NCBI GenBank assembly: GCA_030826765.1 | Contig: JAUUDM010000026.1 | Coordinates: 52,687-116,686, forward strand | DNA length: 64,000 bases | Direction: 5' to 3' | From: Nautiliales bacterium | GTDB lineage: Bacteria; Campylobacterota; Campylobacteria; Campylobacterales; JAADDX01 | In this document: piece after piece, positions 1 to 64,000 of the stretch | Layout of the letters: the number at the start of each line of letters is the position of its first letter | Position numbering within the stretch: position 1 is the first letter of the stretch | Notes under the pieces: generated by a model | What the model was told of the DNA's origin: nothing | The model's database searches: none | What the model saw: only the letters and a program-made list of their open reading frames with translations | Position numbers and translations under genes: made by a program

Positions 1-347
1 TCTTTTGTACCTCTTCCTTTTTCTTCACCAATAACAATTGCTTTTTCTCCATCAATATATCCTATATATGCAACCATTGCTCTATCATCAGCAAAATGTC
101 TATCTCCATGAATTTCATAAGCATCAGTCATTATTTCATTTATATAATCAATTGCATGAGGTCTATCTTGATGACGAGCAAGTTGTAATTTTTGATATGG
201 AGTTAAATTTTTATAAGTTTTATTTATCTCTTCTTTTAATTCTTTTTCATATAAAGAAATAGCAGAATCATCATTTTTAAGTTTTGCAACTTCTAAATCT
301 TTACCTATTTCTTCTATTTTTTTTTCAAAATCTAAATAAAAAGCCAT
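1..347 (-). CDS. accA: Acetyl-CoA carboxylase carboxyltransferase subunit alpha, N-terminal part
   Basis: This is the first 115 codons of AccA, the alpha half of the cytoplasmic carboxyltransferase that moves carboxyl from carboxybiotin to acetyl-CoA to make malonyl-CoA for fatty-acid synthesis. The visible part begins MAFYLDFEKKIEEI and contains the family's N-terminal helix, then TPYQKLQLARHQDRP and a stretch around EIHGDRHFADDRAMV that is typical of the alpha subunit. The gene is cut by the left edge of the window, so its catalytic core is not seen. The start is an ATG at 347-345 preceded by AAAAGGAAT. It lies downstream of fabF on the same strand, as expected for a lipid-synthesis cluster. 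Family assignment is confident from the motifs. Confidence 0.93.
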   Translation of the reverse strand, partial: MAFYLDFEKKIEEIGKDLEVAKLKNDDSAISLYEKELKEEINKTYKNLTPYQKLQLARHQDRPHAIDYINEIMTDAYEIHGDRHFADDRAMVAYIGYIDGEKAIVIGEEKGRGTK

Positions 348-407
348 TTTATTCCTTTTTCATGATAAGCCAATATATAAAAATTCATTAAATTCTTATA
401 TAATTGC

Positions 408-425
408 TTTTCCCAAAAGGGAAAA
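408..425 (-). other. Intercistronic stem-loop after fabF
   Basis: A perfect inverted repeat with arms TTTTCCC and GGGAAAA and an AAAA loop (on the plus strand) starts five bases after the fabF stop codon. In the minus-strand transcript it forms a seven-pair hairpin that is not followed by a U-run, so it is more likely a processing or stability element than an intrinsic terminator. A similar C-run/G-run hairpin sits at the same distance after acpP. Confidence 0.5.
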
Positions 426-430
426 AAGAA

Positions 431-1639
431 TTAAACTTTTTTGAAAATTATAACTCCATTTGTCCCACCAAATCCAAAAGAATTCTTCATAACATATTCA
501 ATATCTGCTTTTCTTGGTTCATTTGGAATATAATCTAAATCACAATCTTCCCCACCATCTACAAAATTAAGAGTAGGAGGTAAAATACCTTTATCCATAG
601 CCATTAAAGAAATTACACTCTCAATAGTACCGGCAGCACCTAAACAATGCCCTGTTGCACCTTTTGTTGAACTAACTAATGGAATATGATCAGCTAAAAG
701 TTGTTTAATAGCTGCAGTTTCATTTTTATCATTTGTCGGTGTTGAAGTTCCATGCGCATTTACATAATCAATTTTTGGTTTTCCAGCCATTTCCCAAGCC
801 ATTTTCATAGCTCTAAGTGGACCTTCAAGTGTAGGAGTTGTAATATGATTAGCATCACCACTTTCACCTACACCTACTATTTCACCATAAATTTTAGCAC
901 CTCTTGCAACAGCATCTTCATATTTTTCTAATACAAGTGCACCTGCACCTTCTCCCATAATAAATCCATCTCTATCTTTATCAAAAGGACGACTTGCATG
1001 AGCAGGATCATCATTTCTTGTTGATAATGCTTTCATATTTGCAAATCCAGCAATTCCAATAGGAGAAATAGCTGCTTCACCACCTACTACAAGCATTTTA
1101 TCAGCCATTCCACATTTAATAGTTTTATAAGCATCTGTTACAGCGTGAGTTCCAGCAGCACAAGCAGTAACACTACCAATATTAGGACCTTTTAATCCAA
1201 ATTCAATAGATGTAAATCCACCAAGCATATTAACTAATGCAGAAGGAATAAAAAATGGAGAAACTCTTCTTGGTCCTCTTGTTTCAATAATTACAGAATT
1301 TTTTTCAATTGCAGGAAGCCCACCTATTCCACTTGCACAAGACACACCAAAGCTTTCATATTCACCTTTTTCAAATCCAGCTTCAGCCATAGCTTCTTTA
1401 GCAGCTTTAAGTCCTAGTTGAATAAATCTATCTGCTTTTTTTATCTCTTTTTTATCCATTACTGTTGCAGGATCAAAATCTTTAATCTCAGCTGCAATTT
1501 GAACTGAATAATTACTTGCATCGAAACTTGAAATTGTATCAACACCAGTTTTACCAGCTAAAATATTATCAAAAGTTGTTTCTTTATCAAGACCCACAGC
1601 AGTTATCATACCCATTCCAGTTACTACTATTCTACTCAT
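431..1639 (-). CDS. fabF: 3-oxoacyl-ACP synthase II (FabF)
   Basis: FabF condenses malonyl-ACP with a growing acyl-ACP, the elongation step of type II fatty-acid synthesis in the cytoplasm. The 402-residue protein is of usual family length. It shows the active-site Cys in TACAAGTHA (near residue 160), the first catalytic His in NAHGTSTPTND (near 300), the second His in GATGHCLGAAG (near 335) and the C-terminal FGFGGTN motif. The ATG has AAAGGA just upstream. It follows acpP on the same strand after a 93-base gap that holds a small hairpin and an A+T-rich leader, so it may be co-transcribed with acpP or have a weak promoter of its own. Nothing in it looks disrupted. Confidence 0.97.
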   Translation of the reverse strand: MSRIVVTGMGMITAVGLDKETTFDNILAGKTGVDTISSFDASNYSVQIAAEIKDFDPATVMDKKEIKKADRFIQLGLKAAKEAMAEAGFEKGEYESFGVSCASGIGGLPAIEKNSVIIETRGPRRVSPFFIPSALVNMLGGFTSIEFGLKGPNIGSVTACAAGTHAVTDAYKTIKCGMADKMLVVGGEAAISPIGIAGFANMKALSTRNDDPAHASRPFDKDRDGFIMGEGAGALVLEKYEDAVARGAKIYGEIVGVGESGDANHITTPTLEGPLRAMKMAWEMAGKPKIDYVNAHGTSTPTNDKNETAAIKQLLADHIPLVSSTKGATGHCLGAAGTIESVISLMAMDKGILPPTLNFVDGGEDCDLDYIPNEPRKADIEYVMKNSFGFGGTNGVIIFKKV

Positions 1640-1713
1640 TCTTTTCCTTTATTTATATTTATAAATAACTTACAACATATAAAACTATAATTTCATATGC
1701 TGTAGTTATTTTT

Positions 1714-1727
1714 CCCCAAAAAAGGGG
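1714..1727 (-). other. Intercistronic stem-loop after acpP
   Basis: CCCC and GGGG arms flank a six-base A loop (T loop on the coding strand). The hairpin begins five bases after the acpP stop. The stem is short but made of G-C pairs in a very A+T-rich region. The transcript continues with A rather than U after the stem, so it is not a classical terminator. It could lower read-through into fabF or protect the 3' end of acpP mRNA. Confidence 0.4.
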
Positions 1728-1732
1728 TTAAA

Positions 1733-1966
1733 TTAAGCTTTTGCTTTTTCGATATAGTCAACTACATCTTTTACAGTTTTAATGTTTTCAGCATCTTCAT
1801 CAGGAATTTCAATTTCAAATTTTTCTTCTAATGCCATTACTAATTCAACAACATCTAAACTATCAGCACCTAAATCTTCTACGAAATCTGCTTCTAATTT
1901 TACCTCATCAGGGTTTACATTTAATTGTTCTACAACTACTTCTTTTACTTCATCAAAAATTGCCAT
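1733..1966 (-). CDS. acpP: Acyl carrier protein
   Basis: ACP carries growing acyl chains on a 4'-phosphopantetheine arm and delivers them to FabF, FabG and other lipid enzymes. The 77-residue acidic protein contains the modification site DSLD with Ser36 in [15 protein letters not shown], and has the usual four-helix ACP length. The ATG is preceded by a strong AAGGAG at good spacing. Upstream is an extended -10 (TGTTATAAT), which fits the high expression normally needed for ACP. It sits between fabG and fabF on the same strand, the classical arrangement. Identification is essentially certain. Confidence 0.98.
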
Positions 1967-1996
1967 TTTGTCTCCTTGTTTTTTATATTATTTGGA

Positions 1997-2005
1997 ATTA
2001 TAACA
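1997..2005 (-). promoter_or_regulatory. Extended -10 promoter of acpP
   Basis: The minus strand reads TTTTTTGTTATAATTCC here: a perfect TATAAT at 2002-1997 with the TGn extension. The upstream DNA is A/T runs with no good -35, which is typical of Campylobacterota sigma-70 promoters. It lies in the 74-base gap between fabG and acpP and gives a leader of about 25 bases before the AAGGAG. Confidence 0.65.
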
Positions 2006-2040
2006 AAAAAATTAAAAAAATTTCATTTTTCAATTTTTTT

Positions 2041-2784
2041 TTACATATAAAGTCCACCATTTACTTTAATAGTTTCACCTGTAACATAACTACTCTCATC
2101 ACTCAAAAGAAATGCAACAACACTTGCAACTTCTTTAGGGTCTGCAAATCTTTTAAGAGGGATTCTTTCCATCATTGCACTTTTTACTTTTTCATTTAAA
2201 TCTTTTGTCATATCAGTTTGAATAAATCCAGGAGTTACAGAATTAAATCTAATATTTCTTGCACTTCCTTCAAGAGCAAATGTTTTTGTCATAGAAATAA
2301 CTCCACCTTTACTTGCTACATAATTTGCTTGCCCCATATTTCCCATCTCAGCTACTACACTTGCTACATTTACAACTGCACCAAATCTTTTTTTACTCAT
2401 AACTTTGATAGATTCACGACATCCAATAAATGTAGAAGTTAAATTTGCATCAATTACTTTTTTGAAATCATCTACACTCATTCTCATAGCAAGTTTATCA
2501 TTTGTAATACCTGCATTATTTACAAGATAACTAAGTTCTCCATCACTATCAATTATAGTTTTAACAGCATCAATAAAAGCTTTTTCATCTGTAACATCAA
2601 ATCCAATTACAGCTGCACTTCCACCATTTTCTTCAATTTCTTTTTTAACTGCATCAGCCGCGTCAGCACCACTTCTATAATTAATCCAAACTTTCAAACC
2701 TTTATTAGCTAAATATTTTGCAATCTCAGCCCCTATTCCTCTACTTGCACCTGTAACTAATACATTTTTACCACTAAATTTCAT
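2041..2784 (-). CDS. fabG: 3-oxoacyl-ACP reductase (FabG)
   Basis: FabG reduces 3-oxoacyl-ACP to 3-hydroxyacyl-ACP with NADPH. The 247-residue protein is a standard short-chain dehydrogenase. It has the cofactor loop VTGASRGIGAEIA at the N-terminus, the NNAG structural motif near residue 90, the catalytic Ser in VVNVASVVAEMG (near 138) and the Tyr-Lys pair in NYVASKGG (near 151-155). The start ATG is preceded by AAAGGATTTTT. It is the first gene of the minus-strand fab cluster and is divergent from mraY, with which it shares a symmetrical promoter region. Genomic position beside acpP supports FabG rather than another dehydrogenase. Confidence 0.96.
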   Translation of the reverse strand: MKFSGKNVLVTGASRGIGAEIAKYLANKGLKVWINYRSGADAADAVKKEIEENGGSAAVIGFDVTDEKAFIDAVKTIIDSDGELSYLVNNAGITNDKLAMRMSVDDFKKVIDANLTSTFIGCRESIKVMSKKRFGAVVNVASVVAEMGNMGQANYVASKGGVISMTKTFALEGSARNIRFNSVTPGFIQTDMTKDLNEKVKSAMMERIPLKRFADPKEVASVVAFLLSDESSYVTGETIKVNGGLYM

Positions 2785-2851
2785 AAAAATCCTTTTTTTC
2801 TTTTAATTATATAATAAAAAATGATAAAATTCCACGAAAAAAAGGATTTTT
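2785..2851. repeat. Divergent fabG/mraY promoter region with 16-bp inverted repeat
   Basis: The arms AAAAATCCTTTTTTTC (2785-2800) and GAAAAAAAGGATTTTT (2836-2851) are perfect inverted copies. Each holds the ribosome-binding AAAGGA of its gene, so both mRNAs carry the same 16-base leader. Between them lies the palindrome ATTATATAAT (2806-2815), which contains a TATAAT on each strand. A second plus-strand extended -10, TGATAAAAT, is at 2822-2830. Function of the symmetry is unknown. Confidence 0.6.
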
Positions 2852-2854
2852 AAT

Positions 2855-3907
2855 TTGTTATATTACATTTATCAACATTTTGGAATAAATATTTTTCATT
2901 ATATTTCAGTTAGAGCATTCATAGGATTTATTACATCATTTTTATTAACTCTATTTATTATGCCTAAATTTATATCTTGGGCCAAACAAAAAGCCACTCA
3001 ACCAATTTATGAATTAGCTCCCCAAACCCATCAAGAAAAATCAAAAACTCCAACTATGGGTGGAATAGTATTTTTGGGCGCTTCATTTATAGCCCTGATT
3101 TTTACAATGAAATTTCATTTTTATACATTTATAGCTATATTAACTATGATTCTTTTTATGTCTATTGGATTTATAGATGATAAAGCAAAAATTTTAGGTA
3201 ATTCAAATCACGCAGGTTTAACTCCTAAACAAAAATTCCTTTTACAATGGTTATTTGCTTTTACGATAGCTATACTTTTATATATTAGTGAATTCAACAC
3301 TGAATTTTACATCCCTTTTCATAAAGAAGCACTATTTGATATGGGAATATTTTCAATCCCTTTTTGGGCTTTTGTAATAGTTGCCACTTCAAATAGTGTA
3401 AACTTAACTGATGGGCTTGATGGGCTTGCAACTGTTCCATCAATTTTTGCATTTTTTTCATTAGCAATAATTCTCTATTTAATGGGAAATGTTATGTTTA
3501 GTGAGTATCTGTTTTTACCTCATTTAAGTGTAGGAGAACTCACAATTTTTTCTACTACTTTAATAGGAGCTTTAACTGGTTTTTTATGGTATAATGCTCA
3601 TCCAGCTGAAATCTTTATGGGGGATAGTGGAAGTTTAACACTTGGTGCTTTAATAGGAGTTTTAGCAATATTTGCCAAAAGTGAAGTTTTATTAATTCTT
3701 ATTGTTTTTGTTCCTGTACTTGAAACATTATCTGTAATTTTACAAGTAGGAAGTTTCAAACTCAGAGGAAAAAGAATATTCAAAATGGCACCAATTCATC
3801 ATCATTTTGAGCTAAAAGGTTGGGCAGAAAATAAAGTAATAGTTAGATTTTGGATAATATCATTTATTACAAATTTAATAGCAATAATTTCTATCAAAAT
3901 AAGATAA
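2855..3907 (+). CDS. mraY: Phospho-N-acetylmuramoyl-pentapeptide transferase (MraY)
   Basis: MraY is a polytopic inner-membrane enzyme that joins UDP-MurNAc-pentapeptide to undecaprenyl phosphate to form lipid I. The 350-residue protein has about ten membrane helices. Recognisable motifs are TPTMGG near residue 68, the catalytic aspartates in GFIDDKAKI (near 110) and NLTDGLDGLA (near 190), FMGDSGSLTLG (near 260) and the MAPIHHHFE motif (near 315). Translation appears to start at a TTG (2855) with AAAGGA upstream, and the predicted N-terminus MLYYIYQHFGIN matches the family. It heads a plus-strand operon mraY-sppA-murD. Confidence 0.96.
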   Translation: MLYYIYQHFGINIFHYISVRAFIGFITSFLLTLFIMPKFISWAKQKATQPIYELAPQTHQEKSKTPTMGGIVFLGASFIALIFTMKFHFYTFIAILTMILFMSIGFIDDKAKILGNSNHAGLTPKQKFLLQWLFAFTIAILLYISEFNTEFYIPFHKEALFDMGIFSIPFWAFVIVATSNSVNLTDGLDGLATVPSIFAFFSLAIILYLMGNVMFSEYLFLPHLSVGELTIFSTTLIGALTGFLWYNAHPAEIFMGDSGSLTLGALIGVLAIFAKSEVLLILIVFVPVLETLSVILQVGSFKLRGKRIFKMAPIHHHFELKGWAENKVIVRFWIISFITNLIAIISIKIR

Positions 3908-3916
3908 AGGATACAA

Positions 3917-4858
3917 ATGAGTAATTTATATAATGAAAGTGAAAAACTAAAGGCTGAGCTTAAAATATTCAAATTAAAAAGTGTAAAAGAAAAAATCATA
4001 CTGTTTGGTGTAATTCTACTGATTTTGGCAGAACTTGTTGTAGTTGTCAGTTTTCTTAAAAAATCAGGGTTTTTTGGTACTACTAAACCACACAATCCTT
4101 ATGTAGCTGTAATTAATTTAAACAAAGAAATAACTGTTGATTATATAAATAAAATTGAAGAAAAAATGGATGCTCTAAAAGAAGATAAAAATGCAAAAGA
4201 AATTTTAATCATTTTTAATACACCAGGAGGAAGCCCAAGTGCAAGTGATGAATTTAATGCCTATCTAAAAGATTATACAAAAACAAAAAAAGTTAATGTT
4301 TATGTAGAAAGTATGGCTGCAAGTGGTGGTTATTATATAATTAGTGCAATCAAACCAATTATAGCCAATAAAAATGCAGTAGTAGGAAGTATTGGAGTTA
4401 TTATGCCTCATTATGTTATTGGAAAACTTGCCAAAAAATTAGGTATTGAATCTGATGATATAACTGTTGGAAAATATAAGAAACCTATTTCACTTTTTGA
4501 AAAAGCTTCAAACAAGCAAAAAAAATATTTATATTCTCACTTACTTAACCCAACTTATCAAAACTTCTTAAAAGTAGTAGCAACTGATAGAAATATCTCT
4601 ATTAAAAAATTACAAAATTATGCAGATGGAAAAATTTATATAGCAAATCAAGTTAAAGGAATTTTAGTCGATAAAATTTCTACACTAGTTCAAACTAAAA
4701 ATAATATTAAAAAAGAAATAGCTAAAAAATTCAAATTAAAACCTAAAGATATTAAGTTTTACTCTATTTCATTGGAAAATAAAAAAATGCCATTTTTTAA
4801 AGTAGAAGTTGAAAATACTACTCTTAAAACATTAGCAAATGGATTAAATCTAAAATGA
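3917..4858 (+). CDS. sppA: Signal peptide peptidase SppA (S49 family)
   Basis: SppA degrades cleaved signal peptides at the inner membrane. The 313-residue protein has a cytoplasmic start, one membrane helix at about residues 22-48 and a ClpP-like periplasmic domain. The nucleophile Ser lies in VESMAASGGYYI (near 137), followed by VGSIGVIMPHYVIGKLAKKLG and the candidate general-base Lys in GKYKKPISLF (near 193). This is the short, single-domain form. It has one D-R-N-I-S glycosylation-type sequon near residue 222. It sits between mraY and murD, which are usually adjacent in relatives as I recall; its stop overlaps the murD start by four bases, so the three genes are translationally coupled. 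Confidence 0.9.
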   Translation: MSNLYNESEKLKAELKIFKLKSVKEKIILFGVILLILAELVVVVSFLKKSGFFGTTKPHNPYVAVINLNKEITVDYINKIEEKMDALKEDKNAKEILIIFNTPGGSPSASDEFNAYLKDYTKTKKVNVYVESMAASGGYYIISAIKPIIANKNAVVGSIGVIMPHYVIGKLAKKLGIESDDITVGKYKKPISLFEKASNKQKKYLYSHLLNPTYQNFLKVVATDRNISIKKLQNYADGKIYIANQVKGILVDKISTLVQTKNNIKKEIAKKFKLKPKDIKFYSISLENKKMPFFKVEVENTTLKTLANGLNLK

Positions 4859-6030
4859 AAAAATCACTTTTTGGATATGGAGGGACTATAAAAGCTATTG
4901 CTAAAAGTGGTGGATGGGATATTTATGATGATAAATTTACAGCAATTTCATTTGATAAATATGGAAATAAATTAATTCCAAGTAATTTATTTGAGCCAAA
5001 TGATTCAAAACTTGAAATAACAAGTCCAGGAATAACTCCAAAAAATACTCTTATTCAAAAGGCAAATAATTTAATAAGTGATTATGACTATTTTTATAAT
5101 AAATTTCCTTTTAGTATATGGATAAGTGGTACAAATGGTAAAACGACAACTACTCAAATGATAGAATCACTTTTAAAAGATTCTCAAGCTGGTGGAAATA
5201 TTGGCTTACCTGTAGCTACAATGGATGAAACAAAACAATTTTGGATACTTGAAACAAGTTCTTTTACACTTCATTATACAAAAACTGCAAAACCAAATAT
5301 TTATATTTTGCTTCCAATAACTCCAGACCATATTTCGTGGCACGGAAGTTTCGAAGAATATGAAAAAGATAAACTTTCAGTCTTAAATAGAATGGATGAA
5401 AGAGATATAGCAATTATTCCTAAAAAATACGAAAACTACCCTACTTCAGCTTTTAAAATAGTTTATGAAAATAGTGAAGATTTAATTAACTATTTTAAAT
5501 TTAAAGAAACAAATTTTGATGAACCTTTTAGACTTGATGAAATATTAGCAAAAGCAGTTTATAAAATACTGTATTTTAAAGAAAAAAGTTTAAAAAATTT
5601 CAAAATTGATGCTCATAAAATTGAAGAATTCGAAGATAAAAAAAACAGATTATGGGTAGATGACAGTAAGGCCACAAATATAGATGCCACAATTAATGCT
5701 ATTAAAAAATATAGAAATGGAAAAATTCATTTAATATTAGGTGGAGATAGTAAAGGACAAAAACTAGCCCCTCTTTTTAAAGAACTCAAAAATTATAATG
5801 TAACTTTATATCTAATAGGAAAAGATACTCCTATTTTTGAAAAAAAAGCTATAAAATATAATATAGACTATTTTGTTTGTAATACATTAGAAAATAGTAT
5901 AGAATTAATAGATAAAAATTTCAAAAATGGTGTAGCTTTACTAAGTCCTGCAAGTGCAAGTTTAGATCAATTTTCTTCTTACAAACAAAGAGGAGAAAAA
6001 TTTAAACAATTAGTCTCTAATTTAAGTTAG
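4855..6030 (+). CDS. murD: UDP-N-acetylmuramoylalanine--D-glutamate ligase (MurD)
   Basis: MurD adds D-glutamate to UDP-MurNAc-L-Ala in the cytoplasm, using ATP. The 391-residue protein has the Mur-ligase ATP loop SGTNGKTTTTQM near residue 90, the conserved ILETSSFTL and ITPDHISWH region near 135-165, a second nucleotide/Mg region at WVDDSKATN near 265 and the C-terminal LLSPASASLDQF near 365. It is somewhat shorter than the E. coli enzyme, as I recall is usual in Campylobacterota. Its ATG overlaps the sppA stop (ATGA). It is the last protein gene before the tRNA pair. Confidence 0.95.
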   Translation: MKKSLFGYGGTIKAIAKSGGWDIYDDKFTAISFDKYGNKLIPSNLFEPNDSKLEITSPGITPKNTLIQKANNLISDYDYFYNKFPFSIWISGTNGKTTTTQMIESLLKDSQAGGNIGLPVATMDETKQFWILETSSFTLHYTKTAKPNIYILLPITPDHISWHGSFEEYEKDKLSVLNRMDERDIAIIPKKYENYPTSAFKIVYENSEDLINYFKFKETNFDEPFRLDEILAKAVYKILYFKEKSLKNFKIDAHKIEEFEDKKNRLWVDDSKATNIDATINAIKKYRNGKIHLILGGDSKGQKLAPLFKELKNYNVTLYLIGKDTPIFEKKAIKYNIDYFVCNTLENSIELIDKNFKNGVALLSPASASLDQFSSYKQRGEKFKQLVSNLS

Positions 6031-6047
6031 TTTTAAGAATATTTAAA

Positions 6048-6053
6048 TATAAT
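6048..6053 (+). promoter_or_regulatory. -10 box of the tRNA-Phe pair
   Basis: A perfect TATAAT lies 16 bases before the first tRNA-Phe, giving a predicted start near 6060 and a short 5' leader. No good -35 is visible; the upstream DNA is A/T-rich. It lies in the 39-base gap after murD. Confidence 0.55.
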
Positions 6054-6069
6054 TTCAGTCCACAAACAA

Positions 6070-6145
6070 GCCCAGATAGCTCAGTCGGTAGAGCAAAGGA
6101 CTGAAAATCCTTGTGTCGACGGTTCGATTCCGCCTCTGGGCACCA
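6070..6145 (+). tRNA. tRNA-Phe (GAA), first copy
   Basis: The sequence folds as a 76-nt tRNA: acceptor GCCCAGA/TCTGGGC fully paired, D stem GCTC/GAGC, anticodon stem AAGGA/TCCTT with loop CTGAAAA (anticodon GAA, Phe), T loop TTCGATT, and encoded CCA. The T stem reads GACGG against CCGCC, which leaves one A-C mismatch at the second pair. The second copy downstream has a perfect T stem. It is probably functional but slightly weakened. Confidence 0.93.
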
Positions 6146-6152
6146 CTTGTTT

Positions 6153-6228
6153 GGCCAGATAGCTCAGTCGGTAGAGCAAAGGACTGAAAATCCTTGTGTC
6201 CCCGGTTCGATTCCGGGTCTGGCCACCA
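6153..6228 (+). tRNA. tRNA-Phe (GAA), second copy
   Basis: A second 76-nt tRNA begins seven bases after the first. Acceptor GGCCAGA/TCTGGCC, D stem, anticodon stem and T stem CCCGG/CCGGG are all fully paired; the anticodon is GAA and CCA is encoded. It differs from the first copy at the second acceptor pair and in the outer T-stem pairs but is otherwise almost identical, so the pair looks like a tandem duplication. Open reading frames that run through this pair on either strand are artefacts. Confidence 0.97.
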
Positions 6229-6283
6229 CTTAATAAAATTCCTCAAAATTATTTTCAATAATCGAATTATCAAAGGTATTTTA

Positions 6284-7018
6284 ATGATTTATATAATATC
6301 TAAACTTTTTACTTATCTAATTTTACCACCTGGAATATTTATAATTTTACTTATTTTAGCAGCGTTTAAAAAATTTAAATATCTGTTTTTAATATCTGGA
6401 TTATTTTTTTATTTTATTTCTACTAATTATGGTGCAAATTTACTTAATAAACCTTTAGAAAATAATTATTATAAAACTCAAAAAAATATTACTTGTAAAA
6501 GTGTAGTAGTTTTATCCGGTGGAAGCAATAAAAATGATACTATAAAAACTGCTCCTAATGCTTTCAAAAGATTAGTTTATGGCTTAGAAATAGCTTCGAT
6601 TCATCATTTACCTCTTATTTTTACTGGTAGCGGTATAGATAATTATACTGAAGCAGATGCAGCAAAAGAAGATATAAAAAATTTAAAAAAAGCCTTTCAT
6701 TTTAATATAAAAGTTTATTATGAAAACAAAGCCAAAAACACTGTAGAAAATGCAAAATTTACTAAAAAATTACTTAAAGAAAATAACTTATCAAATAATA
6801 TATGTTTAGTAACTTCAACTTATCATATGAAAAGAAGCGAAATAATATTTAAACATTTTGGTTTCAATGTAACACCTATGGCAACCGGATTTAATGTAAA
6901 AGAAAATGAAAATTTTTTTCTATTTCCAAAAGAAGAAAATTTTCATAAAAGCTATCAGACAATTCACGAATATTTTGGAATATTAAGTTTGCTTTTAAGA
7001 GGTTATAAAATTAATTAA
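6284..7018 (+). CDS. YdcF/ElyC-type DUF218 membrane protein
   Basis: This 244-residue protein belongs to the DUF218 (YdcF-like) family, whose ElyC member is linked to envelope and undecaprenyl metabolism; the reaction is not established. Two membrane helices (about residues 7-27 and 31-48) precede a soluble Rossmann-like domain. That domain has VVVLSGGSN near residue 75, IFTGSGIDNYTEADAAKE near 113, the ENKAKNTVENA motif near 150 and VTSTYHMKRS near 180, all DUF218 hallmarks. A longer frame would begin inside the second tRNA, so I chose the ATG at 6284 with AAAGG upstream. It may be read with the tRNAs or from its own promoter. Its stop overlaps the stop of the opposing histidine kinase. Confidence 0.8.
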   Translation: MIYIISKLFTYLILPPGIFIILLILAAFKKFKYLFLISGLFFYFISTNYGANLLNKPLENNYYKTQKNITCKSVVVLSGGSNKNDTIKTAPNAFKRLVYGLEIASIHHLPLIFTGSGIDNYTEADAAKEDIKNLKKAFHFNIKVYYENKAKNTVENAKFTKKLLKENNLSNNICLVTSTYHMKRSEIIFKHFGFNVTPMATGFNVKENENFFLFPKEENFHKSYQTIHEYFGILSLLLRGYKIN

Positions 7019-8102
7019 AAACTATTCTAAATTCACTTCCTTTAGAATATTCACTAATAATTTCTAATTTAAAATTATGAAGTTTTATAATATTATTTAC
7101 AATAGAAAGTCCAAGTCCTAATGAATTATTCCAACTATTATTACTCACACGATAAAATTTATCCGTAATTTTATTTATATCAGTTTTTTTAATTCCTATT
7201 CCTTTATCAATTACACTTATATAATTTTTAGTAACTTTTACAATTATTTTATCTTTTGAATATTTGATAGCATTTTCTATTAAATTTATTAAAGCTACTT
7301 CAAAAAGCATTTTATCTATTAAAATTTTGTGATTTGTACCTTCTAAAATAATTTCTCTATTTGGATAGATATCTTTAATATCTTCTATAATTTCTTTACT
7401 AAATTCATATAAATCTACATTTACAAAATCTATTTTTTGGGAGTTTTCTTCAAGCTTTATAGATAGTCTTAAAGTATCTATTAAAGTTGTTAATTTATCT
7501 CCATTTCTTTTTATTTTCTCTAAAAATTTTTTTCTAATAGCAAGTGGAACATCATTTTTTAGTAAAGTCTCACTATAACCATTAATTACAGCTATTGGAT
7601 TTTTAAATTCGTGTGAAATTGCTGAAATTATTTCCTCTTTTTGTATATTTGATAATTCCAATTTTGCAATAGTAGATTTATATTCTCTTTCATGTCTTGC
7701 CAAAATAGTCGAAACTTTACTAAGCAAAGAAGTAATTTTTGAAAACTCTTTTGAAAAATTTGATTCTATCTTTTTTTCTTTTTTCTTTTTTGTAAGTTTA
7801 GTTAGAAATAGCAAAATTTTATTTACCTCATTTTCTAAATTATTATTTATTTTTCTTACAAAATAAAAAAGTATTACTATAAAAACAGCTAATATAAGAA
7901 TATTTATAATAATGAATTCAGTAAATTGTATTTGAAAATATTTTATTTTTTGATTTAGTTCCTGATTAGTTAAAGAAGACATATCTATATTTGAAAAATA
8001 TAGATATTTCATATAAAAATAACTTTCTATACCAAGTAGAATTAAAAGTGTTAAAAAAGCTATAATTAGCACTTTTAAATAAATATTAGAAAGTTTCAGC
8101 AA
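7011..8102 (-). CDS. Phosphate-regulon sensor histidine kinase (PhoR-like)
   Basis: A 363-residue membrane histidine kinase. Two membrane helices (about residues 8-27 and 58-83) bracket a short periplasmic loop, so a large ligand pocket is absent. The dimerisation domain has the phospho-accepting His in ISHEFKNPIAVING (near 165); the ATPase domain has an N box (NLIENAIKYS), G1 (DKGIGI) and G2 (LGLGLSIV). It is the last gene of the pst-pho operon, and its TTG start overlaps the end of the response regulator by seven bases, with GAGGGG upstream. Context points to phosphate sensing through the PstSCAB-PhoU complex, as for PhoR. C. jejuni's analogous kinase is called PhosS. Confidence 0.85.
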   Translation of the reverse strand: MLKLSNIYLKVLIIAFLTLLILLGIESYFYMKYLYFSNIDMSSLTNQELNQKIKYFQIQFTEFIIINILILAVFIVILFYFVRKINNNLENEVNKILLFLTKLTKKKKEKKIESNFSKEFSKITSLLSKVSTILARHEREYKSTIAKLELSNIQKEEIISAISHEFKNPIAVINGYSETLLKNDVPLAIRKKFLEKIKRNGDKLTTLIDTLRLSIKLEENSQKIDFVNVDLYEFSKEIIEDIKDIYPNREIILEGTNHKILIDKMLFEVALINLIENAIKYSKDKIIVKVTKNYISVIDKGIGIKKTDINKITDKFYRVSNNSWNNSLGLGLSIVNNIIKLHNFKLEIISEYSKGSEFRIVFN

Positions 8103-8755
8103 AACATATACCCCTCACCTCTTATTGTCTTTATATACTCTTTTTCATTAAAAGGATCAATCTTTTCTTTCAATCTTTTAACAGCTACATTTACAGTTTT
8201 AACCTGTTTATCAAAACTATCTTTCCATACATTTTCAAGTAAAACTTCTCTTGTCATAACTTTATTTACATTTTTAAGAAATTCTAAAAGTAAATCTTTT
8301 TCTAAATGAGTTAAATCAATTGTATAACCATCAATTTTTACTTCTCTTGTATCAATATTAAAGATAATATCTCGATGTTTTAAAACTTTTATCTCTTTTT
8401 TAGTTCTTTTTAATACTGCTTTTACACGAGCTTTAAGCTCTTCTAAACTAAAAGGCTTGGTAATATAATCATCTCCCCCTCTTTCAAATCCTTGTAAAAT
8501 ATCTTCTTCTTTATCTTTGGCAGTTAAATAAATTACAGGTTGATTATAACCTTTGTCTCTTAAAGTCTGGATAAAAATACTACCCTCTGTCCCAGGTAAA
8601 TTCCTATCCATTATAATTAAATCTATCTCTTCTTTATCAAGAAGTTCTTTTACTCCATTTGTAGAACTAAAAGTAAAAACTTTATAATCATTTAAAGTAA
8701 ATTGTATTAAATCTAAAATATCTTCTTCATCCTCGACAACTACAATTTTATGCAT
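8096..8755 (-). CDS. Phosphate-regulon response regulator (PhoB-like, OmpR family)
   Basis: A two-domain response regulator of 219 residues. The receiver has the acidic pair VVEDEED near residue 8, the phospho-acceptor Asp in LIIMDRNLPG near 52 and the conserved Lys in DYITKPFSLEEL near 100; the C-terminal winged helix has DLTHLEKDLLLEFL and VNVAVKRLKEKI followed by IRGEGYMF. A GTG at 8770 would add five residues. I prefer the ATG at 8755, which has GGTGGA ten bases upstream and overlaps the phoU stop. Its likely targets are the three 7-4-7 repeats before pstC, pstS and pit. It resembles PhoB and C. jejuni PhosR by position. Confidence 0.87.
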   Translation of the reverse strand: MHKIVVVEDEEDILDLIQFTLNDYKVFTFSSTNGVKELLDKEEIDLIIMDRNLPGTEGSIFIQTLRDKGYNQPVIYLTAKDKEEDILQGFERGGDDYITKPFSLEELKARVKAVLKRTKKEIKVLKHRDIIFNIDTREVKIDGYTIDLTHLEKDLLLEFLKNVNKVMTREVLLENVWKDSFDKQVKTVNVAVKRLKEKIDPFNEKEYIKTIRGEGYMFC

Positions 8756-9398
8756 TATGTAAGTTTCCACCCAATTTATAAAACATTAGTAAATTTGCAA
8801 CTTCAATAGTTCTATCTGCAATTTTTTCCATTTTTCTAACTGTTTTTAGAACTTTATTTAAAGTTTCATAATTACCTTCATAATTTTTAAGAAGTTCTTC
8901 TTCAATAGCATCATATAAATCATCTGTTTTATGCTCTTCCACTACAATTTCTTCAAATTTATCTTTCAATTCATCAACATCTTCAATATCCAACATTTCA
9001 TAAGTAAGTTTTAAACATTTGAATGTAGCTTCTTCTAATGGAACCAAATATTGAGTAATTAAACTTTTTTCCACTAAATCACATACAGCCAAAAAACCTT
9101 TTATAAAACTTCTTGTATTTGTAGAAGCTCTTGAAAGCTCACCTGTAATTTTAAGATAAGCTACCAACCTTCTTAAATCTCTTGCTTCTGGTGTATATAA
9201 TGCTAAAATTTTAATTATTAGATTATCAATTTCATCAGCTTTTACAGTAGAATTATTTACATATTTTTTAGCATCATCAAACTCACTTGTATCACAATCT
9301 TCTAATGCTTTTAAAACAATTTCATTTGCTTTTACTAAATTATTATGAAATTCTCTAACTTCATCTTTTACTTCTTTTAAATATTTTTCTCCTAACAT
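8748..9398 (-). CDS. phoU: Phosphate signalling complex protein PhoU
   Basis: PhoU is a cytoplasmic helical protein that couples the Pst transporter to the sensor kinase and restrains signalling when phosphate is plentiful. The 216-residue protein is all helical with two PhoU repeats: one around residues 20-95, with the ILALYTPEARDLRRL-type metal-binding segment, and one around 120-205. The DDLYDAIEEELL and TVRKMEKIADRTIEVAN segments are typical. AAAGGAG precedes the ATG. It lies between pstB and the response regulator, and its stop overlaps the regulator start. Confidence 0.93.
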   Translation of the reverse strand: MLGEKYLKEVKDEVREFHNNLVKANEIVLKALEDCDTSEFDDAKKYVNNSTVKADEIDNLIIKILALYTPEARDLRRLVAYLKITGELSRASTNTRSFIKGFLAVCDLVEKSLITQYLVPLEEATFKCLKLTYEMLDIEDVDELKDKFEEIVVEEHKTDDLYDAIEEELLKNYEGNYETLNKVLKTVRKMEKIADRTIEVANLLMFYKLGGNLHNA

Positions 9399-9409
9399 AT
9401 CTGCTCCTT

Positions 9410-10189
9410 TTATCCAAATCTACCAGTGATATAATCTTCTGTCTGTTTCTCTTTTGGATTTAAGAAAATTTGCTCAGTTTCACCAAATTCAACTAAATCT
9501 CCTAAATACATAAATGCTGTATAATCACTAATTCTACTCGCTTGTTGCATATTATGAGTTACAATTGCAATACTTACTCTCTCTTTTAATTCAACTACAA
9601 GTTCTTCAATAGCTGCTGTTGAGATTGGGTCCAATGCACTTGTAGGTTCATCAAAAAGTAATACTTCAGGCTCAACTGCAATAGCTCTTGCAATACAAAG
9701 TCTTTGTTGTTGCCCTCCACTCATTCCAAGTGCAGATTCTTTAAGTCTATCTTTTACCTCACTCCACAAAGCTGCTCCTTGAAGGGCTTTTTCTACTCTT
9801 CCTTCAATTTCACTTTTACTTTTTATTCCTGCAAATTTAAGTCCATAAGCAACATTATCAAAAATACTCATAGGAAACGGAGTTGGTTTTTGGAAAATCA
9901 TCCCAACTCTTTGTCTCAGCTCAATTAATTTATTTTCTTTTTTGTATTCCAAAATATTTTCCATTTTATCATTAATTTTTAATAAAATTTCTCCATCATA
10001 TTTATTCCCAGGATAAAGGTCTTGAATTCTATTTAAACTTCTTAACAGAGTCGATTTTCCACATCCACTTGGTCCAATTAATGCCGTAATTTTATTTTCT
10101 TCAATATTCAAATTGATGTTTTTTAAAGTTGGCTTAGGTGCTTTTGGATAAGTAAAATAAAAATCTTTTATTTCCATTACATTTTTCAT
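9410..10189 (-). CDS. pstB: Phosphate ABC transporter ATP-binding protein PstB
   Basis: PstB is the ATPase that powers high-affinity phosphate import through PstA/PstC. It has Walker [10 protein letters not shown] near residue 38, a Q loop around [13 protein letters not shown], the signature [10 protein letters not shown], Walker [14 protein letters not shown] and the switch His in VTHNMQQA. Three consecutive ATG codons open the gene; the AAGGA at 10200-10196 leaves 0, 3 or 6 bases to them, so I take the third (10189), giving 259 residues. The ribosome-binding site overlaps the pstA stop codon. Confidence 0.95.
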
Positions 10190-10198
10190 CATCATTCC

Positions 10199-11005
10199 TT
10201 ATTTTTTTTCTCTAATAACATATCTACCAAGTAAATTTATAAGTAAAACAAAAACAGTTAAAATAAATGCCCCAGCCCACGCAATTTTTACTAAATTTTC
10301 ATCTGGCATAGTAGCAAGGTTATAAATAGCAACTGTTAAACTTGGAAACTCTTGATTCATATTCATTGTAAAAAATTGACTGTTTCCACTTGTAAAAAGT
10401 AGTGGAGCTGTTTCTCCTGCAATTCTTGCAAATGCAAGTAAAATACCAGTTGTTATTCCAACTTTTGCTGCTTTTATAATTATATCAAAAATAACTTTGT
10501 ATTTCGGAGCTCCCAAAGCAATTCCTGCCTCTCTAAGCTCTTTTGGCACGAGTCCTAGCATATCATCAGTCGTTCGAACTACAATTGGAATCATCATAAT
10601 TGCTAATGCAATACTCCCAGCCCATCCATTTGCATGACCTACCGGATTTACCACAATAGCATAAACAAAAACCCCTATTACGATAGAAGGTGCACTCATC
10701 ATTACATCACTTAAATTTCTGATAAATTCGGCATATTTACTCCCATATGAGTATTCTTGAAGATAAATTCCTGCAATCATTCCGATAGGAACACCAATTA
10801 CAACTGCTGTTAAAGCCAGCATAAATTGACCTATTAGAAGATTTCTAAGTCCGTTATTAACCAAATCATTACTGAATATATGCCAATCAATTGCTCCTAC
10901 ACCTTTAATTGTAAGGTCAATCAATATCCAAAAAAGAAAAACCAAACCAATTAATGCCGCAAGGATAGATAATCCTAAAACTATTTTATTTATTAAAAAT
11001 CTCAT
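10199..11005 (-). CDS. pstA: Phosphate ABC transporter permease PstA
   Basis: PstA is one of the two inner-membrane permeases of the Pst phosphate importer. The 268-residue protein has six predicted membrane helices and the ABC permease coupling loop EAGIALGAPKYKVIFDIIIKAA near residues 162-183, with the phosphate-family motif GIAGIY/GVPIGMIAGIYL upstream. The ATG lies inside the end of pstC (20-base overlap) with TAAGGA upstream, so translation is coupled. It belongs to the pstSCAB-phoU-regulator-kinase operon. Confidence 0.95.
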   Translation of the reverse strand: MRFLINKIVLGLSILAALIGLVFLFWILIDLTIKGVGAIDWHIFSNDLVNNGLRNLLIGQFMLALTAVVIGVPIGMIAGIYLQEYSYGSKYAEFIRNLSDVMMSAPSIVIGVFVYAIVVNPVGHANGWAGSIALAIMMIPIVVRTTDDMLGLVPKELREAGIALGAPKYKVIFDIIIKAAKVGITTGILLAFARIAGETAPLLFTSGNSQFFTMNMNQEFPSLTVAIYNLATMPDENLVKIAWAGAFILTVFVLLINLLGRYVIREKK

Positions 11006-12008
11006 TTTTATTCCTTAAAAAGTAGAATTTAGCAAAACTGATAACTGCAAAACTAAGCACAAACAGAACTACTGCCAAATAGAAAAGTGCTGACATACTC
11101 ATACCACTACTTTCTGCAAAAGAGTTTGCCAAAACTACCGGAATTGAAACTGTTGGGTCTGTAACAACTTTTGGGAATGTAAAAACTCCACCAATTACAA
11201 AAGCAACTGCCATTGTTTCACCTAAAGCTCTACCAAGTGCTAAAATAATACTTCCTATAATCCCCTGTTTTGCATAAGGAAAAATTACATCTTTTATTAC
11301 TTCAAATTTAGTTGCCCCCATGGCATATGCTGATTCTTTCAATACAGCCGGAGTTGTATTCATAGAATCTCTTGTAAGAGATGCCATAAAAGGAATAATC
11401 ATAACACCAAGCACTAATCCAGCGACCAAAAGCGAAACTGACTGCCCACCTACATATTTACTAACAAGTGGCCCAAAATAAAAAAGCCCCCACATACCAT
11501 AGATAATACTCGGAATCGCTGCTAATAGTTCAATAGCAACTCCTACCGGTTTTGCCAAAAGTGGATGAGCAATTTCACTCAAAAATACAGCAATACCCAT
11601 AGCAATAGGAACAGCAAAAAGCATAGCTAAAATAGTAGAAAGAACAGTCCCGACAATTGGCACAAACCCACCATATACCTCTTTTGTATTTGCCGTGCTT
11701 CCATCCTCATCATCTGTTAATAGACTATCACTGTTATCACTACTATCATCTAACAATAAATCTTCTGTTTGTAAATTATCGTTTTGTGCCATTTCATCTG
11801 TTACCTGTTCAGTTGTAGCAACTTGTTTATCTACTTTTGGAGTATCCACTTGAACTGTTACACCCCATCTTGGGTCTGTTAAAAATTTAAGTCCAAACTC
11901 ATCAATTGCTGGTTTTGCATAAATAAACAACACTACAAAAATAGAAGTCAAAAGTAAAAGAATCAATGTTGCACTTGTTAAAGAGAGTTTTTTGAAAACT
12001 GATTCCAT
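10986..12008 (-). CDS. pstC: Phosphate ABC transporter permease PstC
   Basis: PstC is the partner permease of PstA. The 340-residue protein has a first membrane helix at about residues 10-32 and then, after about residue 115, five more helices with the coupling loop ESAYAMGATKFEVIKDVIFPYA near 225-245. Between the first and second helices, roughly residues 50-113, is an acidic, Ser/Asp/Thr-rich low-complexity segment that should face the periplasm. I do not expect this in E. coli PstC, and it makes the protein longer than usual. The ATG follows AAAGG. A Pho-box-like promoter with TATAAT lies directly upstream, so pstCAB can be transcribed apart from pstS. Confidence 0.94.
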   Translation of the reverse strand: MESVFKKLSLTSATLILLLLTSIFVVLFIYAKPAIDEFGLKFLTDPRWGVTVQVDTPKVDKQVATTEQVTDEMAQNDNLQTEDLLLDDSSDNSDSLLTDDEDGSTANTKEVYGGFVPIVGTVLSTILAMLFAVPIAMGIAVFLSEIAHPLLAKPVGVAIELLAAIPSIIYGMWGLFYFGPLVSKYVGGQSVSLLVAGLVLGVMIIPFMASLTRDSMNTTPAVLKESAYAMGATKFEVIKDVIFPYAKQGIIGSIILALGRALGETMAVAFVIGGVFTFPKVVTDPTVSIPVVLANSFAESSGMSMSALFYLAVVLFVLSFAVISFAKFYFLRNKNEIFNK

Positions 12009-12034
12009 AAATAGCCTTTATAAAAATTTGGAGA

Positions 12035-12070
12035 ATTATACAAAAAGTTTGATTACAAAATGGTTACAAA
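12035..12070 (-). promoter_or_regulatory. Pho-box promoter upstream of pstC
   Basis: On the minus strand, TTTGTAA-CCAT-TTTGTAA (12070-12053) is a perfect 7-bp direct repeat with a 4-base spacer. Twelve bases further is TGTATAAT with TATAAT at 12040-12035. This matches the architecture of PhoB-activated promoters, in which the box replaces the -35. Two close relatives lie before pstS and pit. Confidence 0.8.
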
Positions 12071-12090
12071 AAGAGAAAATCTTTTTGTAA
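12064..12090 (-). other. Inverted repeat between pstS and pstC
   Basis: TTACAAAAAGA (12064-12074) and TCTTTTTGTAA (12080-12090) form a perfect 11-bp inverted repeat with a 5-base loop. It begins six bases after the pstS stop on the minus strand. One arm is also half of the downstream Pho box. The stem is A+T-rich and lacks a following U-run, so it may be a weak attenuator, an mRNA 3'-end protector or a second inverted regulator half-site. Confidence 0.5.
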
Positions 12091-12096
12091 TTTTTG

Positions 12097-13098
12097 TTAT
12101 TTTGCAGGAGAAATTCCTTTTTTAGCCCAGTATGCTCTGATTTGAGCTTTTACAGATGCTGGAAGTGGAATATATCCAAGTTTACTTGCACCTTCATCGT
12201 GTTTAAATCCATAGTTAAAAAATTCAGTTACTCTTTTTGCAACTTTTTTATTATCATAATGAACTAAATCAAATGTAGCTGCGATAATTGGGTATCCATG
12301 TTTTGGATAAGCAACCATTCCATAAAAATCTCTTGCTGGTTTTAATCCTGCATAAGCCGCACCTTTTGCAAATTCAGCCGGAGTTGGATCTATAAATTTA
12401 TGGTCTCTTCCTTCAACTGAAGCTAAACTTAATTTGTTTGCTACTGCATCAGCATAATCAACATAACCGATTGAATAACTGTTTTTCTTAATTTGAGCAC
12501 TTACACCGAAGTTACCTTTTCCGGCACTTCCTCTTCCTTGTAAGTCAGTTGGCCAAGTAAGAGCTTTTTTAGCACCAAAATGACTTCTCCATACTGAACT
12601 CATTTTACTTAGGTAGTATGTAAAGTTATAAGTTGTTCCTGATTTATCACTTCTATGAACAAAGAATATTTTTTTGTGAGGTAAATTAACACCTGGGTTA
12701 GATGCTTTTAATACTGGATTATCCCAATATACGATTGTTCCAAGAGCGATTCCTGAAAGTGCAGCTTCACTTAATTTTAATTTATTTACACCCGGCACAT
12801 TATAAGCCATTGTAATTCCACCAATAACTGTTGGGAATTGTGCTAAATGATGATTTTTTAAATCACTTGGTGATAAAGGTTTATCACTTCCACCAAAATC
12901 AACATGTCTTGCTTTAATTTCTTTAAGACCTGTTCCTGAACCTGTTCCTGTATAGTTTACTTGGTTTCCTGTTTGACTGTAAAAACCTGAAATCCAAGCT
13001 TTATTTACTGGTAATTGAAAAGACGAACCTGTTCCGTTGATTGTCCATGCGAATGAACTAACTGCTGCTAAACTTAATCCTGCGATTATTTTTTTCAT
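12097..13098 (-). CDS. pstS: Phosphate ABC transporter substrate-binding protein PstS
   Basis: PstS binds phosphate in the periplasm and delivers it to PstC/PstA. The 333-residue protein starts with a cleavable signal peptide (MKKIIAGLSLAAVSSFA). The mature protein begins with INGTGSSFQLP, where the Thr/Ser-rich loop contacts phosphate; other ligand loops are GTGSGTGLKEI near residue 55, FGGSDKPLS near 73 and the VHRSDKSGTTYNF segment near 148, with Arg, Asp and Ser that usually coordinate phosphate. The ATG follows AAAAGGAT. It is preceded by a Pho-box promoter and separated from pstC by a hairpin and a second promoter. Confidence 0.95.
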   Translation of the reverse strand: MKKIIAGLSLAAVSSFAWTINGTGSSFQLPVNKAWISGFYSQTGNQVNYTGTGSGTGLKEIKARHVDFGGSDKPLSPSDLKNHHLAQFPTVIGGITMAYNVPGVNKLKLSEAALSGIALGTIVYWDNPVLKASNPGVNLPHKKIFFVHRSDKSGTTYNFTYYLSKMSSVWRSHFGAKKALTWPTDLQGRGSAGKGNFGVSAQIKKNSYSIGYVDYADAVANKLSLASVEGRDHKFIDPTPAEFAKGAAYAGLKPARDFYGMVAYPKHGYPIIAATFDLVHYDNKKVAKRVTEFFNYGFKHDEGASKLGYIPLPASVKAQIRAYWAKKGISPAK

Positions 13099-13128
13099 TT
13101 TTAATCCTTTTTTTAATTTATTGATGAA

Positions 13129-13163
13129 ATTATAAAAATAAATAATTACAAAATGGTAACAAA
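13129..13163 (-). promoter_or_regulatory. Pho-box promoter upstream of pstS
   Basis: The minus strand carries TTTGTTA-CCAT-TTTGTAA at 13163-13146 and, 11 bases downstream, a perfect TATAAT at 13134-13129. It differs from the pstC copy in two adjacent bases of the first heptamer (TTA for TAA order). The spacing again suits a PhoB-type activator occupying the -35 position. Confidence 0.8.
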
Positions 13164-13189
13164 TAAAAAATTTAGAAAAAAAAGATGCT

Positions 13190-14812
13190 TTATAACATCA
13201 TCCCTTTTATAACAAAGAAAATCAAAGCAGAGAAAAATCCAGCAACAGGAACTGTAATAACCCACGCGGCTACTATTTTTTTAAGCATATCTCTTTTTAC
13301 ATATTCAGTTTTAATCTCTTTTTTAAGAATTTTTCTAAGTCTTTTAATTATTTTTTCTTGTGATTCAATATGCTCATATAATGAAACAATTTTTTCATAA
13401 TCTTCTTTTGTTTTATCTGATTTTTTTTGAATATTATCAAGTTCTATAACCATAATTTTCAGATGTTCTTCTTCTTTTATAACTTCTTTTTTTATTTCTT
13501 CTTCTTTGTTTACTTCTAACTTCATAAATTCTCTTAAAAACCCTACACCAAACACTGCACCAACTGCAATATGAGTTGAACTTACTGGAAGCCCAAGTTG
13601 TGAAGCAATAATAACAGTAATAGCAGCTGCAAGGGCAATAGCAAATGCTCTTATTTGATCAAGTTCTGTGATTTCACTACCAACTGTTTTGATAAGTTTT
13701 GGTCCATAAAGTGCAAGTCCGACAGAAATACCAATACCTCCAATTGCCATAACCCAAATAGGAATACCAGATTTAGCACTAATTCCACCATTCATAACCG
13801 CATCATTAATTGCTGATAATGGACCAACTGCATTAGCAACATCATTTGCACCATGAGCGAAACTAAGCAATGCTGCTGCAAAAATTAAAGGAATTGTAAA
13901 TAAAGCGTTAATTGAAACTCTTGAATTATCTAAATTATTAGCTTTCTTTGTGATATTTGATTTAAGTAAAACAAAAGTAATAATTGCAACTATAATTCCA
14001 AATATAGAAGCTATTTCAAATGTAGGAGCTTTAGTTTGAGGTAAAAAAGTTAAAAAGTTAGTAACATCTATCCATATATGTTTAAAACCTTTAAGTGTAA
14101 TATAAGTAGTAAAAGCCCACGCCATAATTGCTACAAAAAGTGGTACCCATTTTTTAGCTGCAGCTACTTTATCATCTTTAAAAACAATCGTTTTTTTAAT
14201 AGTAAATAAAAATCCTGCTGCAATTAATCCACCAAAAATTGGTGAAATCACCCAAGAAGCTACAATTTTACCCATTGTAACCCAATGAACTATTCCAAAT
14301 CCTCCAGCAGCAATTCCAGCTCCCATTACACCACCAACAATTGAATGAGTTGTAGAAACAGGTGCTTTGAAATAAGTAGCTAAATTAAGCCACAATGCCG
14401 CCGCTAAAAGTGCCGACATCATAGCCCAAATAAAAACATCAACATTTTCAAATGTATTTAAATCAATAATACCTTTTCTAATAGTATTCGTCACATCTGC
14501 CCCAGCAATCAAAGCTCCACTTGCTTCAAAAATAGCTGCTATCAAAATAGCACCACCCATCGTCAAAGCTTTACTCCCAACAGCAGGTCCTACATTGTTA
14601 GCAACATCATTTGCCCCAATATTCATAGCCATATATGCACCAAAAACTGTAGCAATGGCTAAAAACATACTATTACTCATTCCCCCTTTTGTAGAAAGAG
14701 TATAAATCATTACTCCTACTACAAATAAAATACCAATCCCAAGTCTCATAAAATCAATACCCGAAGATTTAAGAGCTGCTTTTTCAAGCTTTTTCATAGT
14801 ATTTACTTCCAT
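13190..14812 (-). CDS. pit: PiT-family inorganic phosphate transporter
   Basis: A 540-residue inner-membrane phosphate permease of the PiT family, normally a low-affinity, ion-coupled importer. It has the two duplicated signature loops, GANDVANNVGPAVGS near residue 66 and GANDVANAVGP near 318, and about ten to eleven membrane helices. Between the penultimate and last helices, roughly residues 425-510, is a charged Lys/Glu-rich coiled-coil segment that should lie in the cytoplasm. The ATG has AAAGGA five bases upstream. A Pho box 24 bases before the start suggests phosphate-starvation control together with pst, unlike E. coli pitA, which is usually considered constitutive. Confidence 0.9.
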   Translation of the reverse strand: MEVNTMKKLEKAALKSSGIDFMRLGIGILFVVGVMIYTLSTKGGMSNSMFLAIATVFGAYMAMNIGANDVANNVGPAVGSKALTMGGAILIAAIFEASGALIAGADVTNTIRKGIIDLNTFENVDVFIWAMMSALLAAALWLNLATYFKAPVSTTHSIVGGVMGAGIAAGGFGIVHWVTMGKIVASWVISPIFGGLIAAGFLFTIKKTIVFKDDKVAAAKKWVPLFVAIMAWAFTTYITLKGFKHIWIDVTNFLTFLPQTKAPTFEIASIFGIIVAIITFVLLKSNITKKANNLDNSRVSINALFTIPLIFAAALLSFAHGANDVANAVGPLSAINDAVMNGGISAKSGIPIWVMAIGGIGISVGLALYGPKLIKTVGSEITELDQIRAFAIALAAAITVIIASQLGLPVSSTHIAVGAVFGVGFLREFMKLEVNKEEEIKKEVIKEEEHLKIMVIELDNIQKKSDKTKEDYEKIVSLYEHIESQEKIIKRLRKILKKEIKTEYVKRDMLKKIVAAWVITVPVAGFFSALIFFVIKGMML

Positions 14813-14821
14813 ACATTTCCT

Positions 14822-14853
14822 TTATCAAAAAATAATTACAAAATAGTAACAAA
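14822..14853 (-). promoter_or_regulatory. Pho-box-like site upstream of pit
   Basis: The minus strand reads TTTGTTA-CTAT-TTTGTAA at 14853-14836, one base different from the pstS box. The -10 is weaker: TGATAA at 14827-14822, eight bases downstream, so transcripts would have a very short leader before AAAGGA. It lies in the 135-base divergent gap between pit and the next plus-strand gene. Confidence 0.65.
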
Positions 14854-14916
14854 AAATTTCATAAAAATCACCAAAAAAATAAAAGAATTACACAATTAGT
14901 CTAAATTCTAAATTTT

Positions 14917-14925
14917 TGATACAAT
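14917..14925 (+). promoter_or_regulatory. Extended -10 promoter for the membrane protein/uvrA operon
   Basis: TGATACAAT is an extended -10 (TG-A-TACAAT) 23 bases before the ATG at 14948, followed by AAAAAAAGG as ribosome-binding site. No convincing -35 is visible. It faces away from the pit Pho box in the same intergenic gap. Confidence 0.5.
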
Positions 14926-14947
14926 TTCTTTTAAAAAAAGGTATTTG

Positions 14948-15418
14948 ATGGATAATGCAACTTTAATTGAAATTATAGCTTTTTTAATAATTGCTTTTAG
15001 AATTTATATATTAAATAGTATGCAAGTAAAAAGCGCACTTGATAAAATGTTCGTTATATACTCACTTAAAAATCATTCCCCATTTTTAGGCTATATTGTA
15101 ATGTTTTATATTGAAATAATTTTAGTAGCAGAATACTATATTTTAGGTGTTTTAGATGTGGGATTACTTTTTTTAGCAGTAATTGATGTATTTATTCAAT
15201 ACAAAAATATTTTTATTAGTTTAGTTACAAATGATAAAGAAGTATATTTAGAAACTATAATTAAATCAAATTTCAAAACACTTACAAGAGATGAATATCA
15301 CAAAATAGCTGATGAGCTTAAAAAACCTCAACCAGTTTGGAAACTATATTCTACAGAACTTATTGTGTTTGTATTTGTAATTTGGACTATATCAATGGGA
15401 AATGGATTCAATGGATAA
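14948..15418 (+). CDS. Small integral membrane protein, unknown function
   Basis: I do not recognise this 156-residue protein. It has a hydrophobic N-terminal helix (about residues 5-21), two further helices around 45-65 and 66-90, a hydrophilic stretch of about 40 residues containing LETIIKSNFKTLTRDEY, and a final helix at about 133-150. There are no obvious catalytic motifs. The ATG at 14948 has AAAAAGG upstream; an in-frame TTG one codon earlier is less likely. Its end overlaps the start of uvrA, so the two are co-transcribed and probably translationally coupled. Whether this reflects a link to DNA repair is not known. Confidence 0.7.
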   Translation: MDNATLIEIIAFLIIAFRIYILNSMQVKSALDKMFVIYSLKNHSPFLGYIVMFYIEIILVAEYYILGVLDVGLLFLAVIDVFIQYKNIFISLVTNDKEVYLETIIKSNFKTLTRDEYHKIADELKKPQPVWKLYSTELIVFVFVIWTISMGNGFNG

Positions 15419-18203
15419 AATAAAAATTTTTGGTGCAAGAGAAAATAATCTAAAAAATATATCACTTGAAATTCCTAAAAACAAATTAGTTGTAATTACA
15501 GGACTTAGTGGAAGTGGTAAAAGTACGCTCGCTTTTTCTACACTTTATGCAGAAGGTCAAAGAAGATATATTGAGAGTTTAAGCTCATATGCAAGACAAT
15601 TTCTTCAAAAAACAGGAAAACCACAAGTTGATAAAATCGAAGGTCTGACTCCTGCCATAGCAATTGATCAAAAAACAACTTCCAAAAATCCTCGCTCAAC
15701 CGTAGGAACTATAACAGAAATTTATGATTATTTAAGACTTTTATATGCAAGAGTTGGTGTTCAACATTGTCATTTATGTGGTGGAGAAATTACTCAAATG
15801 AGTGCAAGTGATATTATAAATGAAGTATTAAAACTCCCTATAAATTCAAAGCTTATAATTTATGCCCCTCTCATAAAAGAAAAAAAAGGTAGTTTTGAAA
15901 GTTTAATAGAGGATTTAAGAAACAAAGGTTATATCAGAGCTTTTATAGATGGAAGAGTAGTAAGACTTGATGAAGAAATAGAACTTTCAAAAACAAAAAA
16001 ACATACTATAAAAGCAGTAATCGATAGAGTTATTGTAAAAATAGAAAACTCTTCAAGAATTGCAGAAGCTGTAGAAAAAGCTCTAAATTTAGCTTTTGGT
16101 GAAGTTGAGATTGAAGTAATAAATTATGAAGAAGTAAACACTTCAAAACTAATTCATTATTCTGAACATTTAGCTTGTTTTGTAGATAAAATTTCATTTG
16201 AACCGTTAGAGCCACTTAGTTTTTCTTTTAATTCTCCAAAAGGTGCTTGCGAAGAATGTAATGGACTTGGAATCAGCTATTCATTAGATTTAGAAAAACT
16301 TATAAAAGACAAACCTCTTAATAAAGGTGCAATTCCACTTATTTGGGGGTTTAATAAAAAATATTATCAAGATTTTTTCAAAGCTGTATGTGATAAGTTT
16401 AATATTGATATGAATAAAAAATTTAATGAAATTGATAAAAAGTCTCAAGATATTATTTTAAATGGAAGTGATGAAGAAATCTCATTTAAATATGGAAAAA
16501 ATATAATCAAAAAACCTTGGATTGGTATAAAAAAATTAGCTTTTAACTTATCAAAAGAAGAAGATTTAAGCAATATTATGACAGAAAAAGTTTGTCCTAA
16601 ATGTAATGGATTTAGATTAAAATCTGAGCATTTAGCAGTAAAAGTAGCAGGCAAAAGCATAGCAGAAGTTATTTCTATGCCAATTAATGAATGTTTTGAA
16701 TTTTTTAATAATGATAAAAATTTTGAATATTTATCAACTCAGCAAAAATTAATAGCATCTCCTATTCTCAAAGAAATCAAAGAAAGATTATATTTCTTAG
16801 TAGATGTAGGACTTGGATACCTCACACTTCATCGAGATGCAAGAACAATAAGTGGAGGTGAAGCTCAAAGAATTAGAATAGCCTCTCAAATAGGAAGTGG
16901 ACTTACAGGAGTTTTATATGTATTGGATGAGCCAAGTATCGGACTTCACGAAAGAGATACTTCAAAACTAATAAAAACTTTAAAAAATTTACGAGACAAA
17001 GGTAATTCAATAATTGTAGTTGAACACGATAGAGAAACTATACTTGAAGCTGACTGGATTGTAGATATTGGACCAGGTGCGGGAAAATATGGAGGAGAGG
17101 TTGTATTTAATGGCTCAACTCTTGAACTTTTAAAATCAGACACCTTAACTGCAAAATATTTACGAAAAGAGCTTGATATAAACTATCAAAAAAATAGAGC
17201 CCAAGAAAAATGGCTAACTATAAAAAATGTAAATATTCATAACATTAAAAAACTTTCAGTTAAAATTCCACTGCAAAATTTAGTATGTGTAACAGGAGTA
17301 AGTGGAAGTGGAAAAAGTAGTCTAATTTTACAAACTTTACTTCCAACTGCAAGAGAAATTCTAAATCACGCTCATAAAGTTGAAACGATCAAAGGCGTTA
17401 AAATTGAAGGACTAAAAGAGCTTGATAAAGTGATATATCTTGACCAAAGTCCTATTGGAAAAACTCCAAGAAGTAATCCAGCCACTTACACTGGACTGAT
17501 GGATGAAATAAGAGGACTTTTTGCCAAAACAAAAGAAGCTCAAATCAGAGGATATTCGATTGGAAGATTTAGTTTTAATGTAAAAGGTGGAAGATGTGAA
17601 GCCTGTAAGGGTGAAGGTGAAATCAAAATAGAGATGCACTTTTTACCAGATGTTTTAGTTAAATGTGAAAAGTGTAATGGCTCAAGATATAACGCTCAAA
17701 CATTAGAAATAAAATACAAAGATAAAAATATAGCCGAAGTTTTAGCAATGAGTGTAGATGAAGCTTATGAATTTTTTGAAAAAATACCAAAAATAAAACA
17801 AAAACTAAAAACTCTAAAAGATGTAGGACTTGGATATATAACACTTGGACAAAATGCAACAACTTTGAGTGGAGGAGAAGCTCAAAGAATAAAATTAGCA
17901 AAAGAGCTTAGCAAAAAAGATACAGGAAAAACTCTCTATATTTTAGATGAACCAACTACTGGACTACATTTTGATGACATCGATAAATTAGTAAAAGTTA
18001 TGCAACATTTAGTAGATTTAGGAAATAGTGTAATTGTAATTGAACATAATTTAGATTTCGTCAAAAATGCTGATTACATCATCGATATGGGTCCAGAAGG
18101 TGGTAATGCTGGTGGAAAAGTAGTAGCTAGTGGAAATATAGATAAGATTATAAAACAAGAGAGTTATACTGCTAAATTTTTGAGAAAAGAGATAGAAAAT
18201 TAA
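15411..18203 (+). CDS. uvrA: Excinuclease ABC subunit A (UvrA)
   Basis: UvrA recognises bulky DNA lesions with UvrB to start nucleotide excision repair. The protein of about 930 residues has two ABC ATPase modules. Walker A loops are GLSGSGKST near residue 32 and GVSGSGKSS near 625; signatures are SGGEAQRIRIA near 485 and SGGEAQRIKLA near 820; each is followed by a Walker B (VLDEPS, ILDEPT). Zinc-binding CxxC pairs include CHLCGG, CEECNG, CPKCNG, CEACKG and CEKCNG. An ATG at 15402 is in frame, but the one at 15411 has TGGGAA nine bases upstream and gives the usual short N-terminus. Its stop shares TTAA with the stop of the opposing regulator gene. Confidence 0.97.
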   Translation: MDKIKIFGARENNLKNISLEIPKNKLVVITGLSGSGKSTLAFSTLYAEGQRRYIESLSSYARQFLQKTGKPQVDKIEGLTPAIAIDQKTTSKNPRSTVGTITEIYDYLRLLYARVGVQHCHLCGGEITQMSASDIINEVLKLPINSKLIIYAPLIKEKKGSFESLIEDLRNKGYIRAFIDGRVVRLDEEIELSKTKKHTIKAVIDRVIVKIENSSRIAEAVEKALNLAFGEVEIEVINYEEVNTSKLIHYSEHLACFVDKISFEPLEPLSFSFNSPKGACEECNGLGISYSLDLEKLIKDKPLNKGAIPLIWGFNKKYYQDFFKAVCDKFNIDMNKKFNEIDKKSQDIILNGSDEEISFKYGKNIIKKPWIGIKKLAFNLSKEEDLSNIMTEKVCPKCNGFRLKSEHLAVKVAGKSIAEVISMPINECFEFFNNDKNFEYLSTQQKLIASPILKEIKERLYFLVDVGLGYLTLHRDARTISGGEAQRIRIASQIGSGLTGVLYVLDEPSIGLHERDTSKLIKTLKNLRDKGNSIIVVEHDRETILEADWIVDIGPGAGKYGGEVVFNGSTLELLKSDTLTAKYLRKELDINYQKNRAQEKWLTIKNVNIHNIKKLSVKIPLQNLVCVTGVSGSGKSSLILQTLLPTAREILNHAHKVETIKGVKIEGLKELDKVIYLDQSPIGKTPRSNPATYTGLMDEIRGLFAKTKEAQIRGYSIGRFSFNVKGGRCEACKGEGEIKIEMHFLPDVLVKCEKCNGSRYNAQTLEIKYKDKNIAEVLAMSVDEAYEFFEKIPKIKQKLKTLKDVGLGYITLGQNATTLSGGEAQRIKLAKELSKKDTGKTLYILDEPTTGLHFDDIDKLVKVMQHLVDLGNSVIVIEHNLDFVKNADYIIDMGPEGGNAGGKVVASGNIDKIIKQESYTAKFLRKEIEN

Positions 18204-18835
18204 AACTTATAAATCTCTTTTAATTTTTCTTTATTTATTACTTTTAGTTTAGAGTGTTGGTTTTCTATAATTCCTAATTCTTTTAGTTTTTTAAGTTTTC
18301 TTGATAATGTTTCAGGTTTTATGTTTAATAAAGTGGCGATAGAGTGTTGTTTAAGTGTTTCAAAGGCTTCTGTCTCTTCATAAATAAATTTTGCGATTTT
18401 TGTTTGAACATCAAGAATTAAATTTGAATGAATTACATTTTCTAAAAAATTCATTTTTTTAAGAAGAGATTGCATTATTTTAAAACAGATATCTGCTTTT
18501 TGCATTATTTTTTTAAACATTTTAAAATCTATTTTTAAAATAACTCCATCCTCCGCCATAGCACAATTTGCTGGGAATTGCATATCTAAAAGATTAGCTC
18601 TTTCTGCTACCATTGAAGGTGCTACAAATTTATGTATTATTACTTCATTACCTTTACTATCAAATTTATAAATTTTAACAGAACCTTTTATTACAATATG
18701 AAGATAATCAGAAGGTTCATTTTCATAAAAAACTATTTCATTTTTATTTAAATTAACAACTTTTGAAAATTTTTCTATCTCTTTTAGAGATTCATTATCA
18801 ATATTTTCAAATAAAAATATATTTTTTAAATCCAT
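18200..18835 (-). CDS. Crp/Fnr-family transcriptional regulator
   Basis: A 211-residue regulator with an N-terminal cyclic-nucleotide-binding-like beta roll (about 1-115), a long dimer helix and a C-terminal winged helix-turn-helix (about 150-211). The recognition helix KPETLSRKLKKL keeps the E..SR residues that FNR uses to read TTGAT. The N-terminal cysteine cluster of oxygen-sensing FNR is absent; only two scattered Cys are present, so it probably senses something else, such as NO or haem ligands as in HcpR or NssR-type proteins. It lies just downstream of hemerythrin and hcp. A TTGAT-N4-ATCAA box lies before hcp, which makes hcp its likely target. Confidence 0.85.
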   Translation of the reverse strand: MDLKNIFLFENIDNESLKEIEKFSKVVNLNKNEIVFYENEPSDYLHIVIKGSVKIYKFDSKGNEVIIHKFVAPSMVAERANLLDMQFPANCAMAEDGVILKIDFKMFKKIMQKADICFKIMQSLLKKMNFLENVIHSNLILDVQTKIAKFIYEETEAFETLKQHSIATLLNIKPETLSRKLKKLKELGIIENQHSKLKVINKEKLKEIYKF

Positions 18836-18873
18836 AAATAAATGCCTTTTTTATGACATTATACTAAATTAAA

Positions 18874-19254
18874 TTATATTTTTACACCTATTTGAGAAAA
18901 AAATCCAGCTGTTACAGTATCCATTGTTGCAATATGATTATTTAACCAAGGAATAAATGATTCATCAAAATATTTTTCTAAATTTTCATATTCATCTAAA
19001 TGATTTTTTATTTGTTTTAACTCATTTAAAATTCTATCATGTTCCATCTTATGAGGTATTTTTGCAAAAAATCCATATTCATTCATTAATTTTTGCTCAA
19101 AAGAAAAATGAGTTTCTACATCTTTTAAAAATTCATCATAAATATCTTCTAATTTTTCTCTATTTTTAATAGCATTGAATAATTTTTTTAAAATTTTTAC
19201 TTCTTTATTATGAACTTCATTCATTGGTTCAAAACTTATCTGTTTTAATTGCAT
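18874..19254 (-). CDS. Bacteriohemerythrin
   Basis: A 126-residue single-domain hemerythrin, a cytoplasmic di-iron protein that binds O2 and, in some species, NO. The ligand pattern is visible: His in MNEVHNKEV near residue 15, HFSFEQ (His and Glu) near 51-55, HKMEH near 70-74 and HIATMD (His and Asp) near 108-113. AAAAAGGA precedes the ATG. It lies between hcp and the Crp/Fnr regulator on the same strand with gaps of 63 and 38 bases, so the three probably form a nitrosative or oxygen-stress unit. The exact ligand cannot be decided from sequence. Confidence 0.9.
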   Translation of the reverse strand: MQLKQISFEPMNEVHNKEVKILKKLFNAIKNREKLEDIYDEFLKDVETHFSFEQKLMNEYGFFAKIPHKMEHDRILNELKQIKNHLDEYENLEKYFDESFIPWLNNHIATMDTVTAGFFSQIGVKI

Positions 19255-19317
19255 TTTATATTCCTTTTTATAATAGTTGTAAGGAAAAATTTAAGGGAGA
19301 GTAAAAAAAGAAAAAGC

Positions 19318-20751
19318 TTATTCAGCTAATTCTTTTCCAAAATCTTTTTCGATATCGCTAATTACATTTAAGTTAAATTGTTCGTGTAAGAAATTATAGA
19401 TATCATCATTTACAAATTGAGGTGCTTTTGCCCCAATATAAATATCATTAATTCCAAGGCTAAGTAATGCAAGTAAAATAATTACCGCTTTTTGTTCCAT
19501 CCACATTAAAGCAATTGAAACTGGTAAATCATTTACCCCAACACCTAAAGCATCTGCAACAGCTAATGCAATATGAACTGCACCATTACTATCATTACAT
19601 TGACCTAAATCTAAGTATCTTGGAATATCTGTTCCTGGAACTGTTCCAAAGTCAATATCATTAAATCTAAATTTACCACAACTTGAAGTGATAATTACAT
19701 GGTCAGCTGGAACTTTTTCAGCTAATTCTCTAAAATAATCTCTTCCATGCCCTGGTGCATCACATCCTGCTATTACCCAGAATCTTTTGATTTTTCCGCT
19801 ATTGATAGCTTCTAAAATTTGTGGCGCAAGTGTTAAGATTGTTTCATAATGATGACCTGTTACAAGTGTTTCATCACTATCAAATCCAGTTACATCTGGT
19901 AAAGATAATGTTTGGTCAATTAATGGATCAAAATTATCATTTTCGATTTTTTTAGCCCCTTCAATACCAACAATTTTATACGTATAAAGTCTATCAACAT
20001 AGTTAGCAACTTTTTTAGATTTTTCTGGTGGAACGATACAGTTTGTATTTACAACACAAGTTCCATTCCATTTACTAAATACATCAGTTTGATCAAACCA
20101 AGCTTTACCAATATTTCCTTTTAAGTTTTTAAATTTTCTAAGTGCTGGATATCCGTGTGCTGGTAACATTTCAGAGTGAGTATAAACATTAATTTTATCT
20201 GCTAATCCTCTTTCCTCAATTCTTTTTAATAGTTTTTCTAACATATCTAAATTATGTCCAGAAATTAAGATACCTTTTCCTTCTGCTTTGTTTTGAGTAA
20301 CAGTTACAGGAGTTGGAACACCTAATGCTTTTGTATGATTTGAACTTAATAAATCCATAACTTTAACACCTGCTTGACCTACTTTCATAAGTTGAGCAAT
20401 ATGTTCGTCAAAATTAAAGTTTACATTCGTTAAAGTAAAATATAAAGTTTCACTCATAGTATCATCAACTTCGATTAAAGTTTTTAAATCCTCACTATTT
20501 GGATTCATATCAAGTAATTCTCTTGCGTGCTCTCTATATGCTGCTAAACCTTTAAGTCCAAATACCATTATATCTTGAAGTCTTGATTTTGTTGCAGTTT
20601 TACCACATGTTCCAATTTCTTGTCCGTGAGCCCCACACCCTTCTGGCATACTCATTTCACATTGATAACAAAACATTTTTGGATGACAATCTTTTTGCGA
20701 ACACTCTTTTGCTGCTTTATCATTTCCTGTTAAAAAATCTAATAATCCCAT
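19318..20751 (-). CDS. hcp: Hybrid cluster protein / hydroxylamine reductase (Hcp)
   Basis: Hcp contains a cubane-type Fe-S cluster and a unique hybrid Fe-S-O cluster; proposed activities are hydroxylamine reduction to ammonia and NO reduction. The 477-residue protein has N-terminal cysteines in MFCYQCEMSMPEGC and GTCGK, then hybrid-cluster ligands in SGHNLDMLEKL (His), GTCVVNTNC, GCDAPGHG, SSCGKFRF and LGQCNDSNG, and the C-terminal MEQKAV segment. It is about 70 residues shorter than class I/II Hcp because one helical bundle after residue 90 is missing, as in class III. In Nautilia, as I recall, Hcp has been proposed as the ammonium-forming step of nitrate assimilation. AAGGAG precedes the ATG, and an FNR-type promoter lies upstream. 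Confidence 0.93.
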   Translation of the reverse strand: MGLLDFLTGNDKAAKECSQKDCHPKMFCYQCEMSMPEGCGAHGQEIGTCGKTATKSRLQDIMVFGLKGLAAYREHARELLDMNPNSEDLKTLIEVDDTMSETLYFTLTNVNFNFDEHIAQLMKVGQAGVKVMDLLSSNHTKALGVPTPVTVTQNKAEGKGILISGHNLDMLEKLLKRIEERGLADKINVYTHSEMLPAHGYPALRKFKNLKGNIGKAWFDQTDVFSKWNGTCVVNTNCIVPPEKSKKVANYVDRLYTYKIVGIEGAKKIENDNFDPLIDQTLSLPDVTGFDSDETLVTGHHYETILTLAPQILEAINSGKIKRFWVIAGCDAPGHGRDYFRELAEKVPADHVIITSSCGKFRFNDIDFGTVPGTDIPRYLDLGQCNDSNGAVHIALAVADALGVGVNDLPVSIALMWMEQKAVIILLALLSLGINDIYIGAKAPQFVNDDIYNFLHEQFNLNVISDIEKDFGKELAE

Positions 20752-20784
20752 AATTTCTCCTTGTTTTTTTGTTTATTTAAGAGA

Positions 20785-20790
20785 ATTATA
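20785..20790 (-). promoter_or_regulatory. -10 box of hcp
   Basis: A perfect TATAAT on the minus strand at 20790-20785. It predicts a start near 20778 and a leader of 26 bases before the hcp ATG, with AAGGAG properly placed. The -35 region has no consensus, consistent with an activator-dependent promoter. Confidence 0.7.
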
Positions 20791-20812
20791 GAATTAAATT
20801 AAATTAAAATCA

Positions 20813-20826
20813 TTGATTTTAATCAA
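20813..20826 (-). promoter_or_regulatory. FNR-type operator upstream of hcp
   Basis: The minus strand reads TTGAT-TAAA-ATCAA, a perfect FNR-consensus palindrome, extended by one more pair on each side in CATTGATTTTAATCAATG. Its centre (20819.5) is 41.5 bases before the predicted start, the standard class II activator position. The box overlaps the panE stop codon. The neighbouring Crp/Fnr regulator has the matching E..SR recognition helix. Confidence 0.8.
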
Positions 20827-21649
20827 TGAAATTAAGTTTTTGATAATATTTAGTTATAAATTCATCATTTTTCAAAAATCCAACTAAATTTTCAAGTTCA
20901 GTTTTATTTCCTTTTTCAAAATCTAACTGCATAGAAGTTTTAGAGTCATAAGGAATATTTTTAGCTTGCTTTATAATTTTTTCTATTTCTCTATTTTCAT
21001 CCAACTCAATTCCTAAATTCTTAGCTAAATTTATCATTCTTTTTACAAATTCTATCACCTCATATTCTCTGTTTTCAATCACCCATCCCATTGGCTTTTT
21101 ATAATAGGAAGTAAGAGTTGCAAATGTAGCAATAAAAAGATATTTTTTCCAAACATCAACATCAATATTTTCACTTGATTTTACTTTTAAATCTGTTTTA
21201 CTAAACAGTTCATCAAGTTTTTCATCTTTTTCATAACAGAGATAAAAAAGTGGTGATTTTTTTTCAATAAAATTTATATCTTTTTTATGAGAAACTATAT
21301 AAATACACCCTTTTTTTATATTAAATTTTTTTAATTTTTCAAAATGCCCTACTCCATTTAAAAGTGGTAAAACTATTGTATTTTCATCGGAATGAGTTTT
21401 AATTATTTCTAAAACATCATCTAAATTATAAGCTTTCACTGCTAAAATAATAACATCATAAACTCCACTAAGTTTAGTTTTTACACAAACTGAATATTCT
21501 TCCTTAACATCTTTGATTTGTAATCCATTTTTAGCAATAAACTTATTTGTTTTAGGAGTTGCAAAAAGTGTAACATCAATTCCATTTTTAGCAAAATTAC
21601 CGGCTAAATATCCTCCAACACCACCTGCTCCAATTATTAAAATTCTCAT
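20819..21649 (-). CDS. panE: 2-dehydropantoate 2-reductase (PanE/ApbA family)
   Basis: A 276-residue ketopantoate reductase, which uses NADPH to make pantoate for coenzyme A. The N-terminal Rossmann domain has GAGGVGGYLAGNFAKNG at residues 7-23, then a VILAVKAYNLDDV motif near 70 with the catalytic-type Lys and LPLLNGVGHFEKL near 97. The C-terminal helical domain has WKKYLFIATFATLTS near 165, with the Lys and Asn/Thr positions of the family, and SMQLDFEKGNKTELE near 240. It is slightly shorter than the E. coli enzyme. The start overlaps the preceding sensor-kinase stop by four bases. Family membership is certain; substrate is the usual inference. Confidence 0.87.
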   Translation of the reverse strand: MRILIIGAGGVGGYLAGNFAKNGIDVTLFATPKTNKFIAKNGLQIKDVKEEYSVCVKTKLSGVYDVIILAVKAYNLDDVLEIIKTHSDENTIVLPLLNGVGHFEKLKKFNIKKGCIYIVSHKKDINFIEKKSPLFYLCYEKDEKLDELFSKTDLKVKSSENIDVDVWKKYLFIATFATLTSYYKKPMGWVIENREYEVIEFVKRMINLAKNLGIELDENREIEKIIKQAKNIPYDSKTSMQLDFEKGNKTELENLVGFLKNDEFITKYYQKLNFID

Positions 21650-23574
21650 TTTTTATTCTCTATAATAATTTGAGTTTCTAATCCACCATCTACATTTTTC
21701 ATAATTAATTCTCCCTTAAAAGTATTTCTAATAATCATATCTGACATATAAAGACCAAGCCCTGTTCCATGACTCGCAAATTTTGTAGAAAAATAAGGCT
21801 CAGTTAAACGATGTATAATTTTTTCATCAACTCCACCTGCATTATCTCTAAAAACAATAATAATTTGATTTTCTTTCTCTTTAGCAGAAATTATTACTTT
21901 TCTATTTTCAATTTTTCTCTCTTTAAAAGCATCTTTTGAATTATTAAAAATATTCATAAAAACTTGTTCAAGTTCAGATTTAACACCAAAAAGTTTAATG
22001 TCTTTTTTGATATTATTTTCTATTTCTATTTCATTTGTTTTGTAACTTGCTTCTATGAATTTAATGCTATCATTTAAACATTCAATTAAACTAAATTCTT
22101 TTTTTATTTTATCTGGTTTCAAAAATTCTGTAAAATCATTAATAGTCTGACTCATTCCTTGAATTAATTTAGTTGTATGTTCTTCAAATTCTTTTATTTT
22201 TTCATCGTTTAATTCTTTAAATTCATAATCTAAAACTAAATTAGAAATATATAAACTTAAAGCATTTAGAGGTTGCCTCCATTGATGTGCTATATTTCCT
22301 ATCATCTCACCCATTGCGACTGATTTGGATTGTTGTGCAAGCATTTCTTCTTGTTTTTTAAATTTTGTAATATCTACAAGCATAGAAACTCTATATTTTT
22401 TACTGTTTTCAGTATAAAATGTTCTTGTTGCTAAACATACTATTTGACTTCCATCTTTTCTTTTTCTCACTATTTCAACTGGTTCTAATCTTTCATAATT
22501 ATTAAATAATTCATTTTGTTCATCTTTAGGAGTAAATTCTAAAAGAGATTTACCTTTTACTTCTTCTAATTTATACCCAAATATTTTTTCAGCTGTTTTA
22601 TTTCCATCTACAATTAATAAATTCTCATCACTAATTATAACTGCTTCCATAGCATTATTCATTATTCTCTTAAACTTTTCATTTTTTTCTTTTATCTCTT
22701 TTGTTATTTCTTTAATCTTTTTTCTTAAATAGTAGTGTTGATATAACAAAATTAAAATAATAAGTAACAAAATAGAAGAGATTATAATTATATATTTTTT
22801 ATACTCTATTTTAGGCTTTACATTAATTGCCCACTTTTCATATATCTCTTTTCGCATTTTAGGAGTAATTAAATTTAAACTTTTATTTAAAATATCCCTT
22901 AAAATAGGCTTATCATTTCTAACTTGCATTCTTAAATCAAATCCAAATTTTGTATATCCATTAAAAACTAAATCATTAAAATGATATTTTCTTTTATAAT
23001 ATTCAAAAATAGGCACCACTGCCATAGTAAAATAGACTTTGTCATTTTCTACTGCTCTAAATGCTTCTAATACTCCATTTGTTTGAACTATTTTTATATT
23101 TGGATAAACTTTTTTTAATTTAGGAATTAATCCAGAGCCCTTTTTTCTACTCATTGTTTTATTGACAATTTCATCTAAACTATTTACAAGAGGCTTATCA
23201 TTTTTTGTAATTACTGCTAATTTATAACTAAGATAAGGTTTTGTAAAAATAGCATACTTTTTTCTTTCATTAGTTATAATAGCAGTTGGTAAAACATCAC
23301 ACTTTTTTTCTTTTAGAAATTTTTGAGTTTGAGCCCAAGATGAAGTTTTTACATATTCAAGTTTTATATTCAATTTTTTTGCTATATTTTTTAAAATATC
23401 TATCGAAATACCTTCTGCTTCTCCATCTTCATCTTTAAATTCAATAGGCACCCAATCAGGATCAATACAAAATCTAACAACATTATTTTTTTTCAAATAC
23501 TCTTTTTCTTCTTTTGTTAGACCATTAGCCAATAAAAATGAAAAAAGAAAAAAAAAGAGAGTAAGTTTTTTCAT
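21646..23574 (-). CDS. Sensor histidine kinase with periplasmic solute-binding and PAS domains
   Basis: A 642-residue membrane sensor. In order: signal peptide (1-16), one SBP_bac_3 periplasmic domain (about 22-250, with VRFCIDPDWVPIEFKDEDG and ISIDILKNIAKKL), a membrane helix (about 258-277), a short coiled coil, a PAS domain (about 295-410, IMNNAMEAVIISDEN), and a kinase core with His in IAHQWRQPLNAL (near 432), an N box (NIFNNSKDAF), G1 (RDNAGGV) and G2 (GTGLGLYMSD). The periplasmic domain is of the amino-acid-binding type. No response regulator is adjacent, so its partner is elsewhere. It is co-transcribed with panE through a four-base overlap. Confidence 0.9.
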   Translation of the reverse strand: MKKLTLFFFLFSFLLANGLTKEEKEYLKKNNVVRFCIDPDWVPIEFKDEDGEAEGISIDILKNIAKKLNIKLEYVKTSSWAQTQKFLKEKKCDVLPTAIITNERKKYAIFTKPYLSYKLAVITKNDKPLVNSLDEIVNKTMSRKKGSGLIPKLKKVYPNIKIVQTNGVLEAFRAVENDKVYFTMAVVPIFEYYKRKYHFNDLVFNGYTKFGFDLRMQVRNDKPILRDILNKSLNLITPKMRKEIYEKWAINVKPKIEYKKYIIIISSILLLIILILLYQHYYLRKKIKEITKEIKEKNEKFKRIMNNAMEAVIISDENLLIVDGNKTAEKIFGYKLEEVKGKSLLEFTPKDEQNELFNNYERLEPVEIVRKRKDGSQIVCLATRTFYTENSKKYRVSMLVDITKFKKQEEMLAQQSKSVAMGEMIGNIAHQWRQPLNALSLYISNLVLDYEFKELNDEKIKEFEEHTTKLIQGMSQTINDFTEFLKPDKIKKEFSLIECLNDSIKFIEASYKTNEIEIENNIKKDIKLFGVKSELEQVFMNIFNNSKDAFKERKIENRKVIISAKEKENQIIIVFRDNAGGVDEKIIHRLTEPYFSTKFASHGTGLGLYMSDMIIRNTFKGELIMKNVDGGLETQIIIENKK

Positions 23575-23591
23575 AAAATTCCTTTTTAAAT

Positions 23592-24788
23592 TTAAAACTT
23601 ATCTAAAAATCTTTTAATATTTTTAGCTGCTTGACGAATTCTTTTTTCATTTTCAATCAGTGCAATTCTAACATATCCTTCACCATAAGCGCCAAATCCA
23701 ATACCAGGACTTACTGCTACTTTTGCTTCAGTAAGAAGTCTTTTTGAAAATTCTAAACTTCCCATAAATTGACACTTCTCAGGAATTTTTGCCCAACAAA
23801 ACATTGTCGCATTATTTTTATCTATTTTCCATCCAGCATTTTCAAAACTCTCAAGTAAAACATCTCTTCTTTGTCTATAATTTTCTGTAATCTCTTTTAC
23901 ACAATCTTGTGGTCCATTAAGAGCAACTGTAGCAGCTACTTGAATTGGAGTAAACATTCCATAATCAATCCAAGATTTATATTTTTGAACTGCACCAATT
24001 AATGTTTTATTTCCTACTAAAAATCCAACTCTCCATCCTGCCATATTATAACTTTTTGAAAGTGTAAAACTCTCAACTGCTACATCTCTTGCACCTTTTG
24101 CTTCGAAAATAGAAGGAGTTTTATATCCATCAAAAGTAATATCAGCATAAGCAATATCACTTATTATCCATAAATTATTCTCTTTTGCAAAATCTACTGC
24201 TCTTTGATAAAACTCTTTTGTAACAGTTACAGTAGTAGGATTATGCGGGAAATTAAGAACTAAGAATTTAGGTTTTGGAACAGATTCAATCATAGCAACT
24301 TCTAAATCTTCGAAAAATGCCTTTTCATCAAGCTCATATTTTTCATTATATTTTAGTTTTGTTTTTCTTACACTTGCCCCGGCAAGCATAAAAGCATATG
24401 AGTGAATTGGATACGTTGGGTCTGGAACAATAGCCACATCACCAACATTTGTAACCGCTTGTGCTAAATGAACATAACCTTCTTTACTCCCCATTGTAGC
24501 TACAGCTTCAGTTTCCGGATCAAACGTTACATTATATTTTGTTGCATACCAGTTAGTTATAGCTTCTCTTAACTTATAAATACCTTTACTTACACTATAA
24601 CCATGTGTTTTTGGTTTTTGTGCTGATTCAATAAGTTTATCAACTATATGTTTAGGTGTTGGTCCATCAGGATTTCCCATTGAAAAATCAATAACATCCT
24701 CTCCTGCTCGTCTTGCTTGCATTTTTAAATCATTTACTACTGCAAAAATATAATTTGGTAATCTTTCTATTCTTTCAAATTCATTCAT
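23592..24788 (-). CDS. Class I/II PLP aminotransferase (AlaC/DapL-like)
   Basis: A 398-residue pyridoxal-phosphate aminotransferase. Key motifs are [12 protein letters not shown] near residue 40, [15 protein letters not shown] near 83 (substrate and dimer contact), [15 protein letters not shown] near 118, [11 protein letters not shown] near 180 with the PLP-contacting Asn, and the Schiff-base Lys in [15 protein letters not shown] near 243. The C-terminus has [19 protein letters not shown]. This clade is often annotated as alanine transaminase or LL-diaminopimelate aminotransferase, and sequence alone does not separate them. AAAGGAAATT precedes the ATG. It follows the block 26378-24790, the same order I recall for C. 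jejuni Cj0152c-Cj0151c-Cj0150c. Confidence 0.88.
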
Positions 24789-24789
24789 A

Positions 24790-25575
24790 TTAATTTCCTT
24801 TTATAATTATTCCTCTTTTAAAATTTTCTGGTGAATATATATCCGTAATTTTTATATATTCACAGGCCGGAGGTATTTGTAAAACTGTAAAGTTCATAAT
24901 CGTATTTTTTCTAAATACATCAATAAGATTCATATCTTTATCATAAAACCAAACTGATGGATGCCAACTATCTAAACGAGATGTTTTGATAGTTAATTTT
25001 GAAAAATTATTACTTTTTATCCAATATTCTCCATTTGGATTTACAAAACTTTGATTTTTATTTGTTAAATCTTTTATTTCTTTGATAAATCCATTAGAAC
25101 AATCAATTTTATAAGAAAATATATCTTCATTTCTAGAAATATCTAAAATTTTACAACCTCTTGAAGTTAATTCATTTATAAGTGATACAGGATCAATAAA
25201 ATGTTCACTTTTCATTTCCAAAGTTACATTATAAGTACTATTTTCTTTAGATATTTCAATGGGATAAAAATAATAATATCCAAGGTTAGTCAAACTATTA
25301 TTTAAAATCTTTTGCTCTAAAATAGGATTACCATTTTTAAATTCAAATTTTGTATCAATAATTTTAGCTTTATTAAAAAACAGATCAATTAAACCATTAT
25401 TTTTTAATTTTTTTACAATTTCAATAATATTATATTCATTATTAGGAAAGATTTTATCAATTAATTTTTGATATTTTTGATAATTTTCTTCTCCCATTAT
25501 AGTTTCTATTTTAGAAGTATTATTTATAGCAAATAGATTAATTACTAATAAAAATAGTAAAAATAGTTTTTTCAT
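24790..25575 (-). CDS. Secreted protein of unknown function (Cj0151c-like)
   Basis: A 261-residue protein with a clear N-terminal signal peptide ([16 protein letters not shown]). The mature part is rich in Asn, Ile and Lys and appears mixed alpha/beta, with two Cys (in [10 protein letters not shown] and YKIDCSNG) that may form a periplasmic disulfide, and a third in [12 protein letters not shown] recognise no catalytic motif. It has about six N-X-S/T sites but none with an acidic residue at -2, unlike its neighbour. It overlaps the preceding RodZ-like gene by four bases and ends one base before the aminotransferase start, so it belongs to that operon. Position matches C. jejuni Cj0151c from memory. 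Confidence 0.75.
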
Positions 25576-26378
25576 CTAAAATTCTCTACTCTTTTTTTAG
25601 TTATATTTAATTCTCTATTTTGTAAAATAACTCTCGTAATTTTTTTTGAATTAGGAAAAACAGTATTACCTTTATAATAAATTTTTATCATACCATGTCC
25701 AAATTTAATAAACATTTTTTTACTTGCATTTAATTCGACAGGATTACTTGTCAAATATTCTTTACTTTTATTTAAATCTAAATAATAAACTTTAAACCAA
25801 ACTAATTTAAGTGGTGTTATAGTAAGTTTTGTATCGATATATTTTTTGGAAATATTTTTCTCAATATTAGTTAAAGTAGTTGTATTGTGTTCTACAATAT
25901 TTCTAATATTGGTTTCATCACTTACTTGTATTTTACTATCTTCATCTGTTACATTACTATCATTTTTTTCTATTATATTTTCAACTTTTAAAGAATCTAA
26001 TTTTGGATTACTGTTCTCTATTTTTGCTTTTTCATTTAGCTTCATATAATAAATCAATCCAATAATTACTACAAGTAATAAAAATACAAATAAATAACCT
26101 TTATAATTTTTATTATTTTGATCTAACTCTTCTACAAGTTGTTGTTTTCCTGTTTTTTTAGAATCATCAGAAATAAAATAATAACTATTTGCTTTTTCTT
26201 CCAAATCACTAAAATCAATATCTTTAAATTCAGATTTTAAAATTTTTAGAAAACCTTTAAATCTTAATTTATCTATTTTATCAAATTTTTCTTCTAGTAA
26301 TTTTTGTAAAAACACCGGAGAAATAGAAGTTTTTTTAGTAATTTCTTCTATAGAATATTTTTTTAATAACTCATCCAT
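25572..26378 (-). CDS. RodZ-like membrane protein with helix-turn-helix and sequon-rich periplasmic domain
   Basis: A 268-residue single-pass protein. Residues 1-60 form a small helical domain like the Cro/RodZ helix-turn-helix (SIEEITKKTSISPVFLQKLLEEK), 95-112 is a membrane helix, and 113-268 should lie in the periplasm with a beta-rich end. The periplasmic part has seven N-X-S/T sites (Asn139, 142, 165, 175, 203, 217, 258), and every one carries Asp or Glu at -2, the bacterial PglB-type sequon. The topology resembles RodZ, but I cannot claim the cell-shape role. It lies between rlmB and a secreted protein, matching the position of C. jejuni Cj0152c. Its start overlaps the rlmB end by eight bases. 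Confidence 0.78.
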   Translation of the reverse strand: MDELLKKYSIEEITKKTSISPVFLQKLLEEKFDKIDKLRFKGFLKILKSEFKDIDFSDLEEKANSYYFISDDSKKTGKQQLVEELDQNNKNYKGYLFVFLLLVVIIGLIYYMKLNEKAKIENSNPKLDSLKVENIIEKNDSNVTDEDSKIQVSDETNIRNIVEHNTTTLTNIEKNISKKYIDTKLTITPLKLVWFKVYYLDLNKSKEYLTSNPVELNASKKMFIKFGHGMIKIYYKGNTVFPNSKKITRVILQNRELNITKKRVENFR

Positions 26379-27045
26379 TAAAAATCCTATCCATTAAAAT
26401 ACCACTTGCTACACTTACATTTAAAGAGTCAAAATTTCTTTTCATCTCAATAGAAGCTATTTCATCAAGTTTTGATTTTACTTTTTTTGTAAGTCCTTCA
26501 CCTTCGCTTCCCATAATTAACGCCATTTTTTCAGTTTTTTCAATATTTCTATTTCCACCCATATCTGCACCAATTATTTTAAATTTATTTGTTTTTAAAT
26601 CATTTATAACATCTAAAATATTTTTGATTACAAGTATTGGCATATCAATGGCAGCCCCAGCACTCATTCTAATAACATTTTCCCATTTAAGTTCGTTAAT
26701 TCCTGTCACAATAACTGTATCAATACCTAAACCATAGGCAGTTCTTATAATAGCCCCTATGTTTCCCATATCTGTAATATTATCTAAAATTAATACTGAT
26801 TTTAAATCTTTAATATTTTTTGACTCTTTTGGAGTAAAATTTATATCAATAAAATAACCTTGATGATTTCCACCTTTTGCTAAACTTTGAGCTTTTTTAT
26901 TATCTGTAATTTTTATAGGTATATTAAATTTTTGAAGTTCTCTAAATTCTTTTGTATCCAATTTTTTTGAAAGAATAATCTCATTTACTATTGTCTTGTG
27001 ATTTTGTAAAATATAATAAAAAATCCTTTTACCATAAACTATCAT
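26371..27045 (-). CDS. rlmB: TrmH/SpoU-family rRNA 2'-O-methyltransferase (RlmB-like)
   Basis: A 224-residue SPOUT methyltransferase. It has the N-terminal substrate-binding domain (MIVYGKRIFYYILQNH), then the three knotted motifs: motif 1 LDNITDMGNIGAIIRTA near residue 90, motif 2 IMGSEGEGLTKKV near 175 and motif 3 SLNVSVASGILMDRI near 205. These match the 23S rRNA Gm2251 methyltransferase RlmB, although other TrmH proteins are similar and specificity is inferred. AAAGG precedes the ATG. The gene is followed by the RodZ-like protein with an eight-base overlap. A small A+T-rich inverted repeat and TATAAT lie upstream in the 54-base gap after rsmI. Confidence 0.87.
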   Translation of the reverse strand: MIVYGKRIFYYILQNHKTIVNEIILSKKLDTKEFRELQKFNIPIKITDNKKAQSLAKGGNHQGYFIDINFTPKESKNIKDLKSVLILDNITDMGNIGAIIRTAYGLGIDTVIVTGINELKWENVIRMSAGAAIDMPILVIKNILDVINDLKTNKFKIIGADMGGNRNIEKTEKMALIMGSEGEGLTKKVKSKLDEIASIEMKRNFDSLNVSVASGILMDRIFNG

Positions 27046-27099
27046 AAATATACCTTTAATTTGTTTTAATGGTATTATTTTATCATAATTATTATAAAT

Positions 27100-27891
27100 T
27101 TATGATAATTTTATAAGCTCATTATAGATTTCTTTTGTAGATTTATCAGAAATTTGACTTAAAAGTTTAGCTTTTTCTTTTGGAGATAGGTTTAAAGATA
27201 AAATACCATCATAATTTAGTGTTATAGTATCATTTTTGATACCTTTATCAAGCACTACAACCCATTCGCCTTTTGTATTTGATAGTTCTATATTTTTTAC
27301 ATAATTTTTTATAAAAGTTTGATGTTTTTTAGTAAGTTCTTTTGCAAAAAATACAATTCTATCTGGAATTAATTTTTTTAATTCACTCAAAAGTTTTTCT
27401 ATTCTATGTGGAGATTCATAAAGAACAGCAATTTTATCGTGAGAAATAACTTCTTTTAATTTTTTTTCGCGAACACTACCTTTATGAGGTAAAAATCCAA
27501 AAAATGTAAATTCACCTTCAAATCCACTTGCAACAAGTGCAGTTAAAACTGCATTAGCCCCAGGAATTACATCATATTCAATACTATTTTCTTGAGCATA
27601 TTGAATAAGTTTACTCCCAGGATCGCTAATCCCAGGCATTCCAGCATCACTTACATATACTACATTTTTTTCAAAAATAGAAATATCTATTTTTTTAATT
27701 ATTTCAGTTTCATTATGGGAATGCATTGAATAAAAAGTTTTGTTTGAATAATCAATTTGAAGTAAATTTAGAAGTTTTTTAGTTACTCGAGTATCTTCGC
27801 AAAAAATTATATCTGCTTCAAGAAGAGCTTGTTCAGCCCTTTTTGAAATATCAGATAAGTTTCCAATAGGAGTTGGAACAAGGGTAAGCAA
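27100..27891 (-). CDS. rsmI: 16S rRNA (cytidine1402-2'-O)-methyltransferase RsmI
   Basis: RsmI methylates the ribose of C1402 in the decoding site of 16S rRNA. The 263-residue protein shows LVPTPIGNLSDIS at the N-terminus, EADIIFCEDTRVTKKLL near 30, the SAM-binding YVSDAGMPGISDPG near 80 and the PGANAVLTALVASG loop near 115, then LYESPHRIEKLL near 155. Translation must start at a TTG (27891), immediately after the rpmE stop, because the conserved domain begins there; the upstream GGTC is a weak ribosome-binding site, so it is probably coupled to rpmE. The C-terminal region is short, as in other compact homologues. Confidence 0.93.
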   Translation of the reverse strand: MLTLVPTPIGNLSDISKRAEQALLEADIIFCEDTRVTKKLLNLLQIDYSNKTFYSMHSHNETEIIKKIDISIFEKNVVYVSDAGMPGISDPGSKLIQYAQENSIEYDVIPGANAVLTALVASGFEGEFTFFGFLPHKGSVREKKLKEVISHDKIAVLYESPHRIEKLLSELKKLIPDRIVFFAKELTKKHQTFIKNYVKNIELSNTKGEWVVVLDKGIKNDTITLNYDGILSLNLSPKEKAKLLSQISDKSTKEIYNELIKLS

Positions 27892-28092
27892 TTATTTAAG
27901 ACCGTATTTTTTCTTAAATTTATCTACTCTACCACCTGCACTAATTTGTTTTTCATTTCCTGTATAGAATGGATGACATTTGTCGCAAAGTTCAATTCTC
28001 ATTGATTCTCTATTTGTATAAATATCAAATTCATTTCCACATGCACAAGTAACATGACATGGAATATATTCTGGATGGATATCTTTTTTCAT
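27892..28092 (-). CDS. rpmE: Ribosomal protein bL31
   Basis: A 66-residue large-subunit protein that helps bridge the ribosomal subunits. It is the zinc-binding (C+) form: a CxC pair in [11 protein letters not shown] near residues 16-18 and [10 protein letters not shown] near 36-39. The end [17 protein letters not shown] is the family's usual C-terminus. AGGAC lies before the ATG. It is first in the rpmE-rsmI-rlmB block, a gene order I recall from Campylobacter jejuni. It has no gap to rsmI. Confidence 0.97.
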
Positions 28093-28147
28093 TTTTTGTC
28101 CTTCTTTTATTTTTAGTGCGGTATTTTATCAAAATTTTTAAATAAAA

Positions 28148-28693
28148 TCAAATTTCTACTCTACAATGACTTTTTGGAGTTTCCCAAAATTCTATAGCAG
28201 TTGCTTCTACCCCTATTTTAGCCATTTTTTTACGAACAATTTCCAAAATCCAAGCAGAAATATTTTCGCTTGTTGGAACAAAATCAACCACAACCATACC
28301 TTCATATTTTTCAATTAACTCTTTTTGAGTAATATATTTTAAATCACAAATCCAATATCCCTCTTCAAAATAAAAAAATTTACTCTCATCCATTTTTTTG
28401 TTTAAGCAGTAATGAGCCATTAAATCACTAAAAAGTGGATCATTTCTATCTATTATAAATTTATGGTCCAGTCTTGTATCAAGCCATTCTTTAAACCAAT
28501 TAAGATGTTTAAAATCAGTGACCATTCCATTTTGTAAAGTTTCACTTGTTAAATATAGTTTGATTTTTCCTTGATGTCCGTGTAAATGACGACAAGCTAA
28601 ACAACTATCTAAACTATACTCTTTATTAAGCTCTTGCGACCAAACTCGATGACCATAACAAAAATCAAATTGTTTATCTATACTCCATTTCAT
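28148..28693 (-). CDS. queD: 6-carboxy-5,6,7,8-tetrahydropterin synthase (QueD)
   Basis: QueD converts dihydroneopterin triphosphate to carboxytetrahydropterin, the second step of queuosine (preQ0) synthesis. The 181-residue protein has the zinc His in CYGHRVW near residue 15, the candidate catalytic Cys in CLACRH near 31-34, the HLHGHQGKI zinc pair near 36-40, a DFKHLNWFKEWLD segment near 60, LDHKFI near 75 and VPTSENISAWI near 140. It is longer than E. coli QueD because of an insertion around residues 85-120. It lies one base downstream of a FolE-like gene, which would supply its substrate. Confidence 0.92.
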   Translation of the reverse strand: MKWSIDKQFDFCYGHRVWSQELNKEYSLDSCLACRHLHGHQGKIKLYLTSETLQNGMVTDFKHLNWFKEWLDTRLDHKFIIDRNDPLFSDLMAHYCLNKKMDESKFFYFEEGYWICDLKYITQKELIEKYEGMVVVDFVPTSENISAWILEIVRKKMAKIGVEATAIEFWETPKSHCRVEI

Positions 28694-28694
28694 C

Positions 28695-29459
28695 TTAACC
28701 CCTATACTTTGGTGGAATAAGCTCAGGATTTGTTAAAAATTCTCCTGTTGAATAAATAGAAGTAGTAGCTGCTCTATTATCACAGGCACCTCTAAAAGCC
28801 GTACATCCGTGTTTCATATTGAAAAGCCCCACATAAACAGAATTTGTTTTGAAATTTTCTTCTATTTTTTTACCAATATATCTTGTTAAATCTTCTTGAA
28901 GCCAACCTCTTCTTGCACACCAGTTTACAAATCTATTTATTTTTGAAATTCCACCTAAATATTTTTCTGGAATATAACCAATTACAATAAATGAATCTTC
29001 ATCATAATAATCTTCTCCAAATCTTATAAAATGATGAGAGCAAACTGCATTTAAATCAGTTTTGACAAAAACTGGATTATGATTATCTTTATCATTAGGA
29101 AAAACCGCCATTCTTGGTGCTTTATTCCATCTTCCACTCATCAACTCATAATTATCTTCCGGATATGAACCTGTAAACATTTTCGCAATTCTTCCAAATG
29201 TTCCGATATTTCCTTGTTCTATATTTTCATAAACATTTGCATCCTCTAAATCAATTTTTAATGATTCTAAAACTTCTTTCATTTTGTAAGTTGCAGTTAG
29301 TCTTAAAATATAGTGAGCTTCATCAGATATAGTTTGATTAGTTTCATAAATATTTTCATTTACTTTAAAAGGTTTTATATTTTGATACTCTTTGTAATAT
29401 TTTTCAAAATTTTTAATATCATATTTTAAAGCATATCTTTTTTTAATAAATTCTTTCAT
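28695..29459 (-). CDS. GTP cyclohydrolase I-like protein (FolE family, long form)
   Basis: A 254-residue protein whose C-terminal half carries GTP cyclohydrolase I signatures: zinc Cys and His in NAVCSHHFIRFGED near residue 138, then IGYIPEKYLGGISKINRFVN with the conserved His-replacing region, ARRGWLQEDLTRYIG near 195, and the second zinc Cys in MKHGCTAFRGA near 225. FolE makes 7,8-dihydroneopterin triphosphate from GTP for folate and queuosine. This protein is longer than ordinary FolE (about 190-220) and diverged at its N-terminus, where a helical segment of about 90 residues precedes the core. The pairing with queD suggests a queuosine role. The reaction is inferred. Confidence 0.8.
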   Translation of the reverse strand: MKEFIKKRYALKYDIKNFEKYYKEYQNIKPFKVNENIYETNQTISDEAHYILRLTATYKMKEVLESLKIDLEDANVYENIEQGNIGTFGRIAKMFTGSYPEDNYELMSGRWNKAPRMAVFPNDKDNHNPVFVKTDLNAVCSHHFIRFGEDYYDEDSFIVIGYIPEKYLGGISKINRFVNWCARRGWLQEDLTRYIGKKIEENFKTNSVYVGLFNMKHGCTAFRGACDNRAATTSIYSTGEFLTNPELIPPKYRG

Positions 29460-29486
29460 TTGAAGCCTTTAATAATAGTTTTATAA

Positions 29487-30062
29487 TTATCTCTTTATAC
29501 CATAATTTTCAGGTTTTATATCTGTAAAATTATAATTTCTTAAATTTTCTCTAAGATTTTCTAACTCTTCATAATATTTATCATATCCATACGGTAAAAA
29601 ATATTTATAATATTTGTGCTCATATGCTAATCTTTTTTTATGTTTTATTGGACAAAAATATAATTCAGTCCTACTCGCTATTTCGCTTGAATAAGCCATA
29701 AGCCCATTAAAATAACTACAATACACACATCCAAGTTTATCAATAGGATGAAGATATTCTAGATTTTGTCTATCATAGAAAATATAATCACTTCTTTTGA
29801 CTAATGGAATTTTATAAACTCTAAAATTAATATTTTGATAAATCCATAAAAAAACATCTAAAATAACAGCTGGAATTACCATCGCATAAATTATAGGTGA
29901 AGTTAATAAAGTTCCTAAAGGAATAGTTTTAAAATATTCTATAAATTCTTTAAAAGTCCATTTTTTATGAAATTCTTTTTCATCTATCTCTTTTTCAAGT
30001 TCACTTCTCAGCTCTTGTTTAAGTTTATCCATTTCCTCTAATATCTCATTTATTCTACTCAT
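29487..30062 (-). CDS. Membrane-anchored Cys-motif protein, unknown function
   Basis: I do not recognise a named family for this 191-residue protein. It opens with a charged coiled coil (about 1-40), followed by a hydrophobic segment of one or two membrane helices (about 50-75). A C-terminal domain then contains CVYC (Cys112, Cys115) and YFCPIKHKKR (Cys137, His141), a pattern that could bind zinc or an Fe-S cluster. The tail is rich in Tyr, Lys and Glu (YYKYFLPYGYDKYYEELENL). Its ATG overlaps the stop of the upstream histidine kinase (ATGA), so it is translated with the two-component pair, and it precedes the folE-like gene by 27 bases. Function cannot be assigned. Confidence 0.7.
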   Translation of the reverse strand: MSRINEILEEMDKLKQELRSELEKEIDEKEFHKKWTFKEFIEYFKTIPLGTLLTSPIIYAMVIPAVILDVFLWIYQNINFRVYKIPLVKRSDYIFYDRQNLEYLHPIDKLGCVYCSYFNGLMAYSSEIASRTELYFCPIKHKKRLAYEHKYYKYFLPYGYDKYYEELENLRENLRNYNFTDIKPENYGIKR

Positions 30063-31423
30063 TTTTTATCCTTTATTTTTATAGTAACAATAGTACCTTT
30101 ACCCAAAATTGAATCAAATTTAATCTTACCGTCTATAGTATCAAGTGCTTTTTTTACAATTGAAAGTCCAAGTCCAAATCCTTTAATATCCCTATTTCTT
30201 GATATATCACTTCTATAAAATCTTTCAGTTAGATGTTCTAAATCTTCTTTTTTTATACCAACGCCTGTATCCATTACTTCAAATATAATATTTCCATCAT
30301 CTTTATATAATGAAATTTTAATAACTCCATTTTCTTTTGAGTATTTAATTGCATTATCAATAATATTTATAAAAATAGCATTTATCAAAAATGGATTTGA
30401 TTTTATTTTAATAGGCTCTATTTTTTCAAATTCAATTTTAAGATTTTTATGTTTTGCTTTAAATGAAAGTTTTGAAACTACTTTTAATAAAAGTTCATCT
30501 AAATTTAAATTTTCTTTTTGTTCAACTTCACTATCGATTTTTGAAAACATCAACATCTCTTCAACCATATCTATCATATAATCAATCTCTTTTAAAGACT
30601 TTTTTAAAACATCTTTATAATATTCTTTATCTCTATCTTTTCTAAGGGCTAATTGAATTTCTCCTTTTAAAACAGTAAGCGGAGTTCTAAGTTCGTGTGA
30701 AACATCTGAATTAAATCTATGTATCATATCAATACCATTTCTAAGACGAATTACCATTGAGTTAAAAGCTAATACCAAATCTTTTATTTCATCATTTTGC
30801 AAAGGAATTGGAATAATTCTATCCAAATCTCCTACACTTATTTCATTAGCAGCTTTTGTAATCTCTTTTATTGGATTCAACACTCTATCTAAAATCATAT
30901 TTGCACCAAGTAAAAGTAAAATAAGTAAAATAGGATTTAAAATTATCATCTTTATAAAAATATCTTGAAGTTTTAAATCTATCCTATAAAGAGGTGTAGC
31001 TACTACAATATAACCTTTTATCGGAGCTACTATTTTTATAATATAAATAGCGATTTTTCCATATCTTTTATTATGTACTATTAAAAATTCCTGATTTTCT
31101 TTAATATATTTGCCTAAATTTATATCCATAAAAGTAATACTTTTAGCAATAATTTTCATATTTTTACTACCAAAAACTGCAATCATCACAGGAGATATTG
31201 GATAATCAAGTTTTGATGGGATTGTAACTATTTTATTAATTGATGGAGGAGTAAAATTATCTTTTATATTATGAGAAACTAAAATCAATGAATTTTTAAC
31301 TCTATCATAAAAAGAGTATTTTAATGTTTGATAAAATATTGTATTAAAAACTATCAAAATTAATGCTATAAAAGTTCCAAGCCACCATAAAACAATCTTT
31401 TTTAAATTTTCTTTATTATTCAA
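30059..31423 (-). CDS. Two-component sensor histidine kinase (HAMP type)
   Basis: A 454-residue sensor kinase. One membrane helix at about 11-32, a periplasmic domain of about 110 residues, a second helix at about 155-178, a HAMP linker (DRVLNPIKEITKAANEISVGDLDRIIPIP), the dimerisation His in DVSHELRTPLTVLKGE near 243, an N box in FINIIDNAIKYSKE, G1 (MDTGVGI), an F box (ERFYRSD) and G2 (GFGLGLSIV). It belongs to the classical EnvZ/CusS-type group. It overlaps its response regulator by eight bases and the next gene by four. The signal is unknown. Nothing in the periplasmic domain (PPSINKIVTIPSKLDYPISPV) is diagnostic. Confidence 0.9.
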   Translation of the reverse strand: MNNKENLKKIVLWWLGTFIALILIVFNTIFYQTLKYSFYDRVKNSLILVSHNIKDNFTPPSINKIVTIPSKLDYPISPVMIAVFGSKNMKIIAKSITFMDINLGKYIKENQEFLIVHNKRYGKIAIYIIKIVAPIKGYIVVATPLYRIDLKLQDIFIKMIILNPILLILLLLGANMILDRVLNPIKEITKAANEISVGDLDRIIPIPLQNDEIKDLVLAFNSMVIRLRNGIDMIHRFNSDVSHELRTPLTVLKGEIQLALRKDRDKEYYKDVLKKSLKEIDYMIDMVEEMLMFSKIDSEVEQKENLNLDELLLKVVSKLSFKAKHKNLKIEFEKIEPIKIKSNPFLINAIFINIIDNAIKYSKENGVIKISLYKDDGNIIFEVMDTGVGIKKEDLEHLTERFYRSDISRNRDIKGFGLGLSIVKKALDTIDGKIKFDSILGKGTIVTIKIKDKK

Positions 31424-32069
31424 TAAAATATCCCATATTTCTTTTTGATTTAATTAAATCTTTACCAAGTTTATTTCGAAGTCTATATACAATTACTTGA
31501 ATAACATTACTATTTACAAATTCTTCGCTATTCCAAAGTTGATCTTGAATCATTTCAGTTGATACTAAGCTTCCTCTATTTGCTAATAAAAACTCTAAAA
31601 ATTCAAACTCTTTTGCTGTTAAATTTACAATTTCTCCATTTTTTTTCACAAGTTTAGATTCAAAATCAACTTCAATATCATCAATTACTATTTTATCACT
31701 ACCTTTTAAAGCACTTCTTCTATAAATTGCATTAATTCTTGCAATTAATTCATCAAAATTAAATGGTTTTGTTAAATAATCATCTGCACCCTCGTTTAAA
31801 CCTTCAAGTTTATTTTCCATAGCATCTTTTGCAGTTAACATTAAAACAGGAGTTTTTATATCTTTACTTCTTAAATCTTTTAAAATATCAATTCCACTTT
31901 TTTCTGGTAACATCCAATCTAAAATAATAATATCATAATGATTAACTTCAGCTAAATATTCCCCATCTTCTCCGTTTGCAGCAGTATCAACTACCATTCC
32001 TTCTTCTTCAAGACCTCTTTTTAAAAGCGATAAAATCGCTTCATCATCTTCTATTACTAATAATTTCAT
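31416..32069 (-). CDS. OmpR-family response regulator
   Basis: A 217-residue response regulator paired with the downstream kinase. The receiver has VIEDDEAILSLL at the N-terminus, the phospho-acceptor Asp in IIILDWMLPEKSG near residue 51, Thr in MLTAKDA and Lys in DDYLTKPFNFDEL near 101. The winged-helix domain has NLTAKEFEFLEFLLANRG near 145, VNSNVIQVIVYRLRNKLG as recognition helix and KRNMGYFIE at the end. AGGAG precedes the ATG. It overlaps the end of mfd by four bases, so it is expressed with the mfd/cell-shape operon upstream. Its regulon is not evident from this window. Confidence 0.92.
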   Translation of the reverse strand: MKLLVIEDDEAILSLLKRGLEEEGMVVDTAANGEDGEYLAEVNHYDIIILDWMLPEKSGIDILKDLRSKDIKTPVLMLTAKDAMENKLEGLNEGADDYLTKPFNFDELIARINAIYRRSALKGSDKIVIDDIEVDFESKLVKKNGEIVNLTAKEFEFLEFLLANRGSLVSTEMIQDQLWNSEEFVNSNVIQVIVYRLRNKLGKDLIKSKRNMGYFIE

Positions 32070-34954
32070 TGTAACTCCTGTAAAATTGTTTCAATAATAA
32101 TTATATCATCCTTAGCTTTCGCTTTTATGAATTTTTTGTCATTTGGATAAATTATTGTAATATTTTCTCCATAATTTGAAATAGTTTCTACACCTTTTTT
32201 AGTTGCTAATACTTTAATCTTCATTTTTTCTAAAAAATTATTTGTCGGAGTGTCAATTTTTCCAAACCTATCAATTAATTCTTTTTGAATATTATAAATA
32301 TCTTCAAGTGTTTTTACCATAGAAAGTCTTCTATAAATCTCTATCCTAACTCTTTCATCTTCTACAAGTTCTGATGAAATATAAGCATTTATATTTAGTT
32401 TTATCTCAACTTCTTTTTCACTCTTAGCTTCACCACTCAAATCTCTTAAAGTATCTTCAAGGAGTTTAATATACATTGAATATCCAACATTTTTGATTTG
32501 TCCTGATTGAGCTTCTCCTATGATATTTCCACCACCTCGAATTTCTAAATCGTGCATTGCAAGAACTGCACCACTTCCTAAAAATGAATTTTCTTCAAGA
32601 GCTAATAATCTTTTTTTTGCATCCTCACTTATCTCTTCTTTATCTTTTACAATAAAATAAGCATAACCTTCTTTATCTCCTCGTCCAACTCTTCCTCTAA
32701 TTTGATGTAAATCAGCTATTCCAAATCTATCTGCATTTTCCACAATTACTGTATTTACATTTGGTATATGAATCCCACTTTCAACTATTGTAGTAGCTAT
32801 TATTAAATCATACTTTTTATTTACGAAATCAATCATACTTTTTTCTATTTGAACAGGAGTAAGTTTCGCGTGTAAAACTAAAATCCTTAAATTTGGTATA
32901 AGCTTTTGAAGTTTGTCTTTTTTAATTTCAATTCCAGCAATATTGTTATAAATATAAAAAACTTGCCCGCCTCTACGTATTTCTCTAAAAATTACTTCTT
33001 TAATAAGTTCATCAGAATACTCTTTTACAAATGTTCTTGTTTCTTGTTTTGTTTTTGGTGGAGTATTAAGTGCAGAAAAACCTTTTATTTTTGAAAGTGC
33101 TAAATTCAAACTTCTTGGAATTGGAGTTGCACTCATACTTAAAAGATGAACATTTTCTACCATATTTTTTAGTTTCTCTTTTTGTTTAACCCCAAATTTA
33201 TGCTCTTCATCAATTACAACCAACCCTAAATTTTTATACTCTAAATTAAAAGCAGAATGAGTTGCTAAAACTATATCAACAGTCCCTTCTTTAAGGCTTG
33301 CTTCAATTATTTTTTTCTCTTTAGCAGTTGTAAATCTATCAACTTTAGCTATATTTATATCATATTTTTCAAATCTTTTTTTGAATGTTTCATAATGTTG
33401 GCTTACTAAAATAGTAGTAGGAGCAACCATCGCTACTTGATAACCGCTATTTACTGCTATAAATGAAGCTACCATCGCAATTTCAGTTTTTCCAAATCCA
33501 ACATCACCACTTAAAAGTCTATCCATTACACGAGTTTTCATCTCTTTGATTATTTCTTCAACAGCCTTTTTTTGGTCAGGTGTATAGTTAAATCCTGCAT
33601 CATTTATAAACTCTTCAACTCCATCAAATTTCATAGGTTTAGGAGTTATTGTCTCTCTTAGAGCTGAAAGCTTGATAATATCAGCAGCTATTGCAAATAT
33701 TTTTTCTTTTACTTTTTGTTTATTTTTACTAAATGTAGATTTTCCCATTTTATCTAAACTTGGAGTAACTCCACCGGGGGCTATATATCTATCGATTAGG
33801 TTTAAATTATCAATAGGAAGTAAAAGTTTATCATCATTTGCATACCGAATTTCAGCAAATTCACCAGTTTTACCTAAAACTTGAAGTCTAACAAGTCCCA
33901 TAAATTTACCAATTCCGTGCTCTTCATGAACTACAAAATCTCCTTTTTTAAGGTCATCAATCAAAATTGTAGGAGTTTTTTTCTTTTTGGATTTGAATTC
34001 ATTTAATGAAATAATCGTTTTATCAGGACACTCAACATTTAAAACCACATCACTTTTCGTAAATGGATAATTTATGTTTTTTTCTTTTAATAAAACTTCA
34101 TTTTTAGCTAAAATTTCTATATTCTTTTTAGGATTTAATTCGATAAATTCTTTTATATTTTTTGGTTTAAAATCTTTGCATTTGCCTTCTTTTATAATAT
34201 TTATTTCAAATTCAAAAGCTTCATTAAATAGCTTGAAATCTTCAATATCCCCAGTCATATCATAAAGAAGATTAAATTTTTTAATAATTGGCTGTTTCTC
34301 TAAAAACCAAAATCCAAGTGAATAAATATCTTTATAAAAAACATCAAATTTACAATTTTGTATCTTTTCATTTATTTCTTCATATTCTTCATTTTTCAAA
34401 CTTGCAATTGCAGGAATTACTTCTATACTTTCTACTTCATCTTTACTAATTTGAGTAAATTCATCAAAACTTCTGATATTTTCTATTTCTGTATCAAAAA
34501 GAGAAATTCTATAAGGAGTATCAGAATTAATGGGGTAAATATCAATAATATCCCCTCTAAAACTAACCTCTCCTTTTTCTTGAATAATACTAACTACTTC
34601 ATAACCATATAAAACTAACTTTTCTTTTAATTCATTTAAATTAATTGTATCAGCAAATTCAAGTTTAATTGAATCAAAATATTTTTTAGTTGGTAGTTTT
34701 CTAAGAACTGTATTTATGGGAGATATTAAAAGAGCATTTGAATTGTAGTATTTAAAAAGAGCCGAATTTAATTCAAAAAGCTCTTCTTTATAACTTCTCA
34801 TATCATCACCCAAGTTTGCTCTAAAATCAGGCAATATAATATAAGAAATATTTAAATATTTAGCAACTTCCCCTACTAATAAAGCTTCATTATAATCTTT
34901 TGTAATTACATTATCAGCTTTAGTTTTTAAAAACTCAAGACTTTTTGCTTGCAT
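32066..34954 (-). CDS. mfd: Transcription-repair coupling factor Mfd
   Basis: Mfd removes stalled RNA polymerase from DNA lesions and recruits UvrA. The 962-residue protein has a UvrB-like N-terminal domain, the RNA-polymerase-interacting CarD-like domain beginning LKKGDFVVHEEHGIGKF near residue 335, and a RecG-type translocase: Walker A GDVGFGKTEIAMVA near 480, Walker B VVIDEEHKFGVKQKEKL near 585, SMSATPIPRS near 615 and QIRGRVGRG near 755. The C-terminal TRCF domain follows. It is shorter than the 1148-residue E. coli protein, mainly in the N-terminal half. It overlaps the bactofilin gene by 20 bases; uvrA, its partner, is also in this window. Confidence 0.96.
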   Translation of the reverse strand: MQAKSLEFLKTKADNVITKDYNEALLVGEVAKYLNISYIILPDFRANLGDDMRSYKEELFELNSALFKYYNSNALLISPINTVLRKLPTKKYFDSIKLEFADTINLNELKEKLVLYGYEVVSIIQEKGEVSFRGDIIDIYPINSDTPYRISLFDTEIENIRSFDEFTQISKDEVESIEVIPAIASLKNEEYEEINEKIQNCKFDVFYKDIYSLGFWFLEKQPIIKKFNLLYDMTGDIEDFKLFNEAFEFEINIIKEGKCKDFKPKNIKEFIELNPKKNIEILAKNEVLLKEKNINYPFTKSDVVLNVECPDKTIISLNEFKSKKKKTPTILIDDLKKGDFVVHEEHGIGKFMGLVRLQVLGKTGEFAEIRYANDDKLLLPIDNLNLIDRYIAPGGVTPSLDKMGKSTFSKNKQKVKEKIFAIAADIIKLSALRETITPKPMKFDGVEEFINDAGFNYTPDQKKAVEEIIKEMKTRVMDRLLSGDVGFGKTEIAMVASFIAVNSGYQVAMVAPTTILVSQHYETFKKRFEKYDINIAKVDRFTTAKEKKIIEASLKEGTVDIVLATHSAFNLEYKNLGLVVIDEEHKFGVKQKEKLKNMVENVHLLSMSATPIPRSLNLALSKIKGFSALNTPPKTKQETRTFVKEYSDELIKEVIFREIRRGGQVFYIYNNIAGIEIKKDKLQKLIPNLRILVLHAKLTPVQIEKSMIDFVNKKYDLIIATTIVESGIHIPNVNTVIVENADRFGIADLHQIRGRVGRGDKEGYAYFIVKDKEEISEDAKKRLLALEENSFLGSGAVLAMHDLEIRGGGNIIGEAQSGQIKNVGYSMYIKLLEDTLRDLSGEAKSEKEVEIKLNINAYISSELVEDERVRIEIYRRLSMVKTLEDIYNIQKELIDRFGKIDTPTNNFLEKMKIKVLATKKGVETISNYGENITIIYPNDKKFIKAKAKDDIIIIETILQELQ

Positions 34955-35279
34955 CTTTTTTCTTTAATGTCGAAGTTCCTTCAAATACTCCACCTTTTTC
35001 AATAATTAAATCTTTTGTAATTATTTCTCCACTTAATACACCACCATTTGTTATCTCTAAGATATCACACTCTATTTTACCTTCAAATTTACCATTTAAA
35101 ATAAATTTAGAACAAATTATTTCACCTTTTGCTAATCCACTTTTACCAATACTTATTTGAGTTGAAGAATTGATAATTCCTTCAATCTCGCCTTCTATAT
35201 GTAGTTTAGCACTTAAATTAAATTCACCTTTTAATTTTGCACCTTGTGAAATTATCGTTGTAGAAGTTTCTTTTGCCAT
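34935..35279 (-). CDS. ccmA: Bactofilin (CcmA-like cell-shape protein)
   Basis: Bactofilins are beta-helical cytoskeletal polymers. In Helicobacter, CcmA works with M23 peptidases to set cell curvature. This 114-residue protein is a single DUF583 domain of short repeats, with TIISQGAKLKGEFNLSAKLHIEGEIEG-like hydrophobic steps every five to six residues, flanked by short polar ends. An ATG at 35306 would add nine residues; I prefer 35279 because AAAGG lies seven bases upstream. The start overlaps the M23 peptidase gene by 28 bases and the end overlaps mfd by 20, so all are coupled. The order M23 peptidase, bactofilin, mfd is the same as I recall in H. pylori. Confidence 0.88.
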   Translation of the reverse strand: MAKETSTTIISQGAKLKGEFNLSAKLHIEGEIEGIINSSTQISIGKSGLAKGEIICSKFILNGKFEGKIECDILEITNGGVLSGEIITKDLIIEKGGVFEGTSTLKKKDASKKS

Positions 35280-36163
35280 TGTATCGCCTTTATTAAAGAT
35301 TGCCATTTTACTTTTTGTTCCTTTTTAAATATATAATTGTAATTTTTTAAGTTCCATTTTAAAAAATATTTAGGACTTAAAACCATACCTATATATCTTA
35401 TCTCATAATGCAGGTGTGGTCCATTACTAAGCCCACTACTTCCAGTATAACCAATCAAATCACCCTTTTTTACAAATTTTCCACTTTTTACTACAATTTT
35501 ACTTAAATGACCAAAAAGTGTTTTAAAACCAAAATTATGATCTAAAATAATTAAATTTCCATATCCACTTGTTGTATGATAATGTGCATATTCAACTATA
35601 GCATCGGCTGTAGCATAAACTGGAGTACCTCTTTTTGCTCTTAAGTCAATTCCTGGATGAAACTCTCTTTTATGTAAAATTGGATGTATTCTCCACCCAA
35701 AAGGTGAAGTTACTCCTTTAAATATTATAGGATATCCATTTGGAATATTTTGTAAAATATATTTTTTATCAACTGCATCTATTTTAGCTAAATCAAGTTT
35801 TTCATTAGTGGTAGTATCTTTTGATGGCTTAATTTGTAAAATAGATTCTATATCACTTATTTTATCATTTACTTCATCTAAAAACTTCTGTTTTTGAGTA
35901 ATATTTTGTTCTAAAACTAAAATTTTGTTTTCTAAACTATTCTGTTTTTTTAAAAGAATTGTTATTTTTTGCTCTTTTTTATTTAAAAGTTCTGTTTTTT
36001 CTGTAACTAAATTATTTAAATAAGTAATCATCAAAAAACCACTAATAAACAGTATAATTAAAAATATACTAAAAAAAATTATAAATTTTCTTATCAATTG
36101 TGTAATTGTATATTGTTTACTACCATATAAAGTTGTAATTGTTATTAAAGTACTATTTTTCAT
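35252..36163 (-). CDS. M23-family peptidoglycan metallopeptidase (Csd1/Csd2-like)
   Basis: A 303-residue LytM-type endopeptidase anchored in the inner membrane. It has a short cytoplasmic start, a membrane helix at about 26-49, a coiled coil (about 53-115) and a periplasmic M23 domain (about 150-265). Zinc ligands are visible: His and Asp in HKREFHPGIDLRAKRG near 168-172 and HxH in GPHLHYEIRY near 250-252, with GNLIILDHNFGFKTLFGHLS between. One E-Q-N-I-T sequon lies in the coiled coil. In H. pylori the Csd1/Csd2 peptidases beside ccmA trim crosslinks to give helical shape, so a shape role is likely. Overlaps both neighbours. Confidence 0.9.
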   Translation of the reverse strand: MKNSTLITITTLYGSKQYTITQLIRKFIIFFSIFLIILFISGFLMITYLNNLVTEKTELLNKKEQKITILLKKQNSLENKILVLEQNITQKQKFLDEVNDKISDIESILQIKPSKDTTTNEKLDLAKIDAVDKKYILQNIPNGYPIIFKGVTSPFGWRIHPILHKREFHPGIDLRAKRGTPVYATADAIVEYAHYHTTSGYGNLIILDHNFGFKTLFGHLSKIVVKSGKFVKKGDLIGYTGSSGLSNGPHLHYEIRYIGMVLSPKYFLKWNLKNYNYIFKKEQKVKWQSLIKAIQWQKKLLQR

Positions 36164-37277
36164 AATTTCTTAAAAACTTTTCCACTACTGAAAAGCTCCC
36201 AAATATAAGTGTTGGATGATTTTCTAATTTTTTAAATTCTTCAACTTCAATTTGCAAATTTTTTGCTGTTTTTATAACTTTATTTTTATCTGCAATTCTA
36301 TCATTTTCTACTTCAATTATAAAAAGTTTATTTATAATTGGTTTTAAAATAGATAAAATTTCTTTATAATCTTTATCTTCATAAGTATTATAAATTAAAT
36401 TGATTTTTTTATCTTTAAATTCATTCAAAATAGCTCTTGCTGCTAATGGATTATGACCAACATCAATATATAAATTTTCATCAATTTTTTGAAGTCTTCC
36501 TTTTAATTCAATTCCTTTTAAATGATCCAAATTAAATTCCAAATTTTCTCTTTTTATAAAAGATAAAGAAAGTGCTAAATTATCAGCTAAATATGAAGCA
36601 AAATTATTTTCTTTTATAAAGTTTTGAATCTGATTCAATTCATTTTCATTTAAAAACTCTAAAAAACTTGGATAATGTGATGAAATTTGCATAACTTCTG
36701 AATGAATTTGTTTACCTATAATTGCATGAGTTTTTATTGAATTTAATTTAGTAGTAGCTATTTCTTCAATAGTATTACCTAAAAACGATTGATGGTCAAT
36801 ATCAATAGTAGTGACTAAACTCATATATCTATCAAATACACTTGTAGCATCTCTTTCTCCACCAAGTCCAGCTTCTAAAATAATATAATCCAAACCTTCA
36901 AAACATTTCATAGCAAGAAATGTAGTATATTCAAAATAACTAAGTCTATCTACATAATACTTAGGAATTAATTGTTGTAATTTTTGATGAGCTTTTTCTA
37001 AACTTTCATCATCTGTATCTTTACCATTTATCCAAATTCTTTCATTAAATTTCATAATATGTGGAGATGTATAATGCCCTACATTAAACCCCATTTTATA
37101 AAGATAATATGCCAAAAATCTACCAGTTGTTCCTTTTCCATTCGTTCCTATAATATGAACTATTTTTTTTGGAATTTTAAAATTATCTCTTATTTTATTC
37201 CAACACTTAGGCATTCTGTCATAATCAATTTCTTTATAAAAAAGAGGCTTTTTATTTAAAAATTTAGTTAACTTCAA
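36153..37277 (-). CDS. folC: Dihydrofolate synthase / folylpolyglutamate synthase (FolC)
   Basis: FolC adds glutamate to dihydropteroate and folates in the cytoplasm. The protein has the Mur-ligase-like ATP loop IIGTNGKGTTGRFLAYYL near residue 40, SPHIMKFNERIWING near 70, LEAGLGGERDATSVF near 130, TIDIDHQSFLGNTIEEIATTK near 155 and DVGHNPLAARAIL near 290. A longer frame starts at an ATG at 37319, but that ATG has no ribosome-binding site close by. A TTG at 37277 has GGAAG about eight bases upstream and gives the expected N-terminus MKLTKFLNKKPLFY, so I use it. Overlaps are 14 bases with the cyclase gene and 11 with the M23 gene. Confidence 0.9.
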   Translation of the reverse strand: MKLTKFLNKKPLFYKEIDYDRMPKCWNKIRDNFKIPKKIVHIIGTNGKGTTGRFLAYYLYKMGFNVGHYTSPHIMKFNERIWINGKDTDDESLEKAHQKLQQLIPKYYVDRLSYFEYTTFLAMKCFEGLDYIILEAGLGGERDATSVFDRYMSLVTTIDIDHQSFLGNTIEEIATTKLNSIKTHAIIGKQIHSEVMQISSHYPSFLEFLNENELNQIQNFIKENNFASYLADNLALSLSFIKRENLEFNLDHLKGIELKGRLQKIDENLYIDVGHNPLAARAILNEFKDKKINLIYNTYEDKDYKEILSILKPIINKLFIIEVENDRIADKNKVIKTAKNLQIEVEEFKKLENHPTLIFGSFSVVEKFLRNYEK

Positions 37278-38787
37278 CTCTATTTCTTCCACTATTTTTA
37301 GCTTTATAAAGTCTTTCATCTGCTAATTTTACTATCTCTTCCATAGAATTTACCTCTTTTCTTTCAGCCACACCTGCACTAATTGTAATTTTTATTCGTG
37401 TTTTTTTATACATAAATTTAGTTTTTTCTATAACTTGTCTAATCTTATCAGCAAATTTATAAGCACCATTTTTATCAGTTTCAGGAACAATTATTATAAA
37501 TTCTTCACCCCCAAAACGACCAACTATATCAATATCTCTTGAATATCTATTTAAAATAAGTCCAACACTTTTTAAAATAACATCTCCGGCATCATGACCA
37601 TAAGTATCGTTTACATTTTTAAAATGATCAATATCAAAAAATATTACACTATAATTTCTTTTAAATCTTTTATAAAATTCTTCTTGTTTTTTAAGTTCAT
37701 CATTTAAAGCTTTTTTATTTAACATATTTGTCAAAGCATCAGTTTTTGCTTCTTTTTTAACCTTTTGAAGTTCATTTTCAAGAAGATCTATTTTTTTTCT
37801 TAAAATTGATATTTCTTCATTTTCTTTTTCTAATTCATTACTAAATTTTTTTATTTCTTCATCCAATCCTATTGTAATAGTAACTAATTTCTCTTTTACT
37901 ACTTCAAATTTATCACTTGTATCAATTTTTTCTAAATCTTGTGAAATTATTTTTATCTCTTCTTTTGAAACATTACTATTTTTCAGTAAAGAAACTATTT
38001 TTCTTGATAAAGTTTCTGTAATCTTATCTATATCTACAAATTTCTTTTTAAGTTCATCTTTATCTTTTTTAATTCTTTTTTTAGTTAAAATTTTTATTTC
38101 ATTAGCCATATTTAGTGCTGTAATTAAAGAAGAATCCCTTTTTAACTGTTTATTTAAAATAGCAACTTCATCATCCATAAAATGAGCATAACTTGGAGTT
38201 AAAGAAAAAATAATAGCATCAACTAATTCACTAAAATCCTCATCTTTTGCTAAACATTTTTCTAATTTAGGTAACATCTCTAAAACATCATCATCATTTA
38301 AATGACATCTTTTTTTATACATTTTAAAGTTTTTATCATCATAAGTAGTCATAAAATCCAACCACTCATTTCTAAGTTTTGCTATTTCATCAGGTTTCAA
38401 ATAAGGTTTTAATAAATCTATATGTTTTGAAGCAATATATTTAGCTTTACTTGGAAACATATCAATTACTTGTAACACCCTTTTTGTATAAGTCAAAAGT
38501 TCATTTGAAAATGCTTTAGTTTCATCAATATTTTCTCTATTTAAATTATTTATAAGAAATAATACTAACTCACTTAAAGTATTAATTCTATAATTAGCAA
38601 GCATTTTTTGATATTTCTTATCAAGTTTTTGAATTAAATTAGCAACTTTATTACAATCTTCAAAAATAATATTTGCTTTTTTTGCTTCTTTACAAAATAC
38701 TTTTTGATACTCATCTGGAGTAAAAATATAATTTTTATTTTTGAATTCTGCTAATGACTTTTTACTTACTTGTTCTATTGTTGTCAT
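37264..38787 (-). CDS. Diguanylate cyclase with helical N-terminal region (GGDEF)
   Basis: A 507-residue soluble protein that should make cyclic di-GMP. Residues 1-300 are mostly helical with no recognised sensor domain, 300-345 is a coiled coil, and about 345-507 is a GGDEF domain: TDALTNMLNKKALNDELKK, FFDIDHFKNVNDTYGHDAGD and the active-site GRFGGEEFIIIVPE. The inhibitory I-site RDID lies five residues before GGEEF, so product feedback is likely. AAAGGA precedes the ATG. It sits between lptE and folC, which I recall as neighbours in H. pylori, so it looks inserted into that block. It overlaps lptE by 26 bases. The signal is unknown. Confidence 0.88.
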   Translation of the reverse strand: MTTIEQVSKKSLAEFKNKNYIFTPDEYQKVFCKEAKKANIIFEDCNKVANLIQKLDKKYQKMLANYRINTLSELVLFLINNLNRENIDETKAFSNELLTYTKRVLQVIDMFPSKAKYIASKHIDLLKPYLKPDEIAKLRNEWLDFMTTYDDKNFKMYKKRCHLNDDDVLEMLPKLEKCLAKDEDFSELVDAIIFSLTPSYAHFMDDEVAILNKQLKRDSSLITALNMANEIKILTKKRIKKDKDELKKKFVDIDKITETLSRKIVSLLKNSNVSKEEIKIISQDLEKIDTSDKFEVVKEKLVTITIGLDEEIKKFSNELEKENEEISILRKKIDLLENELQKVKKEAKTDALTNMLNKKALNDELKKQEEFYKRFKRNYSVIFFDIDHFKNVNDTYGHDAGDVILKSVGLILNRYSRDIDIVGRFGGEEFIIIVPETDKNGAYKFADKIRQVIEKTKFMYKKTRIKITISAGVAERKEVNSMEEIVKLADERLYKAKNSGRNRVEVN

Positions 38788-39280
38788 TCATTTCCTTTGC
38801 TGCAATTTTAAACTCAATAATTCTAAGTGCTTGAATAAAAGCCTGTTTAATTGCATTATGTTTTGTATTATCATCTATTATAGAATCTGCAGTTGTAGCA
38901 AAATCATAACTTCCACTAGCCGTATATGTTGTAATTACATTACGGATATCCGTAACATAAGCAGTAATACTAGCATTTGCTCGATAAAGAATAGGATATC
39001 CATTTCCATCATACCCTATAGCTGAAACTGATGTAGAATTAACTTTTAATCTGATTTTAGATGTACTATTATTATCATTCAATTTAGCATCATAATCATT
39101 TACAACAGATTCATTTAAAGCATCTCTTAAATAGATAGAATCACCTGGATTTTTAATATCAATTTCTACATTTGTTAATATTTTATTACCAAGTAAAGGA
39201 GTGGTGTAATCTGTTGTAGGTTTATAACCACATCCTATTAAAAATAGTAATAAGAAGCTAAAAAATATACTTTGTTTCAA
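38762..39280 (-). CDS. lptE: LPS-assembly lipoprotein (LptE-like)
   Basis: A 172-residue outer-membrane lipoprotein. The signal peptide ends in lipobox FLIGC with Cys17 as lipidation site, then GYKPTTDYTTPLLG, the usual LptE-type start. The body has a beta-rich fold (VEIDIKNPGDSIYLRDALNESVV, ITAYVTDIRNVITTYTASGSYD) and a C-terminal helix. LptE plugs LptD and delivers lipopolysaccharide to the outer leaflet. The call rests on lipobox, size and position before leuS, matching the HP1546-HP1547 order as I recall. It has two D-X-N-X-T sequons, at Asn71 and Asn168 near its end. Expressed with leuS (two bases apart). Confidence 0.75.
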   Translation of the reverse strand: MKQSIFFSFLLLFLIGCGYKPTTDYTTPLLGNKILTNVEIDIKNPGDSIYLRDALNESVVNDYDAKLNDNNSTSKIRLKVNSTSVSAIGYDGNGYPILYRANASITAYVTDIRNVITTYTASGSYDFATTADSIIDDNTKHNAIKQAFIQALRIIEFKIAAKEMNDNNRTSK

Positions 39281-39282
39281 TT

Positions 39283-41730
39283 CTACCCTTTTACTACAAT
39301 ATTTACTAATCTTTTTGGAACTACTATTTCTTTTATAATAGTTTTTCCATCTAACTGACTAGTAATGGCTTGTTTTGCTATTTCTAAAATTTCTTCTTTT
39401 GACGCATCAGATGGTACTGAAATTTCAGCTCTTTTTTTACCATTAATCGTAACAGCCATATTAATTTCATCTTCTTTTAAAGCATCCGCATCAACTTCTA
39501 ATTTTCCAAAATTATTTTTACTAAATAAAATATCGGCTAATTCATTAGTTATATGAGGGACAATTGGTTCTAATATATTTGTAATGATCCAATATCCTTC
39601 TGTATAAATTTCTTTATTATCAATTTTATTAAGTTCATTTAATGCTTCCATACAAGCTGCAATTAATGTATTAAAAGCAAATGTTTTTTCATAAACTTCT
39701 TTTGATTTAACTAAAGCTTCATATACTTTTTTTCTAGCACTTTTTTCTTCTTTTGATAATTTATTTACATCAACTTCAGGTTTTTTATCTATGTTTAAAA
39801 CTTTCTCACTATTTGCATAAAGTCTATTTAAAAATCTAAATGCACCTTCAACCGCTTTATCATTCCATTCAAGTTCTTTTTCAGGTGGTGCTGCAAAAAG
39901 AGTAAATAATCTTGCAGTATCAGCTCCATATTTATTTATAAGCTCATCAGGGTCAACTGTATTACCTTTTGATTTACTCATTTTAGAACCATCTTTTAAA
40001 ACCATTCCTTGAGTTAAAAGATTTTTAAAAGGTTCATTAACACTTGCATATCCTAAATCTCTTAAAGCTTTTGTAAAAAATCTTGCATAAAGTAGATGTA
40101 AAATTGCGTGTTCAATTCCACCAATATATTGATCAACATTCATCCAATATTTTTCATCTTCAGTTCTAAAAGGAACATCTGTATATTTATGAAAATCTGT
40201 AACATATCTAAATTGATACCAACTTGATTGAACAAATGTATCCATTGTATCAGTTTCACGAATTGAATCTCCTCCACATTTTGGACATTTTGTATATTTC
40301 CAAGTTGGATGATTTTCAAGTGGATTTCCCTCCCCAGTAATTTCTACATCATCTGGTAATGTAATTGGTAAATTTTCAATTTTTTCTGGAACAATCCCAC
40401 ATTTTTCACATTTAACAAATGGAATAGGCGCACCCCAATATCTTTGTCTACTAATTCCCCAATCTCTTAGTTTATAATTTACTTTTTCTTTTCCAATTCC
40501 AAGTTCTTCAAATTTAGCAATAATTTTCTTTTTAGCTTCAGTTGAAGGTAACCCTGTAAATTCCGCAGAATTTACCATTATTCCTTGTTCAGTGTAAGGT
40601 AAAATTAATTCACCATTTTTAGGTTCAATTACGTGTTTAATAGGTAAATTATATTTTGTTGCAAATTCAAAATCTCTTTCATCGTGTGCAGGAACTGCCA
40701 TAACTGCACCACTTCCATATTCAACTAATACAAAATTAGCAACCCATACTGGAATTTTTTCATTTGTTAGTGGATGAATAACATCAATTCCAAGATAAAC
40801 ACCTTCTTTTTCTTTTGCAGCTCTATCTCTTGGTAAAACTGCTTGCATTGCTAATATTTTATTCTTAGTTTCTTCATCTAATAAATCATTATTTATCATA
40901 TAATTTACAATTTCGTGTTCAGGTGCAAGTGCTGAATAAGTAACTCCATAAACAGTTTCTGCACGTGTAGTAAATACTGAATATTTTTCAAATTTATTAT
41001 TTAATTTAGTTTTACTCTCATCACTTAATTCAAAATTAAATTCAAGCCCTGTGCTTCTTCCTATCCAATTTTCTTGCATAGTTAAAACTTTTTTAGGCCA
41101 TCCTTTTTCTAACTCTTTCATATCATCAAGTAATTCTTGCGCATATTTTGTAATAGCGATATAATATCCTGGCATCTCTTTTTGAATAATAGGATTATCA
41201 CATCTCCAACAACATCCATCAACTACTTGTTCGTTTGCTAAAACTGTATGACAAGTTTCACACCAGTTTACAGTTTGACTTTTTTGATATAAAAGTCCTT
41301 TTTCAAACATTTTGATTAAAAATTCTTGTTCCCATCTTGTATAATCAGGATTTGAAGTCGCAAATTCTCTTGTTTTAGAAAAACTAAGTCCTAAACTTGC
41401 AAGTTCTTTTCTCATATAATCTATATTTTCATAAGTCCATTTTTTTGGATGAAGTTTATGTTTAATCGCTGCATTTTCAGCAGGCATTCCAAAACTATCC
41501 CACCCTATTGGATGTAAAACATTATATCCTTGTTGTCTATAATATCTTGCTAACGCATCACCTATTGAATAGTTTCTAACATGTCCCATATGAATTCTTC
41601 CACTTGGATATGGAAACATACTTAAGATGTATTTTTTATCTAAAGTTTTATCTTCTTTTGGTTCAAATTCACCAGATTCATCCCAATTTTTTTGCCATTT
41701 TTTTTCTATTTCATTTGGATTATATTGCAT
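39283..41730 (-). CDS. leuS: Leucyl-tRNA synthetase
   Basis: LeuRS charges tRNA-Leu. The 815-residue class I synthetase has the HIGH-type motif [14 protein letters not shown] near residue 40, zinc-like Cys pairs around [21 protein letters not shown] near 158, the CP1 editing domain (about 220-420, including the GTG-like [18 protein letters not shown] and [11 protein letters not shown] segments), [13 protein letters not shown] near 505 and [15 protein letters not shown] near 580, which is the KMSKS loop. The C-terminal domain ends with [12 protein letters not shown] and [16 protein letters not shown]. Length is standard for bacterial LeuRS. It lies between lptE and a small membrane protein that precedes secF. 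Confidence 0.97.
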
Positions 41731-41749
41731 ATAATTTTCTCCTTAAAAG

Positions 41750-42091
41750 TTAAAATTCTTCTCTTGTTTTAGCTAACTCAATTGAAGCAAATACAAATGC
41801 CACTATATTTGCAATAAATGCACCTATTGATAAAGCAAGTGCTATATGTGAATTATGTAATACTATTTCATAATAAGCAGCTGGGATTAAATGTAAATCA
41901 GCTACTAAACTTGCAGCAAAAAGTTCTGCAGCAAGTAAATTTTTTACCCCAATTTTTAAAATAGTTGAAATTAAATTTAGACAAAGTGCTGTAAAAAGTA
42001 ACACACTACTTGTAGAATCATATAAATAACCAGCTATTGATGTAAGTGACATCAATGAAAAGAAAATATATATTACCTTACCCCAATCCAT
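41750..42091 (-). CDS. Small four-helix membrane protein (DUF6394-like)
   Basis: A 113-residue integral membrane protein with four predicted helices (about 3-23, 26-46, 50-72 and 80-105) and short loops. It has no catalytic motif. A protein of this size between secF and leuS is conserved in Campylobacterota gene order as I recall, and such proteins carry the label DUF6394; I am not certain of the number. Its start overlaps the secF stop by one base, so it is translated with the secDF operon. A role as a Sec accessory is possible but only suggested by position. Confidence 0.65.
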   Translation of the reverse strand: MDWGKVIYIFFSLMSLTSIAGYLYDSTSSVLLFTALCLNLISTILKIGVKNLLAAELFAASLVADLHLIPAAYYEIVLHNSHIALALSIGAFIANIVAFVFASIELAKTREEF

Positions 42092-43059
42092 TATAAAACT
42101 CCTTGTCCATATTGGTTTCTAATTTGTTCTTTTTCTCTTTTTATTTTCTCTTTTTTTGCTAACTCTTTTCTAAAATCATCTACTTTAAAGTTTAACCAAA
42201 TTAAAAGTGGTGACGCTATAAAAATAGATGAATAAGTACCAGCTATTATTCCAACTAAAAGTGTAAAACTAAAAGGTTTTATAATCTCTCCACCAAAAAG
42301 ATATAAAGTTAAAACAACTAAAAATGTTGTAAGTGAAGTTAAAACTGTTCTTGAAAGTGTTTGAGAAACAGCAGAGTTTATTAATTTTTCTAAATTTCTC
42401 TCTTTTGTAGTAACTATTTCTTCTCTAATTCTATCAAAAACAACAATTGTATCATTTAAAGAATAACCTAAAATTGTAAGAAGTGCCGCTAAAACATCTA
42501 AGTTTACATCTACACTAAATAAAGAAACAAATCCAATTGAAATAATTATATCATGAAAAAGTGCAAGCACAGAAGCGACTGCAAATTTCCATTCAAATCT
42601 AAACGCTACATAAATTAAGACACCAATTATTGCAAAAACAAGTGCTTTAATTCCATTGTCTCTAAGTTCACTTCCTACTTGTGCACCAATAATATCAACT
42701 CTTCTAATTTGAAATTTACCTAAAGGTTTTAGAATTTCATTTACTCTATCTCCTAAATCTTTTGTTACAGAATTTTTTGCAGTAACTGGGAATTTAATAA
42801 TAACTTCTTTTTCACTTCCAAAATTAGTTACTGAAACTCCTTCAAATTTTTTAGATAAAAGCTCTCTAATATCTTTGATAGGTGCTTTTTTTTCAAACTT
42901 TACTTGAACAACTGTTCCACCTTTAAAATCGATTCCCCAATTAAAACCTTTTGTAAAAGCTAAAATAATTGAAGAAATAATGAAAATTAAAGAAATTGAA
43001 ATAAATAGATTTCTTTTTGACATGAAATCATACATTTTACCACTACTAAACCACTCCAT
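42091..43059 (-). CDS. secF: Protein-export membrane protein SecF
   Basis: SecF partners SecD to drive late steps of Sec secretion with the proton-motive force. The 322-residue protein has six membrane helices and a periplasmic domain after the first. Family motifs are FKGGTVVQVKF near residue 42, IIGAQVGSELRDNGIKA near 125, DIIISIGFVSLFSVDVNLDVLAALLTILGYSLNDTIVVFDRIRE near 170-212, with the conserved Asp/Asn-Asp and Arg, and the C-terminal STFLVVLTLYLFGG segment. It follows secD with a two-base gap in a yajC-secD-secF operon. Confidence 0.96.
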   Translation of the reverse strand: MEWFSSGKMYDFMSKRNLFISISLIFIISSIILAFTKGFNWGIDFKGGTVVQVKFEKKAPIKDIRELLSKKFEGVSVTNFGSEKEVIIKFPVTAKNSVTKDLGDRVNEILKPLGKFQIRRVDIIGAQVGSELRDNGIKALVFAIIGVLIYVAFRFEWKFAVASVLALFHDIIISIGFVSLFSVDVNLDVLAALLTILGYSLNDTIVVFDRIREEIVTTKERNLEKLINSAVSQTLSRTVLTSLTTFLVVLTLYLFGGEIIKPFSFTLLVGIIAGTYSSIFIASPLLIWLNFKVDDFRKELAKKEKIKREKEQIRNQYGQGVL

Positions 43060-43061
43060 AA

Positions 43062-44612
43062 TTACCCCTTCATTCCAAAACTTTTAGGAGTAAGTTTTAT
43101 TTTATTTTCTAAAAACTCCCAAATTCCATGTGTTCCAAGAATTGCTGTAAGCATACTTGCTAAAATTCCTATAGCCATAGTAATTGCAAAACCTTTAATA
43201 GTCCCTGTTCCATAGGCAAAAAGTGCAAAAGCAGCAATTAAAGTTGTAATATTTGCATCAACAATAGCACTCATAGCATTTGCATATCCACCTTCTATTG
43301 CTTTTTTTATAGATTTTCCTTCTCTAATAAGCTCTCTAATTCTTTCATTAATAATAACATTTGCATCAACTGCCATACCTACGGTTAAAACAATACCTGC
43401 CATACCCGGTAAAGTAAGAGTTGCACCAAAAAGTGCCATAATTGCTAAAATTAAAAACAGATTTGCAATAAGTGCAATATTTGCCACAATCCCAGCTGTC
43501 CTATAATACCAAACCATAAATATAACAACTAAAATAAATCCACTAATAAGTGCAATTAAACTAGCTTTAATACTATCAGCTCCTAAGCTTGGTCCCACAC
43601 TTCTTTTTTCAAGTAAAACAATAGGTGCTGGCAATGCCCCACTTCTTAAAGCAATTGCTAAATCATGTGCTTCTTTTGCATCACCAACTGTAATCTGACC
43701 ACTTCCTCCACCAATTCTTTCTTTAATAACTGGTGCAGATAAAACTTCATTATCAATTACAATTGCTAAATAATCACCTACATGTTTTCCAGTCCAATCA
43801 CCAAATATTTTAGCACCTTGACTATTTAAAGTAAAATTAATTACAGGTTGATTATTTTGATTAAATGCAACTCTTGCATCTGTTATCATATTCCCATCTA
43901 AAATAGGAAGTTCTTTTACAACATATTTTCTCGAAGTTCCTTTTTCTGGTAATATTTTATCTCCATATTTAGCTGCATCTTCATTTGTAGTTGGATTATG
44001 TTCTTTATCAACTTGCATAAGTTCTAAGTGTGCTGCTGTTGAGATTAATTTTTTAGCTCTATCTTCCTCAGCTTTTGTTTTAATTCCAGGAAGTTCTACA
44101 ACGATTTTATCTTTTCCTTGTTTTCTAACACTTGGTTCACTAAGTCCAAAAGCATTCAGTCTGCTTCTAATAGTTTTAACTGCTATGTTTATAGCATCTG
44201 TTTTTGTTTTTTGTATCTCTTTTGGAGTAATTCTAAGATAATAAATTACTTCATCTTTATTAATTTTTTTATCTATTTTAAAACCTTGAAAAATCTTAAG
44301 TTCCTCATCCATTTTTTTCATATCATCTTTATCTAAAAGAGTAAATTTAACACCATCTTTTAAAATTTGAATATCATCTGTATATAATTCTTTTTTTTGT
44401 GAAATATATCTAATTGTAGCTGCTGTAGTTTTAATTTTTGCTTTTATAGCTTCATCATACTTAACACCTAAAAGTAGATATAGCCCACCTTGTAAATCTA
44501 AACCTAATTTTACCTTTGGACCTTCACTTTGAGTAAAACTTGGGATAGAAAAAGCTATCCCAAAAATGAAAGCTAAAGTAAAGATTACTAATCTATAACT
44601 TATGTTTTTCAT
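43062..44612 (-). CDS. secD: Protein-export membrane protein SecD
   Basis: SecD is the larger half of the SecDF motor. The 516-residue protein has an N-terminal helix, a large periplasmic region (about 35-330) with the GLDLQGGLYLLLGV motif near residue 38 and the P1 head domain, then five membrane helices beginning near ASLIALISGFILVV. The proton-path motif GMAVDANVIINERIRE is near residue 420. Its size is within the normal range. The ATG is properly spaced after yajC (four-base gap). The gene order yajC-secD-secF is universal in the group. Confidence 0.96.
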   Translation of the reverse strand: MKNISYRLVIFTLAFIFGIAFSIPSFTQSEGPKVKLGLDLQGGLYLLLGVKYDEAIKAKIKTTAATIRYISQKKELYTDDIQILKDGVKFTLLDKDDMKKMDEELKIFQGFKIDKKINKDEVIYYLRITPKEIQKTKTDAINIAVKTIRSRLNAFGLSEPSVRKQGKDKIVVELPGIKTKAEEDRAKKLISTAAHLELMQVDKEHNPTTNEDAAKYGDKILPEKGTSRKYVVKELPILDGNMITDARVAFNQNNQPVINFTLNSQGAKIFGDWTGKHVGDYLAIVIDNEVLSAPVIKERIGGGSGQITVGDAKEAHDLAIALRSGALPAPIVLLEKRSVGPSLGADSIKASLIALISGFILVVIFMVWYYRTAGIVANIALIANLFLILAIMALFGATLTLPGMAGIVLTVGMAVDANVIINERIRELIREGKSIKKAIEGGYANAMSAIVDANITTLIAAFALFAYGTGTIKGFAITMAIGILASMLTAILGTHGIWEFLENKIKLTPKSFGMKG

Positions 44613-44616
44613 TCAT

Positions 44617-44916
44617 TTACACCTCATCTAATTTTCTCGCAACTGCATCTTTTGTAAGTTTAACTTCTACATTATCATTGATTTTAGCTTTGATAAATTC
44701 TTCTTCATTTTTAATAACTTCTGCTATAATTCCACCAGTTGTAACTATTTTGTCACCTTTTTTTAGTTCATTTACCATTTCTTTGTGTTTTTTTGCTGCT
44801 CTTTGTTGTGGTAAAATTACCAAAAAGTAAAAAATAGCAAATAGAATAATAAGTGGCAATAATGAAGCCAAAATTCCTGGTTGTCCAGCTGCATCCGCTG
44901 CATAAAGTGGTGTCAT
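44617..44916 (-). CDS. yajC: Preprotein translocase accessory subunit YajC
   Basis: YajC is a small single-pass protein of the SecDF-YajC complex. The 99-residue protein has one membrane helix at about 17-35 (LASLLPLIILFAIFYFLV), then the family motif LPQQRAAKKHKEMVNELKKGDKIVTTGGIIAEV, and an SH3-like end. AAAGGATT precedes the ATG. It is first in the secretion operon and divergent from lnt, with only 40 bases between the two start codons, so promoters must overlap or lie in coding DNA. Confidence 0.95.
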   Translation of the reverse strand: MTPLYAADAAGQPGILASLLPLIILFAIFYFLVILPQQRAAKKHKEMVNELKKGDKIVTTGGIIAEVIKNEEEFIKAKINDNVEVKLTKDAVARKLDEV

Positions 44917-44956
44917 TGTAATCCTTTAAAATAATTTATTAACTCAAGGAGAGTTT

Positions 44957-46036
44957 ATGAAACAATATTTTAACATATATTTATTAAAAGAGAGTTTAAT
45001 TGTATCGATTTTTTTATCACTTCCTCTGTATTTAATACATTTTGGCATAGATTTAAAAATATTAAATACAATTATTATTCTTTTAGCTCTATTTCTATTT
45101 TATAAAGCTAATATAAAAAGTTATCCTTTAATTGGATTTTTTACTTCAATTTTTTGGCTATGGTGGATAAGTTTAAGTTTTAGATATTATGATTTAACAT
45201 ATATTATTCCATTTATTATTATTGGAATTGGTCTTTTTTATGGAATTATATTTTGGCTTTTTACATTTTTAAGATATAAAATTCTAATCATTTTTATTTT
45301 TGTTTTTGACTTACAATATATTTCACCTTTTGGATTTAACTGGTTTAGATATGATGTGTTACTTCCACATACTTATTTTTATAATAAAACTCCAATAAAT
45401 CCAGCACCACTTAAAATAAAAGTAGTAAATACTAACATACCACAAAATCTAAAATGGAAAAAAGAGTATATTTACAAAGAAATAAGCAATAATTTTTTAG
45501 AAATAAATAAAGCAATAAAAGAAAAGTATGAAGTAGTTATTTTACCAGAGACTGTTTTTGCTTTACCTCTAAATTTATACTCGCAATTAATTGAAAAGCT
45601 TGAAAAATTATCAAAAAAAATCACAATAGTTACAGGAGCACTTAGTTACCAAAATAAAACTTATTATAATTCAACTTATGTTTTTAATAATGGTAAGTTT
45701 AAAATTTATAATAAACATATTTTAGTTCCTTTTGGAGAATATATTCCTCTTCCTTGTTGTAAAAAATTATTAAACAAAATATTTTTTGATGGAGCTGAGG
45801 ATTACAAAGCAAGTCCACATTTTGCAAGTTACAAAATAAAAGGAGTAAAATTTCTAAATGCTATCTGCTATGAAGCTACAATAGAAAAGCTTTATAAAGA
45901 AAAAGAAAAATATATAATTGCAATGAGTAATGATGCTTGGTTTGTTCCTAGTATAGAGCCAACTTTACAAAAACTTTTGATAGAATATTATTCACTTAAA
46001 TATAATAAATATGTTTATCATTCAAGGAATTTATAA
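44957..46036 (+). CDS. lnt: Apolipoprotein N-acyltransferase-like protein, shortened C-terminus
   Basis: Lnt adds the third acyl chain to lipoproteins at the outer face of the inner membrane. The 359-residue protein has about six N-terminal helices (1-130) and a nitrilase domain with all three catalytic residues: Glu in VVILPETVFALP near 198, Lys in IYNKHILVPFGEYIP near 259 and Cys in NAICYEATIE near 307. SNDAWFVPSIEPTLQ near 325 is a family signature. It ends right after KYVYHSRNL, where family members usually continue for another stretch that includes a last membrane helix, so the C-terminus looks missing. CAAGGAG precedes the ATG. Its final codons contain the bioD ribosome-binding site. 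Confidence 0.85.
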   Translation: MKQYFNIYLLKESLIVSIFLSLPLYLIHFGIDLKILNTIIILLALFLFYKANIKSYPLIGFFTSIFWLWWISLSFRYYDLTYIIPFIIIGIGLFYGIIFWLFTFLRYKILIIFIFVFDLQYISPFGFNWFRYDVLLPHTYFYNKTPINPAPLKIKVVNTNIPQNLKWKKEYIYKEISNNFLEINKAIKEKYEVVILPETVFALPLNLYSQLIEKLEKLSKKITIVTGALSYQNKTYYNSTYVFNNGKFKIYNKHILVPFGEYIPLPCCKKLLNKIFFDGAEDYKASPHFASYKIKGVKFLNAICYEATIEKLYKEKEKYIIAMSNDAWFVPSIEPTLQKLLIEYYSLKYNKYVYHSRNL

Positions 46037-46656
46037 TGAATTTATTTATAACTGCAAATAATACAGATATGGGAAAAACATACACAGCTTTAAAACTTAT
46101 TGAATCTCTAAGCAAAGAATTTAGAGTTGGAGTATTTAAACCAATCGAAACTGGTGTAAAAGAATATCCACTTGACGGTAAAAAACTTTTAAAAGCAGTA
46201 CAAAAAGTCAATCCTGAATTTAATGATATAACTTTAGAAGATATAGTCCCTATCCAATTTGAACTACCCGCTGCCCCTGTTATTTGTGGTAATGTAAATT
46301 TTGAAAAAATTGATAAAGCCTATAATAAATTAAAAAAACGATGTGATATTCTACTTATTGAAGGAGCTGGTGGGATTGCTGTTCCTGTTACAAATAATTT
46401 CATAATGAAAGATTTTATAGATTATTTTAATGCCAAAAGTTTATTAGTTATTGGTGGAAAACTCGGGTGCATAAACGATTTAGCTTTAAATTTAAATTTT
46501 TTTACTCCTGATATTTGGGCTATAAATTTAATAGAAGAAAATTTTTTTACAACGACTTATCCTTATTTAAAACAAAAATATAAAGAAGTTTTAATTATTC
46601 AAAATAATTTAGATAAAATAATAAAAAAAATAAAGGAAGTAAATGATAGAAAATGA
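46036..46656 (+). CDS. bioD: Dethiobiotin synthetase (BioD)
   Basis: BioD closes the ureido ring of dethiobiotin from diaminopelargonate, CO2 and ATP. The 206-residue P-loop protein has the variant Walker A loop TANNTDMGKTYTALKL near residue 5, the substrate loop VFKPIETGVKEYP near 35, the ILLIEGAGGIAVPV motif near 108 and LLVIGGKLGCINDLAL near 137. It is compact but within family range. Its ATG overlaps the lnt stop by one base with AAGGA upstream. The next gene begins inside its end. Biotin is needed by acetyl-CoA carboxylase (accA is in this window), but the other bio genes are not here. Confidence 0.92.
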   Translation: MNLFITANNTDMGKTYTALKLIESLSKEFRVGVFKPIETGVKEYPLDGKKLLKAVQKVNPEFNDITLEDIVPIQFELPAAPVICGNVNFEKIDKAYNKLKKRCDILLIEGAGGIAVPVTNNFIMKDFIDYFNAKSLLVIGGKLGCINDLALNLNFFTPDIWAINLIEENFFTTTYPYLKQKYKEVLIIQNNLDKIIKKIKEVNDRK

Positions 46657-47062
46657 GCATAAAATAGAACTTAATACTCATAAAAAAATAAATCAAAATT
46701 TATGTGGTAAATTAATAGAACAAGGCGAAAAATATGCTAAAGTAAAATTTGAGGCTACTGAGGAAATGGCTGTAGACGAATTAGGACTTATACATGGCGG
46801 ATTTACATTTGGAGCTGCTGACTTTTGTGCAATGGCAACAATCAATCATCCCAATGTAGTACTCACTAACTCTAAATCAAAATTTTTGGCTCCTGTAAAA
46901 GTTGGAGATATTGTTATTTTTGAAAGTGAAATAGTATTCGATGATGATAGAAGACAAGAAGTAAATGTAATTGGAAAAATTGATGATATAAAGGTATATG
47001 AAGGAGTTTTTGGTACTGTAGTTTTACAAAAACATGTTTTAAAACTTAAAATAAGCGATTAA
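46643..47062 (+). CDS. PaaI-like hotdog-fold thioesterase
   Basis: A 139-residue single hotdog domain. The hallmark is GLIHGGFTFGAADFCAMATIN near residue 47, containing the HGG loop and an acidic residue in the central helix, followed by VLTNSKSKFLAPVKVGDIV near 70 and a strand-rich end. Such proteins hydrolyse acyl-CoA or acyl-ACP thioesters; the substrate is not evident. It overlaps bioD by 14 bases, so a role in pimeloyl or other acyl-thioester metabolism is conceivable but unproven. Its stop shares TTAA with the stop of the opposing gene. Confidence 0.78.
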   Translation: MIENEHKIELNTHKKINQNLCGKLIEQGEKYAKVKFEATEEMAVDELGLIHGGFTFGAADFCAMATINHPNVVLTNSKSKFLAPVKVGDIVIFESEIVFDDDRRQEVNVIGKIDDIKVYEGVFGTVVLQKHVLKLKISD

Positions 47063-47379
47063 AGTTTAAATTTTTCTTTTATTTCATTAAAAAGAGTTTC
47101 ATCAAATGGTGGAACTTCTTTTTTGTAAGTATAATTATGAAGTTTATCAATATATTCTTTACTTCCTTCTTTATCTCTTATAATTTCAATTAATTTATAT
47201 GCAGTTTTTTTAGAATCACTCAAATCAAATTCATATTTCTCTTTTTTAGGCAATTTTTTATAAATAAAATAAATTATAAAAGCGATAACTAAAATAGAAA
47301 ATAAAACAACTGCTATAAAAATATAAAAAGAGTAATCATTTACCTCAACTATGGGTTTTATATCTTTTAATTTATCCAA
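47059..47379 (-). CDS. Small single-pass membrane protein of the MoxR/DUF58 operon
   Basis: A 106-residue protein with one membrane helix at about 19-42 (FIAVVLFSILVIAFIIYFIY), preceded by a short periplasmic start and followed by a charged cytoplasmic domain (KKLPKKEKYEFDLSDSKKTAYKLIEIIRD) with helices to the end. This layout resembles the DUF4381-type proteins that accompany MoxR and DUF58 genes, although I cannot confirm the family. It overlaps the DUF58 gene by eight bases. It is the last gene of the operon. Confidence 0.6.
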   Translation of the reverse strand: MDKLKDIKPIVEVNDYSFYIFIAVVLFSILVIAFIIYFIYKKLPKKEKYEFDLSDSKKTAYKLIEIIRDKEGSKEYIDKLHNYTYKKEVPPFDETLFNEIKEKFKL

Positions 47380-48163
47380 AAAGTCTCCTTAATTTCAAAA
47401 TATCTTCATCTGTATAAATTTTTTGAAATTTAATATTTGATTGTTTTAATAATTTAAATAAATTACTATCATTTTCTAAAAGTTTAGATTTATAACTATT
47501 ATCAAACTCAGCTATTTTTACCTCATTTGTAAGCGGGTCAATAATATTATATCCGTTTAAAAGCTCTGGATTTTCTTCAAGTTTATCACGAATAATAACT
47601 GAATAAGTATCATATTTTTTACCCAATTTTTTAAGAATATCACTATATTCAAAAAAATCACTCACAACTATTAAAACTGAATTTTTAGGCAAATGTAAAA
47701 GTGAATTATAAATTTTTTCGTAATCAAGTTTAGTTTTAACATCTTCATCAAATTTTGTTAAATTACCTAAAATAGCCTTATAATTTTTTGTAGGTTTTAA
47801 AAATAAATTATTTTTTGAAAAAAGTTGTAAAGATACTCTATCATCACTTTTTACACCACTAAATGCTAATGTTGAGATAACTTCAAGCATTTTTTCACTT
47901 TTTAGCATTTTACTTCCAAAAAAAGTTTTATAATCAAAAAGTCCAACTATTACAATATTAAGCTCTTTTTCTTCTGTAAAAACTTTAATATAAGGTTTTT
48001 GCTTTTTAGCAGTAATGTTATAATCAATCCTTTTTACATTATCTCCAATTTGATATTCTCTTAATTCTTCAAAATCAATTCCTTCTGAATGTTTTGTAGA
48101 ATGGCGATGTCCAGCAAAAAGTGAAAAAGCTTTTCTTCTTGAATTTATAATTATCTCTTTCAT
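47372..48163 (-). CDS. DUF58 domain protein (MoxR-associated)
   Basis: A 263-residue protein with the DUF58 core: RRKAFSLFAGHRHSTKHSEGIDFEELREYQIGDNVKRIDYNITAK near residues 8-53, including the typical GxGxxFxxLRxYxxGDxxRxIxW-like pattern, and a downstream von Willebrand-A-like fold (IVIVGLFDYKTFFG, SVLIVVSDFFEYSDILKKLG). DUF58 proteins act with MoxR AAA+ ATPases as chaperone-like systems that help assemble or activate partner complexes. Here it follows a molybdopterin oxidoreductase gene by a four-base overlap and lies downstream of moxR. The N-terminal membrane helices found in many relatives are absent. Confidence 0.85.
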   Translation of the reverse strand: MKEIIINSRRKAFSLFAGHRHSTKHSEGIDFEELREYQIGDNVKRIDYNITAKKQKPYIKVFTEEKELNIVIVGLFDYKTFFGSKMLKSEKMLEVISTLAFSGVKSDDRVSLQLFSKNNLFLKPTKNYKAILGNLTKFDEDVKTKLDYEKIYNSLLHLPKNSVLIVVSDFFEYSDILKKLGKKYDTYSVIIRDKLEENPELLNGYNIIDPLTNEVKIAEFDNSYKSKLLENDSNLFKLLKQSNIKFQKIYTDEDILKLRRLFG

Positions 48164-49623
48164 TTATAAACCTTTACAATTTCTGAATAAGTTGCATTTT
48201 CTCCTTTTGAAGAAATAATTTTGTTTACTTCACTTCCTGCATACATAAAAATCATATTCTCACCTAAATTTTCATCTTTTTTAATTTCAACTTCTAATTT
48301 TCCAACTTTTGTTTCTAAAATATATCTTCCTTCTAAATTTTTAGCATAAGCATAATTATCTCTTTTAAATTGTGAATTTAAAGCATTTCTATTTTTGGCA
48401 GTTACAAGCCACATTCCTTTTGGATATTCAATTTCAAAATCAATAAATTTAGCACTTTTTTGCTCTTTTTTTATTTCTCTTTTTAGTTTATAAATTTCTT
48501 CAATATATTCATCTTCATTTTTTAAACCATTAAAGTTAAATCTTTTAAACATCTCTTTTGTAAATTCATACTCACTAATTCCAAAATCATCTTCAATAGG
48601 TTCATTTTTAAATACAAATTCATGAAAATAACTACTTCTTACATCTTTTTTTGCATAAAAATCTTTAGTAGGAATAAAAATATCAGCTCTTTTAGCACTT
48701 TCATCTAAATATTTACCAAAAATAATAACTTTTTTCTCTTTTGGAATTTTAAAATTAGGCAAACTTACTATAGGATTAGCACCTTGAATAAAAACTACAT
48801 CTATATTATTCCACTTAATTTCAAAAAGTGGCATTTTGTTTTTGTGAGAAATATTAAAAGGATTATATAAATCCTCCATTGAACTACCTAAATATGCAAT
48901 ATTTACTTTTTCATTTTGAAGTGCAAAAATAGTTTGTGTAGTTTTATCTCCCCATTTTGTTTTACTAACTCCAAGACCTAAAAAAATAATAGCCCCTTCT
49001 TCTAACATTTTTTCTATCTCTTCTACTTCTTTAAGTCCTGTTTTTTCAAGATATTCTCTATTTTTTGTAATTAAATATTTAGCCAAAAAAATATCACTAT
49101 TTGGATTTATTTGATAAAAAATATCACTGTTTTTAGCTGTTTTTGTAAATCTTACATCTATGCAAAGTTTTTTAGCATTTTTTATAAGAGGAATTAAATG
49201 AGTATTTGTTTCATAAGCATTTCTACCCCAAAATATCACATTTTTTGCTTTTTTTATTTTATCAGTTGGAATTATTTGAGATGTGAGTCCAGCGTCAATT
49301 ATTCCTTTTTCTCCTAAGCCATCACAACTACTTCCTACTGCAAATGTTGCACCTAACTTTTCAAAAAAAAGTTTAGTAACATTTTGCATAATTCCCATAT
49401 TTCCACTACCTTTTAGAAATAAGATTCTATTAGGTTTTGTAGAATTAAGTAGTTTTTCAACATCATCTAAATTAAACTCTGGATTGTATTTTGGATATTT
49501 AAAATAGTTATTTAGTTTTGGACATAAAAAGTTATTTGTAATACCATCATTCGTAGGAATAAATTTATTCCCCTTTTTTTTCATTACACAAACATCAGGG
49601 CAATCAAGAGGACAAACAAGCAT
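48160..49623 (-). CDS. Compact molybdopterin oxidoreductase with N-terminal [4Fe-4S] site
   Basis: A 487-residue protein of the DMSO-reductase (Mo/W-bisMGD) superfamily, which also includes NuoG. It begins at the Fe-S domain, with Cys4, Cys8, Cys12 and Cys34 (CPLDCPDVC and LCPKL), then SGNMGIMQNV and the likely Mo-ligating Cys100 in GSSCDGLGEKG. Molybdopterin-binding loops include FWGRNAYETN and FIQGANPIV, and the C-terminal LNSQF segment is typical of the cofactor-binding end domain. It is far shorter than FdhF (715) or NapA (828 residues) and has no Tat or Sec signal, so it is cytoplasmic. It is one gene of a moxR-DUF58 operon. Substrate is unknown; a degenerate NuoG-like subunit is the main alternative. 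Confidence 0.8.
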   Translation of the reverse strand: MLVCPLDCPDVCVMKKKGNKFIPTNDGITNNFLCPKLNNYFKYPKYNPEFNLDDVEKLLNSTKPNRILFLKGSGNMGIMQNVTKLFFEKLGATFAVGSSCDGLGEKGIIDAGLTSQIIPTDKIKKAKNVIFWGRNAYETNTHLIPLIKNAKKLCIDVRFTKTAKNSDIFYQINPNSDIFLAKYLITKNREYLEKTGLKEVEEIEKMLEEGAIIFLGLGVSKTKWGDKTTQTIFALQNEKVNIAYLGSSMEDLYNPFNISHKNKMPLFEIKWNNIDVVFIQGANPIVSLPNFKIPKEKKVIIFGKYLDESAKRADIFIPTKDFYAKKDVRSSYFHEFVFKNEPIEDDFGISEYEFTKEMFKRFNFNGLKNEDEYIEEIYKLKREIKKEQKSAKFIDFEIEYPKGMWLVTAKNRNALNSQFKRDNYAYAKNLEGRYILETKVGKLEVEIKKDENLGENMIFMYAGSEVNKIISSKGENATYSEIVKVYK

Positions 49624-50538
49624 TTATTTCACCGGCACTGTAGCGACAATTTGTTCAATTATATCATCAGCGCTTATTTCATCAGCTTGGGCTTCATAAC
49701 TAAGAACAATTCTATGACGAAACACATCTTTTACCACACTTGCAATATCCACAGGAGTTACATAATCTCTACCACTCATATATGCAACCGCTTTACTTGC
49801 TTTATATAGACTGATTCCACTTCTTGGACTTGCCCCAAAATCAATATATTTATGCGTTATTCTCGTGGCATTTACTAAATCAACTATATATTTTGTAAGT
49901 TCATCATCAATATGTACATTTTTTACATCTTCTTGCATTTTAAAGATATCTTTTTTCTCACACACTGCATTTACTCTCTCAAACTTATCATCTGCACTTC
50001 TTTTGATTACTTCAAATTCTTCTTGGGGAGTATTATAACCTATTACCACTTTTAGCATAAATCTATCAAGCTGTGCTTCTGGAAGATTGTAAGTCCCTTC
50101 TTGTTCTACTGGATTTTGTGTAGCCATAACCAAAAAAGGCATATCAAGTCTGTAGTTTTCATCTGCAATTGTTATTTGCTTTTCTGCCATTGCTTCAAGC
50201 AAAGCTGACTGAACTTTAGCTGGAGCTCTATTTATTTCATCAGCTAAAACTAAATTAGCAAAAATAGGTCCTTTTTTTACTCTAAACTCTCCACTTTTTA
50301 TATCATAAATTTCTGTACCTATTATATCTGTTGGAAGTAAATCCGGAGTAAATTGAATTCTTTTAAAATCTAAATTTAAAACTTTTGCTAAAGTATTTAC
50401 TGTTAAAGTTTTAGCAAGCCCTGGCACACCTTCAAGTAAAATATGCCCATTTGTCAGAAGTCCAATAAGTAAAGCATCTACCATTTTATCTTGCCCTACT
50501 ATTACTTTTTTTATCTCTTTTTTAATATTATTTATCAT
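49624..50538 (-). CDS. MoxR-family AAA+ ATPase
   Basis: A 304-residue AAA+ ATPase. It has the Walker A-type loop LLEGVPGLAKTLTVNTLA near residue 35, the RIQFTPDLLPTDIIGTE segment, Walker B VLADEINRAPAKVQSALLEAM near 95, sensor 1 FLVMATQNPVEQEGTYNLPEAQLDRF near 130-155 and a C-terminal lid with RSGISLYKASKAVAYM. MoxR proteins work with DUF58/VWA partners in the maturation of enzymes such as methanol dehydrogenase or Mo-Cu CO dehydrogenase. It immediately precedes the molybdopterin oxidoreductase gene with no gap. AGGAG precedes its ATG. No BatA/B-type VWA genes are seen here. Confidence 0.93.
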   Translation of the reverse strand: MINNIKKEIKKVIVGQDKMVDALLIGLLTNGHILLEGVPGLAKTLTVNTLAKVLNLDFKRIQFTPDLLPTDIIGTEIYDIKSGEFRVKKGPIFANLVLADEINRAPAKVQSALLEAMAEKQITIADENYRLDMPFLVMATQNPVEQEGTYNLPEAQLDRFMLKVVIGYNTPQEEFEVIKRSADDKFERVNAVCEKKDIFKMQEDVKNVHIDDELTKYIVDLVNATRITHKYIDFGASPRSGISLYKASKAVAYMSGRDYVTPVDIASVVKDVFRHRIVLSYEAQADEISADDIIEQIVATVPVK

Positions 50539-50593
50539 AAAAACTCCTATTTAATTATATACAAAATTATAAAGAATCTTTATGAATATAAAA

Positions 50594-52072
50594 TTAATCA
50601 TAAAATGTCACAATTCCTTTACCACTTCTTTTTGAAAAATACATAGCTTCATCTGCTTTTTTTATAAGTTCTTCAATACTATCTGCATTATCTGGATAAA
50701 TAGCAATACCAATACTTACATCTACTTTTACTCTAATATTATTATCTAAAATAATTGGTTTTGAAATTTCTTTTATAATTTTATTAGCAATTATTTTAAG
50801 ATTATCATATTTTACATATTCTACAAAGATTAAAAATTCATCACCACCAAGTCTCATAATAATATCATTTTCTCTAAATATTTTTTTTACTCTATTAGAT
50901 ACTTCAACTAAAACAATATCTCCAACTTCATGACCATAAGTGTCATTTATATATTTAAATCCATCTAAATCCATAAAAAATAGAGCTAATTTGCTTTTAG
51001 TTCTATCAATTCTTGCTTTAATAATTGGAGATATTTCAGTTAAAAATTCTCTATTATAAAGATTAGTTAATTTATCTTTTATTGACTTAGAAAATAATTT
51101 TTTTTGTTCTTTATGAAATAAAAACAGAGTATAAAATAAAAATACAACTAGTAATATACCTATAATTAATTGAAATAAAAATTTAATCCATAAAGAGTGT
51201 TGTAAATTCTCTATAATTTTATTATTTAATTCAGACATTTCTAAAACAACCTGATTTAACATATTAATTTTAGTAGTAATAAGATTATAAAAATTTAAAG
51301 CATTTATTCTAAAGTTTTTATCTTTATTAAGTGCAATTTGCTCTATTTTTTTTACTTCTTTAAATATTTTACTATTTTTTAAGCCATCAAACTTATTTTT
51401 TATTTCTTTATTCGTTAATTCTATTGAGAGTTTAAAAAGAAGTTTTTGCTCTGATAATAAATTTACATACAAAACATACAATGGTTTATTCCATTTATCC
51501 TCTGAAAAAGTTCCAGATAAAACCGCTCTTTCTATACCAACTCTCTCTTTTGCTCTTTCAAAATTTACATATGAAGAAAAACTTCTTACTATTTGTGCAT
51601 TATTAGCAAGTAATACAACTTTTCCCATGCTATCAAGTAAACTTTTATTCATTTTACTATAAAAATTTATCTCTTTTTCTAAACTTATTTCATTATTCAA
51701 AACTTCTTTTCTCATTCTTTCTAAATTGTTTATATAAATCTTTACATTTTGTATAGGTATTTTACTATAATTACGACTTGCAATCATAAATCTATGTATA
51801 GCTTTATCTGTAAGTTCTATTTTTTTTAAATATAATTTTTTAAATTCTTTAGAGGGCTTACCTAAATATCCAGCTCCTGCCCCTCTTTCTTGTTGAGTCC
51901 TATGTAAAACTTCACTTATTGCATTTGAAAAATTATTTGTTTTTTTCATCTGATTTAAATTATAATTTTTATTATATAAATCAATAGAAATTATAATAAT
52001 TTGAATAAAAACAACTACAATTAATATAAAAGCACTTATTTCTATAAGTCTATTTCTATATTTTGTCTTCAT
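50594..52072 (-). CDS. Membrane diguanylate cyclase with NIT-type nitrate/nitrite sensor domain
   Basis: A 492-residue protein with a membrane helix at about 11-31, a helical periplasmic domain (about 35-285) that opens with LHRTQQERGAGAGYLGKPSKEF, the hallmark of the NIT nitrate- and nitrite-sensing domain, a second membrane helix at about 295-318, and a GGDEF domain (about 335-490). The active site is MRLGGDEFLIFVE, and the I-site REND lies five residues before it. TDKAIHRFM also fits NIT. The protein should make c-di-GMP in response to nitrate or nitrite; ligand binding is inferred. It overlaps rnr by 17 bases and precedes moxR by 55 bases. Confidence 0.87.
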   Translation of the reverse strand: MKTKYRNRLIEISAFILIVVVFIQIIIISIDLYNKNYNLNQMKKTNNFSNAISEVLHRTQQERGAGAGYLGKPSKEFKKLYLKKIELTDKAIHRFMIASRNYSKIPIQNVKIYINNLERMRKEVLNNEISLEKEINFYSKMNKSLLDSMGKVVLLANNAQIVRSFSSYVNFERAKERVGIERAVLSGTFSEDKWNKPLYVLYVNLLSEQKLLFKLSIELTNKEIKNKFDGLKNSKIFKEVKKIEQIALNKDKNFRINALNFYNLITTKINMLNQVVLEMSELNNKIIENLQHSLWIKFLFQLIIGILLVVFLFYTLFLFHKEQKKLFSKSIKDKLTNLYNREFLTEISPIIKARIDRTKSKLALFFMDLDGFKYINDTYGHEVGDIVLVEVSNRVKKIFRENDIIMRLGGDEFLIFVEYVKYDNLKIIANKIIKEISKPIILDNNIRVKVDVSIGIAIYPDNADSIEELIKKADEAMYFSKRSGKGIVTFYD

Positions 52073-53981
52073 TTTCTATAATTTCACCTTTTATTTTAGT
52101 AGTAGCCAAATTAACATTCACTATTTTTACATTAACTTTTTCAAAAAGTTCAACTTTTTTACGATTTAAAAATATTCTTGCCCCCACAATTTCATCTTCT
52201 ATTTTTGCAATTGGTGGCTCTTTTGTATCTACTACAACTGCTTTAACAATTTGACCTACTCTTTCATTTGCCCATCTTGCAAATTTTCTATCATAAAAAT
52301 CCCATTCTATTTTCATAGCTTCTCTTTCTAATTCAGAAATTTTTACAACTAAACTTTCTATATTTCTTAAAATAAATTCTCTAAACTTTTGATTATTATG
52401 TATAATTGATTTAAGTAATCTATGTAAAGTCAAATCAGAATATCTTCTAATTGGTGAAGTAAAATGAGTATATTTTTCAAATCCAAGTGCAAAATGTCCA
52501 CTATTATGTGCTTCATATTTAGCTTGTTGTTGAGTTTTAATTATCATTTTATCTACATATTTTTCTATTCCTAAATCTTTTGATTTTTTTTGAACTTCTT
52601 TTAAAGTTTGGATAACATTATCTTTGTGATTTACATCTATTCCAAATGGTAATAAATTATTTAATAATGTCTGAACATCTTTTCTTTGTGGTTCATTATG
52701 AACCCTAAAAATACCAAAATCAATCATTTTAGCAGCAGCTTTATTAGCTAAAAGCATACAATCTTCAATCAAACCATGCGATGGAGTTTCACTTTCTATT
52801 TGAACTTTTTTCAGTTTTCCATTTTCATCTAAACTCATTTTAATTTCATCACTAAAAAATTCAAGACCTTTTTGAAGTCTTTCATGTTTTAACTGTTTTG
52901 TAATTTCAAATAAAGGTAAAAGCCATTTTAAAATCTCTTCATCAATTTTATCTTTTGGACTTTCACCTTCTAAAAATTTATCAATTGTTTCATAAGAATA
53001 TTTTCTTTTTGAATTTATAATAGACTCAATTAATTCTTCTTTTATCACATTATTATTTTTATCAAAAGTTATTTTAAAAGTTAAAGCTAATCTATCTTCA
53101 TTTTCTTTAAGTGAACATATATTCTCACTTAAAGCTCTTGGAAGCATCGGTATAGATTTATGAGGAAAATAGATACTAAATCCTCTTTTCTGAGCTTCTT
53201 TATCTATAACTCCATTTAAATAAACATATTCACTAACATCTGCAATAGCCACATATAAAGTTCTATTTTCTTTATCATAATAAATAGCATCATCATGATC
53301 TTTTGCAGTTTCAGGGTCAATTGTACAAAAAGATAAATGAGTCAAATCTTCTCTTGCATATAAACTTTTATCTACATAATCTCCAAAACTTAAAGCTTCA
53401 TTTATAGCTTGTTTAGGAAATTCTTCTTTTCTATCATAAAGAGCTAAAGAAATCTTTTCATCAACTTTAGGGTCATCCAAAACTCCTAAAACTTCTTCTA
53501 TTTCATAAGTATAAGCATTCAGTTTAAATACAGAATGCTCTGGCAGTTTTTTAAGTTGTTTTGGTTTTATATTTGTTTTTATTTCTTTCCCTGTTTTAAT
53601 ATTTATAATAACAGGCTCTTTTTCTAATAAAAGATATCCTACTATTGTCTCAAATGCTTTTTTAAGAAGTAAAACTACCTTTGCTTTTGGACGAGAATTT
53701 CTATTGAAATATCTTTTTGCTAAAACTAAATCACCTTTTTTTGCACCATTTAAATCTTCTGGTTCAATTAATAAATCTTTTTTACCAGTATGTGGAGTAA
53801 GAAACCCTACTCCTTTTGAATTTATATCAATAGTCCCTATTAAATAATCACTTGTTAATTTTAAAGTTTTTTTACCTTTTAAAGCTTTTATTGATATCAA
53901 ATAATCTACTAAATCTTTATAAGTTTTAGGAATATCTTTACGATAAATTCCCTTAGTAAGTTGAGTTATAAATTGAATCAT
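52056..53981 (-). CDS. rnr: Ribonuclease R (RNase II/VacB family)
   Basis: A 641-residue 3'-to-5' exoribonuclease. It has a cold-shock-like domain (about 60-100, GVGFLTPHTGKKDLLIEPEDLNGAKKGDLV), the RNB catalytic domain with FCTIDPETAKDHDDAIYYDKE near residue 222, which holds the metal-binding Asp cluster, IADVSEYVYLNG, and PHKSIPMLPRALSENICSLKENEDRLALTF near 275, then HFTSPIRRYSDLTLHRLL near 510. The C-terminal S1 domain is short. The length fits Campylobacterota RNase R, which is shorter than in E. coli (813). It is translationally coupled on both sides, overlapping the HDOD gene by four bases and the cyclase gene by 17. Confidence 0.93.
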   Translation of the reverse strand: MIQFITQLTKGIYRKDIPKTYKDLVDYLISIKALKGKKTLKLTSDYLIGTIDINSKGVGFLTPHTGKKDLLIEPEDLNGAKKGDLVLAKRYFNRNSRPKAKVVLLLKKAFETIVGYLLLEKEPVIINIKTGKEIKTNIKPKQLKKLPEHSVFKLNAYTYEIEEVLGVLDDPKVDEKISLALYDRKEEFPKQAINEALSFGDYVDKSLYAREDLTHLSFCTIDPETAKDHDDAIYYDKENRTLYVAIADVSEYVYLNGVIDKEAQKRGFSIYFPHKSIPMLPRALSENICSLKENEDRLALTFKITFDKNNNVIKEELIESIINSKRKYSYETIDKFLEGESPKDKIDEEILKWLLPLFEITKQLKHERLQKGLEFFSDEIKMSLDENGKLKKVQIESETPSHGLIEDCMLLANKAAAKMIDFGIFRVHNEPQRKDVQTLLNNLLPFGIDVNHKDNVIQTLKEVQKKSKDLGIEKYVDKMIIKTQQQAKYEAHNSGHFALGFEKYTHFTSPIRRYSDLTLHRLLKSIIHNNQKFREFILRNIESLVVKISELEREAMKIEWDFYDRKFARWANERVGQIVKAVVVDTKEPPIAKIEDEIVGARIFLNRKKVELFEKVNVKIVNVNLATTKIKGEIIENEDKI

Positions 53982-54769
53982 TTAATAGTATTAATTGCTT
54001 CATTTAAATCATCAATATTTAAATTATATTTTTCAGCAATTTCTATACCTTTAGCTATATTTTCATCACTTAAAGGATTAAATAAATCAACTGCCGTGTA
54101 AGCTACTGCCAATGGAGCTGAATATTCAATATTATCTTCAGCATTTTCTAGATTATTAGTAAATTTAATAGCATTTACAAGTGTATTATCAAATTTCCAA
54201 TAACTAAACATTTCAGCTGTTACTTCTAATGTATCAGTATCTAAATATTCTCTCTCAAGCTCTGTTCTATCTTCACTTGCTAGTCTTTCTCTAAATTCTT
54301 CTGCTAATCCTTCTGCAATAAGAATAGAAGAAATAATAACCGCTCCAATTTCAAGTAAAAATGACGCTGTTGAAAGAATATCAAGTTTACTTCTATCTCT
54401 TTTATACCAATTAACAACTAAAGCATTTTGGAGTTGTGAAACTGATACAAATTTATTCTCACTTACACCATAAGCACTTAAATCTATTTTCATAGAACTT
54501 TTAACAGCTGATGAAACTGCAAAACCTTTAACTGTACTCATTCCAAACAGACTAACTGCTTGATCAACAGTTTTAATTTGACGACTAAATCCGTATAATG
54601 GAGAATTTGCTGCTTTTAATAAATTTGCTGTTAACATTGGATCTTCTTTTACTACTTTTATCAAATCTCCTATACTACCATCTGGGTCTGATACTATTTT
54701 TTGAATTTCCATTACACTTTTTGGAAGTGGTGGAAGAGATTTAATTTTTTTTAATATATTTTCATTCAT
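53978..54769 (-). CDS. HDOD-domain signalling protein
   Basis: A 263-residue protein made almost entirely of an HDOD domain, a catalytically inactive relative of HD phosphohydrolases. Key segments are IKSLPPLPKSVMEIQKIVSDPDGSIGDL near residue 10, VVKEDPMLTANLLKAANSPLYGFSRQIKTVDQAVSLFG near 40-78, and the EREYLDTDTLEVTAEMF region near 170. HDOD proteins regulate c-di-GMP signalling, motility or chemotaxis by protein contacts; the partner here is unknown. It overlaps rnr and the MshN-like gene by four bases each, so it sits at the end of the pilus-assembly operon. Confidence 0.85.
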   Translation of the reverse strand: MNENILKKIKSLPPLPKSVMEIQKIVSDPDGSIGDLIKVVKEDPMLTANLLKAANSPLYGFSRQIKTVDQAVSLFGMSTVKGFAVSSAVKSSMKIDLSAYGVSENKFVSVSQLQNALVVNWYKRDRSKLDILSTASFLLEIGAVIISSILIAEGLAEEFRERLASEDRTELEREYLDTDTLEVTAEMFSYWKFDNTLVNAIKFTNNLENAEDNIEYSAPLAVAYTAVDLFNPLSDENIAKGIEIAEKYNLNIDDLNEAINTIK

Positions 54770-55554
54770 TTAATACTCCTTACATATGTTTCTATTTGTT
54801 GATTTGAACCATAAATTTTCAGATAAGAATCTAATAATTGTTTAGCTTCTTTATTTTTTCCTAATTTTACCAAACTTTTAGAATAAAGTAACCAACTTTG
54901 TTTATCTTTTGGATTTATATTATTAGCTTTTTTAGACCATTCTATACAATTATCATATTTTTTTTGATTATAATATATACTTGCTATTTTTATAGCTGTT
55001 TCATATTCTGGAAATAATTTATAATTATTTAATAATTCTTTTAATGAATATTTACTTTTACTAACTTTAATTACTATTTTAGGTTCTTTAATTTTTAAAG
55101 GCTTTGTTATATTATGAGCTGTATATGACATTATAGAATTTTTATTTTTTTCCGACACTTTTATTGATATAATATCAACATCAGGAATCATAGGATTTAA
55201 ACTTAATTTACTTATTTTATTACTCTTTTTAGTAAGATTTATATCAGATTTTGTTACATTTTTTTCTACTTTTTTTGTAATATTCATTTCAGATTTAACT
55301 ATGCTATTATGTTTTATTTTAGAAAGATTGTGTTCAGGCTTTATTATATTTACATTTTTTTTAGAAATATTTATTTCAGATTTAATATTATTTGTTATAT
55401 GCTTTTTATCTGTATAAATTTTGTTATTAACATAATAAAAAAAATAGACTATAATAATTAAAATAATTAAAATAAATAAAATAAATAAATAAATAAAATA
55501 TTTTTTCCTTTTTCTTTTATAATAAAGTTTTTCTAATTGGTCATAATTATACAT
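54766..55554 (-). CDS. MshN-like TPR membrane protein with a sequon-rich linker
   Basis: A 262-residue single-pass protein. It has a basic N-terminus (KLYYKRKRKKYF), a membrane helix at about 20-42, a long Lys/Asn/Ser-rich linker (about 45-160) and a C-terminal TPR region (about 165-255, with KYDNCIEWSKKANNINPKDKQSWLLYSKSLVKLGKNKEA). The order matches MshN of MSHA-type pilus clusters, and it overlaps the MshM-like gene by eight bases. Between residues 58 and 110 are five degenerate copies of K-S-E-X-N-X-S/T-K-K. Every N-X-S/T site in the linker core (Asn62, 76, 91, 99, 106) has Asp or Glu at -2. This fits multiple PglB-type N-glycans. Direct sequence similarity to MshN is weak. Confidence 0.72.
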   Translation of the reverse strand: MYNYDQLEKLYYKRKRKKYFIYLFILFILIILIIIVYFFYYVNNKIYTDKKHITNNIKSEINISKKNVNIIKPEHNLSKIKHNSIVKSEMNITKKVEKNVTKSDINLTKKSNKISKLSLNPMIPDVDIISIKVSEKNKNSIMSYTAHNITKPLKIKEPKIVIKVSKSKYSLKELLNNYKLFPEYETAIKIASIYYNQKKYDNCIEWSKKANNINPKDKQSWLLYSKSLVKLGKNKEAKQLLDSYLKIYGSNQQIETYVRSIK

Positions 55555-56281
55555 GAATCTCCTTTATAAATATATTAGCCATTTCTATATATTTATTATC
55601 TATATTGCTTTTATTAACTTTAGTAGGATCCTTTTTATAAAAATAATTTATAATATCAAAAGTTCTATAAATAAGCTGATTAATTTCTCTTAAATTACCA
55701 TGTGTTAATTTATAAATAAGTTTATAATTTGATTTTGTAAACATTCTTTCTATTTGTTCAAATCCATGTTGATGTAGTTTAGAAGAAATAAAAAATATCA
55801 TATCATCATATGAACAAGGAGTAATATTCAAAATATAACTAATTCTTGAACTAAAATGTTTTTTTGTAAATAATTTTTTTGCTTCTTCCTCATGTGTTGC
55901 TAAAATTATTGTATAATTACCATTATCTGCACACATTCTTATAGTTTCAATTTTTTCCAAACTAAGTGTTTGAGCTTCATCTATAAATATAACTGTATAT
56001 TGTTGATTATTTGGTATCTTTAATAAATTATTTAAAGTTTCTTCCTCTTCTATAGGATTAGAAATAAAGTACAATTTAGCATCTATATCTTTTTCTTGTA
56101 AAGTAGTATATACTTTTTGCATTAAAAAAGTTTTTCCACTACCTGCTTCTCCATATAAAAGAATCATTTTTTCTTTTTCAGATACAGCATACATCATATC
56201 TATCTCTAATTTTTTAGATAAAGGTATATAAAGTGATATATCAACTCTATCTCTAAAAATATCTTTTGCTTTATTAAACAT
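55547..56281 (-). CDS. ExeA/MshM-like AAA ATPase
   Basis: A 244-residue ATPase of the GspA/ExeA family, which helps insert or assemble secretins. It has LPLSKKLEIDMMYAVSEKEKMILLYGEAGSGKTFLMQKV with Walker A near residue 40, Walker B VIFIDEAQTLSLEKIE near 92, sensor 1 IILATHEEEAKKLF near 122 and a C-terminal helical lid ending near KEIHV. No peptidoglycan-binding domain follows, which makes it the short, MshM-like form. It lies between the secretin and MshN-like genes, the expected position in MSHA clusters. Overlaps the MshN-like gene by eight bases. Confidence 0.83.
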   Translation of the reverse strand: MFNKAKDIFRDRVDISLYIPLSKKLEIDMMYAVSEKEKMILLYGEAGSGKTFLMQKVYTTLQEKDIDAKLYFISNPIEEEETLNNLLKIPNNQQYTVIFIDEAQTLSLEKIETIRMCADNGNYTIILATHEEEAKKLFTKKHFSSRISYILNITPCSYDDMIFFISSKLHQHGFEQIERMFTKSNYKLIYKLTHGNLREINQLIYRTFDIINYFYKKDPTKVNKSNIDNKYIEMANIFIKEIHV

Positions 56282-56283
56282 TT

Positions 56284-57690
56284 TTAATATCCTAAATCCT
56301 TAATAGTTATTTTTTTATTTTCTTTAACAATATGTGGTGTTACCACAAATACTAATTCTACTTTATCAGAAATTTGTGTTTTTGAAGAAAACAAATATTT
56401 AACGACTGGTATTTCTTTTAATACAGGAACTCCATTTTCTTGTAATGAATTTTGACTTGTTATAAGTCCTCCCAATACTAATGTATCTCCATCCTTAATC
56501 CTAACAACCGTACTCATTTTATTTTCACTTGTATCTGGTGGTAAATCTTTTCTATTAGGATTATTTAATTGTGTTCTATCTCTAAAAGATGAAACAGTAG
56601 GATTAATTCTTAATATAATATTACCACTTTCACTTATTTCTGGTGTTATATCCAATAATATACCAATAAATTCACTTTTATTAGTATATTCAGCTGGTTG
56701 TGTATTACCAGCTTGATCTACATATGAAGCTTTTATCAAAGAGTTATAATTAATTGTATCTCCAACACTAATTATCGCTTTTTGATTATTCAGCGCTACT
56801 ATTTTTGGATTTGATACTGAATTTACATTTCCTTGAGTAGCTAAAAAATTTAAAAGACCTGAAACATTAAATAAAGATTTACTAAATATTGAGCTACTAC
56901 CTACTATATTTGCAGAACGTAAAGGAGTACTTTCAGGAGAGTCTGTAGAACCTAAACTTATATTTAGATTAGACCAGTTAATTCCTGTTTGTTTTCCTTT
57001 TTTCAAATGAACTTCATAAATTCTAACATCTATCATGATTTGTTTATGTAATCTTGTATTTAATTTATTTATATAACTTTGAATTTTTAATAACTGCTTT
57101 TTAGTAGCTGTTACAGTTACTAACCCTGCATTTTTATCTATAATAGGAAGAGATGCTTTATATTCACTATCAGAATTTAAAATATTATTTAAATTTTCTG
57201 CAAGAGTAGACCAAAAATCAAATTTATATTCAGAATTTACTGAATTTTCATCACTTGAACTACTTGATGTAGTCGAATTACTTGAATCACTTGAGCCTGA
57301 TGAAGAAGCAGAAAAATTAGCATTACCACTTCTTGTAGATGGAATATAATCTATTATAAAAGTTTTTGTTTTAATATATGAAATATGTAATATATTATGT
57401 TTTATATTATAAAAAAAGTTATTATTAGTAATTAATAAATCTAAAATTTGTAAAAAACTATAATTTTTTACACGAATTCCACTAACTTTTATTGTATTAA
57501 GTTTTGATTTAGCTAAAAAATCATCATATACTATATTTATATTACAACTATTTAATGAAATTTCTTTTAATATAGAAATTAAAGATATTTTTTCATTATT
57601 AGGTACTGAAAAAGTAAATAATTTAGACCCACAAATTTTACCCCAACTTATAATAGTTAACAAAATAAATACTATAAAATATTTTTTCAT
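56284..57690 (-). CDS. Type IV pilus/MSHA-type secretin (MshL-like)
   Basis: A 468-residue outer-membrane secretin. It has a signal peptide (1-17), a small N-terminal domain (about 35-110) of the STN/N0 type, a Ser-rich low-complexity loop (about residues 125-150), a short N1-like domain (about 165-215, VTVTATKKQLLKIQSYINKLN) and the secretin core (about 220-460) with VSNPKIVALNNQKAIISVGD near 292 and VVRIKDGDTLVLGGLITSQ near 398. It ends near VVTPHIV. It should form the exit channel for a pilus or secreted substrate. Overlaps the 140-residue gene by four bases, in MSHA gene order. Confidence 0.88.
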   Translation of the reverse strand: MKKYFIVFILLTIISWGKICGSKLFTFSVPNNEKISLISILKEISLNSCNINIVYDDFLAKSKLNTIKVSGIRVKNYSFLQILDLLITNNNFFYNIKHNILHISYIKTKTFIIDYIPSTRSGNANFSASSSGSSDSSNSTTSSSSSDENSVNSEYKFDFWSTLAENLNNILNSDSEYKASLPIIDKNAGLVTVTATKKQLLKIQSYINKLNTRLHKQIMIDVRIYEVHLKKGKQTGINWSNLNISLGSTDSPESTPLRSANIVGSSSIFSKSLFNVSGLLNFLATQGNVNSVSNPKIVALNNQKAIISVGDTINYNSLIKASYVDQAGNTQPAEYTNKSEFIGILLDITPEISESGNIILRINPTVSSFRDRTQLNNPNRKDLPPDTSENKMSTVVRIKDGDTLVLGGLITSQNSLQENGVPVLKEIPVVKYLFSSKTQISDKVELVFVVTPHIVKENKKITIKDLGY

Positions 57691-58109
57691 TTAGATACCT
57701 TTAAATTTAACGGACTTTTTCTAATATTTACAGGAACTACTTCTATTTCATTTTCATGTTTAAATAAAACAGTATTTTTTGTAATTGAAATTAATTTATA
57801 ATTTTCCAAACTTTCTCCAATTTTTATCCATTTTGTTGTCTTTTTACGAATATTACTAAAATTTAAAAGTACTTTATTATTCAAAATAGCTAAAATTTTT
57901 AATTTAGATTTTGGTTTATTAACTTGTAACTTTTTTCTATTAATTCTTGTAATAATTTTTTTATGTGGAACATAAAAAGGGTTATAAAAAGAAGAATCAA
58001 ATGGTAAAGAATAATTTAATATATCATTTACATAATTTTCATATATTTTATAATTAACATTAGCAAAAACTATATTCAAACCTAATAAAAATAAAAATAT
58101 TTTTTTCAT
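57687..58109 (-). CDS. Small periplasmic pilus-assembly protein (MshK/PilP-like)
   Basis: A 140-residue protein with a signal peptide or N-terminal anchor (MKKIFLFLLGLNIVFA) and a basic periplasmic part. The C-terminal half (about 68-135) is strand-rich, with KILAILNNKVLLNFSNIRKKTTKWIKIGESLENYKLISITKNTVLFKHENEIEVVPV, which resembles the HR/PilP-like domain that contacts secretins: the phrase ESLENYKLISITKNTVLF fits the G-X-x-V-x-G-Y-x-V-x-x-I-x-x-x-x-V-x-L pattern. Position between MshJ-like and MshL-like genes supports MshK. Direct sequence similarity is low. It overlaps both neighbours by four bases. Confidence 0.7.
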   Translation of the reverse strand: MKKIFLFLLGLNIVFANVNYKIYENYVNDILNYSLPFDSSFYNPFYVPHKKIITRINRKKLQVNKPKSKLKILAILNNKVLLNFSNIRKKTTKWIKIGESLENYKLISITKNTVLFKHENEIEVVPVNIRKSPLNLKVSK

Positions 58110-58726
58110 AACTCAGCCCCATATATATCAATGGTTAAATAATTTATTTTTCCATCTGTTTTCAAAGATTTTATTTTAACAAAATCTTTTCTTGCTTCAA
58201 AGCTATTCATTAATTTTACAACATTTTTAAAATTACCAATAACTTGCAAACTAATTTGCATTTTTAGATTTACTAATTGATTATTAGTTTTCTTATTATT
58301 TAAAAAGAGAATATTATCTAATTTTAATAATAATAAATTACTATCTTTTACATATTTAGGAATTTTATTATAAATCTCAGCCCATCTCTTTAAATCAAAA
58401 ATTAAAAATTTTACTTTATTTAATAATTTTTTCATAACAATTTCTGTTTGTTCTAATTTTTTTATTTTTATTTTTAATATTCTTCTTTTTTTTGTAATAT
58501 TTATAATAGAATTTTTAAGTCTAGTAATATGAATTTGTTTAGAATTGATTGCTTTATTTAATTGTCTATTTTTATGTAAAGCATTATTAAACATATCATT
58601 TGTAATAGGAAATATAAAATAATAAACAATAAATCCTATTATAAGAATCGGGAAAAAAAAGGTTAATTTTTGCTCAGTTTCCTTCTGAGAATCAAAAAAA
58701 GCATCTAATTTATCTAAAATTTTCAT
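58106..58726 (-). CDS. PilO/MshJ-like inner-membrane pilus-assembly protein
   Basis: A 206-residue protein with a short cytoplasmic start, a membrane helix at about 22-44 (LTFFFPILIIGFIVYYFIF), a periplasmic coiled coil (about 50-105) and a ferredoxin-like domain (about 130-206, LVNLKMQISLQVIGNFKNVVKLMNSFEARKDFVKIKSLKTDGK). This is the PilO/MshJ architecture. It lies between the MshI-like and MshK-like genes and overlaps both by four bases. The sequence is very rich in Lys, Asn and Ile. It probably pairs with the C-terminal domain of the MshI-like protein to align the inner-membrane platform with the secretin. Confidence 0.75.
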   Translation of the reverse strand: MKILDKLDAFFDSQKETEQKLTFFFPILIIGFIVYYFIFPITNDMFNNALHKNRQLNKAINSKQIHITRLKNSIINITKKRRILKIKIKKLEQTEIVMKKLLNKVKFLIFDLKRWAEIYNKIPKYVKDSNLLLLKLDNILFLNNKKTNNQLVNLKMQISLQVIGNFKNVVKLMNSFEARKDFVKIKSLKTDGKINYLTIDIYGAEL

Positions 58727-60318
58727 AAATCAACCTTTATTATTTTTATAATAGATATATAATTTTGACTATTTTTATCTTTTATTACACCAGTTGTTTC
58801 CACTTTTAAATGCTCTTTTTCTACTAATTCATTTACAAAATTAGTAATATAAGATTCATTCTCGGCAAAAATATTTAATTCCAAAATATCTTTTCCAAAG
58901 CTAATATCTTTTGCATAAATTTTATTTCTTTTCATATATAATGATACTTTTATAATTAATGAAGATAAAGGTGCATATCCATTTTTAGCTTTATGTAATG
59001 TAGTTATAATTTGAGCAACACTTTTAATATATTTATCTTTTTTTTCAGCAGCTTTTTTCTCTTTTTTATAAACTTTCAATAAACTATTATAATTTCTATT
59101 TAATGAATTATACATAAAATTTAAATTCTTTAATTTTATTTCTAACTGTTTATTTTTATGTCCTATAATAACCGAATAAAAATATTGAAATGTTGGATAT
59201 AATAAACTTAATATAAGCGAAATTATAGTTATAGAAATAAATTGTCCACTTTTTCTATAAAAAAATGTAGGAGGTCGTTTTTTTATTGTAAAATTATCTA
59301 ACTGATAATCTTCTTTATATGCATATTGGGTAGATAAAATATTTAAAAATGACAACTGGTCTATTTCAATATTATTAGGGTTATATTTAGTATCAAACTT
59401 TAAATCGTCAGCTTCAATTTCACCTAAATAATTATTAACGAAATTAGATACTCCTGGAATAATTCCATTTTCTGTAGAAATAAAAACTCTATCAATAGTT
59501 GCTAATGCATATTTTCTTTGTAAAGAATTAAATTGATTAACTATTGTAGTAAATAAATTACTAAATATTATTGATAATTCATTAAATAAAATCTCTTCAT
59601 AATCATCATAATAATTGATATTTAAACCTTTTTTAGTTAATAAATCAACAAATACTTCATAACTAAAATTATTAATTTCTATTTCACTATCATGTTTTAA
59701 TTTTTCATATAAGTTATACATACCTTGATTTAAAATAATATTTTGTAAAAATGTTCCATCAGCATACAATGTTATTAAAGTAAAATCTTTTGTAAAATAG
59801 ATAAAAATATCTTTTTTTGGTTTTAATATTTTTGTTTTATATACAGATTCAAATAAAAATCCACTATGTCCCAAATAATCTATATAATTATAATCTTTAG
59901 TTATAGGTTCAAAATATTTTGTTATCAAACTTTCTTCTACTATAACAACTTGTGCAATCATATTTTTTTCATCTGCAGCAGAACTAATTAACTTATATTT
60001 AAAAATATATTTTTCAGATTCATCAAGTTCTAAATCTTCATAAGCTTGAGTTTCTATATGATCATATACATCAATTTTATTAACTAAATTCCTAGGAATA
60101 GTCATTTCATAAGTAATAATATATCTAAGTGGAATATAAGTAGAAATTAAAGTATCTTTAGAAATTTTTTCTTTAAAAGTTTTTTCTTTTATTATATTGT
60201 TTTCTAAAATAAATACATTATTAAAATTATAAGGATCAATTGATGCTACTTTATTTACATCATATGCATATTTTTTAATTTTATGTATTCTACTCATTCT
60301 ACTTATTTCATTTAACAC
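58723..60318 (-). CDS. MshI-like (PilM-PilN type) pilus-assembly protein
   Basis: A 531-residue protein. Residues 1-330 look like a cytoplasmic actin-like domain of the PilM/GspL type (IDPYNFNNVFILENN near 28, ETQAYEDLELDESEKYIFKYK near 90), a membrane helix lies at about 357-377 (FISITIISLILSLLYPTFQYFY), then a periplasmic coiled coil (about 385-425) and a PilN-like domain to the end. MshI in MSHA systems has the same arrangement of a PilM-like half fused to a PilN-like half. Translation starts at a GTG with AAAGGTGA upstream. It is first in the six-gene assembly block and lies 12 bases from era, so transcription may continue from rplI-hslVU-era. Confidence 0.75.
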   Translation of the reverse strand: MLNEISRMSRIHKIKKYAYDVNKVASIDPYNFNNVFILENNIIKEKTFKEKISKDTLISTYIPLRYIITYEMTIPRNLVNKIDVYDHIETQAYEDLELDESEKYIFKYKLISSAADEKNMIAQVVIVEESLITKYFEPITKDYNYIDYLGHSGFLFESVYKTKILKPKKDIFIYFTKDFTLITLYADGTFLQNIILNQGMYNLYEKLKHDSEIEINNFSYEVFVDLLTKKGLNINYYDDYEEILFNELSIIFSNLFTTIVNQFNSLQRKYALATIDRVFISTENGIIPGVSNFVNNYLGEIEADDLKFDTKYNPNNIEIDQLSFLNILSTQYAYKEDYQLDNFTIKKRPPTFFYRKSGQFISITIISLILSLLYPTFQYFYSVIIGHKNKQLEIKLKNLNFMYNSLNRNYNSLLKVYKKEKKAAEKKDKYIKSVAQIITTLHKAKNGYAPLSSLIIKVSLYMKRNKIYAKDISFGKDILELNIFAENESYITNFVNELVEKEHLKVETTGVIKDKNSQNYISIIKIIKVDL

Positions 60319-60330
60319 TTATATCACCTT

Positions 60331-61242
60331 TTATTCTATGTATCCTATCTCTTCAAGCATTTTTCTATTTTTTGTCCAATTAGGTATAGTTTTAACATAT
60401 AATTCCAAATATATTTTTTTACCACTAAATAATTCTAGCAATTTCCGTGCCGCCATACCTATTTCTTTTATTTTTTTACCTTTTTTACCAATAACCATAG
60501 ATTTTTGAGTGTCTTTTTGAACTACAATCATAGCATATACTTTATCTATTGTCTCATTTTCTATAATCTTCTCTATTATTATATCAGATTCATAAGGAAT
60601 CTCATCATTCAATTTATCAAACAAAACTTCTCTTATAAGCTCTTTATAAATATCTTTTATATTTTCAGTAGAAATAATTTCCGGATCATAATAATAAGGA
60701 TGATTTGGAAGATATTTTATAATAGTATCAAGAAGTTTTTCTCTATTTACATTATTTGTAGAAGAGATAGGAATTAGTTCAAGGAAAGATTTATTTTCTA
60801 ATGCCTCATACTCTTCTATTTTTTTATCTATTTTTTCTCTTTCTAACATATCTATTTTTGTTAAAACTAATAAATGAGATATATTCTTTTTATTTAATTC
60901 CAAAAATTTTTGATACCCTTTAGTATCTTTTCTTGCATCAGCAATATAAAGAATTAAATCACTATCACTTAAAGCTTTTAAAGCTTCATTAAGCATGTAT
61001 TTATTAAGTAATTTCTCTTTTTCATGAATACCAGGAGTATCAATTAAAATAATCTGATTATCTTTATACATCACAATTGCAGTAAGTCTTTTTCTTGTTG
61101 CATTTGCTTTTCTTGAAGTCATAGCTATTTTTTCACCTACAAGCCAATTAATAAGTGTAGACTTACCCGCATTAGGCTCACCTATAACTCCTACAAATCC
61201 ACTTTTTACATCTTCTTCATCTGCAATTATAAATTTTTCCAA
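60331..61242 (-). CDS. era: GTPase Era
   Basis: Era is an essential GTPase that helps mature the 30S ribosomal subunit by binding the 3' end of 16S rRNA. The 303-residue protein has G1 GEPNAGKSTLINWLVG near residue 21, Thr in the switch region (SRKANATRKRLTAI), G3 DTPGIHEKEK near 72, G4 LTKIDMLE near 130 and a C-terminal KH domain with MVIGKKGKKIKEIGMAARKLLE near 250. It starts at a TTG with AAGGA six bases upstream and no better in-frame alternative nearby. It lies nine bases after hslU in the rplI-hslV-hslU-era order I recall from Campylobacter jejuni. Confidence 0.95.
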   Translation of the reverse strand: MEKFIIADEEDVKSGFVGVIGEPNAGKSTLINWLVGEKIAMTSRKANATRKRLTAIVMYKDNQIILIDTPGIHEKEKLLNKYMLNEALKALSDSDLILYIADARKDTKGYQKFLELNKKNISHLLVLTKIDMLEREKIDKKIEEYEALENKSFLELIPISSTNNVNREKLLDTIIKYLPNHPYYYDPEIISTENIKDIYKELIREVLFDKLNDEIPYESDIIIEKIIENETIDKVYAMIVVQKDTQKSMVIGKKGKKIKEIGMAARKLLELFSGKKIYLELYVKTIPNWTKNRKMLEEIGYIE

Positions 61243-61251
61243 AATAATTCC

Positions 61252-62562
61252 TTATAAAATATATTTAGTGCTATCTTCACTTTCTACGATACTTCCAAGT
61301 TTGTCTTGAACATACTCTGCTGTAATTTCATAAACTTCACCTTTATGCTCATCTGCTTCAAAATTAATCTCTTCCAAAACTTTTTCTGTAATTGTATGAA
61401 GTCTTCTAGCTCCTATATCTTCTGTTTTTTCATTAGCTAAAAATGCATTTTTTGCCATTTCTCTTAGAGCTTCTTCACTAAATTTAAGTTCAACTTCTTC
61501 TGTTTCAAGTAGTTTTTGATATTGTTTAATAATAGAATGTTTAGGCTCTGTTAAGATTTTATATAATGCATCTTCATCAAGAGAACTTAATTCTACTCTA
61601 AGTGGAAATCTTCCTTGAAGTTCTGGAATTAAATCACTTGGTTTACTTACATGAAATGCACCTGCTGCTATAAATAAAATATGGTCAGTATTTATATTTC
61701 CATATTTTGTATTAACTGTACTTCCCTCAACTATCGGAAGTAAATCTCTTTGAACACCTTCTTTACTTGGGTCTTGTCTTTGAGATGATGTAGCTGCTAC
61801 TTTATCAATCTCATCAATAAAAATAATTCCATTTTTAGCTCTTTTTAGAGCTTCTTGTTTGATTTGATCACTATTTATAACTTTTTCACTAGCAATACCT
61901 TTTAGAAGTTCTTTTGCTTCTTTTACAGTTACTTCTTTTTCTTCTTTTTTTCCTAAAACATTAAAAACTTTTGATAAACTTTCTTGTGCTTTTAAAATTT
62001 CAGGTGGTAAATTTGGATTTTCTTCAAATTTTTCATTTACTTCTATTTTTATTTTTAAATGATCCATATCACCATTTTTTACTTTTTCTTTCATTTTATT
62101 AAATGAAACTTCATATTCAGCTTTTTTAGTTTCACTAGCATTTGCTGGAAGTTTTGGTAAAAGTTTAGTAGTAATTTCATCTAAAATAAATTCTTCAATT
62201 TTTTCTTTATTATTCTCTTTCATTTCATCTTTTACTAAGTTCATAGAGTTATAAACTAAATCTCTAATCATACTTTCTACATCACGTCCAACAAACCCAA
62301 CTTCTGTATATTTACTTGCTTCTACTTTTACGAAAGGCACTTTAATCATTTTTGCAATTCTTCTTGCAATTTCAGTTTTACCTACCCCTGTACTACCTAT
62401 CATAAGAATATTTTTTGGCATAATATCATCTTGCCACTCTTTATCAAGCTTTAATCTTCTATCTCTATTTCTTAAAGCAATTGCTATTGTTTTTTTAGCA
62501 TCTTTTTGACCTATAATATATTGGTCTAAATATTTTACTACTTCTTTTGGTGTCATAGTCAT
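61252..62562 (-). CDS. hslU: ATP-dependent protease ATPase subunit HslU
   Basis: HslU is the AAA+ unfoldase that feeds substrates to HslV. The 436-residue protein has YIIGQKDAKKTIAIALRNR near 14, Walker A MIGSTGVGKTEIARRI near residue 55, KYTEVGFVGRDVESMI near 80, the I domain (about 105-235), Walker B GIIFIDEIDKVA near 245, ELQGRFPLRVEL with the Arg finger near 315 and the sensor 2 region TEDIGARRLHTITEKVLEE near 390. The pore loop GFVG-like motif is intact. The end KYIL is the usual HslV-contacting tail. AAGGA precedes the ATG. It is one base from hslV. Confidence 0.97.
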   Translation of the reverse strand: MTMTPKEVVKYLDQYIIGQKDAKKTIAIALRNRDRRLKLDKEWQDDIMPKNILMIGSTGVGKTEIARRIAKMIKVPFVKVEASKYTEVGFVGRDVESMIRDLVYNSMNLVKDEMKENNKEKIEEFILDEITTKLLPKLPANASETKKAEYEVSFNKMKEKVKNGDMDHLKIKIEVNEKFEENPNLPPEILKAQESLSKVFNVLGKKEEKEVTVKEAKELLKGIASEKVINSDQIKQEALKRAKNGIIFIDEIDKVAATSSQRQDPSKEGVQRDLLPIVEGSTVNTKYGNINTDHILFIAAGAFHVSKPSDLIPELQGRFPLRVELSSLDEDALYKILTEPKHSIIKQYQKLLETEEVELKFSEEALREMAKNAFLANEKTEDIGARRLHTITEKVLEEINFEADEHKGEVYEITAEYVQDKLGSIVESEDSTKYIL

Positions 62563-62563
62563 T

Positions 62564-63100
62564 TTAATCCTTCAATTCTAAAATTTTTATATTTTTGTTA
62601 GTATAAATACATAAATCACCAGCTATTTTTAAAGATTCTTCTACTAATTCTCTTGGAGATAAATTACTGTGTTTATTTAATGCACGTGCCGCTGAAATAG
62701 CAAAATTTCCTCCGCTTCCAATAGCAGCAATTTGACCATCTTCAGGTTCTACTACATCACCTGTTCCACTTAAAATATAAATATGTTCTTTATTTAAAAC
62801 AATCATCATAGCTTCAAGTTGTCTTAAATGTTTATCTTTTCTCCACTCTTTTCCAAAATCAATAACAGATTTTAACAAATCACCTTTTCTATTTTTAAGA
62901 TGCGATTCAAACATATCAAAAAGTAAAAATGCATCTGCAGTACTTCCTGCAAATCCACTTAAAACTTGTCCATTATAAAGAGTTCTAATTTTTGTTGCAT
63001 TTCCTTTTAATACTGTGTTACCAAAAGTAACTTGTCCATCTCCTCCAATTACAGCTTGCCCATTTTTTTTACAAGCAAGTATTGTTGTAGCTTTAAACAT
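62564..63100 (-). CDS. hslV: ATP-dependent protease peptidase subunit HslV
   Basis: HslV is the threonine peptidase of the HslUV protease. The 178-residue protein has a short propeptide (MFKA) before the catalytic N-terminal Thr in [23 protein letters not shown], where the next Thr is also conserved, then the [15 protein letters not shown] segment, [15 protein letters not shown] near 50 and [22 protein letters not shown] near 123. Length is normal. It is flanked by rplI (no gap) and hslU (one-base gap), so all are co-transcribed. Assignment is certain. Confidence 0.97.
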
Positions 63101-63544
63101 CTATTTTCCTTCTACATTTATTTTAAGTTTTGCATGAATTGAGTGACCTAATTTCACATCAACTGTATGCTCTCCTACACTTTTTATATTTTTTGCATCT
63201 ATTTGCTTTTTATCTATTTCAATTTTTGTTTGCTCTTTTAAAGCTTCAGCTATATCTTCTTTTGTTACAGCTCCATATAAATGACCGTTACTACCAAGTT
63301 TTTTTGTAATATTTATAGTTAAATTTTCTAACACTTCTTTTTCTTTTTTTAGTTCCGCTATTTCAAGAGCTTCAAGTTCAGCTTTTTTCTTTTGCTCTTC
63401 TTCCCATTCTTTAATTACTTCTTTTGTAGCAAGTTTAGCAAATCCTTTTGCTATTAAAAAATTTCTTCCATATCCTTCTTTAACTTCCTTTATCTCACCT
63501 TTTTTTCCAAGCGATTTTACATCTTTTATCAATAAAACTTTCAT
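63101..63544 (-). CDS. rplI: Ribosomal protein bL9
   Basis: bL9 is a large-subunit protein that limits frameshifting. The 147-residue protein has the N-terminal domain [34 protein letters not shown], the central connecting helix (about 45-75, very Lys/Glu-rich) and a C-terminal domain containing [17 protein letters not shown] and [28 protein letters not shown] precedes the ATG. It is the first gene of the rplI-hslV-hslU-era operon and is divergent from an unknown gene at the right edge. Confidence 0.97.
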
Positions 63545-63571
63545 TATTTTCCTTTGTTTTAATATATTTTA

Positions 63572-63600
63572 TATATAATATAATATTGTAATTCTATCAA
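63572..63600 (-). promoter_or_regulatory. Predicted promoter of the rplI operon
   Basis: On the minus strand, TTGATA (63600-63595) and TATATA (63577-63572) are separated by 17 bases, a standard sigma-70 layout, and lie 28 bases before the rplI ATG. The sequence is very A+T-rich and other -10 choices nearby (for example TATAAAAT) cannot be excluded. Confidence 0.45.
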
Positions 63601-63626
63601 AATTTATAATTAATTTAATGCAATTA

Positions 63627-63635
63627 TGCTAGAAT
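63627..63635 (+). promoter_or_regulatory. Extended -10 of the right-edge gene
   Basis: TGCTAGAAT is an extended -10 (TG-C-TAGAAT) on the plus strand, 66 bases before the ATG at 63701. The rest of the 156-base divergent gap is A/T-rich sequence in which I see no other clear signals besides the rplI promoter. Confidence 0.4.
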
Positions 63636-63700
63636 TATATATAAATAAACATTTAAAACAAAATATGTTCAATATATTATTTAAGATAAAAGAGGAAATT

Positions 63701-64000
63701 ATGATCTTAATTGTAGACCAAACAACAGATGAAATCATAGGTGCTGATAAAGATTTTTTAAAAGAAAATTCGATAGAAGAATTAAATAAAAAATTTTCAA
63801 ATAAAATTGATAATTTAGATAAACTAAAAAAAGAATCTGAATATAGTAATTATAAAATTGAAGCACTTCCTATCAAAAATTATAGGATAATCTTTTTTAT
63901 AAACGAAAACTCTATTCAAGAGGAAAATAATAATGATTCCAATGTTATTATTGATAATTTATTAGACGAACCTATCTCAAATGAAAATAAACAATCTCCT
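63701..64000 (+). CDS. Unknown protein, N-terminal part (cut by window edge)
   Basis: An open frame of 100 codons begins at an ATG with AGAGGAAATT upstream and continues past the right edge without a stop. The first 70 residues (MILIVDQTTDEIIGADKDFLKE, then NKIDNLDKLKKESEYSNYKIEALPIKNYRIIFFINE) have alternating strands and helices and could be a small PAS-like sensory domain. An acidic, Asn-rich linker (residues 71-100) then leads into the unseen part. I do not recognise a family. It is divergent from rplI. The good ribosome-binding site and codon pattern make it a real gene. Confidence 0.7.
   Translation, partial: MILIVDQTTDEIIGADKDFLKENSIEELNKKFSNKIDNLDKLKKESEYSNYKIEALPIKNYRIIFFINENSIQEENNNDSNVIIDNLLDEPISNENKQSP

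What the first reader, a model, noticed from the sequence alone, without database searches (positions are those of the whole stretch)
25599..25970. Seven of seven N-X-S/T sites in the RodZ-like protein are PglB-type sequons
After its membrane helix the 268-residue protein has seven N-X-S/T sites (Asn139, 142, 165, 175, 203, 217, 258). Every one has Asp or Glu at -2. The adjacent secreted protein (24790-25575) has about six N-X-S/T sites and none with an acid at -2, so the pattern is not just base composition. Two physically separate genes showing the same complete rule strongly suggests the organism N-glycosylates periplasmic domains.
Basis: partly seen in the sequence, partly recalled or inferred. 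Interest (0 to 1): 0.75.

Follow-up and report, generated by a model that had tools for sequence, protein, structure and literature searches.

The report
N-glycosylation sites in RodZ-like membrane protein
In this vent-type bacterium related to Campylobacter, the outside part of a RodZ-like membrane protein carries seven sites that all obey the rule of the bacterial N-glycosylation enzyme PglB; the genome has that enzyme, and such sites abound in relatives that have it but are few in finished genomes that lack it, so the protein is very probably sugar-coated by a known type of system.

Summary
The protein at 25572-26378(-) has seven N-X-S/T sites, all after its membrane helix and all with Asp/Glu at -2 (0 of 20,000 shuffles reach this). 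The genome has one PglB, matching C. lari PglB over its full length (E about 1e-102) with the catalytic residues and Arg331 kept, in a locus with PglC-, PglF- and PglK-like genes. In orthologues from genomes with PglB, 279 of 371 sites carry an acid at -2, against 20 expected. In finished genomes it is 102/137 with PglB and 4/20 without (mostly Helicobacter). In a 391-kb sample of the window's genome, exported proteins have 45 such sites (16 expected) and cytoplasmic proteins 50 (67 expected), but the excess sits in about three proteins. The glycosylation reading is well supported; occupancy is untested. The second gene with the pattern is 5 of 6, not complete. The system is of a known kind. 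Less familiar: the C. jejuni positional equivalent, Cj0152c, was reported essential, and RodZ was reported absent from helical epsilonproteobacteria. Some draft genomes keep the sites without a detectable PglB, possibly assembly gaps.

The parts
25572..26378 (-). RodZ-like bitopic membrane protein, 268 aa; positional equivalent of Cj0152c
   Evidence: ORF; HTH_25 in 24 of 34 aligned relatives; conserved position upstream of the aminotransferase in relatives
26160..26375 (-). N-terminal helical HTH_25-like domain, residues 2-73, cytoplasmic by inference
   Evidence: AlphaFold2 model pLDDT about 95; PDB match 3fym E=3.5e-4 to profile A3; HTH_25 E=0.01 for this member, 1.1e-7 best in family
26013..26105 (-). 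transmembrane helix, residues 92-122
   Evidence: hydropathy; helix in the model
25830..26012 (-). low-confidence (probably flexible) linker, residues 123-183, with sites Asn139, 142, 165, 175
   Evidence: pLDDT about 45-55 through most of it
25599..25829 (-). C-terminal all-beta domain, residues 184-260, with sites Asn203, 217, 258
   Evidence: model pLDDT about 85-96; not recognised by the RodZ_C model
25956..25970 (-). sequon EKNDS, Asn139
25947..25961 (-). sequon DSNVT, Asn142
25878..25892 (-). sequon EHNTT, Asn165
25848..25862 (-). sequon EKNIS, Asn175
25764..25778 (-). sequon DLNKS, Asn203; recurs as DTNK[ST] in Nautiliaceae relatives
25722..25736 (-). sequon ELNAS, Asn217; recurs as ELN[TSA][ST] in several families
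25599..25613 (-). sequon ELNIT, Asn258
24790..25575 (-). adjacent secreted protein, positional equivalent of Cj0151c; eight N-X-S/T, none with acid at -2 (internal contrast)
54766..55554 (-). second sequon-rich gene: TPR membrane protein in an MshL secretin operon; 5 of 6 N-X-S/T have D/E at -2

Best explanation
The seven sites are acceptor sequons of this bacterium's own PglB. Shown: a PglB-type oligosaccharyltransferase gene lies in a glycan locus elsewhere in the genome; the protein's sites all follow D/E-X-N-X-S/T; the pattern is kept across the order where PglB is present and is weak in finished genomes where it is absent. Inferred: the RodZ-like protein is inserted N-in, PglB transfers a lipid-linked glycan to the periplasmic Asn residues, four in a flexible linker and three at turns or edges of the beta domain, and selection has kept multiple sites while individual ones move. 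The glycan probably differs from the C. jejuni heptasaccharide because the locus carries rhamnose and galactofuranose genes (inference). What the glycans do for this protein, perhaps protecting or stiffening the linker, is not shown.
For: Seven of seven sites, 0 of 20,000 shuffles. One STT3/PglB in the genome, full-length match to C. lari PglB E about 1e-102, with R331, E319, the D-T-D pair, WWDYG and MxxI equivalents present, all invariant in 16 PglBs of the order. Neighbouring PglF-, PglC-, aminotransferase and PglK-like genes, glycosyltransferases, Glf, RmlBDCA-type genes. Orthologues in PglB+ genomes: 279 acidic and 92 non-acidic sites against 20.3 and 135.9 expected from shuffles. Acid is 74% at -2 against 14% background, while -3 and -4 are 7%; Pro is 1% at -1 and +1 against 3.5%. 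Controls in the same proteins: cytoplasmic part 3/39, Q-X-S/T 8/104. Finished genomes: PglB+ 102/137, PglB- 4/20, p=4e-6, with similar non-acidic density. Helicobacter family: PglB+ 13/20, PglB- 4/24, p=0.002. Exported against cytoplasmic proteins in the window's genome.
Against: No glycoproteomic data. Several draft genomes (for example G040, G055, G022, G127, G017) have sequon-rich orthologues but no PglB found by three searches; three other genomes first scored negative hold partial PglB genes, so assembly loss is likely but not proven for the rest. The PglB- finished genomes are essentially one Helicobacter group plus one other genome, so independent losses are few. Outside about three proteins, the excess in exported proteins of this genome is weak (19 against 13.7 expected). 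A conserved Arg331 does not by itself enforce the -2 rule (PMC4894442). No statement of occupancy for Cj0152c was found in the held library.
Confidence: 0.9

Rival explanations
1. The pattern is an accident of base composition and low complexity: an AT-rich genome with Asn-, Lys-, Asp/Glu- and Ser/Thr-rich disordered linkers produces such sites freely.
For: G+C is 26%; four of the seven sites lie in a low-confidence linker.
Against: Shuffles that keep composition give 0.32 acidic sites, never seven in 20,000. The excess is specific to -2, to Asn rather than Gln, to the periplasmic side, and tracks PglB presence in finished genomes. The beta domain, not only the linker, shows it (52 of 74 sites).
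Confidence: 0.02
2. The acid at -2 is kept for a protein-intrinsic reason (a repeated binding or structural motif), and the PglB correlation reflects relatedness.
For: PglB- finished genomes are mostly one Helicobacter group; some draft genomes without detectable PglB keep the sites.
Against: Most sites are not at fixed alignment positions; number and place vary freely. The preference includes avoidance of Pro at -1 and +1, as known for PglB. Unrelated exported proteins of the same genome (TPR protein 5/6, lipoprotein 14/27) show it too. PglB+ Helicobacter differ from PglB- Helicobacter.
Confidence: 0.04
3. The sites are remnants: they were acceptors in ancestors, but in this organism the locus makes a different polymer or the sites are hardly occupied.
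For: The locus around PglB has no clear PglA/PglH/PglJ set and carries rhamnose, Glf and capsule-type genes; occupancy is untested.
Against: PglB is intact with all residues checked; a PglK-like flippase and a PglC-like transferase are nearby; this member has 7 of 7, so no decay is visible, whereas PglB- Helicobacter have few acidic sites.
Confidence: 0.04

Closest known systems
Campylobacter jejuni Pgl N-glycosylation (PglB, acceptor sequon D/E-X-N-X-S/T)
   Same: PglB over its full length with the same catalytic and -2 recognition residues; the same acceptor rule, including Pro avoidance; PglF-, PglC- and PglK-like genes in the locus
   Different: Glycan genes differ (rhamnose, galactofuranose, capsule-type genes), so the glycan probably differs; NCBIfam PglB score 413 is far below that model's cut-off of 1300, a distant member
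PglB systems of deep-sea vent Campylobacterota (Sulfurovum, Nitratiruptor; Nakagawa 2007, Mills 2016, cited in PMC7313396; the Mills paper was not held)
   Same: Same kind of organism and enzyme; relatives are Nautiliaceae, Nitratiruptor and Sulfurovum genomes
   Different: Here the acceptor side is examined through one conserved protein family
Cj0152c of C. jejuni (with Cj0151c)
   Same: Same position between an RNA methyltransferase and a Cj0151c-like secreted protein (C. jejuni gene order from memory; its record was not held)
   Different: Reported essential in C. jejuni by TraDIS and immunogenic (PMC10077673); whether its glycosylation is proven was not verifiable here
RodZ (E. coli, S. 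aureus, Streptococcus)
   Same: HTH_25-like cytoplasmic domain, one membrane helix, linker, C-terminal beta domain; PDB 3fym matched by profile; NCBIfam streptococcal RodZ model matches 10 of 34 relatives weakly
   Different: C-terminal domain not recognised by RodZ_C and no significant PDB fold match; RodZ is described as absent from helical epsilonproteobacteria (PMC3310789)

Membership tests
Acceptor protein of a PglB-type N-glycosylation system | N-X-S/T with D/E at -2, no Pro at -1/+1 | tested here: met
   7 of 7; family profile
Acceptor protein of a PglB-type N-glycosylation system | Sites on the periplasmic side | tested here: met
   All seven after the single membrane helix; cytoplasmic parts of orthologues 3/39. 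Topology itself is predicted
Acceptor protein of a PglB-type N-glycosylation system | Glycan attached to the Asn residues | not testable with these tools
   Needs glycoproteomics
PglB oligosaccharyltransferase | STT3 family, full length | tested here: met
   PF02516 98.8 bits, cut-off 24.5; C. lari PglB over 9-711
PglB oligosaccharyltransferase | WWDYG, acidic metal-site residues, E319, MxxI, R331 equivalents | tested here: met
PglB oligosaccharyltransferase | NCBIfam PglB equivalog score | tested here: not met
   412.9 bits against a cut-off of 1300: homologous over the full length but outside the narrow group the model names; filed here as a PglB-type enzyme, not as the C. jejuni equivalog
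Pgl locus | PglF, PglC, PglK-type genes beside pglB | tested here: met
   the PglK-model match is 570 bits, below its cut-off of 1000
RodZ | Cytoplasmic HTH_25 domain | tested here: met
   Family level: 24 of 34 members, best 1.1e-7; this member alone only E=0.01; 3fym E=3.5e-4
RodZ | Periplasmic RodZ_C domain | tested here: not met
   No listed hit at the orthologue positions in 120 genomes; 1 of 34 members at 0.0018; Foldseek PDB nothing at E<=0.001
RodZ | Binding to MreB and role in elongation | not testable with these tools
   Needs experiment

The most novel reading that the evidence does not exclude
The Cj0152c family is the overlooked, strongly diverged RodZ of Campylobacterota, and multi-site N-glycosylation of its periplasmic part matters for its role in cell-wall elongation, so that one conserved target could help explain why loss of pglB disturbs cell morphology.
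Probability: 0.15. Interest if true: 0.65.

Novelty: new member of a known kind. Interest (0 to 1): 0.38.

Why it matters
It shows that acceptor-site evolution can serve as a genomic footprint of an oligosaccharyltransferase: one exported protein holds many such sites where PglB is present and few in finished genomes where it is absent. It also names a conserved envelope protein, reportedly essential in C. jejuni, as a probable order-wide glycosylation target, which makes the open question of why Campylobacterota glycosylate their proteins testable on one protein.

Tried and rejected
A collection search with the RodZ-like protein alone found nothing, and alignment A1 had no stretch conserved enough; the conserved aminotransferase next door worked as an anchor. 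A first topology classification missed lipoproteins and was redone. The simple comparison of all PglB+ and PglB- genomes did not separate them (270/357 against 82/116), because many 'negative' genomes are drafts; I replaced it by finished genomes and the Helicobacter contrast. That choice was made after seeing the first result and should be read so. PglB searches with one protein and with an alignment did not resolve the remaining drafts; one search had no positive control. That the C-terminal domain is RodZ_C was not supported. Literature searches for Cj0152c as a glycoprotein found none in the held library.

Full report
Observation. The ORF 25572-26378(-), 268 aa, has seven N-X-S/T sites, all after the membrane helix and all with D/E at -2. 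The neighbour 24790-25575(-) has eight and none acidic. A composition-keeping shuffle of the periplasmic part expects 0.32 acidic sites; none of 20,000 shuffles reached seven. The second gene with the pattern, 54766-55554(-), is 5 of 6, so the rule is not complete there.

Where it lies. The window is part of contig C13 of a 1.51-Mb draft genome in 47 contigs, with 26% G+C in the window. The best named relatives of the neighbouring aminotransferase are a Campylobacterota draft genome (93% identity), then Nautiliaceae (81-84%), Nitratiruptor (about 73-75%) and Sulfurovum-type genomes. The gene order RsmI-like, RNA methyltransferase, RodZ-like, secreted protein, aminotransferase matches Cj0154c to Cj0150c of C. 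jejuni as I remember it; the C. jejuni record was not held.

The enzyme. The genome has one STT3-family protein. It aligns over residues 9-711 with C. lari PglB at E about 1e-102, and the alignment places R319, E307, D148/D150, WWDYG and MxxI opposite R331, E319, D154/D156, WWDYG and the MI motif (residue roles from established PglB work). All of these are invariant in 16 PglBs of the order. R331 is linked to the -2 rule but is not sufficient for it (PMC4894442). In the same cluster lie PglF-like, aminotransferase, PglC-like, glycosyltransferase, Glf, Wzx-type, RmlBDCA-type and PglK-like genes. The glycan is unknown.

The window's genome. In 391 kb of sampled sequence, exported segments (57 proteins) have 45 acidic sequons against 16.1 expected, z=7.4; cytoplasmic proteins (239) have 50 against 67.3. 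Without the two window genes it is 33 against 15.2; without a further lipoprotein, L013:2651-4681 with 14 acidic of 27, it is 19 against 13.7, which is not significant. So the excess sits in a limited set of heavily sequoned proteins. Topology was predicted with simple rules.

Orthologues. Of 249 genomes of the order, 209 have a recognisable orthologue and 191 an STT3. In the 84 genomes whose orthologue I read first, the 62 PglB+ genomes have 270 of 357 acidic. In the same proteins the cytoplasmic part has 3 of 39 and Q-X-S/T 8 of 104. With the Helicobacter additions the PglB+ total is 279 acidic and 92 non-acidic, against 20.3 and 135.9 from shuffles. The acid excess is strongest by far at -2 (74% against 14%), with a mild rise at +4 (26%) that adjoining sequons may explain, and Pro is depleted at -1 and +1. 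Both linker (168/225) and beta domain (52/74) show it.

Presence and absence. All genomes without a PglB hit gave 82 of 116, hardly different. Many of these are drafts, and three genomes first scored negative hold partial PglB genes. Restricting to genomes of at most about ten contigs gives 102/137 in 25 PglB+ genomes and 4/20 in 8 PglB- genomes, p=4e-6, with similar non-acidic density. In the Helicobacter family it is 13/20 against 4/24, p=0.002 (one genome counted there as negative, G211, has a marginal STT3 match and no sites). This agrees with the published absence of pgl genes in most Helicobacter (PMC6025236). The restriction was chosen after the first result, and the finished negatives are nearly all one Helicobacter group, so this supports rather than proves. 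Sequence counts are not independent of relatedness.

Structure. An AlphaFold2 model from the window protein and 33 relatives gives a confident helical N-terminal domain (2-73), a membrane helix (92-122), a low-confidence stretch (about 125-180) and a confident beta domain (184-260). Sites 139, 142, 165 and 175 fall in the low-confidence stretch; 203, 217 and 258 lie at turns or strand ends. No PDB fold match is significant. HTH_25 is met at family level, with 3fym as a weak PDB match; RodZ_C is not. So it has RodZ-like architecture, and membership is open. PMC3310789 states that helical epsilonproteobacteria typically lack RodZ. PMC10077673 lists Cj0151c and Cj0152c as essential in C. jejuni. 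Loss of N-glycosylation in C. jejuni is reported to alter cell morphology (PMC6478998); any link to this protein is speculation.

Verdict. The system is of a known kind and known in related vent bacteria (PMC7313396, citing Nakagawa 2007 and Mills 2016). What is added is a sequon-rich, conserved RodZ-like target whose sites follow the enzyme's rule across the order.

Noticed in passing
L013:2651-4681 (contig C6 of the window's genome): Predicted lipoprotein of 676 aa with 27 N-X-S/T sites, 14 with an acid at -2, and no Pfam family; the most sequon-rich protein of the sample.
   Followed up: partly
54766-57690: Genes for an MshL-type secretin, an ATPase and a TPR membrane protein in a row; the TPR protein has 5 of 6 acidic sequons, and its best matches in the order 31 of 75 in all (Q control 2 of 37), a mixed set that may include paralogues.
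   Followed up: partly
Genomes G040, G055, G022, G037, G127, G017: Draft genomes with RodZ-like proteins carrying acidic sequons but no PglB detected in three searches: assembly gap, or another oligosaccharyltransferase.
   Followed up: partly
Helicobacter-family genomes G085, G098, G164, G219, G234, G211: The RodZ-like match contains in-frame stops or is split into two pieces, so the gene may be altered or decaying in this largely PglB- group.
   Followed up: no
G000:C24:16345-16443 and equivalents in other genomes of the order: A weak half-match to RodZ_C (model positions about 2-36) recurs in a protein of about 740 aa; it is not the RodZ-like gene.
   Followed up: no
Genomes G001, G012, G018, G136 and others: Some genomes carry two or three STT3-family matches, not only the group with two PglBs described for H. 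pullorum.
   Followed up: no
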